A DNA stretch of 64,000 nt from positions 1 to 64,000 of the forward strand of contig JACKQL020000175.1 in assembly GCA_018296165.2 (NCBI GenBank), read 5' to 3'. The translations under genes were made by a program, and so were the position numbers. The notes beneath the pieces are model-generated. The model saw only the letters and a list, made by a program, of their open reading frames with translations. It did not search any database and had not been told where the DNA came from. Every line of letters begins with the position of its first letter. Positions within the stretch are counted from its first letter, which is position 1. This DNA is from Termitomyces sp. T153 (Eukaryota > Basidiomycota > Agaricomycetes > Agaricales > Lyophyllaceae). This document shows, in pieces, positions 1-64,000 of the stretch.

Positions 1-346
1 CGCAGACCCCTCATCTGCCAGTGGTCAGTGACTTTTTCCTCTGCCATTTTGGCAGTTAGTTTGAATTATAGCTCTCTACTAACCAGCAGTCAGCCACAAT
101 ACCGAGGATAACTTTGATGGGATCATGTAGTATTCAAATTTAATAAAGCATCCTTCCAAGCATACATGCATGACATAACATTCATGACAGTTTTCTCATA
201 GAATAGCCTAAATGCATCCTGAGGTCCATTCATAAACACAATGCATTGAACCCGGGCTGAATTACACTGTACAATACTCATGCTTATATTACAAGGAACA
301 TTAATGTATCATACACACCACAATTGCAGGATAGATCAACGATAAG

Positions 347-1902
347 TCAAATCTCATCGTCCAATGCCAGACACTTGTCCAAAGTAAGTGTGGAGCGGAC
401 ACAAGGAAACACGACTCACTCGGAATTCAATAAACGCATCTGAAGCACCACCTCTTGGTGATGGCATTAGAAACTGGAGGCTCAGTAATCCGTCTTCGTC
501 AATCCGCAACGAAGTTTTGGTGGAACTTTGCAATGCCCGCAGTGTCTTCGTTATATGCCCAAATCTATAGCTGAATTTCAAGGAACATTAAACAGGGTAA
601 CGTAACGCAGAAGCAGCGCCGATTTTGCGTACCTGACACGAACATTTTCTTTACATTCAAAGGTTTCTAGTACTTCTCTGTCATTTGGGTAGTCCATCTA
701 AGATGGTTTGGTTGCGAAACTGAAGATACGGAGAGAAGGAAGTATACCTCAGTACTACCAAACGTTCCTGCCGCTTGAATGCGAAGCATTGGTTTTTCAA
801 CTGCGTGTGACATTTGTCTTCCGCGTGAAGTCGAATCCTCTGCCTCTGGAGGGGGACTTCCAATGAAAGTCAGTTTGTCAAATGAAGGATCAAGTTCTGA
901 AAGTGCATCGCGAAGCCACGATGACTGATTATCGTTAGCTAAAAGAAAACGGGTTGCCGACAGAGGCTACCTCGTACTTTTAATATCACTTTCAAAATCC
1001 TATATAAGATGAGCTAGTGTTTTCAGATTGGCTGATTGACACACGTGCGACTAGCATCGAAAGGAAGCTCGAGATGGGGCTCAAATTCGAATGTGGCTAT
1101 CTCACATGTAGTTGTTGGTCCTGCTGCATCCTCTGCGCTTTATGTGACTCGTAAAGCAGTACCGTCAGTCAGTTATGAAAGAACAAGCTCACAGTACCAA
1201 TGTGAGAGGATTTCCAGGACCAACATAGGTCAGCCGCATCCCTGTCCTCTTATCCGAGCCAGAGAAATACGCGTCGAGTCCTCGAGGCCCGGTTCTCCCT
1301 CGCCCTCCCCGGTCGTCATCGTAGTCGTGATCTGAATCATTCCCGGCTTTCTTCCACTTCTTGTATTTTGTACTCGCACTTGTGGGTGGAGCACCAGCAG
1401 TACCGAATATGTTTAGACATTCGATCAGAGTGTTGAGTGGTATTTCAAATCCAACATTGACCTCGGCACCTTCAGATTCTTGCGAGGATTGGATCGCATC
1501 TGACTGGTATGAGTATTCATCAAAGATATCAGAGAATACGAATGCGGTGCCTGCACAGTTGATTGAATGATTCTAAATTCCTCCAAGATCAGGAAAAGCT
1601 TACCCAGGAGAGTTCGCGCTTCTTCTACGGTAATCGTGAGACCTCTAGCTGTAACCGTAAAGGTTGCGCGCTTGTAGATTAAGTTTGGCTTGTCATGGAG
1701 CAAGCTTCAGGCAGCTTACATTAGCCAAATTGACTGCACGTAGCAGTGCTGCGAAGTACCGAACATCGTGTACGGAGGCTTTGAGGACCTTGATCCTAGT
1801 AATTAGATCAGCTTCGCTATGTAAGATCGTAGACCAACTGGCAGATGTGGTGCTTCCTTTGAAACTTGGGACATGGTCACTAGTGGTCCGTTTACTGTTC
1901 AA
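347..1902 (-). CDS. rad1: Rad1-type subunit of the 9-1-1 DNA-damage checkpoint clamp
   Basis: Joined exons give a Rad1/Rec1-like sliding clamp subunit, which with Rad9 and Hus1 encircles damaged DNA and helps activate the ATR-type checkpoint kinase. Recognisable blocks in order are HDVRYFAALLRAVNL, then ATFTVTARGLTITVEEARTL, LTYVGPGNPLTL, a middle domain with IQAAGTFGS, and near the C-terminus TSLRIDEDGLLSLQFLMP, the clamp beta-strand typical of Rad1. Introns fall at 1672-1719 and 1551-1603, with further ones near 1120-1180, 690-740, 580-630 and 360-410. The last exon ends in CLALDDEI at a stop at 347-349. An acidic and glycine/arginine-rich insert (around 1270-1340) interrupts the first half. 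The N-terminus is uncertain: the ATG at 1902 gives about 38 residues before the first conserved block, and a separate first exon is possible. The gene sits just outside the CpG-poor repeat block and looks intact. Confidence 0.82.
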
Positions 1903-2154
1903 GTTGATGGCAAGTTCGCGGTTGTCACAGAAGGAACTGTATCATGTGACTGTGACTGGACAAAACACGACCCTCGTCAATCACGCGCACGCTTGAATCA
2001 CGCCTCCGTACATCTCGAGAAAACAATTCACAAAGATGCAGGATGCAGCCTATAGTGTCAATTTAATGCATCATTGTGTTGCAATCAGTATAGGATGATG
2101 ATGCATTATTACCACTAATTAACATTCATTATAATACATTATAAGATTTTTTAC

Positions 2155-2232
2155 CAGCCCGGGTATTGGACCTGTGCCTCCAGACACAAAAATGTGTCAT
2201 CCCAGAGTAATAGCCACTGAACCACATATCCT
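2155..2232 (-). repeat. tRNA-like (SINE head) sequence
   Basis: Read on the minus strand, this stretch has an A-box-like TGGTTCAGTGG and, about 45 bases later, a B-box-like GGTCCAATACC, the two internal RNA polymerase III promoter elements of a tRNA, with a T-arm-like surround ending CCCGGGC. The helices are imperfect and the sequence lies in the CpG-poor repeat block, so a tRNA-derived retroposon (SINE) head is more likely than a working tRNA gene. A 13-bp perfect inverted repeat (2098-2110 and 2512-2524) flanks a wider 430-bp stretch, but how it relates to the tRNA-like part is unclear. Confidence 0.45.
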
Positions 2233-2683
2233 TAAAAATAGCAGAAAAAGATTGGGTTAAGGGTGGCAAGCTCTCTTTTTGATAAAGATCCCTGGAATCC
2301 TAAGCCCCTAACTTTCACAAAACCTAACAGAACCCTAAAATAACACTAAACATTAACTCTAACCAAGCTCTAACCAACCTAACTGTGTCCCCAATGGACA
2401 AGCCCAATAAATATGTAGGCTACTTTTATTATGCTCTCATAATCAGGCTTGTGGTCTAATAGTTGTAGTGTTAGTTTGGTTGTGTAATGTTATCATACAT
2501 TCTGAAGGGCAAATAATGCATCATGTATGTAGTACTGGTGATCTCTGCCTCTAGACCAAGCCCCAGCACCAACTCCCCTATGGACAGTTACACCTGCTAC
2601 TGGTGACCATGGAATGGTGGAGCATAGCATCCATAGGCTTCATTATAGAGCTCCCCAATGCTCACAGTTACAATGCAATCATG

Positions 2684-3775
2684 GTGGTGGTGGACCTATA
2701 TGGCAAGAGAGCACACTTCATTCCAACTCACATCACCTGCTCTGCCATGGGTGTCATGAACTTGTACTAAAAGAATGTCTGAAAGCTCCACAGCCTCTCT
2801 GATGCCTACATCTTGGATCAGAAACCACAATTTGTAGTGGAGTTTGGCTAGGAGCTCTACTGACTGCTTGGAGTAAAGCTCCACACCACCACTACTTACC
2901 ACCCACAGTCCAACAGCCAGATGGAGCACATAAACCAGGAGCTGGAACAGTATCTCTGCCTCTTCTGCAACAAGCACCAAGATGATTAGAACAAACTCCT
3001 CCCCAATGCCAAATTCCAGTACAACAACTATATTCACATGTCCACTCAGTTTTCTCCATTCTTCCTTGACATCAGATGGTACCCACACATGAGTTTTGAA
3101 CCCTGGGCCAAACCCTTAGAGAATGAGGCAATAAACAAATTTGTGGACTAGATGAAAAGGTCACAGGAGGAGGCCCAAGCTGCACTGGCAAAAGCAAAAG
3201 ACAACATGGCACAATACTATAACTATGGGAGGACTCCAGAGTGCAGATATCAGCCCAGAGATCAAGTCTACCTAGATGCCTCTAACATTACAACCACCGG
3301 TCCATCAAAAAAGCTGTCACACTGCCAATTAGGGCCATTCACAGTGAAATGACAGGTGGGACCCCTAGCCTATCAACTCCAACTCCCTACGAGGATGTGC
3401 CAGCTTCATCTGGTGTTCAATGTGGTCAAACTAACCCCAGCTCCTAAAGATCCTATCCCAGGGCAATGTCTACCACCTCCACCACTCCCCATGGTGGTCA
3501 ATGACAATGAAGAGTATGAAGTGAAAGAAATCCTGGATAGCCATTTATTCTGGAGATGACTACAGTACAAGGTGAAGTTGAAAGGCTACAGAATTGAGGA
3601 TATTTCTTGGGAGCCATGGGAGAATGTACATGCTCTCAGACTTGTCAAGGAGTTCTACCAGAGACATCCAGATGCCCTGCATGCCATATGAGGAATCTAC
3701 CTTATCTTGCCAGCAGACCAAGCAATCAGGGACTTCTTCTACTCCACACATCAAGATGCTGTATGCTAAAGAGGG
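2684..3775 (+). mobile_element. Ty3/gypsy retrotransposon remnant: integrase C-terminal half and chromodomain
   Basis: One frame reads through the end of a Tf2/Ty3-like polyprotein despite many stops. It shows VVVDLYGKRAHFIPTH (first Asp of the DDE integrase core), HPQSNSQMEHINQELEQYL (the HPQTDGQTER-type block), the GPF-type C-terminal region (GPLAYQLQLP, LHLVFNVVKLTP), and a chromodomain (EYEVKEILDSHLFWR, then YKVKLKGYRIEDISWEPWENV). The second core Asp is lost (LDQKPQF where SDRGPQF is usual). In-frame stops sit where Trp or Arg codons are expected, for example in DD*NKLL and HLFWR*LQYKVK, as C-to-T decay would produce. Reverse transcriptase and gag are absent, so the element is 5' truncated and inactive. 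Confidence 0.88.
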
Positions 3776-3777
3776 GG
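3768..3777 (+). other. Polypurine tract of the gypsy element
   Basis: AAAGAGGGGG lies directly upstream of the LTR start at 3781. This is the usual place for the plus-strand primer of reverse transcription in chromodomain gypsy elements. It fixes the LTR as the 3' copy. Confidence 0.7.
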
Positions 3778-3780
3778 TGA

Positions 3781-5162
3781 TGTCAGGGGACTTCCATTGC
3801 TAACCTTTATAACTGGTTCCAGCACCTCTGCAGCTTATTTGATGCCTCCATGGCTCTTTCTGGGACTGCAGAGTTCTCTATATTACCTCAGCAACTATTT
3901 CCCTAGGATTAGGAGTAACTCTGGTCACCTGTACAGTAGTTCCCATGCCTCCACCACCCACTGATACACCATGCTGAGCAGTGGGGATCCTTAGACTTGT
4001 TCTCTTTGGATTCCCCTCTGCTAAGTGATTAGTTACTGATTTGTATCATCATCTACTTTGCTAATATACTTTAGATTCCCCTCTGCTAGCTGCATGACTC
4101 TGATCTGCTGCCCCAGAGGTTGCCCTTACAGACACTTCTCCAACAAACTCCAATGGCCCCCTGGCTAACTCCAATGCCTTCTCCACAGCTGTTGACACTT
4201 TTCTTGACTCTCCTGAGCCCCTGGGACATTTCCCCATCATTTCTGACTCTGCTGCACATCACCAACTCCTCCCTCTAGTTTGCCCAACCAACCCCAGAGC
4301 ATCACAACAACCCTGAAACAGCCCACATCCTCAACTGATTCTATCAGAATATCACTGCAGTCTGTCCCCTGATCACAACTGATATCTGTTAACTCTGCAC
4401 CACTTTGTCAAGCTCCACCACCACACTCGCTGTTCCCAAAACTCTCCAGTAGTCAGTATATAAGTTGTAGAGTAGCTCCTTGTACTCTAGTCTTGATATT
4501 ACTTGCCTTACTTAATTTGTTTCTGATTGTTTTTGTCTTGTATTTTGTGTTCCATGTTATGTTTCCTTTTTCTTCCAGTCTCCTGGTCTTATCTCAATCT
4601 CTCTGTCTTGTCTTGTCTCTATTTCCATATTGTTCTTGTTATCATTTTGTATCTCTGCTTGAATCTATTTTTGTCCTCATCTTGATCTTGTCTCAACTCC
4701 ATCTCATCTTGTTCAACTCCATTTCCATTATTGTGTTCAAGTCCTTTCAACCCTAACACTTTTACAAACTCTGCACTTACAATTACAGACTCAAATATTC
4801 CTTAAACCAACTCTGGACCTTGCTATTTGCTCAGCCCCAAAATCCATCAACATCCATTGATTCTCCATCAAACTCTGGCCCTGCTCATATTACTCACATA
4901 GCCTCCATTTGCCCCACACCTCTAATACTTGCTTCCAGACTTAAACTTGGCACCCCATCAAGCCCAACCCCTTCTCTAAAACTCATCCCAGACCTCTCCA
5001 GACCACCCCAGACTTGTTCAGATCACTCCTCTTTGCTTATCCTCATAAGTCCCCAGTGTCTAGACCTTCTTTGAATGCCTAGTTATCAGTGTAGGACATC
5101 ATGTCTGCCTAGTAAGGATTTGCCCAGTATAGCTGAGCCCCCATGGTCAGCAAAACCTGACA
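3781..5162 (+). repeat. 3' LTR of the decayed gypsy element
   Basis: Begins TGTCA right after the polypurine tract and ends TGACA, giving 5-bp inverted termini. From about 4130 onward it aligns by eye with the solo LTR at 9189-10138, including a shared TATATAAG box (4457-4464 here, 9548-9555 there) followed by TCTTGATATT, a plausible LTR promoter. It is nearly CpG-free and about 430 bp longer than the solo copy, with the extra length near its 5' end. A 14-15 bp direct repeat of GATTCCCCTCTGCTA lies near 4010 and 4073. Confidence 0.8.
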
Positions 5163-5599
5163 GGGTACTGTGGTCTGTGCATGAGTAGGGCAGTATAAAA
5201 GGGAGGGGGGGATTTCAAGACCATCAAGCAACATTTGGCATGTGGCTTGGAATCCCCAGGAAGTGGATTACTTAGGCTTATAATGTAAATTAGACTTCAT
5301 TTTTGATTTTGTGTGATAATTGAACCTTTATTATTTGTTTGAACTTATATTTTAAAAATCAATTTAAAATCAATCTATTACTATGATCTAAAACATTGTA
5401 AATTTGAGTATACTGTGAGCCCTCAAACTTGCTAATTTAATACTGTTTGGTTGAGTCTTAGAGACAAATGACTACAAATAGTTCAATTTCACATCAACAG
5501 TTATAAGCTGTGGCAGGAGCCACAACTGCAAATGGTTTCCCCACCATAGTATTCAGTAGCAGAGAAGGGTAAAGGGCACATGGATGTAAAGGTGTTAAG

Positions 5600-7872
5600 T
5601 TGGGAGAAGGACTCCAATTCAGAATCATCGAGGCAGAGGCTGATCTAAGCAGATCAGCAAATACTGCCAAGGACCACAATGTTGCAGAACCCAATCACAA
5701 GAATAGTCCTGGTAAGACTACTCAACACCATCCAGCTGTTGCAAGAGCAACAGTACAATATAATAAAGCAGTTCATCCAGGCACTCAAAAAGTGGGCACT
5801 GACACCAGAGAAAGTGCTTCACACAGAGGTGAAGTGCACAAGGGCTCTACTACCCTCAGAGGCATCCATAATAGTGAATGCAGTAAGCCAGGAGAAGGTC
5901 ATGGGCACAGTGCCAGAAGTGGGAGGCACTGTTATAGGGCAGAGACTGTTCAAGTCCCTGCATGCCTTCAAATCCTTTAAGAGGCAAGTGATTTAGGAAG
6001 ATGACATTGAGCATCTTTTCACTGTGTCATTTCTTGCCAATATGCCATTAGTGGCCAAGGCAAGCAGTATCTGTTTCTTGCTGGAGCAGATAGTGGAGAT
6101 GCCTGATGCTAGCTACCCTGTGTTTGTCCCTAATGCAGACAATTGCTCAGACAACAAGGTTGAAGGCAGGGTGCCCACTAGCTGGATAGATCCAGTGACA
6201 GGTGCATAAGTGCATCTAAAAGGGGATGCAGAGGATGAAGCAGCAGCATCTGTCAGCAACAATGAATTGTCTAAGGAGGAAGGGATGGCTCAACAGAGAC
6301 ATGCCTGTAGGGCACATAACATAAGAAGAAGGCTAGGCATGAAAAGATTACAGAGGAGGAGGCTCACTAGGAGGACACCCTCATGGAAGAGATGACTGAG
6401 CAAATTCTGGTGGACTTTGGTGTCATTCAACACTCTGATGGGCATGTAGAGCACCTCAATTTGTTCTTTGGTGGTAGGCTAGGCTGCCACTTCTACTATG
6501 GGTGGTATGATAATACTGTTTGGCTAAATGAGGATGTTGCTGGGTAGCAGCACATAAAACACACAAAAAGTAAGCCTATGTAGGCAAGCTCACACAGTTG
6601 ATAAAGATTGCTCCTACAGGGCTTCCCTATGAATCTCTAGGAGCTGAAACAGATGCACAAGTTTGTGCACAATGAGTATGGCAACCATCAACAATGAATT
6701 GATGAGTACCAGTTGCTGGTGTAGTTCCAGTGTATCAACAAGAACATGCTGCCATCATGTCATGATAGGACCATGGCAATGGTGGTGGATGATTTGGAGG
6801 TCAATGTTATCCAACCTCCAGTACATTCCATGGACCCTGCACTGCAAATGCAGAAGAGACTCCTCCCCAAGGAAATGGTGAGATGGAAAGAGAGAGGTGG
6901 ACAGCATGTATGAATGATTGCCAGGGTACAGTCAGATGAAGTAGGATATACTCTGGAGTTGGAGTCAATAGTACAACATGTGCTATATTATTGTTGTCCT
7001 AGCATGCCAAATTCAATGCCAGGACTAGTGTTTGACCAGGCATACTGCATCCACTGGTAAACCATCTTTGAGTTTGCCCTAACATGCTTGTTGTCCCCAT
7101 ATGAATGAGCAAGATCCATGTTTGCAAAGCAAATAGCCTTTGTATTTGCTTGTACTGATATGTACTAAAAAGCCATTGAAGCTCACAATCATGCCCACCC
7201 CAAGGTGCTATTTGATAGTGCATTTGCTACATCACATGCACCTAACCACCAGCCTATGTTCTGCAACAAATAAGCAGACCATATCACAGATGACATCATT
7301 CATGTCTTACTTCACAACTGGGTACCTTCTGAGTTTGTGAACCATTGTTATATGTTTGGTGTGGTATGCTTAGAATACCACTTTCACAAGCATCACAACC
7401 ACTCCAAAATGGAATACCTCATAATCAATAATGCTTGTCATCAATGCCTGATGACATATAGTACTCTTGAGGCCATTGCTGAATGGGATAGCTGGTGCAC
7501 TCCCCTGGACAAGGATGTCAATCATCTCAATGCCCTGGGACAATGTGAGGCAGGCTTGAATGAGCACTATGAGCAGTGTGGTTTATACTATCTAGTAAGG
7601 ATGAAAATCCTACTAGAGCTAGCCTGTGGCAGAGGACAGCAGCCCACAGCTTACCTCCTCACATGCATAGAGCACCAGTATCAGAGGAAGCTGGTCCATC
7701 CTCATCAGATCTACAGGTCCAAAGCCTTCAGCCTATGGTGATACCAGGAAGCAGCTTAAGCTACACTGATCTTGATGGCCCATGCCACCACCTGTTGATA
7801 TGGCCAAGTTGTTATATGAGTAGATGCAATCTGCTCAGTATTATTGCCATCCCTACCCACACATACATCTAA
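5600..7872 (+). mobile_element. Decayed single-ORF element of unknown family
   Basis: A chain of frames broken by stops reads through about 2.2 kb on the plus strand. Readable parts include a helical N-terminal section (LLQEQQYNIIKQFIQALKKW), then FGVIQHSDGHVEHLNLFFGG, and a C-terminal part with DDIIHVLLHNWVPSEFVNHC and LEYHFHKHHNHSKMEYLI. I see no reverse transcriptase, integrase or DDE signature and do not recognise the protein. The region just downstream (7891 on) looks like a polypurine tract followed by a TG-start LTR, and a possible LTR end (ACATCAACA) lies near 5500. It could be a non-autonomous LTR element carrying a captured gene. It is CpG-poor like its surroundings. Confidence 0.5.
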
Positions 7873-7889
7873 GACCACTTTGTAATCTG

Positions 7890-9188
7890 AAAGGGAGGAG
7901 TGTAATGGGCTTGACCCTATCATAATTATTTAATTATTATATATTAATTACATCTTATTCTATACTTACATATATGCACTTAGCTTACTTAAGCTTAGTT
8001 TTATGTCTTCTACACTACATACAGGAATCCTACCAATTGGGATAGTTCTGTCTTTGTGTAAATGCAAGGCAAATAACATGTAACAACATTACAGTGTGAT
8101 TTCTTGTGGAAGGTCAGGCAGAGTTCAAAGCTGTTGAAGTAGCAGGCCTGCTCAACCAGCACACAGAAAAACAGAAAAGTCAATATACTTATTGAGAGTT
8201 TGTTTATCTTGACTATACTGGTCTCAATTACAAAAGGTGAGAGCAACAGTTTTAGCAGAATCAAGAGGAAAGAACTCAGCTTAGAAATTCCTCTCAAATT
8301 TGCCCCAGTCTCCAAAGCTGTTCACTCCTCCCAGGTGTCAAAAAACCCTCAGCACATATGTCAAAGCTCAGCTGGTCTTCATATAAGAGAGGACCTGGGC
8401 AATCTTCAAGGCATTGAAGGCAAATGCTTTGCTGCTCAACTAGATATAGGTGATGCAAGACTGAAGGAATTGTTCTCCAGCCTTATAATCATCTTTGAAA
8501 GCATTGGAGAGTGTGGGATGAGGGATTTTTGTGCATGGAGCTGTAAAAAATTCAAAGCAAAGTTGAAAAACTATTTTGGCAGCCACTGGAGGTGTAGGAG
8601 GAGTGGTAAGAGTGAGGGGGAGACAGTCCAAGATGGCCTAGAGAGGGTGAGATATGGCCTTAGTAGTCTGGCATAGTCCTGGCATAGTCCAGTGAGTTTG
8701 GTGGTGCAGAAAGTCAGAAAAGCTTGGCTGAGTTGTACCTGTGTCACCAGAGTCAAAAAATATGGGAGCTCAAAGTGTCAGGAGAAGGTGCTGGATGGGT
8801 TGGTTGGGTCATAGAAGGTATATAGGGGTTTCTAAAACACTGGAGGGGGAACCTTTGAGAGAGCTGAAAAGGAGGTCAGGGTTTCAAGCAATTGAAAAAG
8901 AGGCTCCCAGATCAAATCTAGAGACTTATTCTGCTGTAAGGATGACCATCAAAGGCTATGGCTCAGTCACACAGCTGGTAGAGGGAGATCCAAAGTATAT
9001 TCAGTGTCTACAAAAAAATTCTGGAGTTTCAGCTACTTACCTGGCAGAGAGAGATTCAAAGAAAACAAGTCTAAAGATTCCCTATGCCAGTGTTCAGAAA
9101 ATAGACTTTGGAGCTTCTAGAAAAAACACTCAACAATAACCAAATCTGGAATTTGGTCCAAAAACAGAAATCCACTGTAAATGGCCTT
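7890..9188 (+). other. Possible LTR start and repeat-derived sequence
   Basis: AAGGGAGGAG (7891-7900) followed by TGTAATGGGC (7901) resembles a polypurine tract and LTR start closing the preceding element. Beyond it are two open frames, 8200-8676 (158 aa) and 8741-9139 (132 aa), with no family resemblance I can name. Their composition is that of the CpG-poor repeat block, so I do not treat them as genes. Confidence 0.4.
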
Positions 9189-10138
9189 TGTCATGACCCA
9201 CTCCCTAGACCCTGACACTACCCCCAGCTCCCTCTTCAATGCTCTGCCAAACTCCCCAACCCTTGCCCACCCTCTGCACCCACTTTGGGCAACTCCGACA
9301 CTTCCTCAGCAGACTCTGATGGCTCCTTGATCAACTCCGACACCTTTTCCACAGCAGTTGATGCATCCCCTGAATTCCCCTAGACTCCCAAGGCTTTCCC
9401 CAACCCCGGAACAATCCACTTTCCAACTGATCCCATTAGAATGTCACCGCAGCCCATTCCAAGATTGCACCTGACAACTGTCGACTCCGCACAGTTCTGT
9501 CAAGCCACTGCCATATCCTCTGCCCTCTAGAGCCACCCAGTAGTAGGTATATAAGTCGTAGAAGAACCCCTAGTACTTTAGTCTTGATATTGCATTTACC
9601 GGTTTCCTATGTCTTGTCTTTTGTCTCATTGCTGTCTCTGTTTTTAGTTTCAAATCTATCTCTGTTCTCTGTCTCATCTCACCTCGTCTCTGCCTTGTCT
9701 CGACTGTGTATAGTTCCTTTGTCTTCCTAAGTTCCTTTCATCTCTAACAACAGTACAAACTCCATGCACATGCTATGACCCAAACATTCCTACAACAACC
9801 CCAGACCTCACTCCCACTCAGCCCAGGAACACCTCACATCTTGGTGGTCTCCTGTCAAACTCCGGCTCTGCCCCCATCAACTGCAAAGCCTCTGCTTACC
9901 CTGCATTCTAATTGTGCGCCCATGAACTTGCTCCAGCACCTGTCCAGGTTCAACAACTAGTATACTTGGTCTTAGACACCCCCAAGCCACTCCAGACTTG
10001 CTCAGACCACCCCCTAGCTCCCCCTTGCAAGTCCCTCCACGCCAATACCAGATGCTTGGTTATAAGCACACAACATCGTGTCTGCCTAGTAAGGACTCGT
10101 CAGTGTAGCTGAGCCCCCGTCATCAGCGGAACCTGACA
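9189..10138 (+). mobile_element. Solo LTR of a gypsy element with GCCTT target duplication
   Basis: This 950-bp unit begins TGTCA and ends TGACA and matches the downstream part of the LTR at 3781-5162, including the TATATAAG box. It is flanked on both sides by the identical pentamer GCCTT (9184-9188 and 10139-10143), the 5-bp target duplication made by integrase. There is no internal region, so it arose by LTR-LTR recombination. Unlike its surroundings it retains many CpGs, which indicates a more recent insertion into already decayed DNA. Confidence 0.92.
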
Positions 10139-10176
10139 GCCTTGATCTCCAGCACATGTCATTATGAAAGTTGTAC

Positions 10177-10294
10177 TGTTAGATAGCCATAGATTGGGAG
10201 TACATATGACTAGAAGATTGGAGGATGGGGATGGAATATGGACTGGAAATAAAGAAAACAAGACAGTAACTTGGAAACAAGTAGTTTCCTAACA
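10177..10294 (+). repeat. Short LTR-like repeat, left copy
   Basis: A 118-bp unit starting TGTTAG and ending CCTAACA (inverted termini). Its sequence is closely repeated in the same orientation at about 10988-11105. TATCAG follows directly at 10296, which resembles the initiator-tRNA primer-binding site of Ty1/copia elements. Together the two copies and the 0.7 kb between them could be a miniature (TRIM-like) or decayed copia element. Confidence 0.6.
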
Positions 10295-10987
10295 GTATCA
10301 GTTTGCCAATGGAAAGGTGCCAATGATCCAGTTTTATATTACCATTAGCCCTTTTATGCTGTGCTTGAGGCCTGACACCCTGTTTGAAAGCTAGGATAAA
10401 ATTGTCTCAGCTGGACTGCTGGTCATAGTTACTCTTACCAGAAACTTGTTGTTTCAACACATGTGGCATGCTTGTCAAGTCAGAAAATTGAAGACATGCA
10501 AACAAAGTGGTGCAACTGACATGACCATCATGTATCAAAAGAAATCTTAAATATGCCCAGCATGACTGTAAGTATGAGGCCACTGCCTATGGTAGACAGA
10601 TTAAAAGGGAGATAGAGACATACATACCTTCAGTAAAAGGAAGAATACAGAGGTTGATGACTATATACACAGGTGCATAGTAGTGCAATGAAATGAGGGG
10701 GTCCATTTTGAATCCTGTAGTATGATTTGGATGAACACACAATGTGTGAGGCTTCAAACTTGAAATGGAAGAACAAGACTTCTGATATTTACACTCTCCT
10801 TATAAGATCAGTCTATCAATTTAATCAATCTCAGGCAGACCTCATGAGATTGAAAACTCATACAAGCTTGAGGATACAAATAGTAATAAACTGCAGCAGA
10901 AACACTGAGATTTTGAGTTTATCTACATTTAGCTTCCATTATTACAACAGCATCATAGTCTTCAGGTTATCTACAATTGGATTTTTG

Positions 10988-11105
10988 GGCTATTCTAGCA
11001 TGATTGGGAAAGTATATGTGATCAGAAGATGGGAGGATGGGATGGAATATGGACTGGGAATAAAGGAAACAAGATAGTAACTTAGAAACAAGTAGTCTCC
11101 TAACA
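10988..11105 (+). repeat. Short LTR-like repeat, right copy
   Basis: Direct repeat of 10177-10294, diverged mainly at transitions. It shares GATGGAATATGGACTGG and the end AGTAGTCTCCTAACA. The 690 bp between the copies encodes no recognisable retrotransposon protein. I see no clear polypurine tract before this copy. Confidence 0.6.
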
Positions 11106-11828
11106 GAGCTCTTTGTTTGTAATTTGATGCATGTGTTTGAACTTGGTGTTTGTGCAAGTGAATTTGAACAGATGATTTGAATGCTGCATACATATGGACC
11201 AAATCATATTACAGAATCAGACTGCAAGTATGTTTATACTTGTTAAATATCAGATACTGCCAAATCTCACCATTTGGATGCTCAATTATTTATAAATTCT
11301 GAAATGATGTATCAGCAATGAAAAGTTTTGCAGCAAGAGACTTTTGGGATCTTCAGATATAATCACTTGTTTGTATAGAACATATGTATTTTGAGCTTAT
11401 GATTCCTCTAACAGAATGCTGGCACATAGTTGAAAGGACTTTTCAGAAAACAAGCCCATTGACAGAAAAATTCAGAATTACTTATTTATTATGGCTGCTT
11501 AGCATGCATCTGCCAAAATGTGCTTGCATACAGACTGGTCACTTGAGATATTCTGTGGATTTACAGCTGGCTTTACTCAGCACCTTTACATGTTTTCCAC
11601 TGAAGTGTGCTTATGATTTAGAACAAAGGAAACACCTAAAGGGGCTGAGGCATCATTATGTCAAAAGGCAGCTGTGGCAGCAAACAAAACAGAAAAGATC
11701 TACTCAATTGTGCACTATCCTGATACAATACAACACTTTGGCACCACAAATTCTAATATGACCCAATTTGTAATTTATTTTATTGATTCTTATGATATAG
11801 GCTAATATAGATTAATCTAATAATGTCA
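11106..11828. other. Repeat-derived filler, no gene recognised
   Basis: CpG-poor sequence with one open frame at 11384-11761 (125 aa, plus strand) that resembles no family I know. Nothing else is supportable here. Confidence 0.4.
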
Positions 11829-12152
11829 GGGTGAACAAGAGCATAAGTTTGTTAAAGCATTTGATGTTCAAACCAATAAAAATCAGTTTGAGGTACAAAT
11901 TGCACAGCAGGAGCAACATAGAGCATGATTAAGAGCAATGGAACAGACTATTGAGGAGATCATTAAAAATGAGGAGCTCTTATCTACTGATCCAAGAGAG
12001 CACTATTATATGTCCAAGACAAAGCAAATACCATTGAATCTCTCTAAATGGGTAAAATGAACATGATCCAGCTAATAAGCTAAGAATTTATAAAAACATT
12101 TAGAACTTCCAATATGAATGAATAAGCACCTCTTGATACACTTACTTCCTTT
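11829..12152 (+). pseudogene. Plavaka/KDZ-like transposase remnant, plus-strand copy, N-terminal part
   Basis: Decayed frame containing FEVQIAQQEQHRA and STDPREHYYMSKTK, which match the minus-strand copy at about 15500-15665 and the N-terminal part of basidiomycete Plavaka-type transposases. The frame is cut at 12152 by the insertion at 12153-13933 and resumes at about 13947. The last 13 bases, ACTTACTTCCTTT (12140-12152), are the left target-site duplication. Confidence 0.7.
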
Positions 12153-13933
12153 TGTTGTTGTTGTTGTTGTTACATTTAGTTTTTTGAGGTCCAGTTGGAG
12201 CCTTGCCTTGTGTTAGACCCCACAGTATGTACAGGTGTGATTTATGGACACTACTTAAGGTACTCTGGCCCAAAGCCTTTTCAAGCCTGCCAGTTATGCC
12301 TCATAGCCACTTTACTATGGTTTGATCCTGTCAGAGTTCATATAGCCCTCACACAAATTCCCATACTATCTGCCATTAATGTGCCATCCCTACTAATACC
12401 TGCTTTCACACTCTGCATTGCTTACCAGGGCAGCTCACCCTCCTGGCACAGGTCATGACTCCCATTTCTGATCCCAAACCCTACTTCATTCAGCACAGTG
12501 CTTTGGAGACTCAGCTGTTTAGCTTCTTGATGACACTGGGAAGGGGATTGACCCAACCCAGAAAATCCCTGGCTTAGCCATCAGACTTATGAGCTGGCAA
12601 TCCTAACATTGTCTTGAGGCCTCCTTTTTTTGGACCTACCTGCAGTATGGCCTGACAGGTTTTTAACAAAGCTACAGTTTTTACCCCTCTTTATTTGCTG
12701 CATTGTGGAACCCTTTCCTTTTCTGTCCAAATACAAGATCAGCAGTGACAATGCATCACTGTGTGCTGATGTGCTCCTATGCCACCTAGTGCCATGCAGG
12801 AAACCTGAAAAGAGGACCTAACACTAGTCACTAAATAGGGTAGCTGGCAGTAGGAAGTTAATAGTTTGAGGGCAAGTCAGTAACCATCCCAGAGAATGAG
12901 AGTAAAAGTTGTGTTGTAAGGTAAAGTTGAAAAGGTCAGTGAAATGGTTGCTAGCCGCAGTCACTAATGTTGCTAAGTCAAAATAACACAAAAGGCACCT
13001 GCAGTTGGCACCACACTAAGCCAAGGTTGAAGTTGATAAGGCTTGTCACTAAGCCAACATCAACAGCAATAGAGGAATGAGAGAAGCAAAGTGAAATCTC
13101 AAGCTGGTAAGCTTAGAGATAGATGGCACAGCTTGAGGGGATCTATCCAAGTTGGTTCTCTATTGGAGGGGTTGTTCAATGATGAAGTGTCTATGTATAA
13201 GCAGTATTTATACAGTTCCAAAGTATAGTATGGGAAAGTAAGCAAATAGTTGCTACTAGCGATGGCATCTGTCAATGTGTTTATGGTCCATACAAGGTGT
13301 CAATCTGTAATCAGGTGAAAACTATAAGCAAAGTCTCTGAAGTGTAAATGCCATTCAAGTATGTTGGTAAATTCAACAAGAGGAATGATAGTAAAAAGGT
13401 ATGCATCTGGTAATATGTCCGTATATAGTAAGAGAATGCCTTTTTGTCACCAGAATTGCTGGAGTTGCTAATAATTATTGCTAGGAAAGGTCTAGGCCTT
13501 GATGATCTAGGCCCAAGTTCCAGGCTCCATATGATATTCCTCATGATTGATAAGTCTTGTGGTCACTAAAGTCTTGTGCTTCAGTCCAGACCTTGGGCTA
13601 GGCCCTGCATGCTGAATGTCATGACTGGTGCCAAATTTAAAGTAGTCAGCTGCTGCTAAGTCCAAAATGCCAAAAATGGTGCTCAGCAACAACTGGGGCT
13701 CATCAGTGCACATGCTAATGGTGTCAGGTAATCCTAGTGGCCTGACCAATAGAGCCTTCCTAAGAGCACATGATGGGTAGTGGCTTCCTGGCAGCATTGA
13801 AACAACCTGTGTGGTGTCTAAGGTGTTTTTCCACACAGGCACACTTAGTGAGAGTCAAAACCCTGGCCTTGCACTTGCAAGTCAGGTGACCTGCTTTGGG
13901 ACACAATGGTGCCAGCTGAGCCACTGTACCCTT
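12153..13933 (-). mobile_element. tRNA-headed retroposon, 1.78 kb, with 13-bp target duplication
   Basis: This unit interrupts a Plavaka-like transposase remnant. It is flanked by perfect 13-bp direct repeats ACTTACTTCCTTT (12140-12152 and 13934-13946). On the minus strand it begins with a tRNA-like head (next entry) and ends in an ACA-repeat tail, seen on the plus strand as TTGTTGTTGTTGTTGTTG at 12153-12170. Long target duplications plus a simple-repeat tail are marks of target-primed reverse transcription by a LINE. The paralogous transposase copy at 15270-15400 preserves the uninterrupted site. At 1.78 kb it is much longer than a normal SINE. Open frames inside (for example 13507-13842 minus, 12195-12458 plus) match nothing I recognise, and no reverse transcriptase motif is visible. 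Confidence 0.75.
13850..13933 (-). repeat. tRNA-derived head of the retroposon
   Basis: Read on the minus strand, it starts at the target-duplication border with GGGTACAGTGGCTCAGCTGG, like a tRNA acceptor stem and D-arm containing an A box. A degenerate B box, AGGGTTTTGACTC, follows about 55 bases later. The end exactly at the insertion border marks it as the 5' end of a retroposed RNA polymerase III transcript and not a functional tRNA gene. Confidence 0.65.
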
Positions 13934-14330
13934 ACTTACTTCCTTTAAATACTGAAATTGCTCATGAAAATCATAAAAAACTCCTTATAAAGGATGATAT
14001 GATATATGAACATAAAAGACTCCATATCAATTATACAACCTATGACAATCAATGTGATCAAGATACTCTTAATCCATGGAAGTAATCTGATGTAATGATT
14101 CTTGTAGACAATGATGTCCACCCCTGCTGGTATTTCAGAATTGTGAAGATCTTTCATGCTATAATATGGTTCAATTAGAGTGAACAGAAGTTTTAGCAAG
14201 TGAGATTTTTATGGAGCTGATGGTATGGGGTTGTTGATAATGCCAAGTCTAAATCTGCTGCCAAACATTGCTATCAAATTGGTTTTGTTTCCTCAAACCT
14301 GGATGATATGAGGAATCTAAACACAATCAT
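13934..14330 (+). pseudogene. Plavaka/KDZ-like transposase remnant, plus-strand copy, C-terminal part
   Basis: After the insertion the frame resumes with DDMIYEHKRLHINYTTYDNQ, DVHPCWYFRIVKIFHA and SAAKHCYQIGF. The first matches the RVNYTTYD block and the second the YWYARVVGIFH block conserved in Plavaka-type transposases. In-frame stops make it inactive. It fades out around 14300, close to the tail of the oppositely oriented copy. Confidence 0.75.
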
Positions 14331-14489
14331 TGTTCCTTACATTCAGAAAAATGCCTACTCCAGAATATCATGACCTTGAATGGTTATATCATTCTTAACT
14401 CAACCTTTATTGTCCACTGAGCTAACTTGTTATATTTACCATGTCATATCTTACAAAGAACTACAGTGCTGCATAGCCTAGGAAATTAT

Positions 14490-15665
14490 CAAATAATTCT
14501 TCTTCATCTATTTTTACTCATCTCTTCATCCTCTTCTAGATCTTCTTCCTCTTTATCTTCACTGCTATCTGAGTTAGAACTACTGTAATTTATCCTCTCC
14601 TAATCCTGATTTTCAGTCTCTGACTTATCATCTGTAATCTGTAGACAAGTCTCCAATCAAAAAACCTTACTCTACATCTTGTTGGAAGATGTGTATTGCA
14701 ATACCACCTCCAATGAATCAAAAAAAAAAGTATCTCTGTCCACAAACCTGGAGTTAGATGAGTGAGCAACAAAATCAAAGAATAATCCAAGTTACTGACA
14801 TCTCAACATAGTATCTATCATTCATAGTCCACATTTCCTTCATCTGTTGGTTGGGCCATAGATGAAGCTAGCAGAGCCTTTGTATAGGATCCCACAAATT
14901 GTGGGATCAGATAGACTGCATGAAAAACATCTACAGGGTTGACAAATCCAAAGGCATCCTCTCCTTCAACAAATCCAATTTTATAACAACACTTGGCAGT
15001 AAATCCAGACTTGACATCATCTTCAAACTCATACTACTGGCCCCATAGAAATTCCATTTACTCAAACTCTTGCCCACTTTCATTTAGCCATACCATTGCA
15101 TGAAAGATCTTCACAACTCTGAAATACCAGTAGGGGTGGACATCATTGTTAGCAAGAACCATTACATCAGCCTCTGTGGATCAAGGGTCTCCTGTTCACA
15201 TCAATTGTCATAAGTGGTATGATTGACACAAAGAGTTCCATGTTCATATATCATGTTTTCCCTTATAATTAGTTTTCCATGATGTTCATCAGTAATTTCA
15301 GTGTTGGATGAGAGAAAGCAGATCAAAAGATGCTCAATCAGTTTATATAGAAAGTTCTGCTCAATTTTATGACCTTTTAGCTTAAACTGATAGACTACAA
15401 TTTCATACTTTGACTGCTGGATCATTTACATGTTCTTTCAACCATTCTATAAGATTTAATGATGTCTGCTTTGTCTTTGAAATTTAGTGATGTTCCTCAG
15501 GATCAGTTGATGGAAGCTCCTCATCTTCAACAGTCTCCTGAATAGCACATTGCATTGCTCTTGATCTTGTTCCACATCATTCTTGCTGTGCAATTTGTGC
15601 TTCAAATCAATATTTATGTGTTTAAGCATAAAAATCCTTACATGCTTATTCTCTTGTTCACCCTA
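14490..15665 (-). pseudogene. Plavaka/KDZ-like transposase remnant, minus-strand copy
   Basis: On the minus strand the decayed frame shows, in order, an N-terminal FEAQIAQQE and STDPEEHH, LIIRENMIYEHGTL then NHTTYDN, DVHPYWYFRVVKIFHAMVWL, MEFLWGQ, KIGFVEGEDAFGFVNP, VYLIPQF, FVDRDTFF and an acidic tail DSSEDKEEEDLEEDEE. This is the order expected at the C-terminal end of Plavaka-type transposases of the KDZ group. Many stops interrupt it. It is an inverted paralogue of the plus-strand copy but lacks the 1.78-kb insertion, so it supplies the empty site. Confidence 0.78.
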
Positions 15666-17860
15666 ACATTACAAAGTTAGATTGGTAGTTGATAATCTAG
15701 CAACCCTTGGCAAGGTTAGATAATATTTTCAGGCTTAGGCTTAGGCTTTACAAAGTTTGTCAAGTTTGTGACATGGTCTCAGTATATATATATACAAGTC
15801 ATGATACCAGGGGACACTTATAAATAATAATGCTATTGTAGGAGATTTTAAGTTTGAGTCATTGAGAACTCAGAAGTTGGTTCAGTGATCTCATGGTTGC
15901 ATCAGCATGTTTTTACTTACCTCTCTCCTTTTGACTGCCATCATGCTGCATGCTCATGCCTCCTCCACATTGAAATGAGTATCTGGCATCAAAGATGTCA
16001 GCTGGGACAAGTTCCTCTTGGCTCTCAAGATTGGTGTTGGCCCTGAGGCTCAGCATGGAAAGGAATTGTAAATGCTGTCTTGCAGATTCTCTTGTTCTAC
16101 CATGCATAAAATTGCTGACAATGTAATAGAACAGGCCCATTGGCATCTTACTATTGAGCAGGAAAAGTGTATGTACAGGGGACACTTGAAAGCTCAAGAA
16201 TGACCTCTATCTTCTCTAACAAGCCTCTTTGCTCAACTATCTGCACTGGGGACTTGGGAACTTTCCTCATGACAAATCATCACATGGTTTTGACAATGGT
16301 GACACTGGCCTCTTCCTGTGCCCAGCTCAACAGGCTTATCAATACAAAGAAATGTAAGTATCTGGTTCTCACCATGACAGCATTCATCATTTCCATCAGT
16401 TGTCACCAACTCCATGATAGGGATATTGAAGTGACTGCCCACAACTTTCCTCTCTTCCTTTATGACAAAACAAGATGCTTCAAGACAAACACTTATGGAT
16501 TTTCTGATGCTACTGCAGACACTATCAGTAATGATGACAAGTTATTCCTGGACTTTGTTGAAAGCCTCTCCTAAGTATTGTAAGCTACTATCAATGTCTA
16601 CTGATTCTCTAACATTTTTCTCAGGCCTGCCAACACATGTTGTTTGGCTCTGGGGTCCAGTGTGCTAAGAAACATGCTACAAAACAACCAATTGCTTTGA
16701 AACTTAACATTATGGCTATTACACCTGACATTATTGTATACACAGCATGTCAAACAAGTCATGAATTTATCTTGCTGTACTATCACTGATTTCTGATGCT
16801 AGCTGTGATTCACACTGAATTCCACCTCTCAATGGAATGTGCAAGATGGGCTCTTCTCAATCCTCAACTTCTATTATAACATTCTTGATCTCTGTGACTC
16901 CTTGAGCCCATGGATGCAAGCAATTCTTACTCATTGGAACAGGTATTGTCCAATCATTTACCTTACATCTTTGTTAATTTATTACTACTAGTATTTTCTT
17001 CAGTGAGAATGGAACAATCTGATTGAAGCACAAACAAGCCCTCCCTCTACCAAAACCTTCTAGTGATATTGCATGCCTTGAGCAAGCTAGGCATGAGCAC
17101 AAACTTGAACAGCAATGTCAGGAAGAGCAAACTTGGAAAGAATAATGAGAGGAGCAGCATGGTGTGATTATCAATCCTGACATACAGAGTGACTGCCCCG
17201 CAAAATCTCACCAAATCATTGATGACTCTAGCTTGTACAACAATGAAATGTATGCTGATCCCAATACAGTCAGAGTAGATGGATGTGGATCTGATGAGGA
17301 GGAGGACAAGGCTGCTAGTTGAGGTTTGTTTCATGACTGTCTTTGTTGTACTTGTTGCTGTGACTTGTTATGTATGAGCTCATGGACTCATTGCAGTGTT
17401 TGTTTATTCCTGAGTAGAAATATGTGTAATGCTGATCACTTGACTGCATGTTGAATAGATATGAGAATTAATGTTCATTCTGAGTTATATAATATTCAAA
17501 TGGTATCATTCTTTGAGCCAGGACAAAAGCTTTGGCCTCAATGACATTCCTTAGTACTTACACATATGTCAAAGGTGTTATCTTGTGAGCTTAAAACTAA
17601 AATAGTTCCTAAATGACTGCAAAATGATATGGTCAACCCACAAGGCACACACATTGAGAAGAGAATACAATTTAATCTCTGGATGTCACCCATATGTTCA
17701 TTTTCGAATAATCCTGAGGAAATAATATATATTCGACCTCATGATGACTTTTACATATCAAATACAATGTTAGAATACGAATAATATATTATTCCTGTGG
17801 GACCTTGTGAGTCCTCTGAGATGGCCATACAGGGCCATCTATTCTAGCCACCTTTTTTGT
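15666..17860. other. Further repeat remnants, no intact gene
   Basis: CpG-poor sequence with frames at 15913-16197 (minus, 94 aa) and 16167-16574 (plus, 135 aa), neither recognised. A fragment at about 17040-17325 on the plus strand reads RHEHKLEQQCQEEQTWKE, then ADPNTVRV, like the charged region of a transposon-associated protein. ATATATATA (15786-15794) is a simple repeat. From 17870 the CpG content rises again. Confidence 0.4.
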
Positions 17861-18246
17861 GATGCCTTGTGCATGGCGCGCAATTTTTACGCGCTCATTA
17901 CGCACGTGGTCATGACATGTGACTAATATCAAATGTAGTTGGGAATCACCTTCACTGGCTTGGTCAAAGTGTTTTGAGCAAGACTCAGAAATGACTTACT
18001 CATTGAGATCAGCTTTCAATGAACGCACCGGAAGAAAGCTTAGCTGAAGCGAATGAGACCTCAAATGCCTAGCAGTCAAATCCGGGTCCACCATGCGATC
18101 GACCAACCCGACCCTACTGCTCGGTTCTACAAATCCACTACAGAGTAAGTAGCAGCTATAGGAGCGAAAATACACGTGTGGATGTTGGAATATTGACTTT
18201 CATTCTTTCAATGCATTAACATATAAGTATGGATCCAAACGGCTGT

Positions 18247-20736
18247 TTAGCTAAGTTTTAATATTAGAGCACCTCCAGGCTGACGGCGGAACCCAGTTTG
18301 AGTTATTGCAAGATCGTAGTCCGTCAAGTAAATAAGTTTCCCGCTTTGGCCATGCCTGATGAAAATCAGCAAACACCAACAGAATCACGCTCTGTCAGAA
18401 TAACATACTTGCACGAGACGTGGTCTAACAGCCCATACCATGTGCCAATATAGTCACATCTCATACATGTGTAGTCCGCATACCCAGTAGCTGAGCGAAG
18501 TTCTTCAATTTCAAGTTCCTTAACAAGCTTCACTTCACTGTCGCTAAGATTAGCGCGTGCCATATGTATCTTCTTGCCCTGCGCGTGTGATAAAGCATGA
18601 ATTATCTTGAGACGGGATTACCACCATGTTCGAAATATAGAAGGAGAAAACAACTCACTGATGAATGCCATGTTAGTAAGACGCGCTTTCCGTTACTGTG
18701 GTCTGTCGAAGGGCATTTGTGGCACTCGATGTAGAAATTAGGTTGATGGACCTGCTCTTGTGTAGTGATGTCATAATCCAGACCGGATGCCTCCAGAATG
18801 GTCTTGGCGAGAGAGTGCGCCTTTTTGTCAAATGATACTCGTTCTCCGTCGTAATTCCAAGCGTTGTCGTTATGATGCCCAGGCCCATACGCCGACATGC
18901 AGCAGCCATGTACAAGCACCTCCGGATAGCTGATGGTCTGCATATTACAACAATGAGACCTCCAACATTTGAAAAACGTCGCAGCCAGGGACAGGATGTC
19001 CACGTCAGTTGGGCCGCTAGTAAGCGATGACCCGGAGACTACCATGTGCCGGAGTTCTATATCTTTTGAGGATCGCCATTTTTTTGTTGCTTCTTGTAGC
19101 ATCGATGCAGAAAATTCAACTTTTTCTGTAGCCGGAGCCATTATCAATGTCGAAAATGGCTCCATCTGTCTAAAATCGGCAATGGGCGGTAATATTCTTT
19201 CGCTCAGAGGAATTGAAAATCGCAGTTCGGATAAGCATATGGACAGACAAAGACGACGGTCCTCTTGAGCGTCCAAGTACTCCTCTTCCAAACGTGAAGC
19301 TTTATGTTCCTTCAAACTCTTGATCAAATCATCTTTGATATTTCTCCAAACTAGAAGGTAGATGTTATAATTAGAAACATTTTTCTAAGGCAAGACGCTC
19401 ACTGCGCTCCGTAAGGTCCTTGGGTTGCTTAACGGCTGGCCATTGCTTGAAATCACGGATGAATTCGAGTTCCTCCCCCCAACCTAGCCCTTAGCTTCAA
19501 TAAAGTCGAAGAGAGGATCAAAACTGGCATGCCCACCAAGATCAATCAACCTCTGCTTAATGCTAGAATTTGAAGATAATAATTAAGTCAGAGACACGAA
19601 TTATAAACGGTACATACGCTTCGCATCTGCGCATGCGAGCATCATTGAGGCGAGAGGCACGTATTTTAGTTTGTCGTGCTATCCAATCTTCACAAAGTCG
19701 GCCGTGCTAATATGATATCAGGCTAAGCGGTAAAGCACTGGAAGATTGGTATGCCACACATTGATACGACGCTGTCTTTCCTTAGCCTTATCCCGTCTCC
19801 AGTTTTCCTGCGCTTCACCCTCTAAATTCAGGAAATCGTCGTGTAATTTGGTGGCAGACACTATGCATGTCACAGCATCTCGATCTAAATAGCTCCAGAT
19901 GTCTTCCGCTGGAACAGTGTAAGGATGCCGTAAACCATTAAAGGAGGAAACCTCACTCCCTGAAGCATCCAATGAAGGCACGATCGACCTCAAAGTATCT
20001 GAAAAGAATTGCGGCAGGTTTCCGAGACTGAATGAATTGGAAAATGTGATACTATGGGAGAAGTCAAGGGCTTACGACTCGAGGCCGTTCCTGTCGGTAA
20101 TACACTTTTTACAACAGCGCCGACGGATTGACCAAATGAAATATCGTGCTTTCTGTTCGCTGCAGTACTGGTGAAAACGAAGATTGAGCAAGAAAAAAGA
20201 GTGATAGCAGTGAGACAGCAGACATCACAGTGGTTATCGAACATGAGACAAGCGAATTGCACTTCGTTCAAGTCCTCTGGACAATGAGGGAAGTTGTCAA
20301 GATTGAATCTCGCCTGCTTCCAGATAAATTCAGCCGACTTCACCATTAGGATACGGCGAAGAGCCTTGCACATTCGCGACAGATGCAAGACTTCGAGAGG
20401 AGTAAGATGCATGAAGATCTTTGAAACATTTCTTCAATGGACTCAGTCGCGTAACAAGAGTATTGTTTCGTGTACCTCATGGAGAATGTCAAGAGGCATT
20501 TCAACGATAGCTTTCAGTGCCCCTCGACGTCCGCGCACGTTTTTGAACTCTCGACCGACAGTGGAACTCGGTTTTTTTGACTGTTTCTGGCGCTTTTTCT
20601 TGGGCTTCAATATTTCTTCATCGCAGTCTTCATGGTCTGGTTCAGTGAAGTCACGCTGATCATCGACAGTAACAGTAGGACCACCAATGAGAACTTTAGA
20701 TGGGGCTGAAGCGAGACGAGCTGAGCGTCGAGTCAT
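18247..20736 (-). CDS. F-box protein with cysteine-rich motif (copy 1)
   Basis: Starts MTRRSARLAS, typical of agaric F-box proteins, with a basic nuclear-signal-like KPKKKRQKQSKK. The F-box is EMPLDILHE, then after an intron IFMHLTPLEVLHLSRMCKAL. Next come FIWKQARFNLDNFPHCP and a metal-binding-like HCDYCSEQ with RRRCCKKC. Further exons encode LCEDWIARQTKIRASRLNDA, GLGWGEELEFIRDF, KQPKDLTER and a long C-terminal domain with a second Cys cluster (YTCMRCDYIGTWYGLLDHV). F-box proteins recruit substrates to SCF ubiquitin ligases; the substrate is unknown. An apparent stop at about 19485 disappears if a 47-bp GT-AG intron at 19490-19536 is removed. Closely related in layout to the gene at 58058-60519. 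Some intron borders, especially near 20000, are uncertain. Confidence 0.75.
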
Positions 20737-21253
20737 AATATTGAGAAAGGCTAAGTTGAGAGACTTCAAATTAGATATAAAGTATGACTGGAGTTTTTAT
20801 AGTGTTTGTGGCGAGGAACAACGGGACAAAAGCTGAAATTAAAATTATTTGAATACCCGCGACACGACATTCACACGACCGCGACGCGTCTCCAGGTGCA
20901 AGGATGAAACTTCTCATGTTGGACTCATTGACTTTCACCACTCATTCTACTATTTTGCTATCTACTATTTTGCTAGTTTCGCAGTAATGTCAATATCACC
21001 CCCTCAATATTAATGCTTCTGCAAACGTTCTATCAGTGACTCAGCACAGACTAAAACAGTGGTGAAGCCTCAATACACAAGTGAAAATCGAAGGAACGCT
21101 AGCCTGCTCCACAATAAAAGCGAACCTAAATATTAGAGCTTACACACACATTGTCACTCGAAGTTAACGTAACGTATTCTCTACAGACGTTGACGATCAC
21201 TGTAATTTCGAGCAAGGTTAGTGTTCTGACGTACACTCAGAATTTATCTTAAC
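20737..21253. promoter_or_regulatory. F-box gene 1 promoter region
   Basis: About 517 bp between the F-box start and the triosephosphate isomerase stop. It contains a tandem CTACTATTTTGCT pair near 20946-20972. I see no other gene in it. Confidence 0.4.
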
Positions 21254-22274
<1,021 letters not shown>

Positions 22275-22445
22275 TGCGGTCGATATGAGGAGATGGTGAG
22301 AGAATCTGGTCAGGACGCGTTCGGAGCGTCGAGTCCGATTCCGAGCTGCTCCATAAACAACCACAACTGATGTTAAGCCCGATGGTACATACGCAAACAA
22401 ATCATATAAGTACATGTCGATACTTCATGCAATAGAAAAGCAAAT

Positions 22446-24457
22446 CTATCCCGATAGAACCCTCTCCACCGTCATCCGAACCCGCGAGCGAGCTGAGTTA
22501 GCCTCAGGGCTGGTACCTCCAATCAATTTTCCTGGTTCATAGCCTACAGTGACACCCTCATAGATAAGCTCTAACAGCTTGTTATACTGGCGACCCCATA
22601 TCTTCCGTCCATCAATGTCCATAACGTCCAATGCCGCTACGAAATATGGTATCAGCACCGCAAAAAACAATGATGGGAAGAACATTACTATAAATAAGAT
22701 TTGGTGTTACTGGGAGCTCCAACAGCTGCTTGTTCCTAAGGAGTCGGGTAAGCCACGTCCAAAAGCGTGGCAACTGGAACGCGGAATGGAGGGGTTGTTG
22801 ATTGGGAGTGAACTTAAGGATATTGAAGTAGATCCTCATTATCCCGGAGATTCGAGTGATATAAACGTCCAACGTCTCCATTTCGGAGTCACCGTCCTCC
22901 CTGAACCCCATGGCCAGTTTTCGTGTTCTCTCAGCAGCCTTCTTACGCGCCTGGTCAGGACCAGAATAATTATCAGAAGCAACCAGATACGGCACTGGCC
23001 ATCCGCCCGCCCGTTGCACTAATTTCGAGAAAAAGACCTCGCCAAAGTCCTTGACTGTCTCCAACAAATTGAATGCAACTGTTGCTAGGGGTCTGGCACT
23101 ATTCTTCTCTGCTGTAACCTCGGTTTCGGCTTGCAAGATAATGGCTTTTGAGAGAGAGTAGAGCAAAGCTTTGTAGATGGCAGGGTGAAGAGGGTTGCCA
23201 TTACGCGGATTGAGGATATAGTATATGTCCAAAGACTAATCGTTCAGAGGTGAGGCAGCAGAAATAAAAGCGATGTCTAAGAAACGTACTATTCTATTGA
23301 TTTCCCCAGGATCGCTCGTGAGTTGTCCGATCTTGGGAGTGATCTCCCGACGCCCTTTAGACCACAGGGACTTCCCGCCTTGATCCGCCTTGACTGTCTT
23401 CATGGTATCTCTTTTTGTTGCCTATCAAGAGTTGAGTATGGAAAAGGCAAGATCTATATAATGTTACCTCGAGGAGATCATGGTACAGTTTCCAATCCGC
23501 CTCTGCCGTCGTCATTCCAACTATGCGCCGGATCTCCTGCTGCTGCACTTCTTCTAGCTCCTGGGCACGTCTCAAGCGAGCAGCCTCTTCTTCTTGTTCC
23601 TTCTGTCTCCGAATCTCTTCCTCTGCTTCTCGTGCTTCCTCTTCCCTGGCTCTCTTTTCTGCTGCTTCCTTCTCCTCCTTCGCTTTTCGTGCTTCCTCTT
23701 CTTCTTTTCTTTTCTGGTCTCGTTTTCTCTCTTCTTCCTCCCTCTGTCTTGCCTCTTCCGCCAACTTTGCTCGGAGCTTCTCCTCCTCAGCCTTGATCAC
23801 ACCCTCAATACCCTCCCATATTTTTGTCTGCCGTGCTTTCATATCTTTCATGAGCTGATCCTCCTCTTGCTTAGCCTTCAAACGAAGTCTCTCGAAGTGC
23901 ATTTCAATCTCTTGCACTTGATGTGCATACCGAGCTGCACGTCGCTCCATCTCTGCTGTACGACCTCTGTCTTGCGCATCATGAAAACGCTTTTGGTCCG
24001 AATTCAAGTCCTTGCGTGCAGTGTGCTGAAAAGTCGGTTTGTCATAAAGCTTACCCCGTCGGGCAGAAGAGTAGACGTACAAATGCATCAAGACGCGTTT
24101 GACGTTCCCAATCTTCGTAAGGATCATGATGTCGCGTACGTAATCGTATAGCCGCAACAGTGTCTTCTATCTCCCTCTGTTCTTCAAGATTTCGCGTATC
24201 GTGAGTGGCCCTCCTAAAAGAAGCTCAGCATGATTAGAGAGAAGTATGAAATATGGTTGGGCTAACGGTTGCGGTTTCGGCACTTCCGATTCAGACGCAT
24301 AACAGAAAGAGTCAGAAGATGAAGATACAACGCTCTCGTCTGAGTCAGAGTCATAGTCCGACTCTGAACCATTATCTGAGCTTGAGTACGCGTCCGAATC
24401 TGACTGGAGCCCGAAAGTAGAGCTATGCCTCGGCTTCCTACTAGTCAAGTTGAACAT
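22446..24457 (-). CDS. gle1: GLE1-like mRNA export factor of the nuclear pore
   Basis: Gle1 sits at the cytoplasmic face of the nuclear pore and activates the DEAD-box helicase Dbp5 during mRNA export. The N-terminus is serine/aspartate-rich and acidic (SDSDAYSSSDNGSESDYDSD), followed by a long highly charged coiled coil (about 23530-23900; KRKEEEEARKAKEEKEAAEK). The C-terminal GLE1 helical domain includes KIGQLTSDPGEINRI, YYILNPRNGNPLHPAIYKAL and GGWPVPYLVASD, then the final exon KIWGRQYNKLLELIYEG. Introns lie near 24160-24220, 23410-23470, 23230-23290 and 22620-22690. The order charged coiled coil then GLE1 domain is the family architecture, and nothing essential appears missing. Confidence 0.88.
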
Positions 24458-25040
24458 TGACTCGTTTATTTTTGAATGAAAATGGCATACAGTCTAACAG
24501 GTGAGGGAGAAACAGATCGTGGCGCCCTGAACCGCATGACGAGAATGAACAGGTCTAGCAAGAACGATTCGAGGTCCTGGAGATTTCGAGACAGAAGTCC
24601 TTCTCTTTCCTTGAATTAAGAATGTGGGTAAAGGCTGAAGAGATCTATGCACTTCAGGCTGGTCAACGAACGAGAATTAAGGCAATGTTCGCTGGTCCAA
24701 AAAAGGGAACGAGGACTGACGTGACACTCTGTGACAATACGTGTGACCCTATTTTTGGAATTGGTACCTCGGCGTCATCGGCAATGATAACATCCCTCGA
24801 ACCGTTACTTTATGTAAAGACGCGGATTTTATGTAGAGTCGCGAATGGATGATCACTCTAGGCCCCGGACCTCAGGCAACCCTCCTAACACAATAAAATC
24901 ACGAAACGAGCGCTTCGCATCAAGGTTTCAAAACTACGAGTTCTCAATGATTTTAAGTTTGAGTCACAAACGTGATGACATTAATAGATAAGTATCATAG
25001 AAAATCTGGGTTCTAAAGACGAGATCTATATCATGTACAA
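24458..25040. other. Intergenic, GLE1 promoter region
   Basis: About 580 bp between the GLE1 start and the protein X stop, both minus-strand genes. One plus-strand frame (24622-24852, 76 aa) has no support. I see nothing else. Confidence 0.4.
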
Positions 25041-26246
25041 TCAGTATAGACCATCGAGGTAGTCTACGGAAGGCTTAAGGGCAGCTTGAGGAGGGGTCGG
25101 AACTTTGGAAGAGGCCGCGGTATTGGGAAGATAGTCTGCGATTATGGAGTCAAAGTCCACATCAGTTTCAGTAGCTGTTACAGCAGTCGTCAATACCACT
25201 AGAAGTAAAATGGACGGAAAACCGACCAGGCTTCGCGTTCCTTGCGGCAATCGATTTCTCAAGCATAGTCAAAACGATGAGACGTCGGATTGCTGCGCCA
25301 TCAAGGGCCTGAGGGTGGGTCAGAAAATCGTATCGAGTTGGAACGTTACGATTGCACATACTTTTGGCTCCTCCTTCATAACTTGTGCCTTTGCAGCTGG
25401 AAAATGAGAAGTAGGTTGTGTGAAGGTTCCAGTTGGGCCTGAAGCCTTTCCAAGGTACGTTAGTACGTCGCCTTTTGTGAGCATCCCTCGGACACCAGTT
25501 CCCTTGATATCCTCCGGATTTGTGATGCCGAATTCCGCAAGAAGACGATGCACAGAAGGGAATATGGGACGCGAATGGGATATAGAATGGGATGAGTGAG
25601 CGTGAAGGGTAGCTGATGATGACGGTGCCGAAGGTGTTGTCTTGACGGGCTCAGGAGATGGTGGGAGTGGAGTCGACCCCTGCGGTTCGTGTACTAGTTT
25701 CTCCTGCTTGGGTGCTTCGAGGTTTGAAATGTTATCACCCTGCTCAGCAAGTAACGCAATGACTTTTCCGACGGGTATGCCTCTTGACCCATCTTGTAGC
25801 TGAGGTTTTCTCAGTAAGACGTCGATCACGAACGTGCAAAAGGATGCTCACAAAAATTTTGCCAACAATACCATCGTCTTGAGCTTCGACGTCTATTGTT
25901 GCCTTGTCAGTTTCCTGAAATGTTAAGAACCAGCGTGACCATGTGTTTGATAAAGTTCACTTCTCTCCTACAGAACCACGTACGATTTCGAGAAGAACAT
26001 CTCCTGCTGAGAACGCCTCCCCTTCCCGCTTCTTCCAACTTGAAATTCCACCCTCAGTCATGGTCGGCGACATGGCAGGCATCTCAAGATTCATAATTGC
26101 GTAACGAATGCTTGAGTTGTGCAATGCTGAGGAGTTGATCAGCAAATACACGATTGCAAAATACAAAAATACATACATCTCCTACTACAGCGAGCTGAAC
26201 ACAACTTGCGCCGCAGCAGGCCACTCACAGCTTTAGCAGACGCCAT
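25041..26246 (-). CDS. pdx1: Pyruvate dehydrogenase complex protein X (E3-binding protein)
   Basis: Structural subunit of the mitochondrial pyruvate dehydrogenase complex that anchors dihydrolipoamide dehydrogenase (E3). Exon 1 starts [20 protein letters not shown], an Arg-rich mitochondrial presequence. The lipoyl domain follows ([20 protein letters not shown], then ETDKAT with the lipoylated Lys). A Pro/Ser-rich linker leads to the peripheral-subunit-binding domain ([13 protein letters not shown]...[20 protein letters not shown]). The C-terminal part is short ([19 protein letters not shown], ending VDYLDGLY) and lacks the acetyltransferase catalytic domain with its HxxxDG motif. That separates protein X from E2. 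Four introns, at about 25930-25970, 25810-25860, 25325-25375 and 25180-25235. Confidence 0.92.
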
Positions 26247-26532
26247 TCTGGAATTGTCAGGGTTGATTTGGTCTTCAATTTCAAATTCGACGTCAACACC
26301 TGAATGATCACGAGACCAGGATGATGATCGGCTTAGTCAGCTATATTTTTGTAATTGATCCCGCCCGAGACCCCAGAGAGCGTAGAACGAGCTCGGAAGT
26401 CTTCTACAGCTTCCAGAGTTTTTCCCGCCGTCATCCGACTCCCTATTTATTTTCCTTGGATAGGTTATCTTCCCTCCCAAACAATTCCCGAGCTCATTGG
26501 CAACCTACTGTGTCGGTTGACGAACCTAGGTC
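26247..26532. promoter_or_regulatory. Divergent promoter of PDX1 and SCAP
   Basis: Only about 286 bp separate the two start codons, so the promoters must overlap or be shared. I see no certain TATA box or sterol-response element. Confidence 0.5.
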
Positions 26533-29500
26533 ATGTTTCACCATGTATACAACGTTGTGCAATGGTCCAGGACACATGGTCAAAGACTTTTTCACCAGTT
26601 CGGACTGTACGTCATGTCCTCTGGTCTCCGGATTATGGCATTGACATTGCACCAGCCACTGCGCAACGCATCAGATCCGAATAATTCTCGTTTCTTGCGT
26701 CGTGATCACCTCACTTTTCTACCCCGCTCTGGCCATATACACGTCCTCTCAGCATAAAGCGCTATCAATCATTGATAACTTCATATCCCGCACGACCATA
26801 TCGGCGTTTGATGCACAAAATGACTTAGACGACCTCTGGTCCAAAGGCCATCATTTCCGAATACATGACGACGCTGTAACTCGCGCTAAATGTAGTGTCG
26901 GCCGTGCCCTACGGGTGGAGCGCCTTCTTATACAAGGACATGACACCGACGATGAAGGGGCACTCAATAGGCCAACTCTTCTGTCAACACTTGAACTCGA
27001 AAACCGTCTCGAGAAGCTTATCTCTCGCGGTGATACCCCATGCCTGAAGCGCGCAGACGGAAAGTGTTTTGTAATCTCTCCACTATTATTTTGGAACCAT
27101 GACAGGAAAGCATTGCTCTCTGATACCAACGTTTTGGATACCCTCAGTGCAACTAAAAATATCTCTCTTGGTGGCATCTTGATTACTCCCCACATGGTGT
27201 TGGCACGTCGAGAACTGCATGATCCTCATACTACGAAAATGGATTTTGACTTTGTAACTTTTCTTGCTGTCACGTACTTTTTCCCTGCATCGGACTGTCT
27301 TGGTGCTTCTGAGCATGCATCTTGGCTGCAAACTGTTCATAGAGCTCGTGCCGAACATCAGGAGCCCATTGTAGAGGTTCTAGAACCAACTGTGTTCGGC
27401 CTAGAGGTACATCTAGTCCTCCCACACGTGGTCATTATTGGTCGCTAAAGCGTGTTTTGCAGTACGAAAGAAACAGACCGAAGTCTGAAGGCTGGTCTGC
27501 ATTGTCGGCGTTTCTATATATGGCTTATATGTGCTTCTTCGTCTACGTTGCGTGGTCCGCGGGAAAGATGACAGCAGTGCACTCACGTCTGGGTATTACG
27601 TTGACTGCACTCGTCGAGATCGCAGTCAGTACGATTACCAGTCTCAGTGTATGTGCTCTTATAGGTTTCAAAGTGACAATGGTACCATGGTATGTCTAGA
27701 ATTCCATTGAATAACTGCTCCCCTGTTTATTCTTGTTACAAGGGAATTGCTTCCTATTGTTATCGTCTTTGTTGGTGCAGAAAACATGTTCAACTTGGTA
27801 TGGCTTTCCCAAGTTCTCAAGATAGAATATGAGACTAAGAGATTGGCAGGTAGATGCTGTCGGCAAGACTTCGGTATCTCTTTCCGTGAAACAGCGGATT
27901 GCAGAGGGATTAAGCCGGGCAGGAACATCCAACACACTCAAGGTTCTCTCCTACAATACTATACTGGGAATTATTGCTATGTTCTCCGTTGGCGTAATTC
28001 GTCAATTTTGCTCTTTTGCGATCGTTGTCCTAGTTGCGCACTGGTTCCTAGCACATACATTTTTCCTAGCTGTATTGTCCATCGACCTTCAGCGCCTAAC
28101 AGTACGTCCTATTCGTTATCTCGTTCTGTCAACTAATGATGACATTATCAGCTGGACGAACTATTACGACACGGCACTTATACACCTTCTGTCCCTCGAA
28201 TGACCAAAGGAAATCAATTGAAGAAGCCTCGTTCAGCGATGCAGAAGCTTTTATTCACGATTCAGACCCTTCTCAAAGGCCGTGCGGCTACCAATCTTAG
28301 CCTTGTTATGGTGAGCCCTTGCTTGATCCTATTCAACCGCTCATCAACCTTATGCTAGCTCCTTGCGATCACCGGAACACTGTACTACACCACCTACACG
28401 TCAATATCTGCCGATGACCAGATGATCTTCTCGCCATTGCGCGATCATCCACGCCCAGCATCCAAGGCAGCCGACGTAAGCTCAAGCAAGGAGCTTAGTG
28501 CATGGTACACATGGAGAACTCTGAACCCTACTCAGGCTCCTCTACTCTATCTCCGCGTCGAGATGCCAAACATCGTGTCATTCCGGTCGGGTCAGATGTC
28601 ATCAGCTGCGTTGAAGCTCTCAAAGAAACCTCGGCCTCGTTTCTCCATGCGAACGTTCCGGTCGGTTCTCTGGTTGCTCAAGATTATGGTATTTCCTATT
28701 CTCGCGACTACAACTGCCCTTTGGGGCTTGCTTCTTTACCTCCTCAAGAACGCTGAATTACTAGAAGCCCAACGGAATAGAGGCGAGCCAGATTCGCAAG
28801 ACTTGGGAGAAGATTCAAAAACTCTTCAGAACCAGATATCATTTTCAACACTTCCAAGAACGTTCGCAAGTGACGTAGAGCTCATCGCGGCAAGCAAGGA
28901 TGGTCATGTTGTTGTTTCAGTTGGCTTATACAACGAGATTACCATCTGGCGCGTGGATAAGGAGACACACCTTTCCATTGATGCGGCCGATATTCTGCTT
29001 CGAACGGCAAGCACTTCTTCTGCATACACTTTGACCAGCCTAGCTGTTGATAACGATGGGTGCTATTGCGCGGTAGGAACTGGGGCTGGTGTTATCGCAG
29101 TCTGGGCTTACAAGACAGACGATATTTGCCCCCTACCTCTCTTGTCTCTGGACAACATTTCTGTAGCCGTAACCGAGATCCAATTCGCGTCGTTGCCGGG
29201 AGCCGGTCTCTGTCTTCTTGCAACTTACGAGAGTGGTATAGCTGCGAAATGGTCGTTAGAAAGTGATCCGACTGTTACATTCTTCTCGCCGTCCCGACGT
29301 GCACAACTTGTCAAAACTTCCCTCACCCGTGTTTACCCCCTCGACCGTTACCTTTTCACCTTTAGTCTTGACGATGGGACTTTGGAAGTGGTTGAGACAC
29401 AAGATGGAGGTCTCCTTATTATGCATGACTTCTGTGTCCAAGCAGGTGATCCTATCAACACACCGACAAAAGTTCATGCTTGCCTAGCGGAATTAGGTAG

Positions 29501-30479
29501 CGCTAGTCGAATAATAGTCGCAGCTGCAACGGAAACCGGCCTTGTGACGTTATGGGATGGCCTAACCGGTGAATGTATATCGGTCTTCGACGAATTATAC
29601 GGGCGTATTAGCCACCTGCGTATGACCCCAGTTCAATGTGAGACATGCCACTTCTGTGGCCAGCTCCCTCTTGAAAGCATCTCTGTCGTCTTCTCTGTCG
29701 ACCACATCGTGCGATTCTTCAGGCTCTACATCAACGATGAGACAAGGCGATGTTCCTGCACCCGGCATCCGCTACGTAACCTCTCGCGCGACAATGTAGG
29801 AAGGCGGTCCCGGAGTAACAGTATCACTTCGCAGACTTCCCAACCGGGTCCAGTATCGCCTTCAATACCCAGGGCGAGGCTAGCCACGACCTTTGAAACA
29901 TCACCATTCCCAGTCTCTGGACATGGGGTACATTCACGAAGGGCCTCTGACAAGGAAACGGGGAGGCGTTCAACGGATACTCTCACTGTTCCATTCCCTG
30001 GGGAGGAATATGACTCCGATGGTAGACCTTTCGTTAGCACTCAGTCTTTCTGGCGTGATGCTGTGCTCGTTCATGAAATTGACGTTACATGTGAGAGGGG
30101 AGGTTGGGGTGTCAATGGAGGGCGCGTTATCGGTGTCAGACGCAAGCCCCGGCCTCAGGGAAATGCGCAGGGAGGGACGGCAACGTCGCTTAAAGCAAAA
30201 CATGTCCAAGGACTGACATCTGCAACTCTTGAACGGTGGGAACTATGGACGTTTGACCCAGCTTTTTTACGCCTACAGAGCTCTTTGTTGGTCGCTCTTA
30301 AGCCAAAATCTCAAACCGACCGTACGTCGTTTTCATCAACATCGTCGTCGTCATCAACTTCTGGTAATCGTATCCCACGGCTACCTTTCACAAGAGTCTT
30401 CCCTATTCTTGTAGCTTCAACACATGCCCTTGCTGGATTTGGCAACACTATAGGAATATTTCATTTCTGCTGCTCATGA
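26533..30479 (+). CDS. scp1: SCAP-like SREBP cleavage-activating protein
   Basis: ER/Golgi membrane protein that escorts the transcription factor SREBP and controls sterol (and, in fungi, oxygen) responses. The first exon (MFHHVYN...QRLFHQFGL) joins at about 26660 to CATHQIRIILVSCVVITSLF, the first membrane segment. A lumenal loop follows, then the sterol-sensing domain from about 27500 (FLYMAYMCFFVYVAW, RLGITLTALVEIAVSTITSL, ELLPIVIVFVGAENMFNL, RQFCSFAIVVLVAHWFLAHT, AVLSIDLQRL). After further introns near 28110-28150 and 28305-28362 a large exon (from 28363) carries one more hydrophobic segment and a C-terminal WD40-like propeller (VVVSVGLYNEITIWRV, GVIAVWAY, GLVTLWDGLTGE). An upstream in-frame stop supports the chosen start. 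The YIYF motif that mediates INSIG binding in animals is not evident. Confidence 0.9.
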
Positions 30480-30832
30480 TATGTATCATTATTCTCTGTG
30501 GGTACATGTTCCACGCTCCTGTATCACAAAGTGTTGTACTTTGCCACGATAAGTTTTCCTGCTTCCGCTACTAATTTGTTTCTGTACACCCATATTTGAT
30601 TATTCAGCAACCTTACATGTAGTTCCTCAAGTACATAGAAATACTCTAATCCGGGTTCTTCACTTTGGGCAACATAAATACGCTGAAAAATTCCTATAGT
30701 GCTACGAACCCGCTAGGCCACCCTGTTTGATGGATATGTATATACGAAATACAAATTTAGCAACATTAAATGTAATGGGGCGTGGACAAACGGCAGTTGT
30801 TGGCCCCATCGCGATGTCTCTGAACTGTTGCA
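30480..30832. other. Convergent 3' region of SCAP and EMC4
   Basis: About 350 bp between two converging stops. It holds the 3' untranslated regions and no gene I can see. Confidence 0.5.
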
Positions 30833-31565
30833 TCAATAGAGAGATATTTCAGAGACCTAAGGAAATACAGAAGACAAAGATAAGTTCCGGTACTGGAAAA
30901 AATAGCTTTGAAACGCACCATCCCTCTTGTCTCAAATGCTAACCAATCTCCAGAACCAGTGGGTAAAAGGCCCATCGACTTGCACTTCCATAGACCAACG
31001 CCAAGTGTCAAGAGATTGCATGCAATGAACACAAGTTTCTGCAACGGGACTGCGGTCAACGCTTTCGGATTCTTCGAATTTGTCGGCGCGAACTGAGCGA
31101 ACGCTGTTTCAAATGAAATGATTCATTGAGGCATGGTAATACGGAGACATAACAGGCGCACATTCATTCATCCCAACAAGGTTTTTGAAAGGCGTGAGGA
31201 GAAGCATAAAGACAATACCCATGCTAAAGATCTGCACACCGCCGCCGGACATGTACAACATGAACGCCTGCATCGGGAGCGCCTTCACAGGAGCCAATGC
31301 TGCATCCCACGCACGTTTGACTTTAAGTTCGTCATAAGTTGCAGTAGAGCCGCTACCCTTCATGGGAGCCTTGGACTAGATGAAGTGAATCCAGTAAAAC
31401 CTCGTATCGTAAATCTCTACATGTAAACATACAGATGACGTGTTTGACTTGGAAAAGCCGGGAGGGGGTGGAAGATTACGCCATCTGTTCGGGATATAAG
31501 TGCTGAACGCTATATGTTGAGAAAAACACCGACTTAGATGAAGATTCCAGAGATGCATAGTCCAT
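30833..31565 (-). CDS. emc4: ER membrane protein complex subunit 4
   Basis: Subunit of the EMC insertase, which helps place multi-pass and tail-anchored proteins in the ER membrane. The exons encode WRNLPPPPGFSKS, SKAPMKGSG, KRAWDAALAPVKALPMQAFM, LYMSGGGVQIFSMGIVFMLL (first membrane helix), PFKNLVGMNE, LQKLVFIACNLLTLGVGLWK (second helix), MGLLPTGSGDWLAFETRG and, after a final intron, a short end VSEISLY at the stop 30833-30835. Reading through that intron would instead give a longer, less family-like tail. The start at 31565 (MDYASLES) is likely, but the phase of the first intron could not be made to fit with certainty. Confidence 0.87.
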
Positions 31566-31718
31566 GACCGAGCACTAGGGCAGTGACGTGCTCGGAAGCA
31601 AACACGTCGGACATCGGACATATTTTTTGGTTTCTCCTCCTTATTATTTTCTGAATTTACTGCGCGTCATCATATTGAAGTCGCGTTCCCGATTATATCG
31701 AGGATCTTATAATAACAT
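31566..31718. promoter_or_regulatory. Divergent promoter of EMC4 and SEN15
   Basis: About 153 bp between the two starts, CpG-normal, with no clear TATA box. Confidence 0.4.
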
Positions 31719-32291
31719 ATGGAGTCTCATCCTTCCGTACGACGATTCCAGCATTTGGCCACGACTCGTCTTGACCCTTCCAATAGTACAAGACACTTGC
31801 TCCAATCTTCTCAAAGTACCCTCGCGCAGCAGGCTCGCTATTTCAAGCATACAACGACATCGTCTTCGGTGAAATTTCCCATACCAATACTTGAAACCCT
31901 CACTAATACACAGAACGTCAATAGCCCAGCAATGGACCAATGTCGAGATGATCGAGCTCCCAGCATGCAAGCGTGCAGCAATCAAGGGTCGTAAGCCCAA
32001 TACTGTACGTGTATAATCATCTCTCCGCTTTCTACTCTAAAAGCTTGATCACTTTCAATATAGAATAAAGATCTCCACGTCGTACCGTGCACGCTCTCGG
32101 AGACCATTTCATTTGGATGGTGTGTGTTTACTTACATTTCAGTATGTGGTTCTTACTCAACTGGTCGCAGGCTACAGGATGCGTTTGCGATTTTGGGGAA
32201 CCCAGCGGAAGTCTATCTAGCTATCACCTCCGAGGACGCTTCCATTGTCTATTATAAACTTAGCCAGGGAATTGTGAAGCCCCCGATTTGA
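31719..32291 (+). CDS. sen15: tRNA-splicing endonuclease subunit Sen15
   Basis: A compact gene of about 118 residues hidden in five exons, none long enough to stand out as an open frame. Joined, they read MESHPS, then YKTLAPIFSKYPRAAGSLFQ with AYNDIVF, then AQQWTNVEMIELPACKRAAI with KGRKP, then DLHVVPCTLSETISFGW, and LQDAFAILGNPAEVYLAITS through YYKLSQGIVKPPI at the stop. This pattern (a HPSY start, an AQQW block and a YYKLS-IVKPP end) is the fungal Sen15 family. Sen15 is a non-catalytic structural subunit pairing with Sen34 in the nuclear or mitochondrial-surface enzyme that removes tRNA introns. Introns of 48-60 bp have clear GT and AG ends, the first at 31737-31786. It diverges from EMC4. 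Confidence 0.88.
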
Positions 32292-34295
32292 TTGCATGCC
32301 TCAGAAGAATTACGATCTCCCCGAGGATTCAATTTGGCAGCGCCTTCCCAATCATGAGTTACTTTTGTGTGTATGAGGTCGACCTTGCCTAGGATGGACA
32401 AAAGAAAAAATTGGCCGTTATTAACAATAGGATGCTCTGAGAGCTCTGGATCATCGCGGATAGGCTCTACTTATCATTTTTTTTCATTGTGGAGGGAACG
32501 GCGGGGCACCTGTCCAAGTTGGCTGATTGACGCGCGAAACAAGGATAAGCATGCCCGATGAACTCACGGTTAACTCCGAGGTCCTATGAAATGAGACTCA
32601 TAATACTCATAATCCTGTTCCAATCACTTAGAATCCAGTACAGAAACAGTTTCGATCTTCAAACTCTTCATTTCAACGATCACGAGAAGGAAAGTGCACT
32701 AGTATACGGTTATCCTTGCTTCTAAGCTCAAGGTCACCTTAACTGGCAATCCTTCATTAAATTTCGTCATATATGGTTTACATCACCCCATCCATGTCAA
32801 AGGTCAGTATAAGTTCTGAGGAAAGGGGTACGTCAGCCCTCAGTTATCTTCGTACGAACCGGAGACGAGGCACTGATCTCTCCAACTTCCTACTTGGGCG
32901 CATTCGGACTTGAAAGAACATGAGCAGCAGCCACTCTATTTGTTGCCGTTCTATTTGCTGCCGTTCATGGCTGGAAATATCTCTCTCGGGATTTAACTCA
33001 CCCCCATGTGATGTTATTGTTCCCCTTATGTCCAACTCAATTCTGTCTCTCTTTGGAATATCTTACACGGGCCGTAAAGGACAACTACTCGTTCCGGTTT
33101 GGATATACTATGACTTCGTTGAGCATGTGTACATACATGGAGGACGATTTTTTGAGCATCTTGCAGAACGCGACTTTGCTCAGCGTCTTTGGGAGTCGCG
33201 TAGCCACGACACCAAACTTGTAGCTACACGTATTGACCGAAAAATGTAAGGTATAAAGCTCGAACCCTTAGGACAGAAGGACGAATCATGCCGAAGAATA
33301 AGTTTAAGATTTATCATCAGCTCTTGAACTGTGACCTCGGCTCATTGAGGATTTTGCGGCGTAACGAATTCTTTCCACCTCTCGAGTAAATTGATTTATG
33401 AAACGCTTTTGTTAAGCAGTGATACTGCTTCCGATATATTTCACGGTATTTGAGCCTCGCGTAACTCAGAACAACTTACTGGCGAAAGAATACCTCTTCA
33501 AAGAGGTTCACTACGACGGCCTGTTTTCTTCCTTCAGTGTCTATTTGATCAAGGTCTTGCGCCGGCCCACGTTTTCATCCGAATGAATGTCCTGATTTTC
33601 TGTTATCGCTTTATCACTCCCTACCGTCCGCTTGCACTAGGCTAAAGCTCATCGATATCTGGCGCCCACTTCACAACAATATTAAATCTTGCTTTCTCAT
33701 AACTATACATGTATCTACTTCAAAATTGTCTCGTGGCCACGTGAATATCTCTTCCCTTTGTTCCTCCATAATCGTTATTGTTCTGATATCGATAATGGAT
33801 TGCGGATCTCACTCTGCCGAGCATGCTGTTAGAAGGTATCTCATTTTACCACTTACGTCTCATGCCAAGCGATATCTCTATGCATATGTGCCCTAGACTT
33901 ACCCAAACCTTTAATCACCAGTCGATGTATGTCTCGCTTCCAGTGATGAACTCAGAGAAAGATATGGGTCTGGGAATGCTCCTATGTGTAACATAACCTC
34001 AGATCAGGGGCTCCCGATCCAATACAGGCTTCGCAATGTGTTCCAATCTATAGAAGCCTGACAATAGGTGTAGTGATCGAGGGGATGCGTGCTATTTGTT
34101 GTCTCTTCGTTCTAAATGCACTGCAGTTTGCCTCAAAATTCTTTTGTGGATATGTTCTATTCTGGCAGGATATTCTCAAAGCATCCGATGATTCCTGATG
34201 AATTTTGATGTTCTCTCATGTCACCGCAGGTAACAGAACATAGATAACCCGATTCTTGTATTCCTCTAGACACCTGACTCATACTTTCATTGCTC
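32292..34295. other. Gene-poor interval with a possible membrane-protein remnant
   Basis: About 2 kb with no convincing gene. A plus-strand frame at about 32920-33223 reads AATLFVAVLFAAVHGWKYL, then MLLFPLCPTQFCLSLEYL, reminiscent of the first two helices of fungal RTA1-like lipid-translocating proteins. It lacks a start and stops early, so a remnant is possible. The rest contains only short frames. Confidence 0.3.
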
Positions 34296-36553
34296 ATGCC
34301 CACAATGTTCGCAGAAGAGAAATCTGGCTGGCGCGGGTACAGATCCTTACTTGCTAATCGACGGTGAACTCATATTTACGTCAGATATATCGAGTGGGAA
34401 GACTACCCTAAGAAGAAAGCTGAGGCAGCCAAGATCTTGAATTCCAAAGAATTCAGTCATTCACCTGGTGTGCACCGCCTCTTAGCTCGTATCTATGTGC
34501 TTTGTCGATCATGTTTGTGGTGTAGAGTTCCAATTAGTGCCGCTTCCAAAGACAAATCCCGTCCTCATTGGTGAACGATGGAAGCAATATCACGATTGTC
34601 TCGGCCTCAGTGAGATCGTTAAGGATAGCTGGGACATTGTGCAGCAGGAGAAACCTGACCTCATTCATTTACTCGATTTCCCTTATAATGGGGAAACGAG
34701 GCGAGACCAACTCCTTGGAGGCAAATTGACAGACAATAGATATCATTTGTGAGCTCAAACATCTTCCCGGTGGATGACTTGATCGATAATCGGTGATTTA
34801 CATCTAGTGTACGCAACCATGGGGGTATTCCGGACATTAAAGAACAAGCGTATGAGCTCGAGATCGCCGGTCTCGTTCGCAAGAAGATCAAATTAACTTT
34901 ACAAGAACTTCGAGATCCCTTGAAATTCCCGTCAGTTACCATCTGTCATATACTACGTCTGTCCAAGTCGCTAATCTCAGGCTCATGATTCATATTTTAT
35001 CTGTAGTCAAGAACAAGTAACCGTCACCTTGCAATGCAGCGGAACTCGGCGCATCGAGCAGGTTATGCAATACCCGGGTGACGGCGACGAGCTGATAAAT
35101 GCACCATGGGGTCAGGCGTTTTCGTTTGATAACATGTAGATATCGTGTGTACTGATGGATTGCTCATCAGGTGAGGGAGCCATGTACGTTGTTCTAGCGC
35201 TTGTCGATTTTCTTATCTCACTATGGATTGATTCCTCAAGAGGTACTGCAGTGTATCGTGGCGTTCCGCTGAAGAGTGTCCTCAAGATCGCGTGTGGAGG
35301 TGTTCTCCCCGAATGCAAGCATCTGGAGTTCATCGGAGCTGACACTTACTTTAAGCACGTTCCGCACATACTTCGGTATCCAAACACCTAACTTATGCCC
35401 AGAAAAAACAACGTTTACAACTACGCTGTCTCCGTCCCCTGGCGCAAGGTTCGGCGAAGTGAAGAGGTATTGCTTGCATGGGAGATGAACGGGAAGCCAC
35501 TCCCGAAGGTTCATGGCGCTCCTCTGCGTGTCATTGTTACTGGCTACATCGGCGCACGCAGCACGAAATGGGTCTACAAAATCAATGCTCTGGCCGAGCC
35601 AAGCAAGGGACCAGTGCAACAGCAAGAATATTTATACTATACCTCCCAGGTTAGTAAAAAAGCTATTTACGAGCAGGACCCTCGGTTTCAAGCCGATGTT
35701 CGCAGATCGGGAAGCACAACGCAAAGTTTTCGAACGGGTTCTCGATTCAGCAGATGCCAGTCTCGTTCGTGTTCACGTTTGTTCCCTTTGATTGCAAGTT
35801 CACACACCATGGTATAGGAGTGCTATAATCTACCCTGAAGATAAGCAAACTGTCATTCATGACGGGAAGATTACACTTCAGGGCTGGTCGTACAGTGGCG
35901 GTGGCAACTGGGTTGAGCGTGTCGAGGTCTCGCCGGATGGGTACGTTATTATTTGACTTTCTCCTTTCTCCGTTATGGGCGTGAGATTTGGTCATAGGGG
36001 AAGCGTGTGGTATGCAGTGCCAGAAGAGGATTTGACTGAAAAGGTAAGTGTCATTCAACAAACATGCGGTCCCTCGACTAATATCCCGTATAGCACTATC
36101 ATGCCTGGCGCCTCTGGAAGATAGACGTTCCTGTTGACGCAGAAGGCTGGTTAGAGTTCTGTGTGCGCTCATGGGATTCCTCGAATAACACGGAGCCAAC
36201 CTTCGTGCGCTCCACCTGGAAGTGAGTGGTCCCAATCAGCAAATGCTTTACAATACCCAACTTTTATTCCCCCTTCTTACTCAGCTGGGACCTCCATGTC
36301 ACATCGTCCTGCCACAGGTACGTGCTCGAGAACGCTCTATTTCTTTGAACCCCAGATCATACATTTGCCTCTCACTAGAATCAAGATCTACAGCGTGAAT
36401 AGAACACGTTCCGCCACCGCTGCACGTCTGAAGGAGCTCGAGAGCCGTGGTATTCCATTTGAGCCGCTTACCCGTCCTCTGGAGTTTCCGTTGGAAACGC
36501 AAGAGGAATATGATGCTGCGGTGGCGAAACATCCGAGGGAGCCGTTGAACTGA
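34296..36553 (+). CDS. Sulfite oxidase-type molybdopterin oxidoreductase
   Basis: Molybdenum enzyme oxidising sulfite to sulfate. The start MPTMFAEEKSGWRG joins YIEWEDYPKKKAEAAKIL after an intron. The N-terminal region has FVRNHGGIPDI (substrate-pocket Arg-Asn-His). The molybdenum ligand Cys lies in VTLQCSGTRRIEQV, followed by TAVYRGVPLKSVL, NYAVSVPWRKV, EEVLLAWEMNGKPLPKVHG, PLRVIVTGYIGARSTKWV and the C-terminal dimerisation domain (GWSYSGGGNWVERVEVSPDG, HAWRLWKIDVP, FCVRSWDSS). There is no cytochrome b5 or FAD domain, so it is the short plant/fungal type and not nitrate reductase. No presequence or C-terminal SKL is visible, so the compartment is unclear. About ten short introns. The N-terminal insert (EFQLVPLPKTNPVLIGERW) seems less typical of the family. 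Confidence 0.9.
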
Positions 36554-36832
36554 AGTGTTCGAAAGGCTACTCTTACTCTGAATCGAGGCAATTATGGTAC
36601 GCTGAAATGTAAGATCCGTGTACTTGTAGCGGGAGAATAAAACTTGTTGTTCGACTGCGCAACGGACCGCCGGTCGAGAAGCTAGAACCACGAGAAAATT
36701 TCTGATACCCCTCAAACAATGTATTTTGACTGTCAAAATGATAGTCTTTTTGAATTAATCAGTATTTTTATACAAAGCTTAAGCTTACACGTTCAATATA
36801 CTCAGTATAAGACTATGCCCCTTTGAATGCCC
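36554..36832. other. Convergent 3' region
   Basis: About 280 bp between converging sulfite oxidase and SF3B4 stops. Nothing else seen. Confidence 0.5.
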
Positions 36833-37995
36833 TCAAAACTGCGGGGGCTGTGGAGGTGGCGGCGGATACTGCACTCCAAATCCAGGCGGCGGGGCAGGCT
36901 GGAACGCACCATAGACTGGCATACCTGGGGGCGGGGGCATAGGAACAGCACCCATAGGAGGCGGAGGCATGGGCATCCCCATTGGTGGCGGCATAATCGT
37001 CTGCTGAGGCGTAAATCCGGGAGGAGGCGGAGGTTGAGCGAGGGCGCCTGCGAACTGCCCTTGGTACGGCTGGGGATAGCCAGGCATGGGCGGGCGCGCA
37101 CCAAAAGCGATGGGCGCCGGTGGGGGGCGTGCAGCGACAGGCAGGGCGTTATTCTTGCGTGCTTGAGCTGCTAAGAGACGTTCGGCAGACGTGCCATGGC
37201 GCTCTCCTTTGCCGTCTTTCTTGAATGCATACTGTACTGTGATGGCCTTGTTCATCAGGAACTGTCCATTCATTGATTCGATAGCAGCGTCGGAAGATTC
37301 GAAATCTGTATAGGAGACGAAACCATAGCCTTTTGATGTACCCGTCCCCGTGTCACGGGCAATCTAGAAGCAGTCGTTGGGTCGAGGTGCCAGTGATGAG
37401 AGAAGGACCACGTACCTTTGCGGTTGTTGCCATGAGCCCAAAGGCACTGAAAGTATCATACAATAGTCGCTCGTCCACATTTTCGTCTAAATTACCGATG
37501 AACAGGTTGGCACCGACGTCAAGTTGTTTTTTATCCGATGAAGCCTAAGGGAAAAGTGTTTAGACATGAGTAGGCCGCTACAACGAATAGAATGTCACTT
37601 TGGAGTCAACGAACCTTGTTCACTCGGATGGGTTTTCCCCATAATTTTATCTGGTTCATGATCTTACAGGCGTATTCCGCATCTTCCTCTGTCAAAAACT
37701 CACAAAAGCCGTAACCCTGATGCGCCATTGAGATACGGTCTTTTGGGAGGTGTACGTTCACTGTCCGGTGGAGCCGGCATTAGTCCATAACATGGACACT
37801 ATCGATTGCGGTAAAGTAACCTTACCAACAGGGCCTGCCTGAAGCATCAACTCCCACACGAGTGCGTCCGTGCACCGCTCGTCGAGGTTCCCCTGCGAAT
37901 TACATATGGTTGAGAATAGGTTCATGAATTCACTTCATCATGCGCACCAAGTAGACGGTAGCCTCCTGATTCCGGTCATCTTGAGGACGGGACAT
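36833..37995 (-). CDS. sf3b4: Splicing factor 3B subunit 4 (SF3B4/Hsh49)
   Basis: RNA-binding subunit of the U2 snRNP SF3b complex, which holds the branch-point region of pre-mRNA. The start [16 protein letters not shown] leads into RRM1 ([38 protein letters not shown]) and RRM2 ([40 protein letters not shown]). A C-terminal tail dominated by proline, glycine and methionine follows ([14 protein letters not shown]), ending PPQPPQF. RNP1 and RNP2 motifs of both RRMs are intact. Introns split RRM1 near 37900-37950, 37760-37830 and between the RRMs near 37550-37620. The domain order and Pro-rich tail identify this protein. Confidence 0.95.
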
Positions 37996-38157
37996 GATAG
38001 TTTAGGTGAGAGAGCAAATGGAAGACGTAACCGAAAGCGGTTTGTTTGATCAAGCGAACTTTATCAAACTTGGCCTCAACCTCATCAGAGTACGTCAATG
38101 AAGGTCTCTCTGGCGTATCCTCTTGGCAGTGAGGGTTAGATTACTCGGGCATTTGCA
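37996..38157. promoter_or_regulatory. Divergent promoter of SF3B4 and the 73-aa ORF
   Basis: About 160 bp between opposing starts. No clear core elements seen. Confidence 0.35.
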
Positions 38158-38379
38158 ATGCCGCTCACTCGTTATCTGTTTGAGCCAAGACCCGCGCTCT
38201 TCTTTCGGCGTGGTCGTGCCTACCGCAACTTCTCCGTCTCTCCTGACTCTATACGAAAGGTTGATCGACAGCTAGCTGCCAGCGTGGCCTTTCCACATGC
38301 GTCGTTTCATCCGGTCTTTCGGGCGCATCCACTCTACCCGGGCTACATAAAAGCGCGACCTGTGCGCGCGAAGAAATAG
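38158..38379 (+). CDS. 73-residue basic protein, possibly mitochondrial
   Basis: A single uninterrupted frame with normal CpG content, divergently placed against SF3B4. The sequence begins MPLTRYLFEPRPALFFRRGR and is rich in Arg, Phe and Pro with few acidic residues, as in mitochondrial presequences or small ribosomal proteins. It ends in a basic KARPVRAKK. I do not recognise the family. Length, position and composition make a real gene plausible, but a chance frame cannot be excluded. Confidence 0.5.
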   Translation: MPLTRYLFEPRPALFFRRGRAYRNFSVSPDSIRKVDRQLAASVAFPHASFHPVFRAHPLYPGYIKARPVRAKK

Positions 38380-38420
38380 TTTTTTAAACCCGCACGCCCA
38401 AAACTCCAGGACCAAGGGCC

Positions 38421-38785
38421 ATGCGCTGGTTTAGTTTCACTGTCTTTGCGGCTACGCTCGTCATTCTGGCATCGTTCTCTGTGGCTGTCCCAACTCGCAC
38501 CACGAATGATGTTGTGCCTCGAGCGTTGAAACAGTACAAAATGAAGCGTCCAGTCCAGCGAGACGTGTCGGACGAAGGGTGTGTATCTAAAATAGTGTAA
38601 AGCACTCTCCTATCTCACGGATTCTTACAGTAGCGAGGAGAGACAGGATGATTACCAGCACCATCACCCCAAACCATCTCACTAGTAAGACAAATTCGAG
38701 CGAACCTGAAATAGCGCTGATTCACTATAGTTGGAACCCTACTACAACGTGGCAGTGGTGGCAAGGGACAGAAACCTCCGTCTAA
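38421..38785 (+). CDS. Small secreted protein candidate
   Basis: Three exons joined across GT-AG introns (about 38580-38631 and 38685-38730) give a protein of roughly 95 residues. It begins with a clear signal peptide: MRWFSF, then the hydrophobic TVFAATLVILASFSVAVP. The mature part has a dibasic Lys-Arg (KMKRPVQRD) like a Kex2 site, then a His-rich stretch YQHHHPKPSHYW and a Trp-rich end TTTWQWWQGTETSV. There are no cysteines in the mature part. No known family; it resembles the short, lineage-specific secreted proteins of plant-associated or wood-decaying agarics. It was found only by splicing by eye. Confidence 0.55.
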
Positions 38786-39132
38786 GCCTCGGAATCGGAA
38801 CAGTTTGCATGGACAATGGTGGATATTCTTACTACAACTAGACTATTTTACATCTGTTCCGAGGACGTTCTTTCTCACTTACCATTTGTAACTTGCGCGT
38901 TTGCACTATTGATAACAATCTTACTCTTTGGAGAAGCCGGCGGAAGTATCTAACTCATGGCAATGGACAAATAATACCCTTGGAAATGTATCTTAGTATA
39001 AGGCATGACCTGAGAGAAATATCTTCAGGGAAAGGAAAGGAAAAGAAAATACCAAAAAGAGGATATATAAGCAAATCGTGACGTAAAGGTGATCGTAACA
39101 TGTATGGTGAAGTAAAAACCCCAAGACTAGGC

Positions 39133-39978
<846 letters not shown>

Positions 39979-40557
39979 TGTCGGTGTCTAGGTTATCCGT
40001 CGAAGGAGGTGATAACTGCGGAGAAGGACCAGGTGGCATATAAGTAAGCGATCCACACGCAACACGACCAAATCGACAGTTTCTTATCGCCTAGTGGCAT
40101 CCTGGGCAACAGGGTTGGCGTGGCACAGAGCCTCGTGGCCGGATGCTTGGAGACAAGAGACAAGGAGAGATAAATGGACTCACTGATCTTCTGAGCAGTC
40201 GAAACTTAAGGAACAAGTGGCGGACCTAGGAGCACGAGAGAAGTCGATAATTAAGGCGCTTTCAAAAGCGATCAGGGGATGCTACGAGCCTGGAGAAAAC
40301 CTAAAGAGCACGTAGACGGACAAGTCGACTGCGCGACATGACGGCCATCAGCAAAAATGGGCTACGCACAGAAAGAAAGTAGACAAACGATTCACTAGCA
40401 CGGTTGACTGTCGCTGACAATCTAGAGAGGTTCTGTGGCAACGACCTGATTGAACGCAAGTCCGGCAAAGCCAAACACGGTCAAACCAACGACACGTCTC
40501 ATGATACTCCCACGCTCCATTTTATTTTATCAGGAATAAAATACATCGAAAATTCTC
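39979..40557. other. CDC42 upstream region
   Basis: About 580 bp between the CDC42 start and the stop of the next minus-strand gene. It contains no supported frame. Confidence 0.4.
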
Positions 40558-43500
40558 CTACGATGGTGCCGCCACAGGCTGCGACCACCACGATAGCTTC
40601 CCGGACTTTGTCCCCGTCAAAAGGTATCCCTCACGATTCGTGGGTCCATCGAAGCTCTGGGAGGAATGAATCAAAGATGAATTAATGAATGGATGACTCC
40701 CGTTACATGGGTGTACGCACTGCAACAGCCTGAATGGTGTCACCTATACACACCATAAATGATCACATGAAGCGACAAGCCATTCAAGAAGACAAGTACG
40801 TACCCTCCTCGTGCTCAAGTCCATACACGATGACTGCCTTCTTTCGATCCCAGACTAGGACACATCCCTCTACGCTCCCGAACAAGACAGCTTGGCCCTC
40901 GGTTGCAAACACCGCACCAAAGCCATCAGGCGGTGTACCACTGGATTGCGATCTGTTTTCTTGTTCGTTGCACGAAAACGACCGCTCAACATCGCCCTTG
41001 TTGCCTGGTTTATGAATCCCAACGACATAGGCTTTTGATCCTAGACCCACGAGGACATGGGTGCCCGAAGGCGTCAGATCCAAAGTATAGCTTTCAGCAT
41101 AATCATCAGCATTTGCAAAGATAACTTGATTCATCGCCTTACATTCTGGACGAGAGAAAAGCGTATGCGCGTAAAGTGCCGTTGGGTATGTCGGAATGCC
41201 ACCTGCCAAACGAATGATGTAGATACCATGAGAAAACTAATGTAAACAACTCACACCACTCCATCGCGCGTTCCGCCAATGATAGCCGCTCCACCATCGA
41301 CAAATGTAATCGCAGTTACATTCTGTCGTAAGATAGATCTTTGAGCCTGCCAAGTCCCTGTGAGATTCCGTCAGCAATCAATCTAACAATTGCCCATCAT
41401 ACATATTCGTGGCACCTTTTGACCAGATCCACACTCTGACACCAACCCGTGGGTATGACACCGCTATTCGATCACGGACGTATGCCAAACATATCTTGTC
41501 GTCATCAGCTCTTCCGTCGTTCTTCCCAGCATCGAGCACCTTAGCCCACTGCCAATGATTTATGCCCTGCTTTGTCGATATCAATACCTGTGAAAGACGT
41601 TCTGACATTCCCAAAACCAAAAAACTTACACTCTTTGTCCACTTGCTGACGAGACCGTCTTCTCCGAGAGAGACAACACCTGCATCGCCTTCCATCCAAG
41701 CTACTGCTAGGACTGGAGAATTATGCGACAGGTTCGCAATTTCTTTCCTATTTCGGCTATTCCATATACGAATGGTCCGATCATTGCCTGTAGACAAGTG
41801 TAATCTGTTTGCTCAGTATATCAAAGTGAAAAGAAACTTACAGCTTAACGCAAAGTGACTTCCATCAGAACTGAAAGCTATATTCCGCACACCAACCTGG
41901 CCATCACCTACCAATCTAGTTGAATAATTACTATCAACCGTAGGCCATTTAAATATCCGCCTCTGTTTCTTCCGCGAAACGGGTTCAGGTGATCTAGGTC
42001 TTTCTCTCTTGACGCTTACGAAGGTAGGCTTTGGTGGGAGGGGGTGATTAAGTACAGGCGATATGTTCTTGGGCACTACAGGTGATAATAATGATGATAA
42101 CGAGAGAGGTGGTGCTGCAGATGCAAATGTCTCAGTCATTTGAACAGATCAACTCGGGATGTCAAAACTCACCAGGAGATTGGGAGACGAGAGTTGAAGT
42201 AGGAGATGTCGCGACTGAGTTGGAAGCAGGTGTGGACGTCTTGGAAAGAGCGGGGGCATCAGATATTCGGCTACGTAAGTCACGGCCGTTGCTTCTGACG
42301 GGTGCTGACGGTGTGGAAGTATTCAAGCTAGTTGAAGAAGGTGCTATTCTATCTTTCAATGAATCTGGAAGAATCAATACAACCCTACGGATCGAGTATG
42401 AGAGAGAACCTACTTGCTTGTGCCTTCTCAAGAAGTGGCGATCGTTGTATTCGACTTGGAGTCTTACCATTCTGATCCTGTTCGCTGACATTGTTCTTTG
42501 GAGGGGGGCATGGAGTGGTAGGGACACTTGCGGATGTGGTGGCTGGGGAGGCGGGTAGAGTGGCACTTACAAGCTTCCATTTATTTTCTGGAGCGGAGGA
42601 GGGAAGAGGTGGTGGCGCAGCAGATGGGGGAGTAGGTGTTAAATATGACACAATATGTGAAGTCATCGTTGGTGTAGATGGTGGAGCGGACGGTGTCACT
42701 GGCGCAGAACGAGGAAGGTCACCCGCAGGTCCATTATTATTTGTTGCTTTTACGAATGGCCGCCACTCACTTCCGACGACCAAACGTCTTTTAACTGGCG
42801 CTGAAGCTGGCGTCGATAATGTTTTAGGTGCGTTGGGTGGCATTCTTGGAGTGCTCCGAGGAAATTTACTCAAGGCAGCCACAGATACAGAAGGTCGAAT
42901 GCCCAATGGATTCGACGTCGGGCCAGACGGAATGTAAACTAATGATTTGGGATCTGGAGGCAGAGATTTGTGCGAATCCCTGACAGGAGATTTTTCGAGG
43001 GCTCGGCCACTTAGGATACGTGTGTGGATTCTTGGCCGAGTTGGAATCTTTGGAGACGGTACTTTACTGCTAGATGCAATGGCGTTCTGCATTGCAGTAG
43101 AAGGACAGGTAACCCTCGACTTCACAGCCGAAGAAGGGGAAGGGACAGGTATCGGGCGAGGCTGTAGTAAATGGGATGGCTTTCCCGAAGACAAAACGTC
43201 TGAAATGAAACAGAACTGGAACACCGAACAATGTGGAGGACTTACCTTAGAGTCATTGATTTTAGTCTCGAGACCATGACCACTTCCACTTGGTTTCTCA
43301 AACGGTACCCCAAAATCTGTTACAAATCCTCCTGATACAAAAGGGTTGTTCACTGCTGGTTTAACTGTATGTTCAGACCCCATGGCGATGTCCGAGGTCG
43401 GAGAGATACACGTGGCTAAAGATATCGCAGGAGTGTTCTGATGGGAAGGAAAGGCAGTCGCTTTGGAGTCATCAGCAAGCGTACCATTTATTGGAGGTGG

Positions 43501-44611
43501 TAGAGATTTGGCATCCGACAGAAGATCTTCCAGATGCAAGGTTGGTTTTATATCAATAGGAGACAATTGCATGTCTTGGGCGCCCGAACTGGACGCAATT
43601 GATAAGGTGGGCGAATATATGGGTGAAGGAACAGAAAGAGGAAAGAGATGTGGAATACACATGGATAGGGTAGAAACTGGTACCACAGGAGAAGGTTGAG
43701 GGGAGTCGGAGGGAGAATCGAGTTCCATAGGAGAAAGGCTTCGCTCTTTCTCCTCGTCCTAGTATGCATGAAAATTTAATAGGTGCATCAGGATTTCAGG
43801 GACATACGATGAGGTGAGGTCCCTGGTCCTCGTTTATACCTCTGCAATTTAAACCGACAGGAGTTAGTTCTGTCTCATTAAAAACGCCGACGTCACCACA
43901 CTGCGTCAACCCAGTCTGTACAGCGCTCGATATTCGGATAGGCGAAGGTAGATCAACCTGGACTGACACAGACGTAGACAATGAAGATGTTTGAGATGAT
44001 TCATCTTTGAAGAGCGATTCAGTCTGAGTTGATATCGAAACATGCGAACGTTCTGTCTGAACGCCAACAGAAGTCAGCGGAGGAGGTTGTTTTTTCGATA
44101 GTGCTAAGGAAGGAAATGATTGATGTGTCATAGTAATGATGAAAATTTAGAGTGACGCACAAGTGGCCGAAGTAAGATCATCAACCTTAGCCCATGCTCT
44201 ACGCATCTTGGGTGGAATCGCTTCTTTCACAGGTGGAACTAAGAACTTTTCTTTATCAGTGTCCTGTGGATTATCTTCCTTGTTTAAACGATCTCCAGAA
44301 GACTTGAGGTCACCCTCCATGACGACAGCTTGGTCTTTGAATGGCCCATTTTCCGCCTCCAGCATGAGAAGCAACTCTTTCCCTGGCTTAACTTCGATTC
44401 GTTTGTGCGCAATGAGCGTGAAACGCACGACTTTGCTGCCAAGTCCATCATTGTTGGAGTCGTTGGATACAGTGACGCGTCGCAAGATAATATGGGCCTT
44501 TTGAGTTGATCCATGGGGTCGAAAGCGAAGACCGCCTTTAATGCCCAATATTGACGCTACGGAAGAACCCAGATTGTTGTCATGCGCGCCAGAGACGCTG
44601 GAGTCCTCCAT
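40558..44611 (-). CDS. WD40-repeat protein with apparent LC8-binding motif array
   Basis: A long multi-exon gene. The N-terminal exon (MEDSSVSGAHDNNLGSSVAS...) encodes about 150 residues with an unrecognised compact region. After an intron with donor at 44158 comes a segment with five QT-type motifs: GVQTE, STQTE, SSQTS, SVQVD, AVQTG. Their glutamines are spaced 11, 11, 11 and 14 residues apart (43909-44075). A very long Pro/Ser/Thr-rich disordered region follows (about 41990-43720), with a basic KKQRR. The C-terminal third is a beta-propeller with DRTIRIWNSRNRKEIANLS, SPVLAVAW, LGEDGLVSKWTKS, VRVWIWSKG, GCVLVWDRKK and KSGKLSWWSQ. WD40 plus an N-terminal QT array recalls dynein intermediate chain, but the rest does not match it. 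Function unknown. Confidence 0.72.
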
Positions 44612-45436
44612 ATAGACACTGAATTTTACCAGGAGGCTTTAGACCCTGCTAGGGGACGATAGTGCGTCGACGACGGCCAAACCACTGAAAGAAAGTCAAG
44701 AGGCCGTTGACAAACTCCTTGCAGTGGTGAAAAGTGACACGTGACACGTTATCGGGACCAAGGTAGCTTAGACCGTGTCGACCGCACTTCGTTGAATTCC
44801 AGTACCGCAGGAGCTTTCCTTTTTACTCTGGCTGTTTACAAGAGGATAGGTATGTCATGGAAGTTTAGTCATGCCAGCCTGAGGATAACAACCGTGTCTG
44901 AGGCTCGTAATATTGATCCTTAGCAATGGCTGAACCAGTTCTATCAACCACCCTTAGACTTGAATCTCTTCGCATGTTTACAACATCTTCCTAGTCGTTG
45001 CGTGAAATGAGGGGGCACATTCAAACTTCAGCGATTATGATATTCTCGTCGTAAGTAATTGTCGATCTTACTCTGGAAATTTCAAAGACTTGAAGCCAAC
45101 ACAAAACTACTATCTTGAGACAAGTAGACCTTTGCTGGGCAGTTGGTGATAGGCTCACTCGTTGAGACATTGTGTTGCCTATCCAATGATGAACTTTCTT
45201 TGTACAAGTGGAAAACAGTCTCCAGTACTCAATTCAAGATATCACTGCCGTCGACGAATGGGCCTCCTCTAGACATCCAGTCGACTGGGAGAAGGCAAAA
45301 AAATTGGTTTTCATATAAGGTGACAGATATGAAGGCAATCGAACATAGTTTACAAGGGCAACTCAATGATTGTCTACCACAGATGAGGCCAATTTATACT
45401 CTCTACTTTCAATGGAAGCATTTATCACAATTATTG
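44612..45436. other. Intergenic
   Basis: About 825 bp with only short frames (for example 44741-44923 and 45143-45520 plus). Neither has family resemblance, and the second overlaps the end of the neighbouring gene. Confidence 0.4.
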
Positions 45437-46444
45437 CTATTGTTTGTTTTCAATGAAATCCTTCACTTCTGGAACCCCGTCTCTCCATTGAATCCCAGAA
45501 AGTGCGGCGACCTCCATTGACATAGTACGAACAGTTCGTGCTTCCTCAATCGTTGCACCTCTCCTGCGAGCACCATCAAGGTGCCACTGAATCTGCCGAG
45601 GGCTATCGCTCGCTAAGGACACATTCGGATTAGAAAATTGCAATCGTTCAAATTTCGAGACATGTACTAACCGATAAGAGCTGCAACCAAGATATATGAC
45701 GTCTCCAGCGGCGACAAGATATCTGTAAAACCATAGGTCATACCATAACCAATCGTATTTGAGAACCATCCTGTCGGAAAGTGAATGATACACCACCAGC
45801 CACACGCGGAGAATTACCCATATCTGGATAGATAGTATCCAACAAGCCCTGAACCGACTCTGTTGTTTCGCCGTAGATACTACGGAAGAGGGCTCCACCA
45901 GTCTTTTCGTAGAATTCTATTGGAATATCCGTGCGTCTGGATTGCAAAATTCGTAACAATCACGAAGTGCGAAGTCAAATCATAGATCTTTACCTCAGAG
46001 TCTTGGTGTCGCGCAGCTCCTCAGGCATCACCTCATGCAAGGCAACAAGGCTATTAATTGTCTGCAGTGAAGGATGGGCCTTGTATTCCTTGTTGTATTA
46101 CATTGATAAAAAGCCCATAACTCACTCGAGCATAACCAGCAACCATGCCTGCCTTGAATAAGGCATCCCGCACTTTACGAGCCAGTAGACGATGATCGTC
46201 AAGTTTGTCGTTCTCCGCTTGAAGGTCTTTCAAAGCATATTTGAATACCCGAGGAACCTCCTCTACCCTATTGCTCGCACAGAATGCCACACTAGTGATG
46301 ATGTACCATGGATTAGTTACTACCGGTCATGGTATGAGAAATATGTCATGAATACTGAACTAAGAAGTCCTTCTCACAGCAGTCTCCTCGAGGATAAAGT
46401 GATTTCAGATGGGTGAGAAAGGAGGAAGTTGCAAGAACAGTCAT
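45437..46444 (-). CDS. Carboxymuconolactone decarboxylase-like (AhpD-fold) protein, copy 1
   Basis: Start MTVLATSSFLTHLKSLYPR, then WYIITSVAFCASNRVEEVPR, LLARKVRDALFKAGMVAGYA, PIEFYEKTGGALFRSIYGET and the C-terminal block SPRQIQWHLDGARRRGATIE, VRTMSMEVAALSGIQWRDGV. The WHLDGA-RRGAT block corresponds to the Hv-aln-Gas block of the CMD/AhpD fold, with its conserved His. The AhpD redox pair CxxC is not visible, so peroxidase activity is not supported. Substrate unknown. It shares exon order and most motifs with the gene at 48262-49312, so the two are tandem duplicates about 1.8 kb apart. At least five introns. Confidence 0.75.
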
Positions 46445-48261
46445 AGGGGTCACTAAGCTTTATCCTTGGAGTGCGACGATTCTAAAGACGATATGAAGAA
46501 TAACTCTATGCCCTCAGATACAGAAAACATATTCAAGTTGAGACTCACATAAACAGCGTGGGCACGATCCCAAAACCACACGTGGACGTTCTTGGTATGA
46601 GACTTGTCAGCGAATTCCGGCTGGGGATTACATCAGCAAAATCAGTTTAGGAGAAGGTTGGTCGCTTCAAAAGGAATAGAGATGCTAAAGCCTATTCTAC
46701 AATGTCAGACAAGTAATCAGTAACATCTTACGGTCAAGCTAATCTCTACTTAGATTCAATGTTGATTGGTGTGTGCATTTTAGAAAAAAATTTGAAACTT
46801 GACTAAAATTAATAAATCATCGATATATCCCTATCACTAACAGACCATAACTATTAATTAGTGTCGGTAGGTATCAATATAGTAACATAATAATAGAGGC
46901 ATTCCCAACAAGAGTCAATCAAATGAGTTTTGCACTGATGATAATGAAAGTTGCACATATGGATGGCGAGCCTGGTGGGCCGTGGATGGCGAGTTTGGTA
47001 GATGGTGAGCCTTGTGAGCCTGGTACCATCGGGTACGATGCTACGCCATCAGCAGCGTGGTCGATTTAGACTTTTCGGGATTGCGCCACTTATTCGTATC
47101 TGAGACGTATGTCTTATTGACTTACAGCCGATGAAATGAATCAATTGAGTATCAGACGACCATAGTATTCTCTACAGCATTCAGCATTTACATTGAGTTC
47201 CCCTTCGAGACTCCAGATGAACGACCTGCAATTGACAATCCAAATATTTGATCTTGAAGTGCGGTAAAGCCGCATCAATCAAGTGCGATTCGGATGGCTG
47301 TGGAACGACCGTCCAAAAGTCGGTGATATATTTGAAATCCATAACAATCTATCGGATGACTTTCCGTAACGTAAGAATTACACCTATCCATACCAAACCG
47401 GATAACCTCCATTTAGGTATCAGATATTTTGAGATTCTTACAGAGGGGGTTTTGCCGTGATCCCACTGGCAGCTGATGCCGATATTCTCGGTGAGAGTAT
47501 CAGCGGTTATTGGTTTCAGAAAGCAGCATGTAGTGTCTCAACAAATTCAGTTTCATACGCTTGGAATCTCAGATCTCAGATCCCATCAATATTTTCAAGA
47601 ACTTCCCGACCACACGTGTTGCGAAGCGTTCAAAACCTGATCCGCGCTAACCGTGTGATTCTAAGCTTCAGGACGAGACCATATTTATTATTCATCAGGA
47701 CAGCTTCTTATCTAGGTGCAGAGGGCTGGAAGCAAATGTCCCGACTTGACATAAGCTACTCGATGGTACAAGTTGTAACGATAGACTCGGAGAAATTCTC
47801 AATTTGTGATTTTTTCTTAACCTTAAAGCATGCCTTGGTAAAACTCGGAGACTGTTATAAAGGTACTTAGTAACAGAAGGCTTGATATCTTGAATCACCA
47901 GTGTGACATCTCCAAACTGATTCCGAATTCGGACTTTGACTATTCTCTGGCCAGAAGGTGCGGTAAATAATCCGTTGTTCTTTGACGGGTAGACCGACAA
48001 AATACTAGACCGGTAAAATTACTAGACCGGTAGAATAACTAGACCGGTAAAACAGAACCACGAACAATGAGGAGAGAACTACCACGGCGGCAGAACAAGC
48101 CGGAGACATCAGCCGAACTCGTCGGCACCAGCGGCCAGAGCTCCGGATATCCATCAATTGCTAATTCCACTGATGACTCCATGACCACTTATGACTCCAT
48201 GACTCCACGGATTATTTGCAATTCACTCTAGTACAATACACATTCTTCTGCTCTTGCGTTA
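46445..48261. other. Spacer between tandem CMD-like genes, with repeats
   Basis: About 1.8 kb. 46730-46930 is AT-rich. 46961-47030 is a degenerate array of TGGATGGCGAG/TGGTGAG units. Frames at 47248-47460 and 47457-47870 (plus) and 47695-48000 (minus) have no clear family, though the minus one contains QRIVKVRIRNQFGDVTLVIQ and may be an exon of an unrecognised gene. 48004-48054 is a 17-bp tandem repeat listed separately, and near 48165-48210 ATGACTCCATGA-type units recur. Confidence 0.4.
48004..48054. repeat. 17-bp tandem repeat, three units
   Basis: Three adjoining units of ACTAGACCGGTAAAATT or a close variant (48004-48020, 48021-48037, 48038-48054). Each contains the palindrome ACCGGT. Confidence 0.9.
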
Positions 48262-49312
48262 TTAACGTCCAATGCCTCCTGCTACTACGAGAGATTCCCC
48301 GACTTTCGGAATTTCATTCCTCCATTGAATGCCTGATCGTGCAGCGACTTTCATGGACATAGTACGAATGGACTGTACTTCTCCCAGCGTTGCCCCTCCC
48401 CTTTGAGCGCCATCGAGGTGCCACTGTATCTGTCGAGGATTATCGGTCGCTGAGAATGTAAATGTCAAATAGAATCGCGGCAACGCGAAGAATCAAATAG
48501 ACCAGTCCTTACCTGTAAGAGCTGCGATCATTGTATATGATGTCTCCAGCGGCGACAAAATGTCGGTAAACCCGTAATTCACACCATAAATGATACTTTT
48601 ATTAAACCATCCTGTGCAAAGGTTAGCAGTAGGCCCCAAAGTGACTCGCAATGGACTCACCCAGGTCTGGATAAATGTCGTTCATTAAATCCTGTATCGA
48701 ATCTGCTGTTTCGCCGTAAATCCTACGGAAAAGCGCTTTGCCAATCTTCTCATGCTCTTCGATAGGGGTTTCGGTACGCCTTGTCAAAATGACCACTATC
48801 AAAAGTTTTTCAAATCGCTGGAGTCGGAAGGACTCACCGCATCATTCTCGTGTCACGAAGTTCCTTAGGCATAACCTCATGCAGAGAAGCAAGACTGTTA
48901 ATGCTCTGTCAGAAAAACACACGGATTCAGTTAATTAACATTGGCTATTGTCTTGGACGTTTAGGATTGATATCCCTACCCTGGCAAATCCAGCTGTCAA
49001 TCCAGCCTTGAATAGGGCATCCCGAACTTTTCGAGCCAGCAGACGGTAATCTTCGATATCATCGCTCTCTGCCTCGAGATCCTTCAAAGCGTGTTGAAAG
49101 ACACGAGGAACTTCATCAGGTCTGTTACTCGCGCAAAAGCCCACGCTGGCAACGATATACCATGGATTTCCAACTGCAAGCAATGTATGAGATTTGCGTT
49201 GTGACACAAAAGTGTATGAAACAATCCTCATTGACTTACGGCGAGATATATTTTTTCGAGGATAGAGTGATTTCAAGTGGCGAAGAAAGGAGGGCGATGC
49301 AAGGGCAGACAT
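48262..49312 (-). CDS. Carboxymuconolactone decarboxylase-like (AhpD-fold) protein, copy 2
   Basis: Paralogue of the gene at 45437-46444. Start MSALASPSFLRHLKSLYPRK, then NPWYIVASVGFCASNRPDEV, LLARKVRDALFKAGLTAGFA, TPIEEHEKIGKALFRRIYGE and a C-terminal exon DNPRQIQWHLDGAQRGGATL, IRTMSMKVAARSGIQWRNEI, ending PKVGESLVVAGGIGR. The catalytic-type His in WHLDGA is kept and a CxxC pair is absent, as in copy 1. Introns interrupt at matching places. Upstream at about 49740 lies a short relic of a third copy, so the family has been expanding here. Confidence 0.75.
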
Positions 49313-49738
49313 GTCCAGGTTTTTCTGACTTGAGTCGGCTCCTGTTTAGTGGCTTTTATCAGTCGACTGTTTGGTCGAGATGACTCAACTCTGGGTCAGT
49401 TAGACGCTGATTTACAGAAGAACAAATGGAGAGAGACAAGAGTGGTCAAAATGGAGGGATTAGATCGATATGTCCAACTATGGGACCTCCCGTTCAATTG
49501 ACGCCGAGCATCAAATGATGGTTTAGTCTGGGTCGAGAAATTGAGCGGTGCTCGTCCATCGCGTACATGAGAACCTGCGGTCAAATGTTCAAATGTACGT
49601 TGAATATTGCTTCTGTGTACATCAGGATGTTATTGAAATTAATTATCAAGGCTGGGCCAACGATTCAAATGAGGATCATTATTGACTGAAAATACGGAAA
49701 CCCTCAATCGACTTGTAAGTTGTCTCCTGTGTCATATA

Positions 49739-49786
49739 ATGACTTTTGCAATTACGAAACAATCCCAGACTTTCGGGATATTGTTT
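49739..49786 (-). pseudogene. C-terminal stump of a third CMD-like gene
   Basis: On the minus strand this reads WRNNIPKVWDCFVIA, against WRNEIPKVGESLVVA at the end of copy 2 (48280-48325). At DNA level CCGAAAGTC and the flanking CAATGGAGRAA bases are shared. Similarity stops abruptly upstream, so only the last 15 or so codons survive. Confidence 0.65.
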
Positions 49787-52053
49787 CTCCATTGGGCAAC
49801 GATATGGTTACACATAAGTACACCGGTGAACATCAATTAGAGCCCCGTTAAGTACTACATAATAGACATAGTACATGCATGTGGTTGTGAACCTTCACAT
49901 CACGAGTGTGCCTAGCCGGGGCACAGCAGAGCACAGGAATTACCAAGATCATGACTATTGTAGAGTCATAGACCCCAACAAACGGCATTTGATACATTGA
50001 GCGTTCTGAAAACCCCGTCCAGATTTGGATTCAGAATAGGTGAGTCAATGTTATGGGAAACTTGGCTGTAACTCTACTTAGTCCGTCTTCACGTCACCAG
50101 CGTGCCCTAGCAAAGCCGGGCATCGCCGTTACGGCGTCCAGCAGCCGGCTCGCGCGTCGACACGAAGTTCGCTCGTCTCTAGCATTTCTCATCTTCTTCC
50201 ACTTCATTCTCATAATCATCAAAACGTACATCATGTGGTCTGGCTGAGTTACTACTATTAGGACCCCAGATCATACCCTGACAAGCTAGATCCAAATCCT
50301 GACAAGCTAGATCTAAATCCTATGACAAAAACGGCTCCGAAGGGTATTGTTAGTAAATTCGATTGAAAAACCATGGTTGTTGTTGGTTATTATCGGCGTG
50401 ATCTGCGCACGAACAACCGTACTACGTACTCACAATTCGCGTATTCAAGTGAGGTATGCTATGGACGCCTTGTCCTTCATGCGTTTGAGAGCCGTCACAG
50501 TTGCTATCATCCCTCGACCTAAGTTATCTGCATGTTAACTCTTAGGCAGACACACGTACGATAACTCTTGCTGGAAACGGGTGTACCTTCCGAGGATAAT
50601 CACAGGAGATGCTGCGCAGTGTCCGTGAAATGGTTCGCGATGTCTGAGCATCTTCCACGAGCACATAACCCCATGTGAGTAGCCAGTTACCTCTGTGTGT
50701 GTCGAACTGACCTGATATCCTCTCCAGGATTCCTTTCAGCGCTCATGATACGCTCATGTATGCACGCTAGCTCTCAATTCATCTAAGTTGAATGTTATCA
50801 GTTGTCCGTTCGTCTATCCTCATCGATCTTCTCAAGTATGAAGACGAGTGTTGCAACTTGCGCATAGAAATTTCTATCTCGTAGATCTATTAGCATTGAC
50901 CACCACTAAGTACAGTACAACGCGACTGTCCCTGACCGTCTAGAAATGAAATCTTATGCCATGTTATCCAATAGTCTGGACTCCACGCTGTACAAATCTC
51001 TTTCATACAATCAACGGTTTCTCTGCGTTGGGGACAATGAGGAGCTTCGTGACCAATACTGGATGTGAGTCCTTCCAAACCCAGACATTGTGCCGCGGCG
51101 CATGCTAGTGAACGCGTGAACGCCATGTACTTTTTTGGGGATGCATATACCGAAATATTTTATCCATATCTACATAGATAGTTTCTATAGTTGGTAGGGA
51201 TAAAACAAGATTACCGGCCACGGTCCGCGCACGAACAGCCCGGACCCCATACTACGGTCGCGGAACCAGGTGCACTACGGACTTGACTGCCTTCGGGCGT
51301 TGTGATAAATGTAACTGTTAGCTTCCTCCCCCCCAACAACCATATATATACCTCTGGGACCCCCCGAGGTTGCAGGACCGACAATCTGGACTGAGGGGTA
51401 AACGACGCTGAACGTTGAACCTCAGTTCCCCGATTTGTCACATGAAGTGGCGTCTCCATTATAATCTAAGATGACAGTGTAAGTGAAAGCCTAAGCTTAA
51501 GGCTGTGGCTATTGTTTGGACATCCATGTGGATGATTTGTTTGGACATCCATGTGGGTGAGATGATCATGTCCCAGGCATTCCGGGCCGACCTAGCTCCA
51601 AGTTTGGCTGTCAAGAGCCAGGTACATTTCCCACTACTTCATTGAACGTAGTGGATTTGTCGAAAGGACAAATTTTTACCAATCGGTGTGTTTCAACGAA
51701 TGATCACTGACCACCCTGCGATGATAGGCATGAAGCGGACCAGTGACCAATAAATGTCAAGTAGCGGGCTCTGCGGCCGTGACAAACCCCTGAAATCAAC
51801 GTGAGATAGCCGTCAGTGTCGGGTCCATAAGCTTCGTCATTCAGCTTCAGCACGTGTATTTTGTTGTGCTCCCAAGCGTCGGTTTCAAATGTGTTACGAC
51901 AAATGAGGATTCAGAATATGGATCAACGACCATTTTCTAGATCTGCGGGCAACCCTTCCATATTCGTGGCGAGCACCTATTCATCCGGACTACTAGTATT
52001 GTTCCACTGCCTAATAACGGAGGAGAATAAATATAACTCCGGGGAAACAACTC
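49787..52053. other. Gene-poor interval with short tandem repeats
   Basis: About 2.3 kb without a supportable gene. It holds a 21-bp unit twice in tandem (CCTGACAAGCTAGATCCAAAT, 50277-50318) and a 25-bp unit twice (beginning TTGTTTGGACATCCATGTGG, 51512-51560). A 64-aa frame at 50053-50247 and an 82-aa minus frame at 51211-51459 have no recognisable features beyond a hydrophobic stretch in the first. The 3' end of Dicer follows. Confidence 0.4.
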
Positions 52054-55000
52054 CTAATCATATGATATGTCTTCCTCTTTGATAGAATCCGCTTCTTTCA
52101 AACCCGCGACGTTATTCTTAACAACATCGTCAGTTGAAACGGCATCTTTTCTAAACTTGGCCTCCTGGCAATCACACAATTGCAAGAGCGAATGGGAACG
52201 ACCAGAATCCTTTAGCACGGCCAAGGCCCTTTCCGAAGCTATGAACTTCGAGACTGATTGGCTTGCCGCCAAAATCGGCCCCGTCACAATCGTTCCGTGG
52301 ACAAGGACCGCAACGCCATCCCTCTCCATTCCATTGTGGATTCTCTTTCTTTTTCTGAAACAATCATGATTACCTAGCCGGATAGTTCAATGGCAAGACG
52401 GATCTTACTCTATGGAAAGTTTTGAACAGCCTGCTTCGGCAATCCATTGTCTGAGGGTGGTCACCGGATCCAACGCAATAGATGGAGATAATGCTGATAG
52501 AATGTCTTCCATAGAATTTTCAACGACGGCAGCAGTTTTATCGTAGTTGTAGGCAGAGTCGACAAGGACAGCTCCCATCACACTTTCGAAAACGTCACTG
52601 AGAGCTTTCGGTGGATCGTACTTCCATCCCCGTTCGACGATTTCTTTGCCCGTTGTCGATCGCAAAAGGGGAACGTATGATTCAATGGCTTCCATCAAGT
52701 CCATACGGTTGACAAGCAGAATGCGATGTAGGTTCAAACGTCGAACGGCAAGAGATGCTAACGATGGGGAGCAGACCGCCTTTGCTCTTGGTAATGATAA
52801 TTGATGGGAAGTTGCATTAGGGAACTTTTTAAAGAGATAATCGAGGACAACCAGATCCAACAGAGCTGAATGGATGGGGTGATGTTAGAACGAGGGGATA
52901 TTATCAAATGGAAAAGAATCTCACAGTCACCGAGGAATTCTAAACGTTGATAAGGAGAACCTCCTGAACATATCGAAGGATGTGTAACAGCTTCGACAAG
53001 AAGCTCAGGTCGATGAAAAGTGTAGCCAAGACAGTTTTCTAAGTCAATAAAATACTGCGAGACATTACAAGCCACTGGAGGTCGGCTATATCGAATCGCC
53101 CAGGGGATGGGCCCCCCGAAAGAAAGACCAAGCGATGTACCCGTATGGAGGGTCATGGGGATACCACCAGTTAGGAAACTAGCACCGATGACTGCCTCCA
53201 TGCAGTCCTGTAAACTTCGACGAGGATATCGTCGACACACACACCTATCTGCTGATGGGTTCAATGACTTATCGACACTCTCCACGTACCTCCATGTATG
53301 AACGTTGTGGCGCTCGCTTGTCACATACGCCTCAAGTCCTATATCTTTCGCACGAGCAAGCAGAAAACGATTGGAAATGGAACTGGCCCTGAGGATAGAT
53401 AGCTGGCCTTCGTGGCGATGAGGATACTTATTATATAGATGGACAGTAGTACATAGTTTCAGAACGGAATCGCCCAAAGTCTCGAGTCGCTGATTGTTAT
53501 AGCCCATATCGGCACAGGGCAGAGTGAGAGCTTCAACAAGGAGATTATCTATTATCGGCGGAAGACCAAGTTCAAAGCGAGCGCGATGAGCGCGGTAGAC
53601 GTCGCTGATTCTGTGACACAGAGCAGGAAGCACTTCATAGCCCTCGCGGATATTAGGCGACATAGCAAACCACTGACATGAATCTCGCGGAAGCACAAGC
53701 CCATTGGATGCTGTATGCACCATAGTGGGGATAGTTGTCGTCTCGGAATGCAGATTATAGAGTCCATCGGAAGAACGAGGAAGTAAATGTACTTCTACCA
53801 GTGGTCCGTCAGTTGGAACACGGGCAGTCCATCTCTTCCTTGTCCATTTCTGAACAAAATACTCGTGGTAGTTTCCATGGCCGTCTTCGGTTGAACCCGT
53901 TGGTGGCTTCGACATAGGCGTCAGGTCATTGCGGATATTGTGAAGCAGATATGGCCTTCCAAACTGGTTGGTATTCATAATGATGAGATTGTCAAAGTCG
54001 TCCTCGTTGATAACACTCCAGTCGGAATACCCACGGGGACCAGCGACAAGTAACTCCATGGCATCAAAGTCTATTTCGCAAAACGCAGTGAGAGGCACGA
54101 GAAATAGGCTAGTGGGAAGGGACAATGGTCGTGCTGTGACGCGGAGCCATATACTTAGTCTCGTGAACTCAAGCATCAGTCTTCTTTTGTGCGGCTCATC
54201 TTCATCCTCAAAAACCAATCGTCGGCCTGGTCTTGTACATACAGATTTGCCGCAGACGACATCGACAGGTGGGAGCCTGGTTCCAGTAACAAGCCCAGCG
54301 ACAAGTCGATTGTCGATGTAGACCGGGTGGATCCACAAGCTACGCCCTGTGGTCCAGGGATCATGGACAAGGACATCCAGCATAACAGGCACTTGTGAGA
54401 CATCAGTAATGGGGCGACCGTCTGCATCTTCGGTTTCTCTTCCTTTGGAACCTGAGACAGGTAAGAGAAAGTCGTCGAAAACATTGAGCTCGTGCAATTT
54501 CTTGACGGCTATAAAAGCAGCTGCACGTTTAGCTTCTTTCTTCGAACGTCGAAGAGGTCCGGTGAACGTGAGATCATCAGGTGAAAGAGGTATACTGGAT
54601 GGTAAGATAATTGTGGTTTCGAAGTCACCTGAATATTTGGGAACATGCTGAGGCGTGAAAGGATCTCTTGGAACGAGAGAACAGAGACGATTGAGAAGTG
54701 ATATGGAATTATCGTAGGTAAGAACTGCCCCAGTCGATTCTACAACGTATCGCTCACGCTCCACAAGGTCTGCAGGTTCAACTTCGTCATCGTAAAAATG
54801 GTCTTCAGATGACCCATCTTCTGATATGTGACGAGACCGGTAAATTTTGTTGATCTCTGGTTCAGCAGTTTTTAGCGTCTGATATCGAATGAGATGTGCA
54901 TTGTCGCCCTTTTGTATCATCACAATGAAGGTTGAAGTCTTGTTTCTAGCCCGGCCGCGAGACTGGACGTATCCGACCATGTGGGCCAAGGGATCAAAGC

Positions 55001-56633
55001 GTATGACAAGATCGCATGCCTGTGTCGTAAGCACAACGGGTGATATTTTGAAACAGGGAGAAATCATACCGGAAAGTCAAGTCCCTCTTCAGCCACTGAA
55101 GTTGCAATAACTGGGGAAGAGCATCAGGGTACATTTTCGGCCTTACCGTGCAAGAGAACACAAAGCTTACGGAGATTGATATCGCCGCGCCTAAATGACT
55201 CAAGAGTGTCTTTGTGTCCAGCAGGAATCGATTTTCCAATTCCATCACTATTGACACCTTGCCCCATCAGTGCACCACAACGAAAAAGGCTGTTTAGTTC
55301 TGGGATCATAGGTAGAATCTGAGCTAGGCAGGTGGCTGTCTGGCGCTGCTCCACAAAGACGATCCCCTGGAAACCCGGCCTATGATATGCAAGAAGCAAC
55401 TCTACCAAGATTCGAATTTTTGGGGTACACCATGTCAGAGAGAGAGGAAGAGGGACATTGGTAGCCAGGGGAGCATCCATGAAAAGTAATTCTTCGAAAT
55501 CAACATAAATTTGCTGGATCTGCCAAAAATCAACAGGCGGAGGCTTTAATTGTCCCTGCGATGGTAAACCCATCTCAGCGGCATGATCTATTGATTGTAC
55601 GTTGCCCAGATAGGAATCATGAATACGGAGTATATGTTGTTCTAACTCAACATGCAGAAAGAGCGACGCTGCGTATGGTCCTATGTTGGAAAAGGTCGAG
55701 AAATATCTGATCTCTAGTGCATTCCAAGGTATCTCGAGTTCATCCCAGATACGTCTCTCAAAGACTTGAAGGTAGTCCCACAATGTCGGAGAAGGGTAAT
55801 CGGTATATGAATCCTCCGGAGGCGGGTATTCCTTGATTATCTGCTGACAGGATCAATCACAGCCTCACAGATGTCGATATACTTACTTCGACTGGCTTTG
55901 GAGAGTGGTTGTGAAGTTCATCGAGATGGGCACGGACAGCGATGACTTTGGAATCCATGTTAGCTTCGAGGGTAGTTAAAGATCCGATTGGGTCCCTTGG
56001 GTTCCATATAGGTGAAGCTGTCATCCCAAAAATCTTTGGACGACAGGCCGTTGCAGGAGTCTGAAAGTATTCGCGCATAATGCCGTTATAAGGGTGGTTT
56101 TTCCGAGTATGATGACATTCATCAAAGATCATCAAGGATACTCTGTCAATGCTCCAGATAGCATGAGTCAAGATGTTGAGAAAAATCTGGGCTGGGAAGG
56201 GTGATCAGTGCATCGAGTTGAGTAAAAGAGAGCTTCAGTACCAGTCATCACGAAGACGTCGTGGTGATCAAACCGCTTCTTCCATCGAACTCTGTCCGTC
56301 AAGTCTATGTCAAGCACTCCATGCAGCTTGATCACGCGTAGAGGAGTATTTTGAGTAATAAAGTTGCCTTGTTGTTCCACTAGAGCGACTTTGGGCACGA
56401 GGAAGACGATGACTTTGTCTTTTGATGTTTCCAAAGTGGATATCCAACGAATGAGCAAAAGGCCGATCAACGTCTTGCCTGATCCAGTGTCCAGCGCAGC
56501 AATGATATTCTCTGAGTATCTTTATAGGCCCAATTCTTAATTACAAGATATAGATGATCTCACCTGTTTGAGCCTTTGCAAATACTTCTTCTTGGTATCG
56601 GCGAGGTAACAAGCTTTCTGGTGGACTTTCCAT
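52054..56633 (-). CDS. dcl: Dicer-like ribonuclease III
   Basis: Enzyme cutting double-stranded RNA into small interfering RNAs. The start MESPPESLLPRRYQEEVFAK leads into the helicase: Walker A DTGSGKT, DECH box MIFDECHHTRKNHPYN, then the C-terminal helicase lobe with EQRQTATCLAQIL, ACDLVIRFDP and QSRGRARN (motif VI). A dimerisation domain follows (RRSKKEAKRAAAFIAVKKLH). RNase IIIa has NNQRLETLGDSVLKL and DCMEAVIGASF; RNase IIIb has YQRLEFLGD joined by splicing to ALLDLVV, and DVFESVMGAVLVDSA. Both keep the catalytic acidic pairs. After the last intron comes a basic KRKRIHNG and a short dsRNA-binding-like end (SKFIASERALAVLK) with an acidic tail. I cannot identify a PAZ domain by eye. Introns are few in the central 2.3-kb exon. 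The gene looks intact and active. Confidence 0.95.
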
Positions 56634-56968
56634 CGCAGGAGGATGAAAGTCGTAAAATATATAATTCGGGTGTGAAATTGGGGTGAGTCATGCCAATGGT
56701 CACTAGCGGTAATAGAACCGAACCATAAGTATATATTTTTTGCAGAGCGAGTCCGGAAGCAAGCCGCGACCCAACCAAAAGGAGCAACGGCCTCTCAAAT
56801 GGATCACGTGAGATATTATCCCAGCCGCGGCAGCCATCTCAAGTTCCGCAGCGCAAGTGATAACTTGTATCCATACATAAAGTGAAGGTTTACATTAAAA
56901 GAAGTCCTTCGACGCCTCTCGAAAACCTTTGATCACCATTTTGACTACTCAAAGTCTAAACTACTATC
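56634..56968. promoter_or_regulatory. Divergent promoter of Dicer and phosducin-like gene
   Basis: 335 bp between the two starts. No certain motif; an ACTACTATC precedes the plus-strand start closely. Confidence 0.4.
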
Positions 56969-57950
56969 ATGGCTGTTAACCCCAACGAAGATACTGAATT
57001 GTATGATTGCACCTACCTTCAATTGTTCCATCTCATTTATGTACCTAGTAATGATATACTTCGAAAGCATGGAATCTTGCCAGCCCGAGAATCTACCCCT
57101 CCGTCACCATCTCCACCGCCTTCTCCTACCTTCGATGATTTACTGAACGATTTCACACCATCTGAACTGCGAGAGTTGAGTGAAGATGCTCGAGATGATG
57201 AAACAGAACGGGCGATCGCTGCATACAGGCTTCAGCGTCTGGCCGAGGATCGCAAGGCAGATAAGAGAGCTCGTTTCGGTCGTGTGTATCCGATCGGAAG
57301 GGATAATTATACTCGAGAAGTTACGGAAGCTAGTAACATCAGCGAAGATGATGACGAGGAAGGGGCAGGGACAGGTGTGGTTTGCTTTCTCTACAAAGAC
57401 GGGCGAGTCATTCTCCATCAAAACCTAAATCTTATTACATCTTACGTATGTCATGATCCAGCATTCCTCGGTCAGATCGAGCTTTTCAACACATCCGGCT
57501 GCTCGCAGAGCGCTACCCCCGAACAAAATTTGTTTCAATCGTAGGCGACAAATGTATACCCAATCTGCCTGACAGTCGCGTGCCCATGATCATTGTGTAC
57601 AAGAAAGGAGAAATTCGCAATCAAATTGTTGCTTGGGGCGCTGACCAGGAGCGACGAATAGAGGGTACGCACGTTCCTTTGTTTCCTCCGGAATGCACGT
57701 CAACTCAATGTGATGTTTAGAGCTGGAAGCCATTCTTCTGGTGACAGGTGCACTTCACATGCCTGAGCGACCACCCGGACATCGACGCAAGGACAATGAG
57801 AGTGACGATGACGAAGACGACGAAGACGATCCTTCTTCACGTATGCGATCAAAAGCCACGTCAACGAATGGGAAGCCACAAAAGAACATACGGGGCGGTT
57901 CAAAATCTAAAAGCGATGACTCTGACTCAGACTTTGACTTTGACTTATAA
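56969..57950 (+). CDS. plp2: Phosducin-like protein (PLP2/VIAF type)
   Basis: Thioredoxin-fold co-chaperone of the CCT chaperonin assisting actin and tubulin folding. Exon 1 MAVNPNEDTE joins FNDILRKHGILPARESTPPS after an intron at about 57000-57048. This is followed by acidic helices, VYPIGRDNYTREVTEAS and VVCFLYKDG. A GC-AG intron (57403-57461) leads to IPRSDRAFQHIRLLAERYPR, then FVSIVGDKCIPNLPDSRVPM, IIVYKKGEIRNQIVAWG and, after an intron with its donor at 57665, ELEAILLVTGALHMPERPPG. The tail is strongly acidic and basic in blocks (ESDDDEDDEDDPSS, then DDSDSDFDFDL). DNYTREVTEAS and WGAD are family hallmarks. Confidence 0.92.
57403..57461 (+). other. GC-AG intron in the phosducin-like gene
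   Basis: The only splice that joins LYKDG to IPRSDRAF in frame uses donor GG|GCGAGT and acceptor CCAG|C. No GT donor gives this product, and the GCGAGT context is strong for a GC donor. Confidence 0.75.
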
Positions 57951-58057
57951 CATGTGTTTTGTGTCTACATTACATACTTCTAATCCACCAGATATCTAAT
58001 CGATGAACGAAAGACAAAGACAATTCATCGGAAAAAGAATGAATGGTAGGGAACGAT

Positions 58058-60519
58058 TCAAAAGGCTATCGAGTCGTCGAGACTGTTACCGGACCCAAGC
58101 AAAGGCAAGGGACACGGTACCCTGACTGGTGAATGTGGCTGCCGCATAACTGTCACTGTTTGATATAGAGTATGCCTAGATGCGAAGAGGTTGTCAGCTA
58201 CAATGGTACGCTTCGTGCTTCACTGAAAATGAAAACGTACCTCTCCCTGATGTGATTTGTGATCAAAGCAGCATCACCAAACATATTGCAAATGTGGCAA
58301 CGGAAAAAAGGTTCTTCACCGACGATCTGAGCTACAGCAGTAGCATAAAATGGATCACTGAGATCCAGTTTGATCCATTTTGGTGGTGGAAGTTGTCTGG
58401 AAATGCTGATATGGTCAATGGCATGCATTATCTATAGTATACCAAGAACATGTTAGCATGATAGTCCCCTCATCAAAGAGGAGAAACAATACCGCTCGCC
58501 TCCAGGACATGACCAACCTGCCATCAGTCGAACACCTACAAGACCTGCATTCAAAAAGGAACGATAATCCATCCATTGTGGCCGCCGTTGTAGTGTTCGG
58601 ATCGTATCCACCAGCAGCGATAATAGACCGTGCGGCGAGGTGAGCACTTTCATGGAAGGAAATACGGTCACCACCAAAGTTCCAAAACTCTTGCTGCAAG
58701 TCATCAAAAAGGCGCGCCACTGACACTGAGTTATAATCGCGATCAGGACGTCGAGAAAAGGCTGATGGGTGTATCAAAACATCCTTCTGACCGATAGGCT
58801 CCCTGTACCCCGGGCCATCGCAGTAAAAGAAAGTCGTTGCTAGATCCAGATGCGCGACGCTCACCGCCCTTGGCATCAGTGGAGATTTTCGCATGATCTG
58901 CACAAGGTCCTGCCGCTTTTGTCGGTGCCACAGCGAAGAAAGCATAATTATAGCATGAGGTGGTGGGAAGTCATTAAAGGTGATGTCTTGCTCCACCGGG
59001 GAAGACTCGATAACGGATTTAATTGGAAACGCCTGCGATAGCTCCGAAATCGGCACGGAAGTAGAACAGCGTGGGGGGCAGAGGTCGGAAATGTATTTTG
59101 CGAAAAGTCGTCGACGTCGCGTGATCTGGTCGAGTCGATGTTCTTCGCGGAGCTTGGATTCGACTTGAATCATGAAGTCCATCAACGAAGGTTTTATGTT
59201 CGCCCAAACTGTGCCAATGGAATTAGTTCTCAGGTACAATAGTGCACGGACGAAAGGCGGGATTGGATAGCTCACCGCGTGCTGTGAGGTCCCCCGTCTT
59301 CTTTATAAGTTTGTGCTGACGAAGCAGGTCCAAGTCCATTTTCTCGATGACGTCTTCATAACCTTCGGGACATACCGTATTCGTCAGTCAAGATGAAGAG
59401 TCAGGTTACGAGGGGTAAGAACCGTACCACTGGCGATTAAGTTTCGAACAACTCTGAAGGTAAACCAATTAGTTCAAACAAAGACGCGTTCCGATATAGA
59501 CTGAAACCCTACGCGTCCAATCTTCTCTGACGGGCAGCAGCCAACTCGTCGCCACGTTTTTGTGCCTGATTTTGCTGCCAAGCAGCTAAGTTATCCTGAG
59601 CGTGGTTCAATCAGGTAGGTCATTGCGCACTGCACTGGGATGAATACTATTTACCGCAATCACAACCCATGCCGCGTGATCAAGTCGTGTTTTGCTAAGC
59701 CACATTTCCAGCTCTTGTGGCTGGCGTTTCGCAATCGCGTGCTCTTCGGATAGCTGTTGAAGGATGTCGAGATTTACGATATTTTGACAGGTGTCTCGGC
59801 TGGTAATTGGCGCGAAGGAGGTGTTATGAACGACCTTCCCGGTCAGCCGGGCAAATTCCCAACATTCATCTGGAAGCGACGGAAAAGATCTAGATTGGCG
59901 TAGTTTTTGGGTGCGTTGAAAACTTGTCTTTGCCTTCAGTCAAATAACATGTGAAATCGAAAGATTAACGTACTGGTTGGGGAAGCATTTCGAGCATGAT
60001 CTACTCCTGCTAATCCATATAATTGTCGGGGCCCGTTCGATACAGCAGTACTAGCGCAAGCAAGAATCCTCAAGCGCCGATCAACAAGTGAAATGCGACA
60101 AAACACTAACGTGACATAGAGAGGAGAACATGAGGTTCGCGTACTCGGGCTCCGACATATTTGGTGGGCAGTCTGGAAGGTCTTCAACGTGCGAAAGAGC
60201 ATGCCGCCAAATCCATTTCGAATTACGGCTCATGAGAAACGCGCGCATCTGTTTCCAAGACCGCGAGAGGCGTAAAAGGTCGAGAGGATGCAAGTATCCA
60301 AATATCTGTCGATACGTGAGTGAACGTTGATGGATTTCCAAAGGACTGGAATAACTTTACCACAAATAGAATGTCCAAGGGAAGGTCGGGAAGCCGCGTT
60401 AATCTTCCTCGGCGGCCTCGTAGGGGCTTCTGGATTGCTGTTGAGGAGGGGTGTCCGAGATGCGCATCACGGACGGTCGTCTGCATTAATGTATGCCTTG
60501 CGTATTTTGATGGGCTCAT
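58058..60519 (-). CDS. F-box protein with cysteine-rich motif (copy 2)
   Basis: Same layout as the gene at 18247-20736. A basic N-terminus (QKPLRGRRGRL) leads to the F-box LPDLPLDILF, completed after an intron by IFGYLHPLDLLRLSRSWKQM. Then come WIWRHALSHVEDLPDCPPNM, SEPEYANLMFSSLCHV and a middle region of several small exons. A long C-terminal domain follows (LREEHRLDQITRRRRLFAKY; VARLFDDLQQEFWNFGGDR; FHESAHLAARSIIAAGGYDP; FLFECRSCRCSTDGRLVMSW) and a final Cys cluster FRCHICNMFGDAALITNHIR. The last exon ends LDDSIAF at the stop 58058-58060. It is probably an SCF ubiquitin-ligase substrate receptor with unknown target. The start could also be the later Met of MQTTVRDAHL. Exon borders in 59290-60100 are uncertain. 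Confidence 0.75.
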
Positions 60520-61817
60520 TGAAAGAAGTTGGAAGGGACGGGAAAACGGGCGAGCCTTTTTATACGAGCGAACGGCCCAACCATGGGCCGCATCGACAAC
60601 TCCTTTATGAAGGTGAGGCGGCCACGTGACAGGTATGGATGTCCCGGAAAGTCCATACGACAGATTGAGGTAGCTATTTTCCCTCTTCCAGGGCCGTGAT
60701 ATCGATAAAGCGACAGCGTGGTGGTAGCACAGAGTGGATGCTTTGAATTCATGGAGCCCAGGGGACCACTGATGTATACTTCGGCGGCCTGTTAACAGTA
60801 TTGCGTCGTCTTGAGCCTGGTGGTGGCGTGATCTGTAGTACTATATTGTGATCGCCGGCCTTAATCGGGAAAGCTACCAATATCCACCTGTTTCTTCTGG
60901 CCGCTCATAAAGCTTTGAAGCCTAATCGTGCGCCGCAAGACGTGTGTCTGTAGAGGATATGTGTCGGATTTAATACGTATCGGTCGCCATGTGGGGATTT
61001 GTAGTCATGGAGTGGGGGATCGTCTCCTCCCGGTCTTTCAAACGCAAATTCGAATGGCACGAGTCAGGTACATCCAAGGTGAGTGTAAAGTTTGACGTAC
61101 TTTAATAGAGATCCGGGCATCGGGGCTTAGACCACCACATATGTTGAAACCAGACAAACCTTATTGCTTCCAACTTGCTCCACGCTCCCACCATTAAGCA
61201 CAACTCAAGTCAGATAATATTGATTCTCGTGATAGTTTTTTGGACATTGGACTCTCAAATACAAAGAAAGTCTGAGGAGCCGCTTTACTTACATTTGACG
61301 ACGCCTATGGATAACCTATGATCAATTCTTGAGTATAAATGATTGAACGATTGATATGGAAGATACCGGAGTCAGCCAAGAGTCCCATCTGAATCCATCT
61401 TGCCTACTTGGCAAGCGCGAGGAAAATCCGTTTATGCGGTGACAGCCGGAATCTTCTTAGAAGGCGAGAACACGAGAACTTAGCTTCACACAAAGGAAGG
61501 GAAGAAATAGTTTTGAACGATTTTGGACATTGTACGCGGTGTCTTCGGGCCCCGTTGTGGCCAAAACTCAAGAGTCAACGCAGACGGTGAACAATGTCAA
61601 GCGCGAAGTGGTAAAGAGCGCGGATGTCGTGCCAATGCCTGATGGTCATTGTTTAAAGTTACAATCACTGGCACGTGGGTGTTCTAGACCATTGTTCGTC
61701 GCGTGACGTCACACGCGATTGTGAGGGCCACAGATTTTGTGATGCCACTGGTAGATAAATACTGCGCGGCTCTCATGGAGGTCACTACCTTTTCTGACCA
61801 TTATACATCGCTGCAGA
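60520..61817. promoter_or_regulatory. Intergenic, with CRE-like palindrome
   Basis: About 1.3 kb without a supported gene. TGACGTCA (61704-61711), a perfect bZIP/CREB-type site, lies about 107 bases before the next start, and an AT-rich TAGATAAAT (61752-61760) follows it as a possible TATA-like element. Confidence 0.45.
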
Positions 61818-62480
61818 ATGACTGGTGGGCCTGGTTTCAAACTCTTTAATTCATATCTCACCTCATTTCTCCTGTAGAAACCACCTCCAAGCGAAGGTCG
61901 CCGGAATCTGATCCCAACACGCGTCCGTCAAAGGTTGTAAAGGCTGCTGCTCCCCAATCCCAATTGACTAAGAAAGAGTCCAAGAAGGGAAGGAAGAGGA
62001 GGGCAAAAGTGCGTCTTCTGGTCATGTGTCTCAATGTACTGACTATTTCTCTTCGCTTTGCAATCAAGCTGCAGCCCTCGATTTCTGCCGAGACGTTTAA
62101 TTCCGCTGCCTCGCTGCTGCATGTAAATTTAACCCATACGGCGCCCACGAATGGCGACCCGGAGACTGAGGTCGTCAGGGTTGATCCTGGATTCATCGGG
62201 AACGTTTCTCTGGCTCCGAACACGTTCTCGACAGGAAGCTTTGGCTGGAAAGGAAGCAAAAGGCTTACAGTTGAGCTGCCAAGCTCAAACAGAGATGGGA
62301 ATGAAGAGGTTCAGGTCATGTTGTCGTGCGTGCCGTCTTATGAGGACTTTGGAAGTATTTTTTGACTTGTGCGAATACAGAATCAACGCGACCGTGATCG
62401 GAAGCAAACCCGCTCAACTTGGTAAAATGAACGATGCTGCTGAAGAAGAAGAAATCAACAAGGAGTCGAAGGAGGATTGA
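61818..62480 (+). CDS. Small lysine-rich protein, function unknown
   Basis: Exon 1 is just ATGACTG. After a 5' intron (about 61825-61876) the frame continues TTSKRRSPESDPNTRPSKVV and a strongly basic KKESKKGRKRRAK, a likely nuclear signal. An intron with donor at about 62010 leads to the conserved-looking core LQPSISAETFNSAASLLHVN, then GSFGWKGSKRLTVELP and EVQVMLS. After a last intron near 62325-62380 it ends with INATVIGSKPAQLGKM and an acidic tail EEEEINKESKED. About 165 residues. I do not recognise the family. The alternating basic/acidic ends and a beta-rich centre with GWKGSKR suggest a nuclear chromatin- or RNA-associated protein, but this is a guess. Confidence 0.6.
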
Positions 62481-62699
62481 TGGCCAGCGCTTCTGAATGA
62501 CCAAGCCGAGGGCACCCCACTATCTACTTATTGGCACTCGAGGACATTTACTTGTGTACTATCTCTATATTAGATCTGCCTATTGATACCATGATCAGCT
62601 ATTTGTATTCTCAGAATTCAATCCTTTCATTAGGTGGGAATCGTTCATCTGTGATAAGGTCAACTATCGGAGACTAGATAGAACCTGGTAGAACCCCTC

Positions 62700-63256
62700 G
62701 ATGAATGTATGCCGCATACTTACGATATCGGAAAGCGTTCCTACATCAAGTATAAGACAACTGCGACAGAAGCTGGAGGTGTCCATAGCTTAGCAAGTTG
62801 CATGGCCTCCAAGGCCGCCTACAATAGCACAGGTGTAACCGCTGTGCTACTATGCGTATCATACATCCCACCTTCAGCCCAACGACAAACCATCACGGCA
62901 GTCGACAACTTTCGTCCGCATCTTCAAATACCTTGCACGATGTTTTGCAGCCACACTCCAGCATCCTCTGAACGCCCTCGTCGGCTCTACGCATTCAAAA
63001 CCAAGTTTCCAAGGTCCCCTTGCACAACCTCTACAAACCCCGCGTTTGATATGCACACACCCCATGGGACATCTCAACCGATTTTCCCTATGCCCGTGAA
63101 TTCGGGTTCGACGTTATGGGCGGTACATGGTTACGCCTCGGTGCTCATCCCAAGTCAGGCGATATCGTGTTCGATATGGGTTGGGGACTTGTAGAGGTCG
63201 CGAAGAAGGGTCTGACGAAGGCTCGGCCTATTCTCTTGGGTGTCTCGTTTGACTGA
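62700..63256 (+). pseudogene. Unrecognised broken frame or distal exons
   Basis: One plus-strand frame reads VPLHNLYKPRV, then a TGA where Trp would fit, then YAHTPWDISTDFPYAREFGF, DVMGGTWLRLGAHPKSGDIV and VEVAKKGLTKARPILLGVSFD to a stop at 63254-63256. The wording looks like a folded domain but matches no family I can name. Another in-frame stop lies upstream (about 62970). A different frame is open over 62709-63194 (161 aa) and may be its shadow. Either this is a pseudogene or unseen introns remove the stops. Confidence 0.4.
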
Positions 63257-64000
63257 TCTGCTGTTCTTCCCGGAGGATGTTAAGTTGATAAGTTGGTGTT
63301 TAGTAGCAGTGCTGAGCTGGGCGCGGAGGATATATGGGTGATACTCTGGACAGGATGTGAGACTATGAATCTGAGGTCGTACAAATCGGGGGACGATGAT
63401 TTGAAAGCGGCTTCAGAGACTCAGCTTGAGAAAGGTCTACTTGTGGAAGCAGCCACTGCTTCGCATGGCATAAGTCGGGATGTTGGTAGACTGCCCTATG
63501 ATCTGAGATAAGATAATGATCATGATACGTCATGATTGATTGGACTTTTGTTTTCACGAACCAATGTACTTGTCGGGTGACCCAGATATGAAACATGACC
63601 TAGATATGAAACGGCGCTCCTACTTGTTGTGTATTCTCCTCAAATTCATATAACAACTCAGGGCAGTTCTGACCCAACCGCGCCGCCCGCTACTTGCCAA
63701 GTTTTTCGTCTATGTGGTCTTTTTCATTCCCACAAAGCTTGTTTTATTTTTTCAACCATCCACACAAAACGGTAATGCGGAGCAACGGATCATCCTGACT
63801 ACGATCCAATGCCAGAAGCTCAGCAGGATATGCCGCTCGCACATGCCTTCAAACAGCATCCACAAGCTGTAGACAATTGCACTTTATGGCCATGTGCAGA
63901 AGAGAACCTATCTGGGCCATTGTCATCTTCTTGTCACCAGGAAAGGGCTTGGATGGGTCAATTCTGGGTCAATTATTGGCAACAGAGAATCAATGGCATC
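63257..64000. other. Right edge, no gene recognised
   Basis: Short frames only (63293-63511 plus, 72 aa; 63363-63596 minus, 77 aa), without family resemblance. CpG content is normal. Confidence 0.4.

What the first reader, a model, noticed from the sequence alone, without database searches (positions are those of the whole stretch)
43909..44075. Five evenly spaced LC8 (dynein light chain) anchor motifs in a WD40 protein
The deduced protein carries GVQTE, STQTE, SSQTS, SVQVD and AVQTG with glutamines exactly 11, 11, 11 and 14 residues apart. The LC8/Dyn2 consensus is a beta-strand centred on (T/V)QT or (I/V)QVD, and tandem motifs at about this spacing occur in established LC8 scaffolds (the Dyn2-binding region of yeast Nup159, the N-terminus of the dynein intermediate chain Pac11). 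Here the array follows a roughly 150-residue N-terminal region and precedes a very long disordered stretch and a C-terminal propeller. I do not know such a protein outside dynein intermediate chains. LC8 would zip two copies into a rigid parallel dimer. This could be an undescribed LC8-assembled scaffold, or a highly diverged dynein intermediate chain.
Basis: partly seen in the sequence, partly recalled or inferred. Interest (0 to 1): 0.78.

Follow-up and report, generated by a model that had tools for sequence, protein, structure and literature searches.

The report
Mushroom WD40 protein with LC8-type motif array
A mushroom protein of unknown function carries a row of evenly spaced short motifs that look like docking sites for the small dimeric adaptor LC8; the row recurs in many related fungi with the same 11-residue spacing but varying in number and strength, so it is probably an undescribed LC8-bound scaffold and not a dynein subunit.

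Summary
In the spliced minus-strand protein (1123 aa, identical to an annotated Termitomyces sp. T112 protein) the anchor glutamines are Q166, Q177, Q188, Q199 and Q213, spaced 11, 11, 11 and 14; 0 of 20000 shuffles gave three 11-residue links. The 11-residue step is a family feature: 94 orthologues were collected, the named ones Agaricomycetes. In 13 close relatives the five glutamines average 91% identity, against 34% for other glutamines of the disordered region and 41% for the rest of the array. Architecture: a small conserved N-terminal beta domain without a detected fold match, the disordered array, a long disordered tether, a generic propeller. It is not a dynein intermediate chain: the same genome has a separate true one, itself with an EVQT site, plus a canonical LC8. 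Array length varies from one anchor in some Russulales to 16 in Cyathus. The weak point: position +1 is A (VQA) as often as T across the family, 9 of 76 orthologues have no QT/QV anchor in the segment, and no binding could be tested. Best reading: an undescribed multivalent LC8 client, a new member of a known kind.

The parts
40558..44611 (-). Whole gene, 13 exons (44161-44611, 43808-44103, 43246-43758, 42414-43179, 42173-42364, 41842-42114, 41630-41787, 41416-41566, 41255-41357, 41143-41202, 40804-41090, 40721-40743, 40558-40656), 1123 aa
   Evidence: Translation equals P0001 (Termitomyces sp. T112 E4T56_gene9735) without a difference
44297..44563 (-). N-terminal conserved beta domain, residues 17-105
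   Evidence: AF2 model of the domain: 10-residue blocks 82-90 from 21 to 100 except one at 62; 75% mean identity in 13 relatives; no useful Pfam, PDB-sequence or fold match
43808..44103 (-). Exon 2, holding the motif array
   Evidence: in frame with exon 1 across a GT-AG intron; the identical P0001 implies the same splice
43910..44074 (-). LC8-type motif array, residues 161-215
44057..44059 (-). Anchor Q166, motif 1 TSVGVQTE
   Evidence: Q 92% identical in 13 relatives, 90% or more in 58 orthologues
44024..44026 (-). Anchor Q177, motif 2 VSISTQTE
   Evidence: Q 77% identical, but +1 only 23%
43991..43993 (-). Anchor Q188, motif 3 KDESSQTS
   Evidence: Q 100% identical
43958..43960 (-). Anchor Q199, motif 4 TSVSVQVD
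   Evidence: Q 100% identical
43916..43918 (-). Anchor Q213, motif 5 ISSAVQTG
   Evidence: Q 85% identical
43699..43746 (-). Conserved block ERSLSPMELDSPSDSP (residues 254-269) after the array; possible proline-directed phosphorylation sites (inference)
   Evidence: conserved block, coordinates; S256-M260 nearly invariant
41957..42010 (-). Basic patch KRERPRSPEPVSRKKQRR (residues 775-792) before the propeller, possible nuclear localisation signal (inference)
   Evidence: K775/R776 nearly invariant; no localisation test
40573..41944 (-). C-terminal WD40 beta-propeller, residues about 797-1119, seven blades by my count of 28 strands

Best explanation
The array is a multivalent binding site for the dimeric hub protein LC8 in an undescribed protein family of Agaricomycetes. 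Two copies of the disordered segment (residues about 160-216) are clamped in parallel by stacked LC8 dimers, one per motif; 11 residues is an 8-residue LC8 motif (-5 to +2) plus a 3-residue linker. This zips together two N-terminal beta domains and, through a disordered tether of about 580 residues, two propellers. Motifs 1, 2 and 4 should be the main sites, 3 and 5 weaker ones. Shown here: motifs, spacing, splice, predicted disorder, anchor conservation, presence of LC8. Inferred: LC8 binding, dimerisation, the role of the scaffold.
For: Anchors and spacing are confirmed and not chance. Anchor Qs 91% identical in 13 chosen close relatives against 34% for 14 other Qs of the disordered region and 41% for non-anchor array residues. 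Predicted disordered (10-residue blocks 30-33 over residues 161-220). Motif 1 shares its VQT anchor with the tested binders SON, MAST1 and ZFPM1 (table 2 of PMC6607443). -4 is S in 67% of 293 units and no P lies between -4 and +1 in T, V or A units. T and V units have D/E at +2 in 38% and 55%, as LC8 prefers. A rough LC8 matrix finds 33 sites above its threshold in 81 segments against a mean of 3.9 and a maximum of 10 in 50 shuffles. In Cyathus (P0028) 9 of 16 anchors are QT followed by E, and in Hohenbuehelia (P0026) 4 of the 7 exactly spaced anchors are QT followed by D or E. The genome has a canonical LC8, and its true dynein intermediate chain carries NKEVQTTT. A 3-residue linker has precedent in ASCIZ QT2,3, 6- and 9-residue linkers in QT4-6 (passages).
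Against: +1 is A in 34% of 293 units, as often as T (31%); I saw no tested LC8 binder with QA in the passages read, and the one QA peptide of the tables, SSQANLS, did not bind. A units, not T units, have the more LC8-like large -3 (70% against 51%). 9 of 76 orthologues have no [VITSACMG]Q[TV] anchor in the segment (one of them, P0050, has an incomplete N-terminus). The Punctularia expansion is QA/QV, mostly followed by hydrophobic residues or A. In the 23 tips from P0065 to P0061 of the tree, Boletales, Polyporales and Russulales as far as named, no exact 11-residue run exceeds two. The rough matrix built from 18 binders puts motifs 1-3 inside the binder range (12.0, 13.6, 10.3), motif 4 at its low end (7.4) and motif 5 below (4.7), but 18 of the 29 non-binders scored reach the lowest binder score, so it has little power; 57 of 81 orthologue segments have no site above its lower binder quartile. 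No binding or complex was tested.
Confidence: 0.62

Rival explanations
1. The 11-residue unit (S-x-x-[VI]-Q-[A/T/V]) is a docking array for another beta-groove partner, and its likeness to LC8 sites in Termitomyces is partial convergence.
For: The first unit is the family-wide element (Q166 90% or more in 58 orthologues), and the first anchor has A at +1 in 38 of 73 segments with three or more anchors; VQAQ/IQAQ units dominate in Phellopilus; hydrophobic +2 in Punctularia.
Against: +2 D/E enrichment appears where +1 is T or V; most Cyathus and Hohenbuehelia units are LC8-like; disordered context and LC8-sized spacing. I know of no other fungal hub with this specificity (recalled, not searched).
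Confidence: 0.25
2. Low-complexity Ser/Val/Gln tandem repeat with no partner, drifting by slippage.
For: Copy number varies widely; composition is simple.
Against: Anchor Qs are conserved far above other residues; the 11 step is kept while sequence between anchors is replaced.
Confidence: 0.08
3. A highly diverged dynein intermediate chain.
For: WD40 domain at the C-terminus and LC8-type motifs nearer the N-terminus.
Against: Separate true intermediate chain at G000:C37:221072-222272, 49-65% identical over three exon matches, with an N-terminal basic stretch and one EVQT site; best BLASTP match of this protein to a human DYNC1I2 fragment is 41 generic WD40 residues, E 0.004.
Confidence: 0.02
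4. An SQ/TQ cluster for ATM/ATR-type kinases.
For: STQTE and SSQTS contain TQ and SQ.
Against: -1 is S or T in only 20% of 293 units; V or I in 72%.
Confidence: 0.02

Closest known systems
Nup159 Dyn2-interacting segment (yeast)
   Same: Five LC8-type sites in a disordered segment, seen as a row of five stacked LC8 densities (passages of PMC5963919)
   Different: Nup159 has its propeller at the N-terminus and FG repeats (recalled); here the propeller is C-terminal, the N-domain has no known relative, and copy number varies between orthologues
ASCIZ/ATMIN
   Same: Many LC8 sites (11 in human, 7 in Drosophila), short to mid linkers among others (passages)
   Different: ASCIZ is a zinc-finger transcription factor (recalled in part) with irregular linkers; here the step is regular and no zinc finger was found by Pfam
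EML3
   Same: WD40 propeller protein with an N-terminal LC8 site proved by AAA replacement (passages of PMC13349382; the site was dispensable in mice)
   Different: One TQT site, N-terminal coiled coil and tandem propeller in EML proteins; the EML propeller model scores only 31.2 bits here against a cut-off of 88.2
Dynein intermediate chain (DYNC1I2/Pac11)
   Same: LC8-type site(s) before a C-terminal propeller
   Different: Sequence and N-terminus unlike; the genome has its own true chain

Membership tests
Multivalent LC8 clients | Several anchors with Q at 0 and mid-sized residue at -1 and +1 | tested here: met
   5 of 5 in the window protein (V/T/S-Q-T/V); across the family +1 is A in 34% of 293 units
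Multivalent LC8 clients | Site lies in intrinsically disordered chain | tested here: met
   AF2 pLDDT blocks 30-33 over residues 161-220; a prediction only
Multivalent LC8 clients | Flanks fit: polar -4, large -3, D/E/P at +2, no hydrophobic residue at +2 | tested here: inconclusive
   Motifs 1, 2, 4 fit; 3 has SQT and S at +2; 5 has small -3 and G at +2 (rules)
Multivalent LC8 clients | Anchors conserved in orthologues | tested here: inconclusive
   Q and spacing conserved; number and +1 residue not
Multivalent LC8 clients | Organism encodes LC8 with intact binding strand | tested here: met
   G000:C39:246109-246306 over the Pfam cut-off; NFGSYVTHETKHFIYFY as in animal LC8 (last exon joined by hand, splice site seen)
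Multivalent LC8 clients | Measured binding to LC8 | not testable with these tools
   No complex prediction or experiment was available
Dynein intermediate chain | Propeller sequence of the intermediate-chain family | tested here: not met
   true chain elsewhere in the genome
Dynein intermediate chain | N-terminal basic stretch (MSDKRRAEIEAKRQKL type) | tested here: not met
   Present in the true chain, absent here; that it defines the family is recalled
Nup159 | N-terminal propeller (recalled) | tested here: not met
   Propeller at about residues 797-1119, only a small beta domain at the N-terminus
EML family | EML propeller over the Pfam cut-off | tested here: not met
   PF23409 31.2 bits against 88.2

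The most novel reading that the evidence does not exclude
An old mushroom-specific scaffold whose LC8-type array is a tunable ruler: units of 11 residues have been added and lost repeatedly (from one to 16 anchors), and the ancestral anchor is VQA, an anchor class not among the tested LC8 binders that I read, so either LC8 accepts a weak A anchor when arrayed at 3-residue linkers, or these fungi have another array-reading hub.
Probability: 0.25. Interest if true: 0.62.

Novelty: new member of a known kind. Interest (0 to 1): 0.45.

Why it matters
Multivalent LC8 clients with many motifs are few (passages name Nup159, Chica, Bassoon and ASCIZ). A family across Agaricomycetes with an almost metronomic 11-residue step and natural lengths from one to 16 anchors would let one test how motif number and linker length set LC8 assembly, using natural variants. 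It would also give a first handle on an uncharacterised protein conserved in mushrooms.

Tried and rejected

Rows dropped: of the 120 proteins listed (242 found) I kept 66; of 29 new ones I kept 25, and of 14 new ones I kept 3; the rest (P0067-P0120, P0146-P0149, P0153-P0163) were dropped as other WD40 proteins by name, coverage or score. One search used the 76 orthologues longer than 950 aa; branch supports were not examined, only tip order. The 13 relatives were chosen by me as near relatives with a readable N-terminus.

Full report
Observation. The finding lies on the minus strand. A 13-exon model from 44611 to 40558 gives 1123 residues and is identical, without one difference, to P0001, a hypothetical protein of Termitomyces sp. 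T112. The anchors are Q166, Q177, Q188, Q199 and Q213 in exon 2, which splices in frame to exon 1. Composition shuffles of the segment reached three 11-residue links in 0 of 20000 and five anchors in 5 of 20000.

Architecture. AlphaFold2 on an alignment of 58 orthologues gives a small beta domain (about residues 20-100), a chain with pLDDT mostly under 50 from 107 to about 758, the array included (blocks 30-33), and a propeller at about 797-1119, seven blades by my count of strands, with most blocks at 90-97. The propeller is generic WD40 by sequence and fold. The N-domain alone (27 sequences; blocks 82-90 from 21 to 100 with one at 62) matches no Pfam family usefully and no solved fold. Blocks of the tether are conserved, such as ERSLSPMELDSP, NNPFVSGGFVT and SGPTSNPLGIRP, and a basic patch precedes the propeller.

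Family. Three searches gave 94 proteins that I take as orthologues (66, 25 and 3 new ones). The named ones are Agaricomycetes as far as I recall; lineages were looked up only for Termitomyces, Punctularia and Phellopilus. Candidates were capped in each search and one search listed 120 of 242, so absence elsewhere is not shown. In 81 of 91 segments between the N-domain and the SLSPM block (ten dropped for lack of the end motif; segments without SLSPM cut at 120 residues), Q-Q pairs at lag 11 number 213 against 41 expected, at lag 22 150 against 36; lags 10 and 12 fall below expectation, while lags 2, 9, 13, 15, 20 and 26 exceed it with z 3 to 6. The sequences are related, so z overstates significance. 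Runs of three or more anchors at exactly 11 residues occur in 44 of 94 proteins.

Constraint. In 13 chosen near relatives the five anchor Qs are identical in 92, 77, 100, 100 and 85% (mean 91%). The means are 83% at -2, 74% at -4, 71% at -1, 63% at +1, 41% for array residues away from anchors, 41% for the rest of the disordered region, and 34% for its 14 other Qs. The alignment may favour matching Qs, which inflates this somewhat; two of the 14 other Qs are also well conserved (0.85, 0.92).

What the units look like. Of 293 chained units (71 of 81 segments) -4 is S in 67%, -1 is V 54, I 18, T 12 and S 8%, and +1 is A 34, T 31, V 17 and S 6%. +2 is D or E in 38% of 90 T units and 55% of 51 V units but 20% of 98 A units; a large -3, which LC8 also favours, is in 51, 65 and 70% (rules). 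So T and V units fit LC8 better at +2, A units better at -3. In the 73 segments with three or more anchors the first has A at +1 in 38 and the last has T in 47.

Number of units. Cyathus (P0028) has 16 anchors in one row, 9 of them QT followed by E, with steps of 11 but for one 12, one 14 and one 10; Hohenbuehelia (P0026) has seven exactly spaced ones, 4 of them QT followed by D or E; Punctularia (P0128) has nine, of QA/QV type and mostly followed by hydrophobic residues or A; Coniferiporia (P0135) has a run of eight and Phellopilus (P0151) about ten, mostly VQAQ or IQAQ, in two runs joined by a 12-residue step. The four that are in the quick tree are not neighbours in tip order, which suggests separate expansions. 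In the 23 tips from P0065 to P0061, Boletales, Polyporales and Russulales as far as named (orders recalled), no exact run exceeds two, and 9 of all 76 proteins have no QT/QV anchor in the segment. So spacing and Q are kept, while number and strength are not.

LC8 and dynein in the same genome. One LC8 exon passes the Pfam cut-off, and the protein joined by hand carries the NFGSYVTHETKHFIYFY strand of animal LC8. A true dynein intermediate chain sits on another contig, 49-65% identical to the human one over three exon matches, with an N-terminal basic stretch and a single NKEVQTTT site in the frames read.

Mechanism. LC8 motifs span -5 to +2, so an 11-residue step leaves a 3-residue linker and the last step of 14 leaves six; both lengths occur in Drosophila ASCIZ (passages of PMC10046861). 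VQT or VQC anchors bind LC8 in other proteins: SON, MAST1 and ZFPM1 (table 2 of PMC6607443) and gephyrin GVQC (passage of PMC12057147). I therefore expect stacked LC8 dimers to pair two chains in parallel and to place two N-domains side by side. Binding is inferred, not shown. A matrix made from 18 binders places motifs 1-3 within the binder range, 4 at the low end and 5 below, but 18 of 29 non-binders scored reach that range too.

Print. In the held open-access library I found no description of the protein (LC8 with basidiomycete and dynein light chain, 12 of 444 papers listed; four locus tags, 0 papers; WD40 with LC8, fungal and TQT motif, 5 papers, by title and abstract). Most subscription journals were not searched. 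PMC6607443 was read in its outline, the first two of four parts of Results and one section; the others cited in passages only.

Verdict. The LC8 reading is the most likely one (0.62), weakened by the frequent A at +1. It is most likely a new, uncharacterised member of the known kind of multivalent LC8 clients.

Noticed in passing
window 39275-39600, minus strand: A Ras-superfamily small GTPase gene (Pfam Ras, 89 bits; looks like CDC42, name recalled) lies next to the gene. The Arthromyces orthologue P0010 carries Ras-family domains, as if both genes were merged in annotation, which hints at a conserved neighbourhood.
   Followed up: partly
window 45437-46400 and 48270-49345, minus strand: Two genes alike in sequence by eye, apparently a tandem duplicate; one joined by hand gives only a sub-threshold match to the carboxymuconolactone decarboxylase family (13.8 bits, cut-off 23).
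   Followed up: partly
window 44297-44563: The N-terminal domain (LGIKG.LRFRPHGSTQKAHVVLRRV...KRIEVKPGKEILL) is better conserved than the propeller (75% against 55% in 13 relatives) and has no detected family or fold.
   Followed up: partly
L004 (G000:C37:219572-222703): True dynein intermediate chain with one LC8-type site, NKEVQTTT; the PF11540 search did not find it.
   Followed up: yes
L019 (G000:C37:241372-241692): An unrelated long frame with a repeat of the type GSKETHNQSIP, several copies in a row.
   Followed up: no
P0128 (Punctularia), residues about 158-320: Expanded array of SVxVQ[AV]-like units, mostly with A, V, I, M or F after the anchor triad, a poor fit to LC8 and a good candidate for testing another partner.
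   Followed up: no
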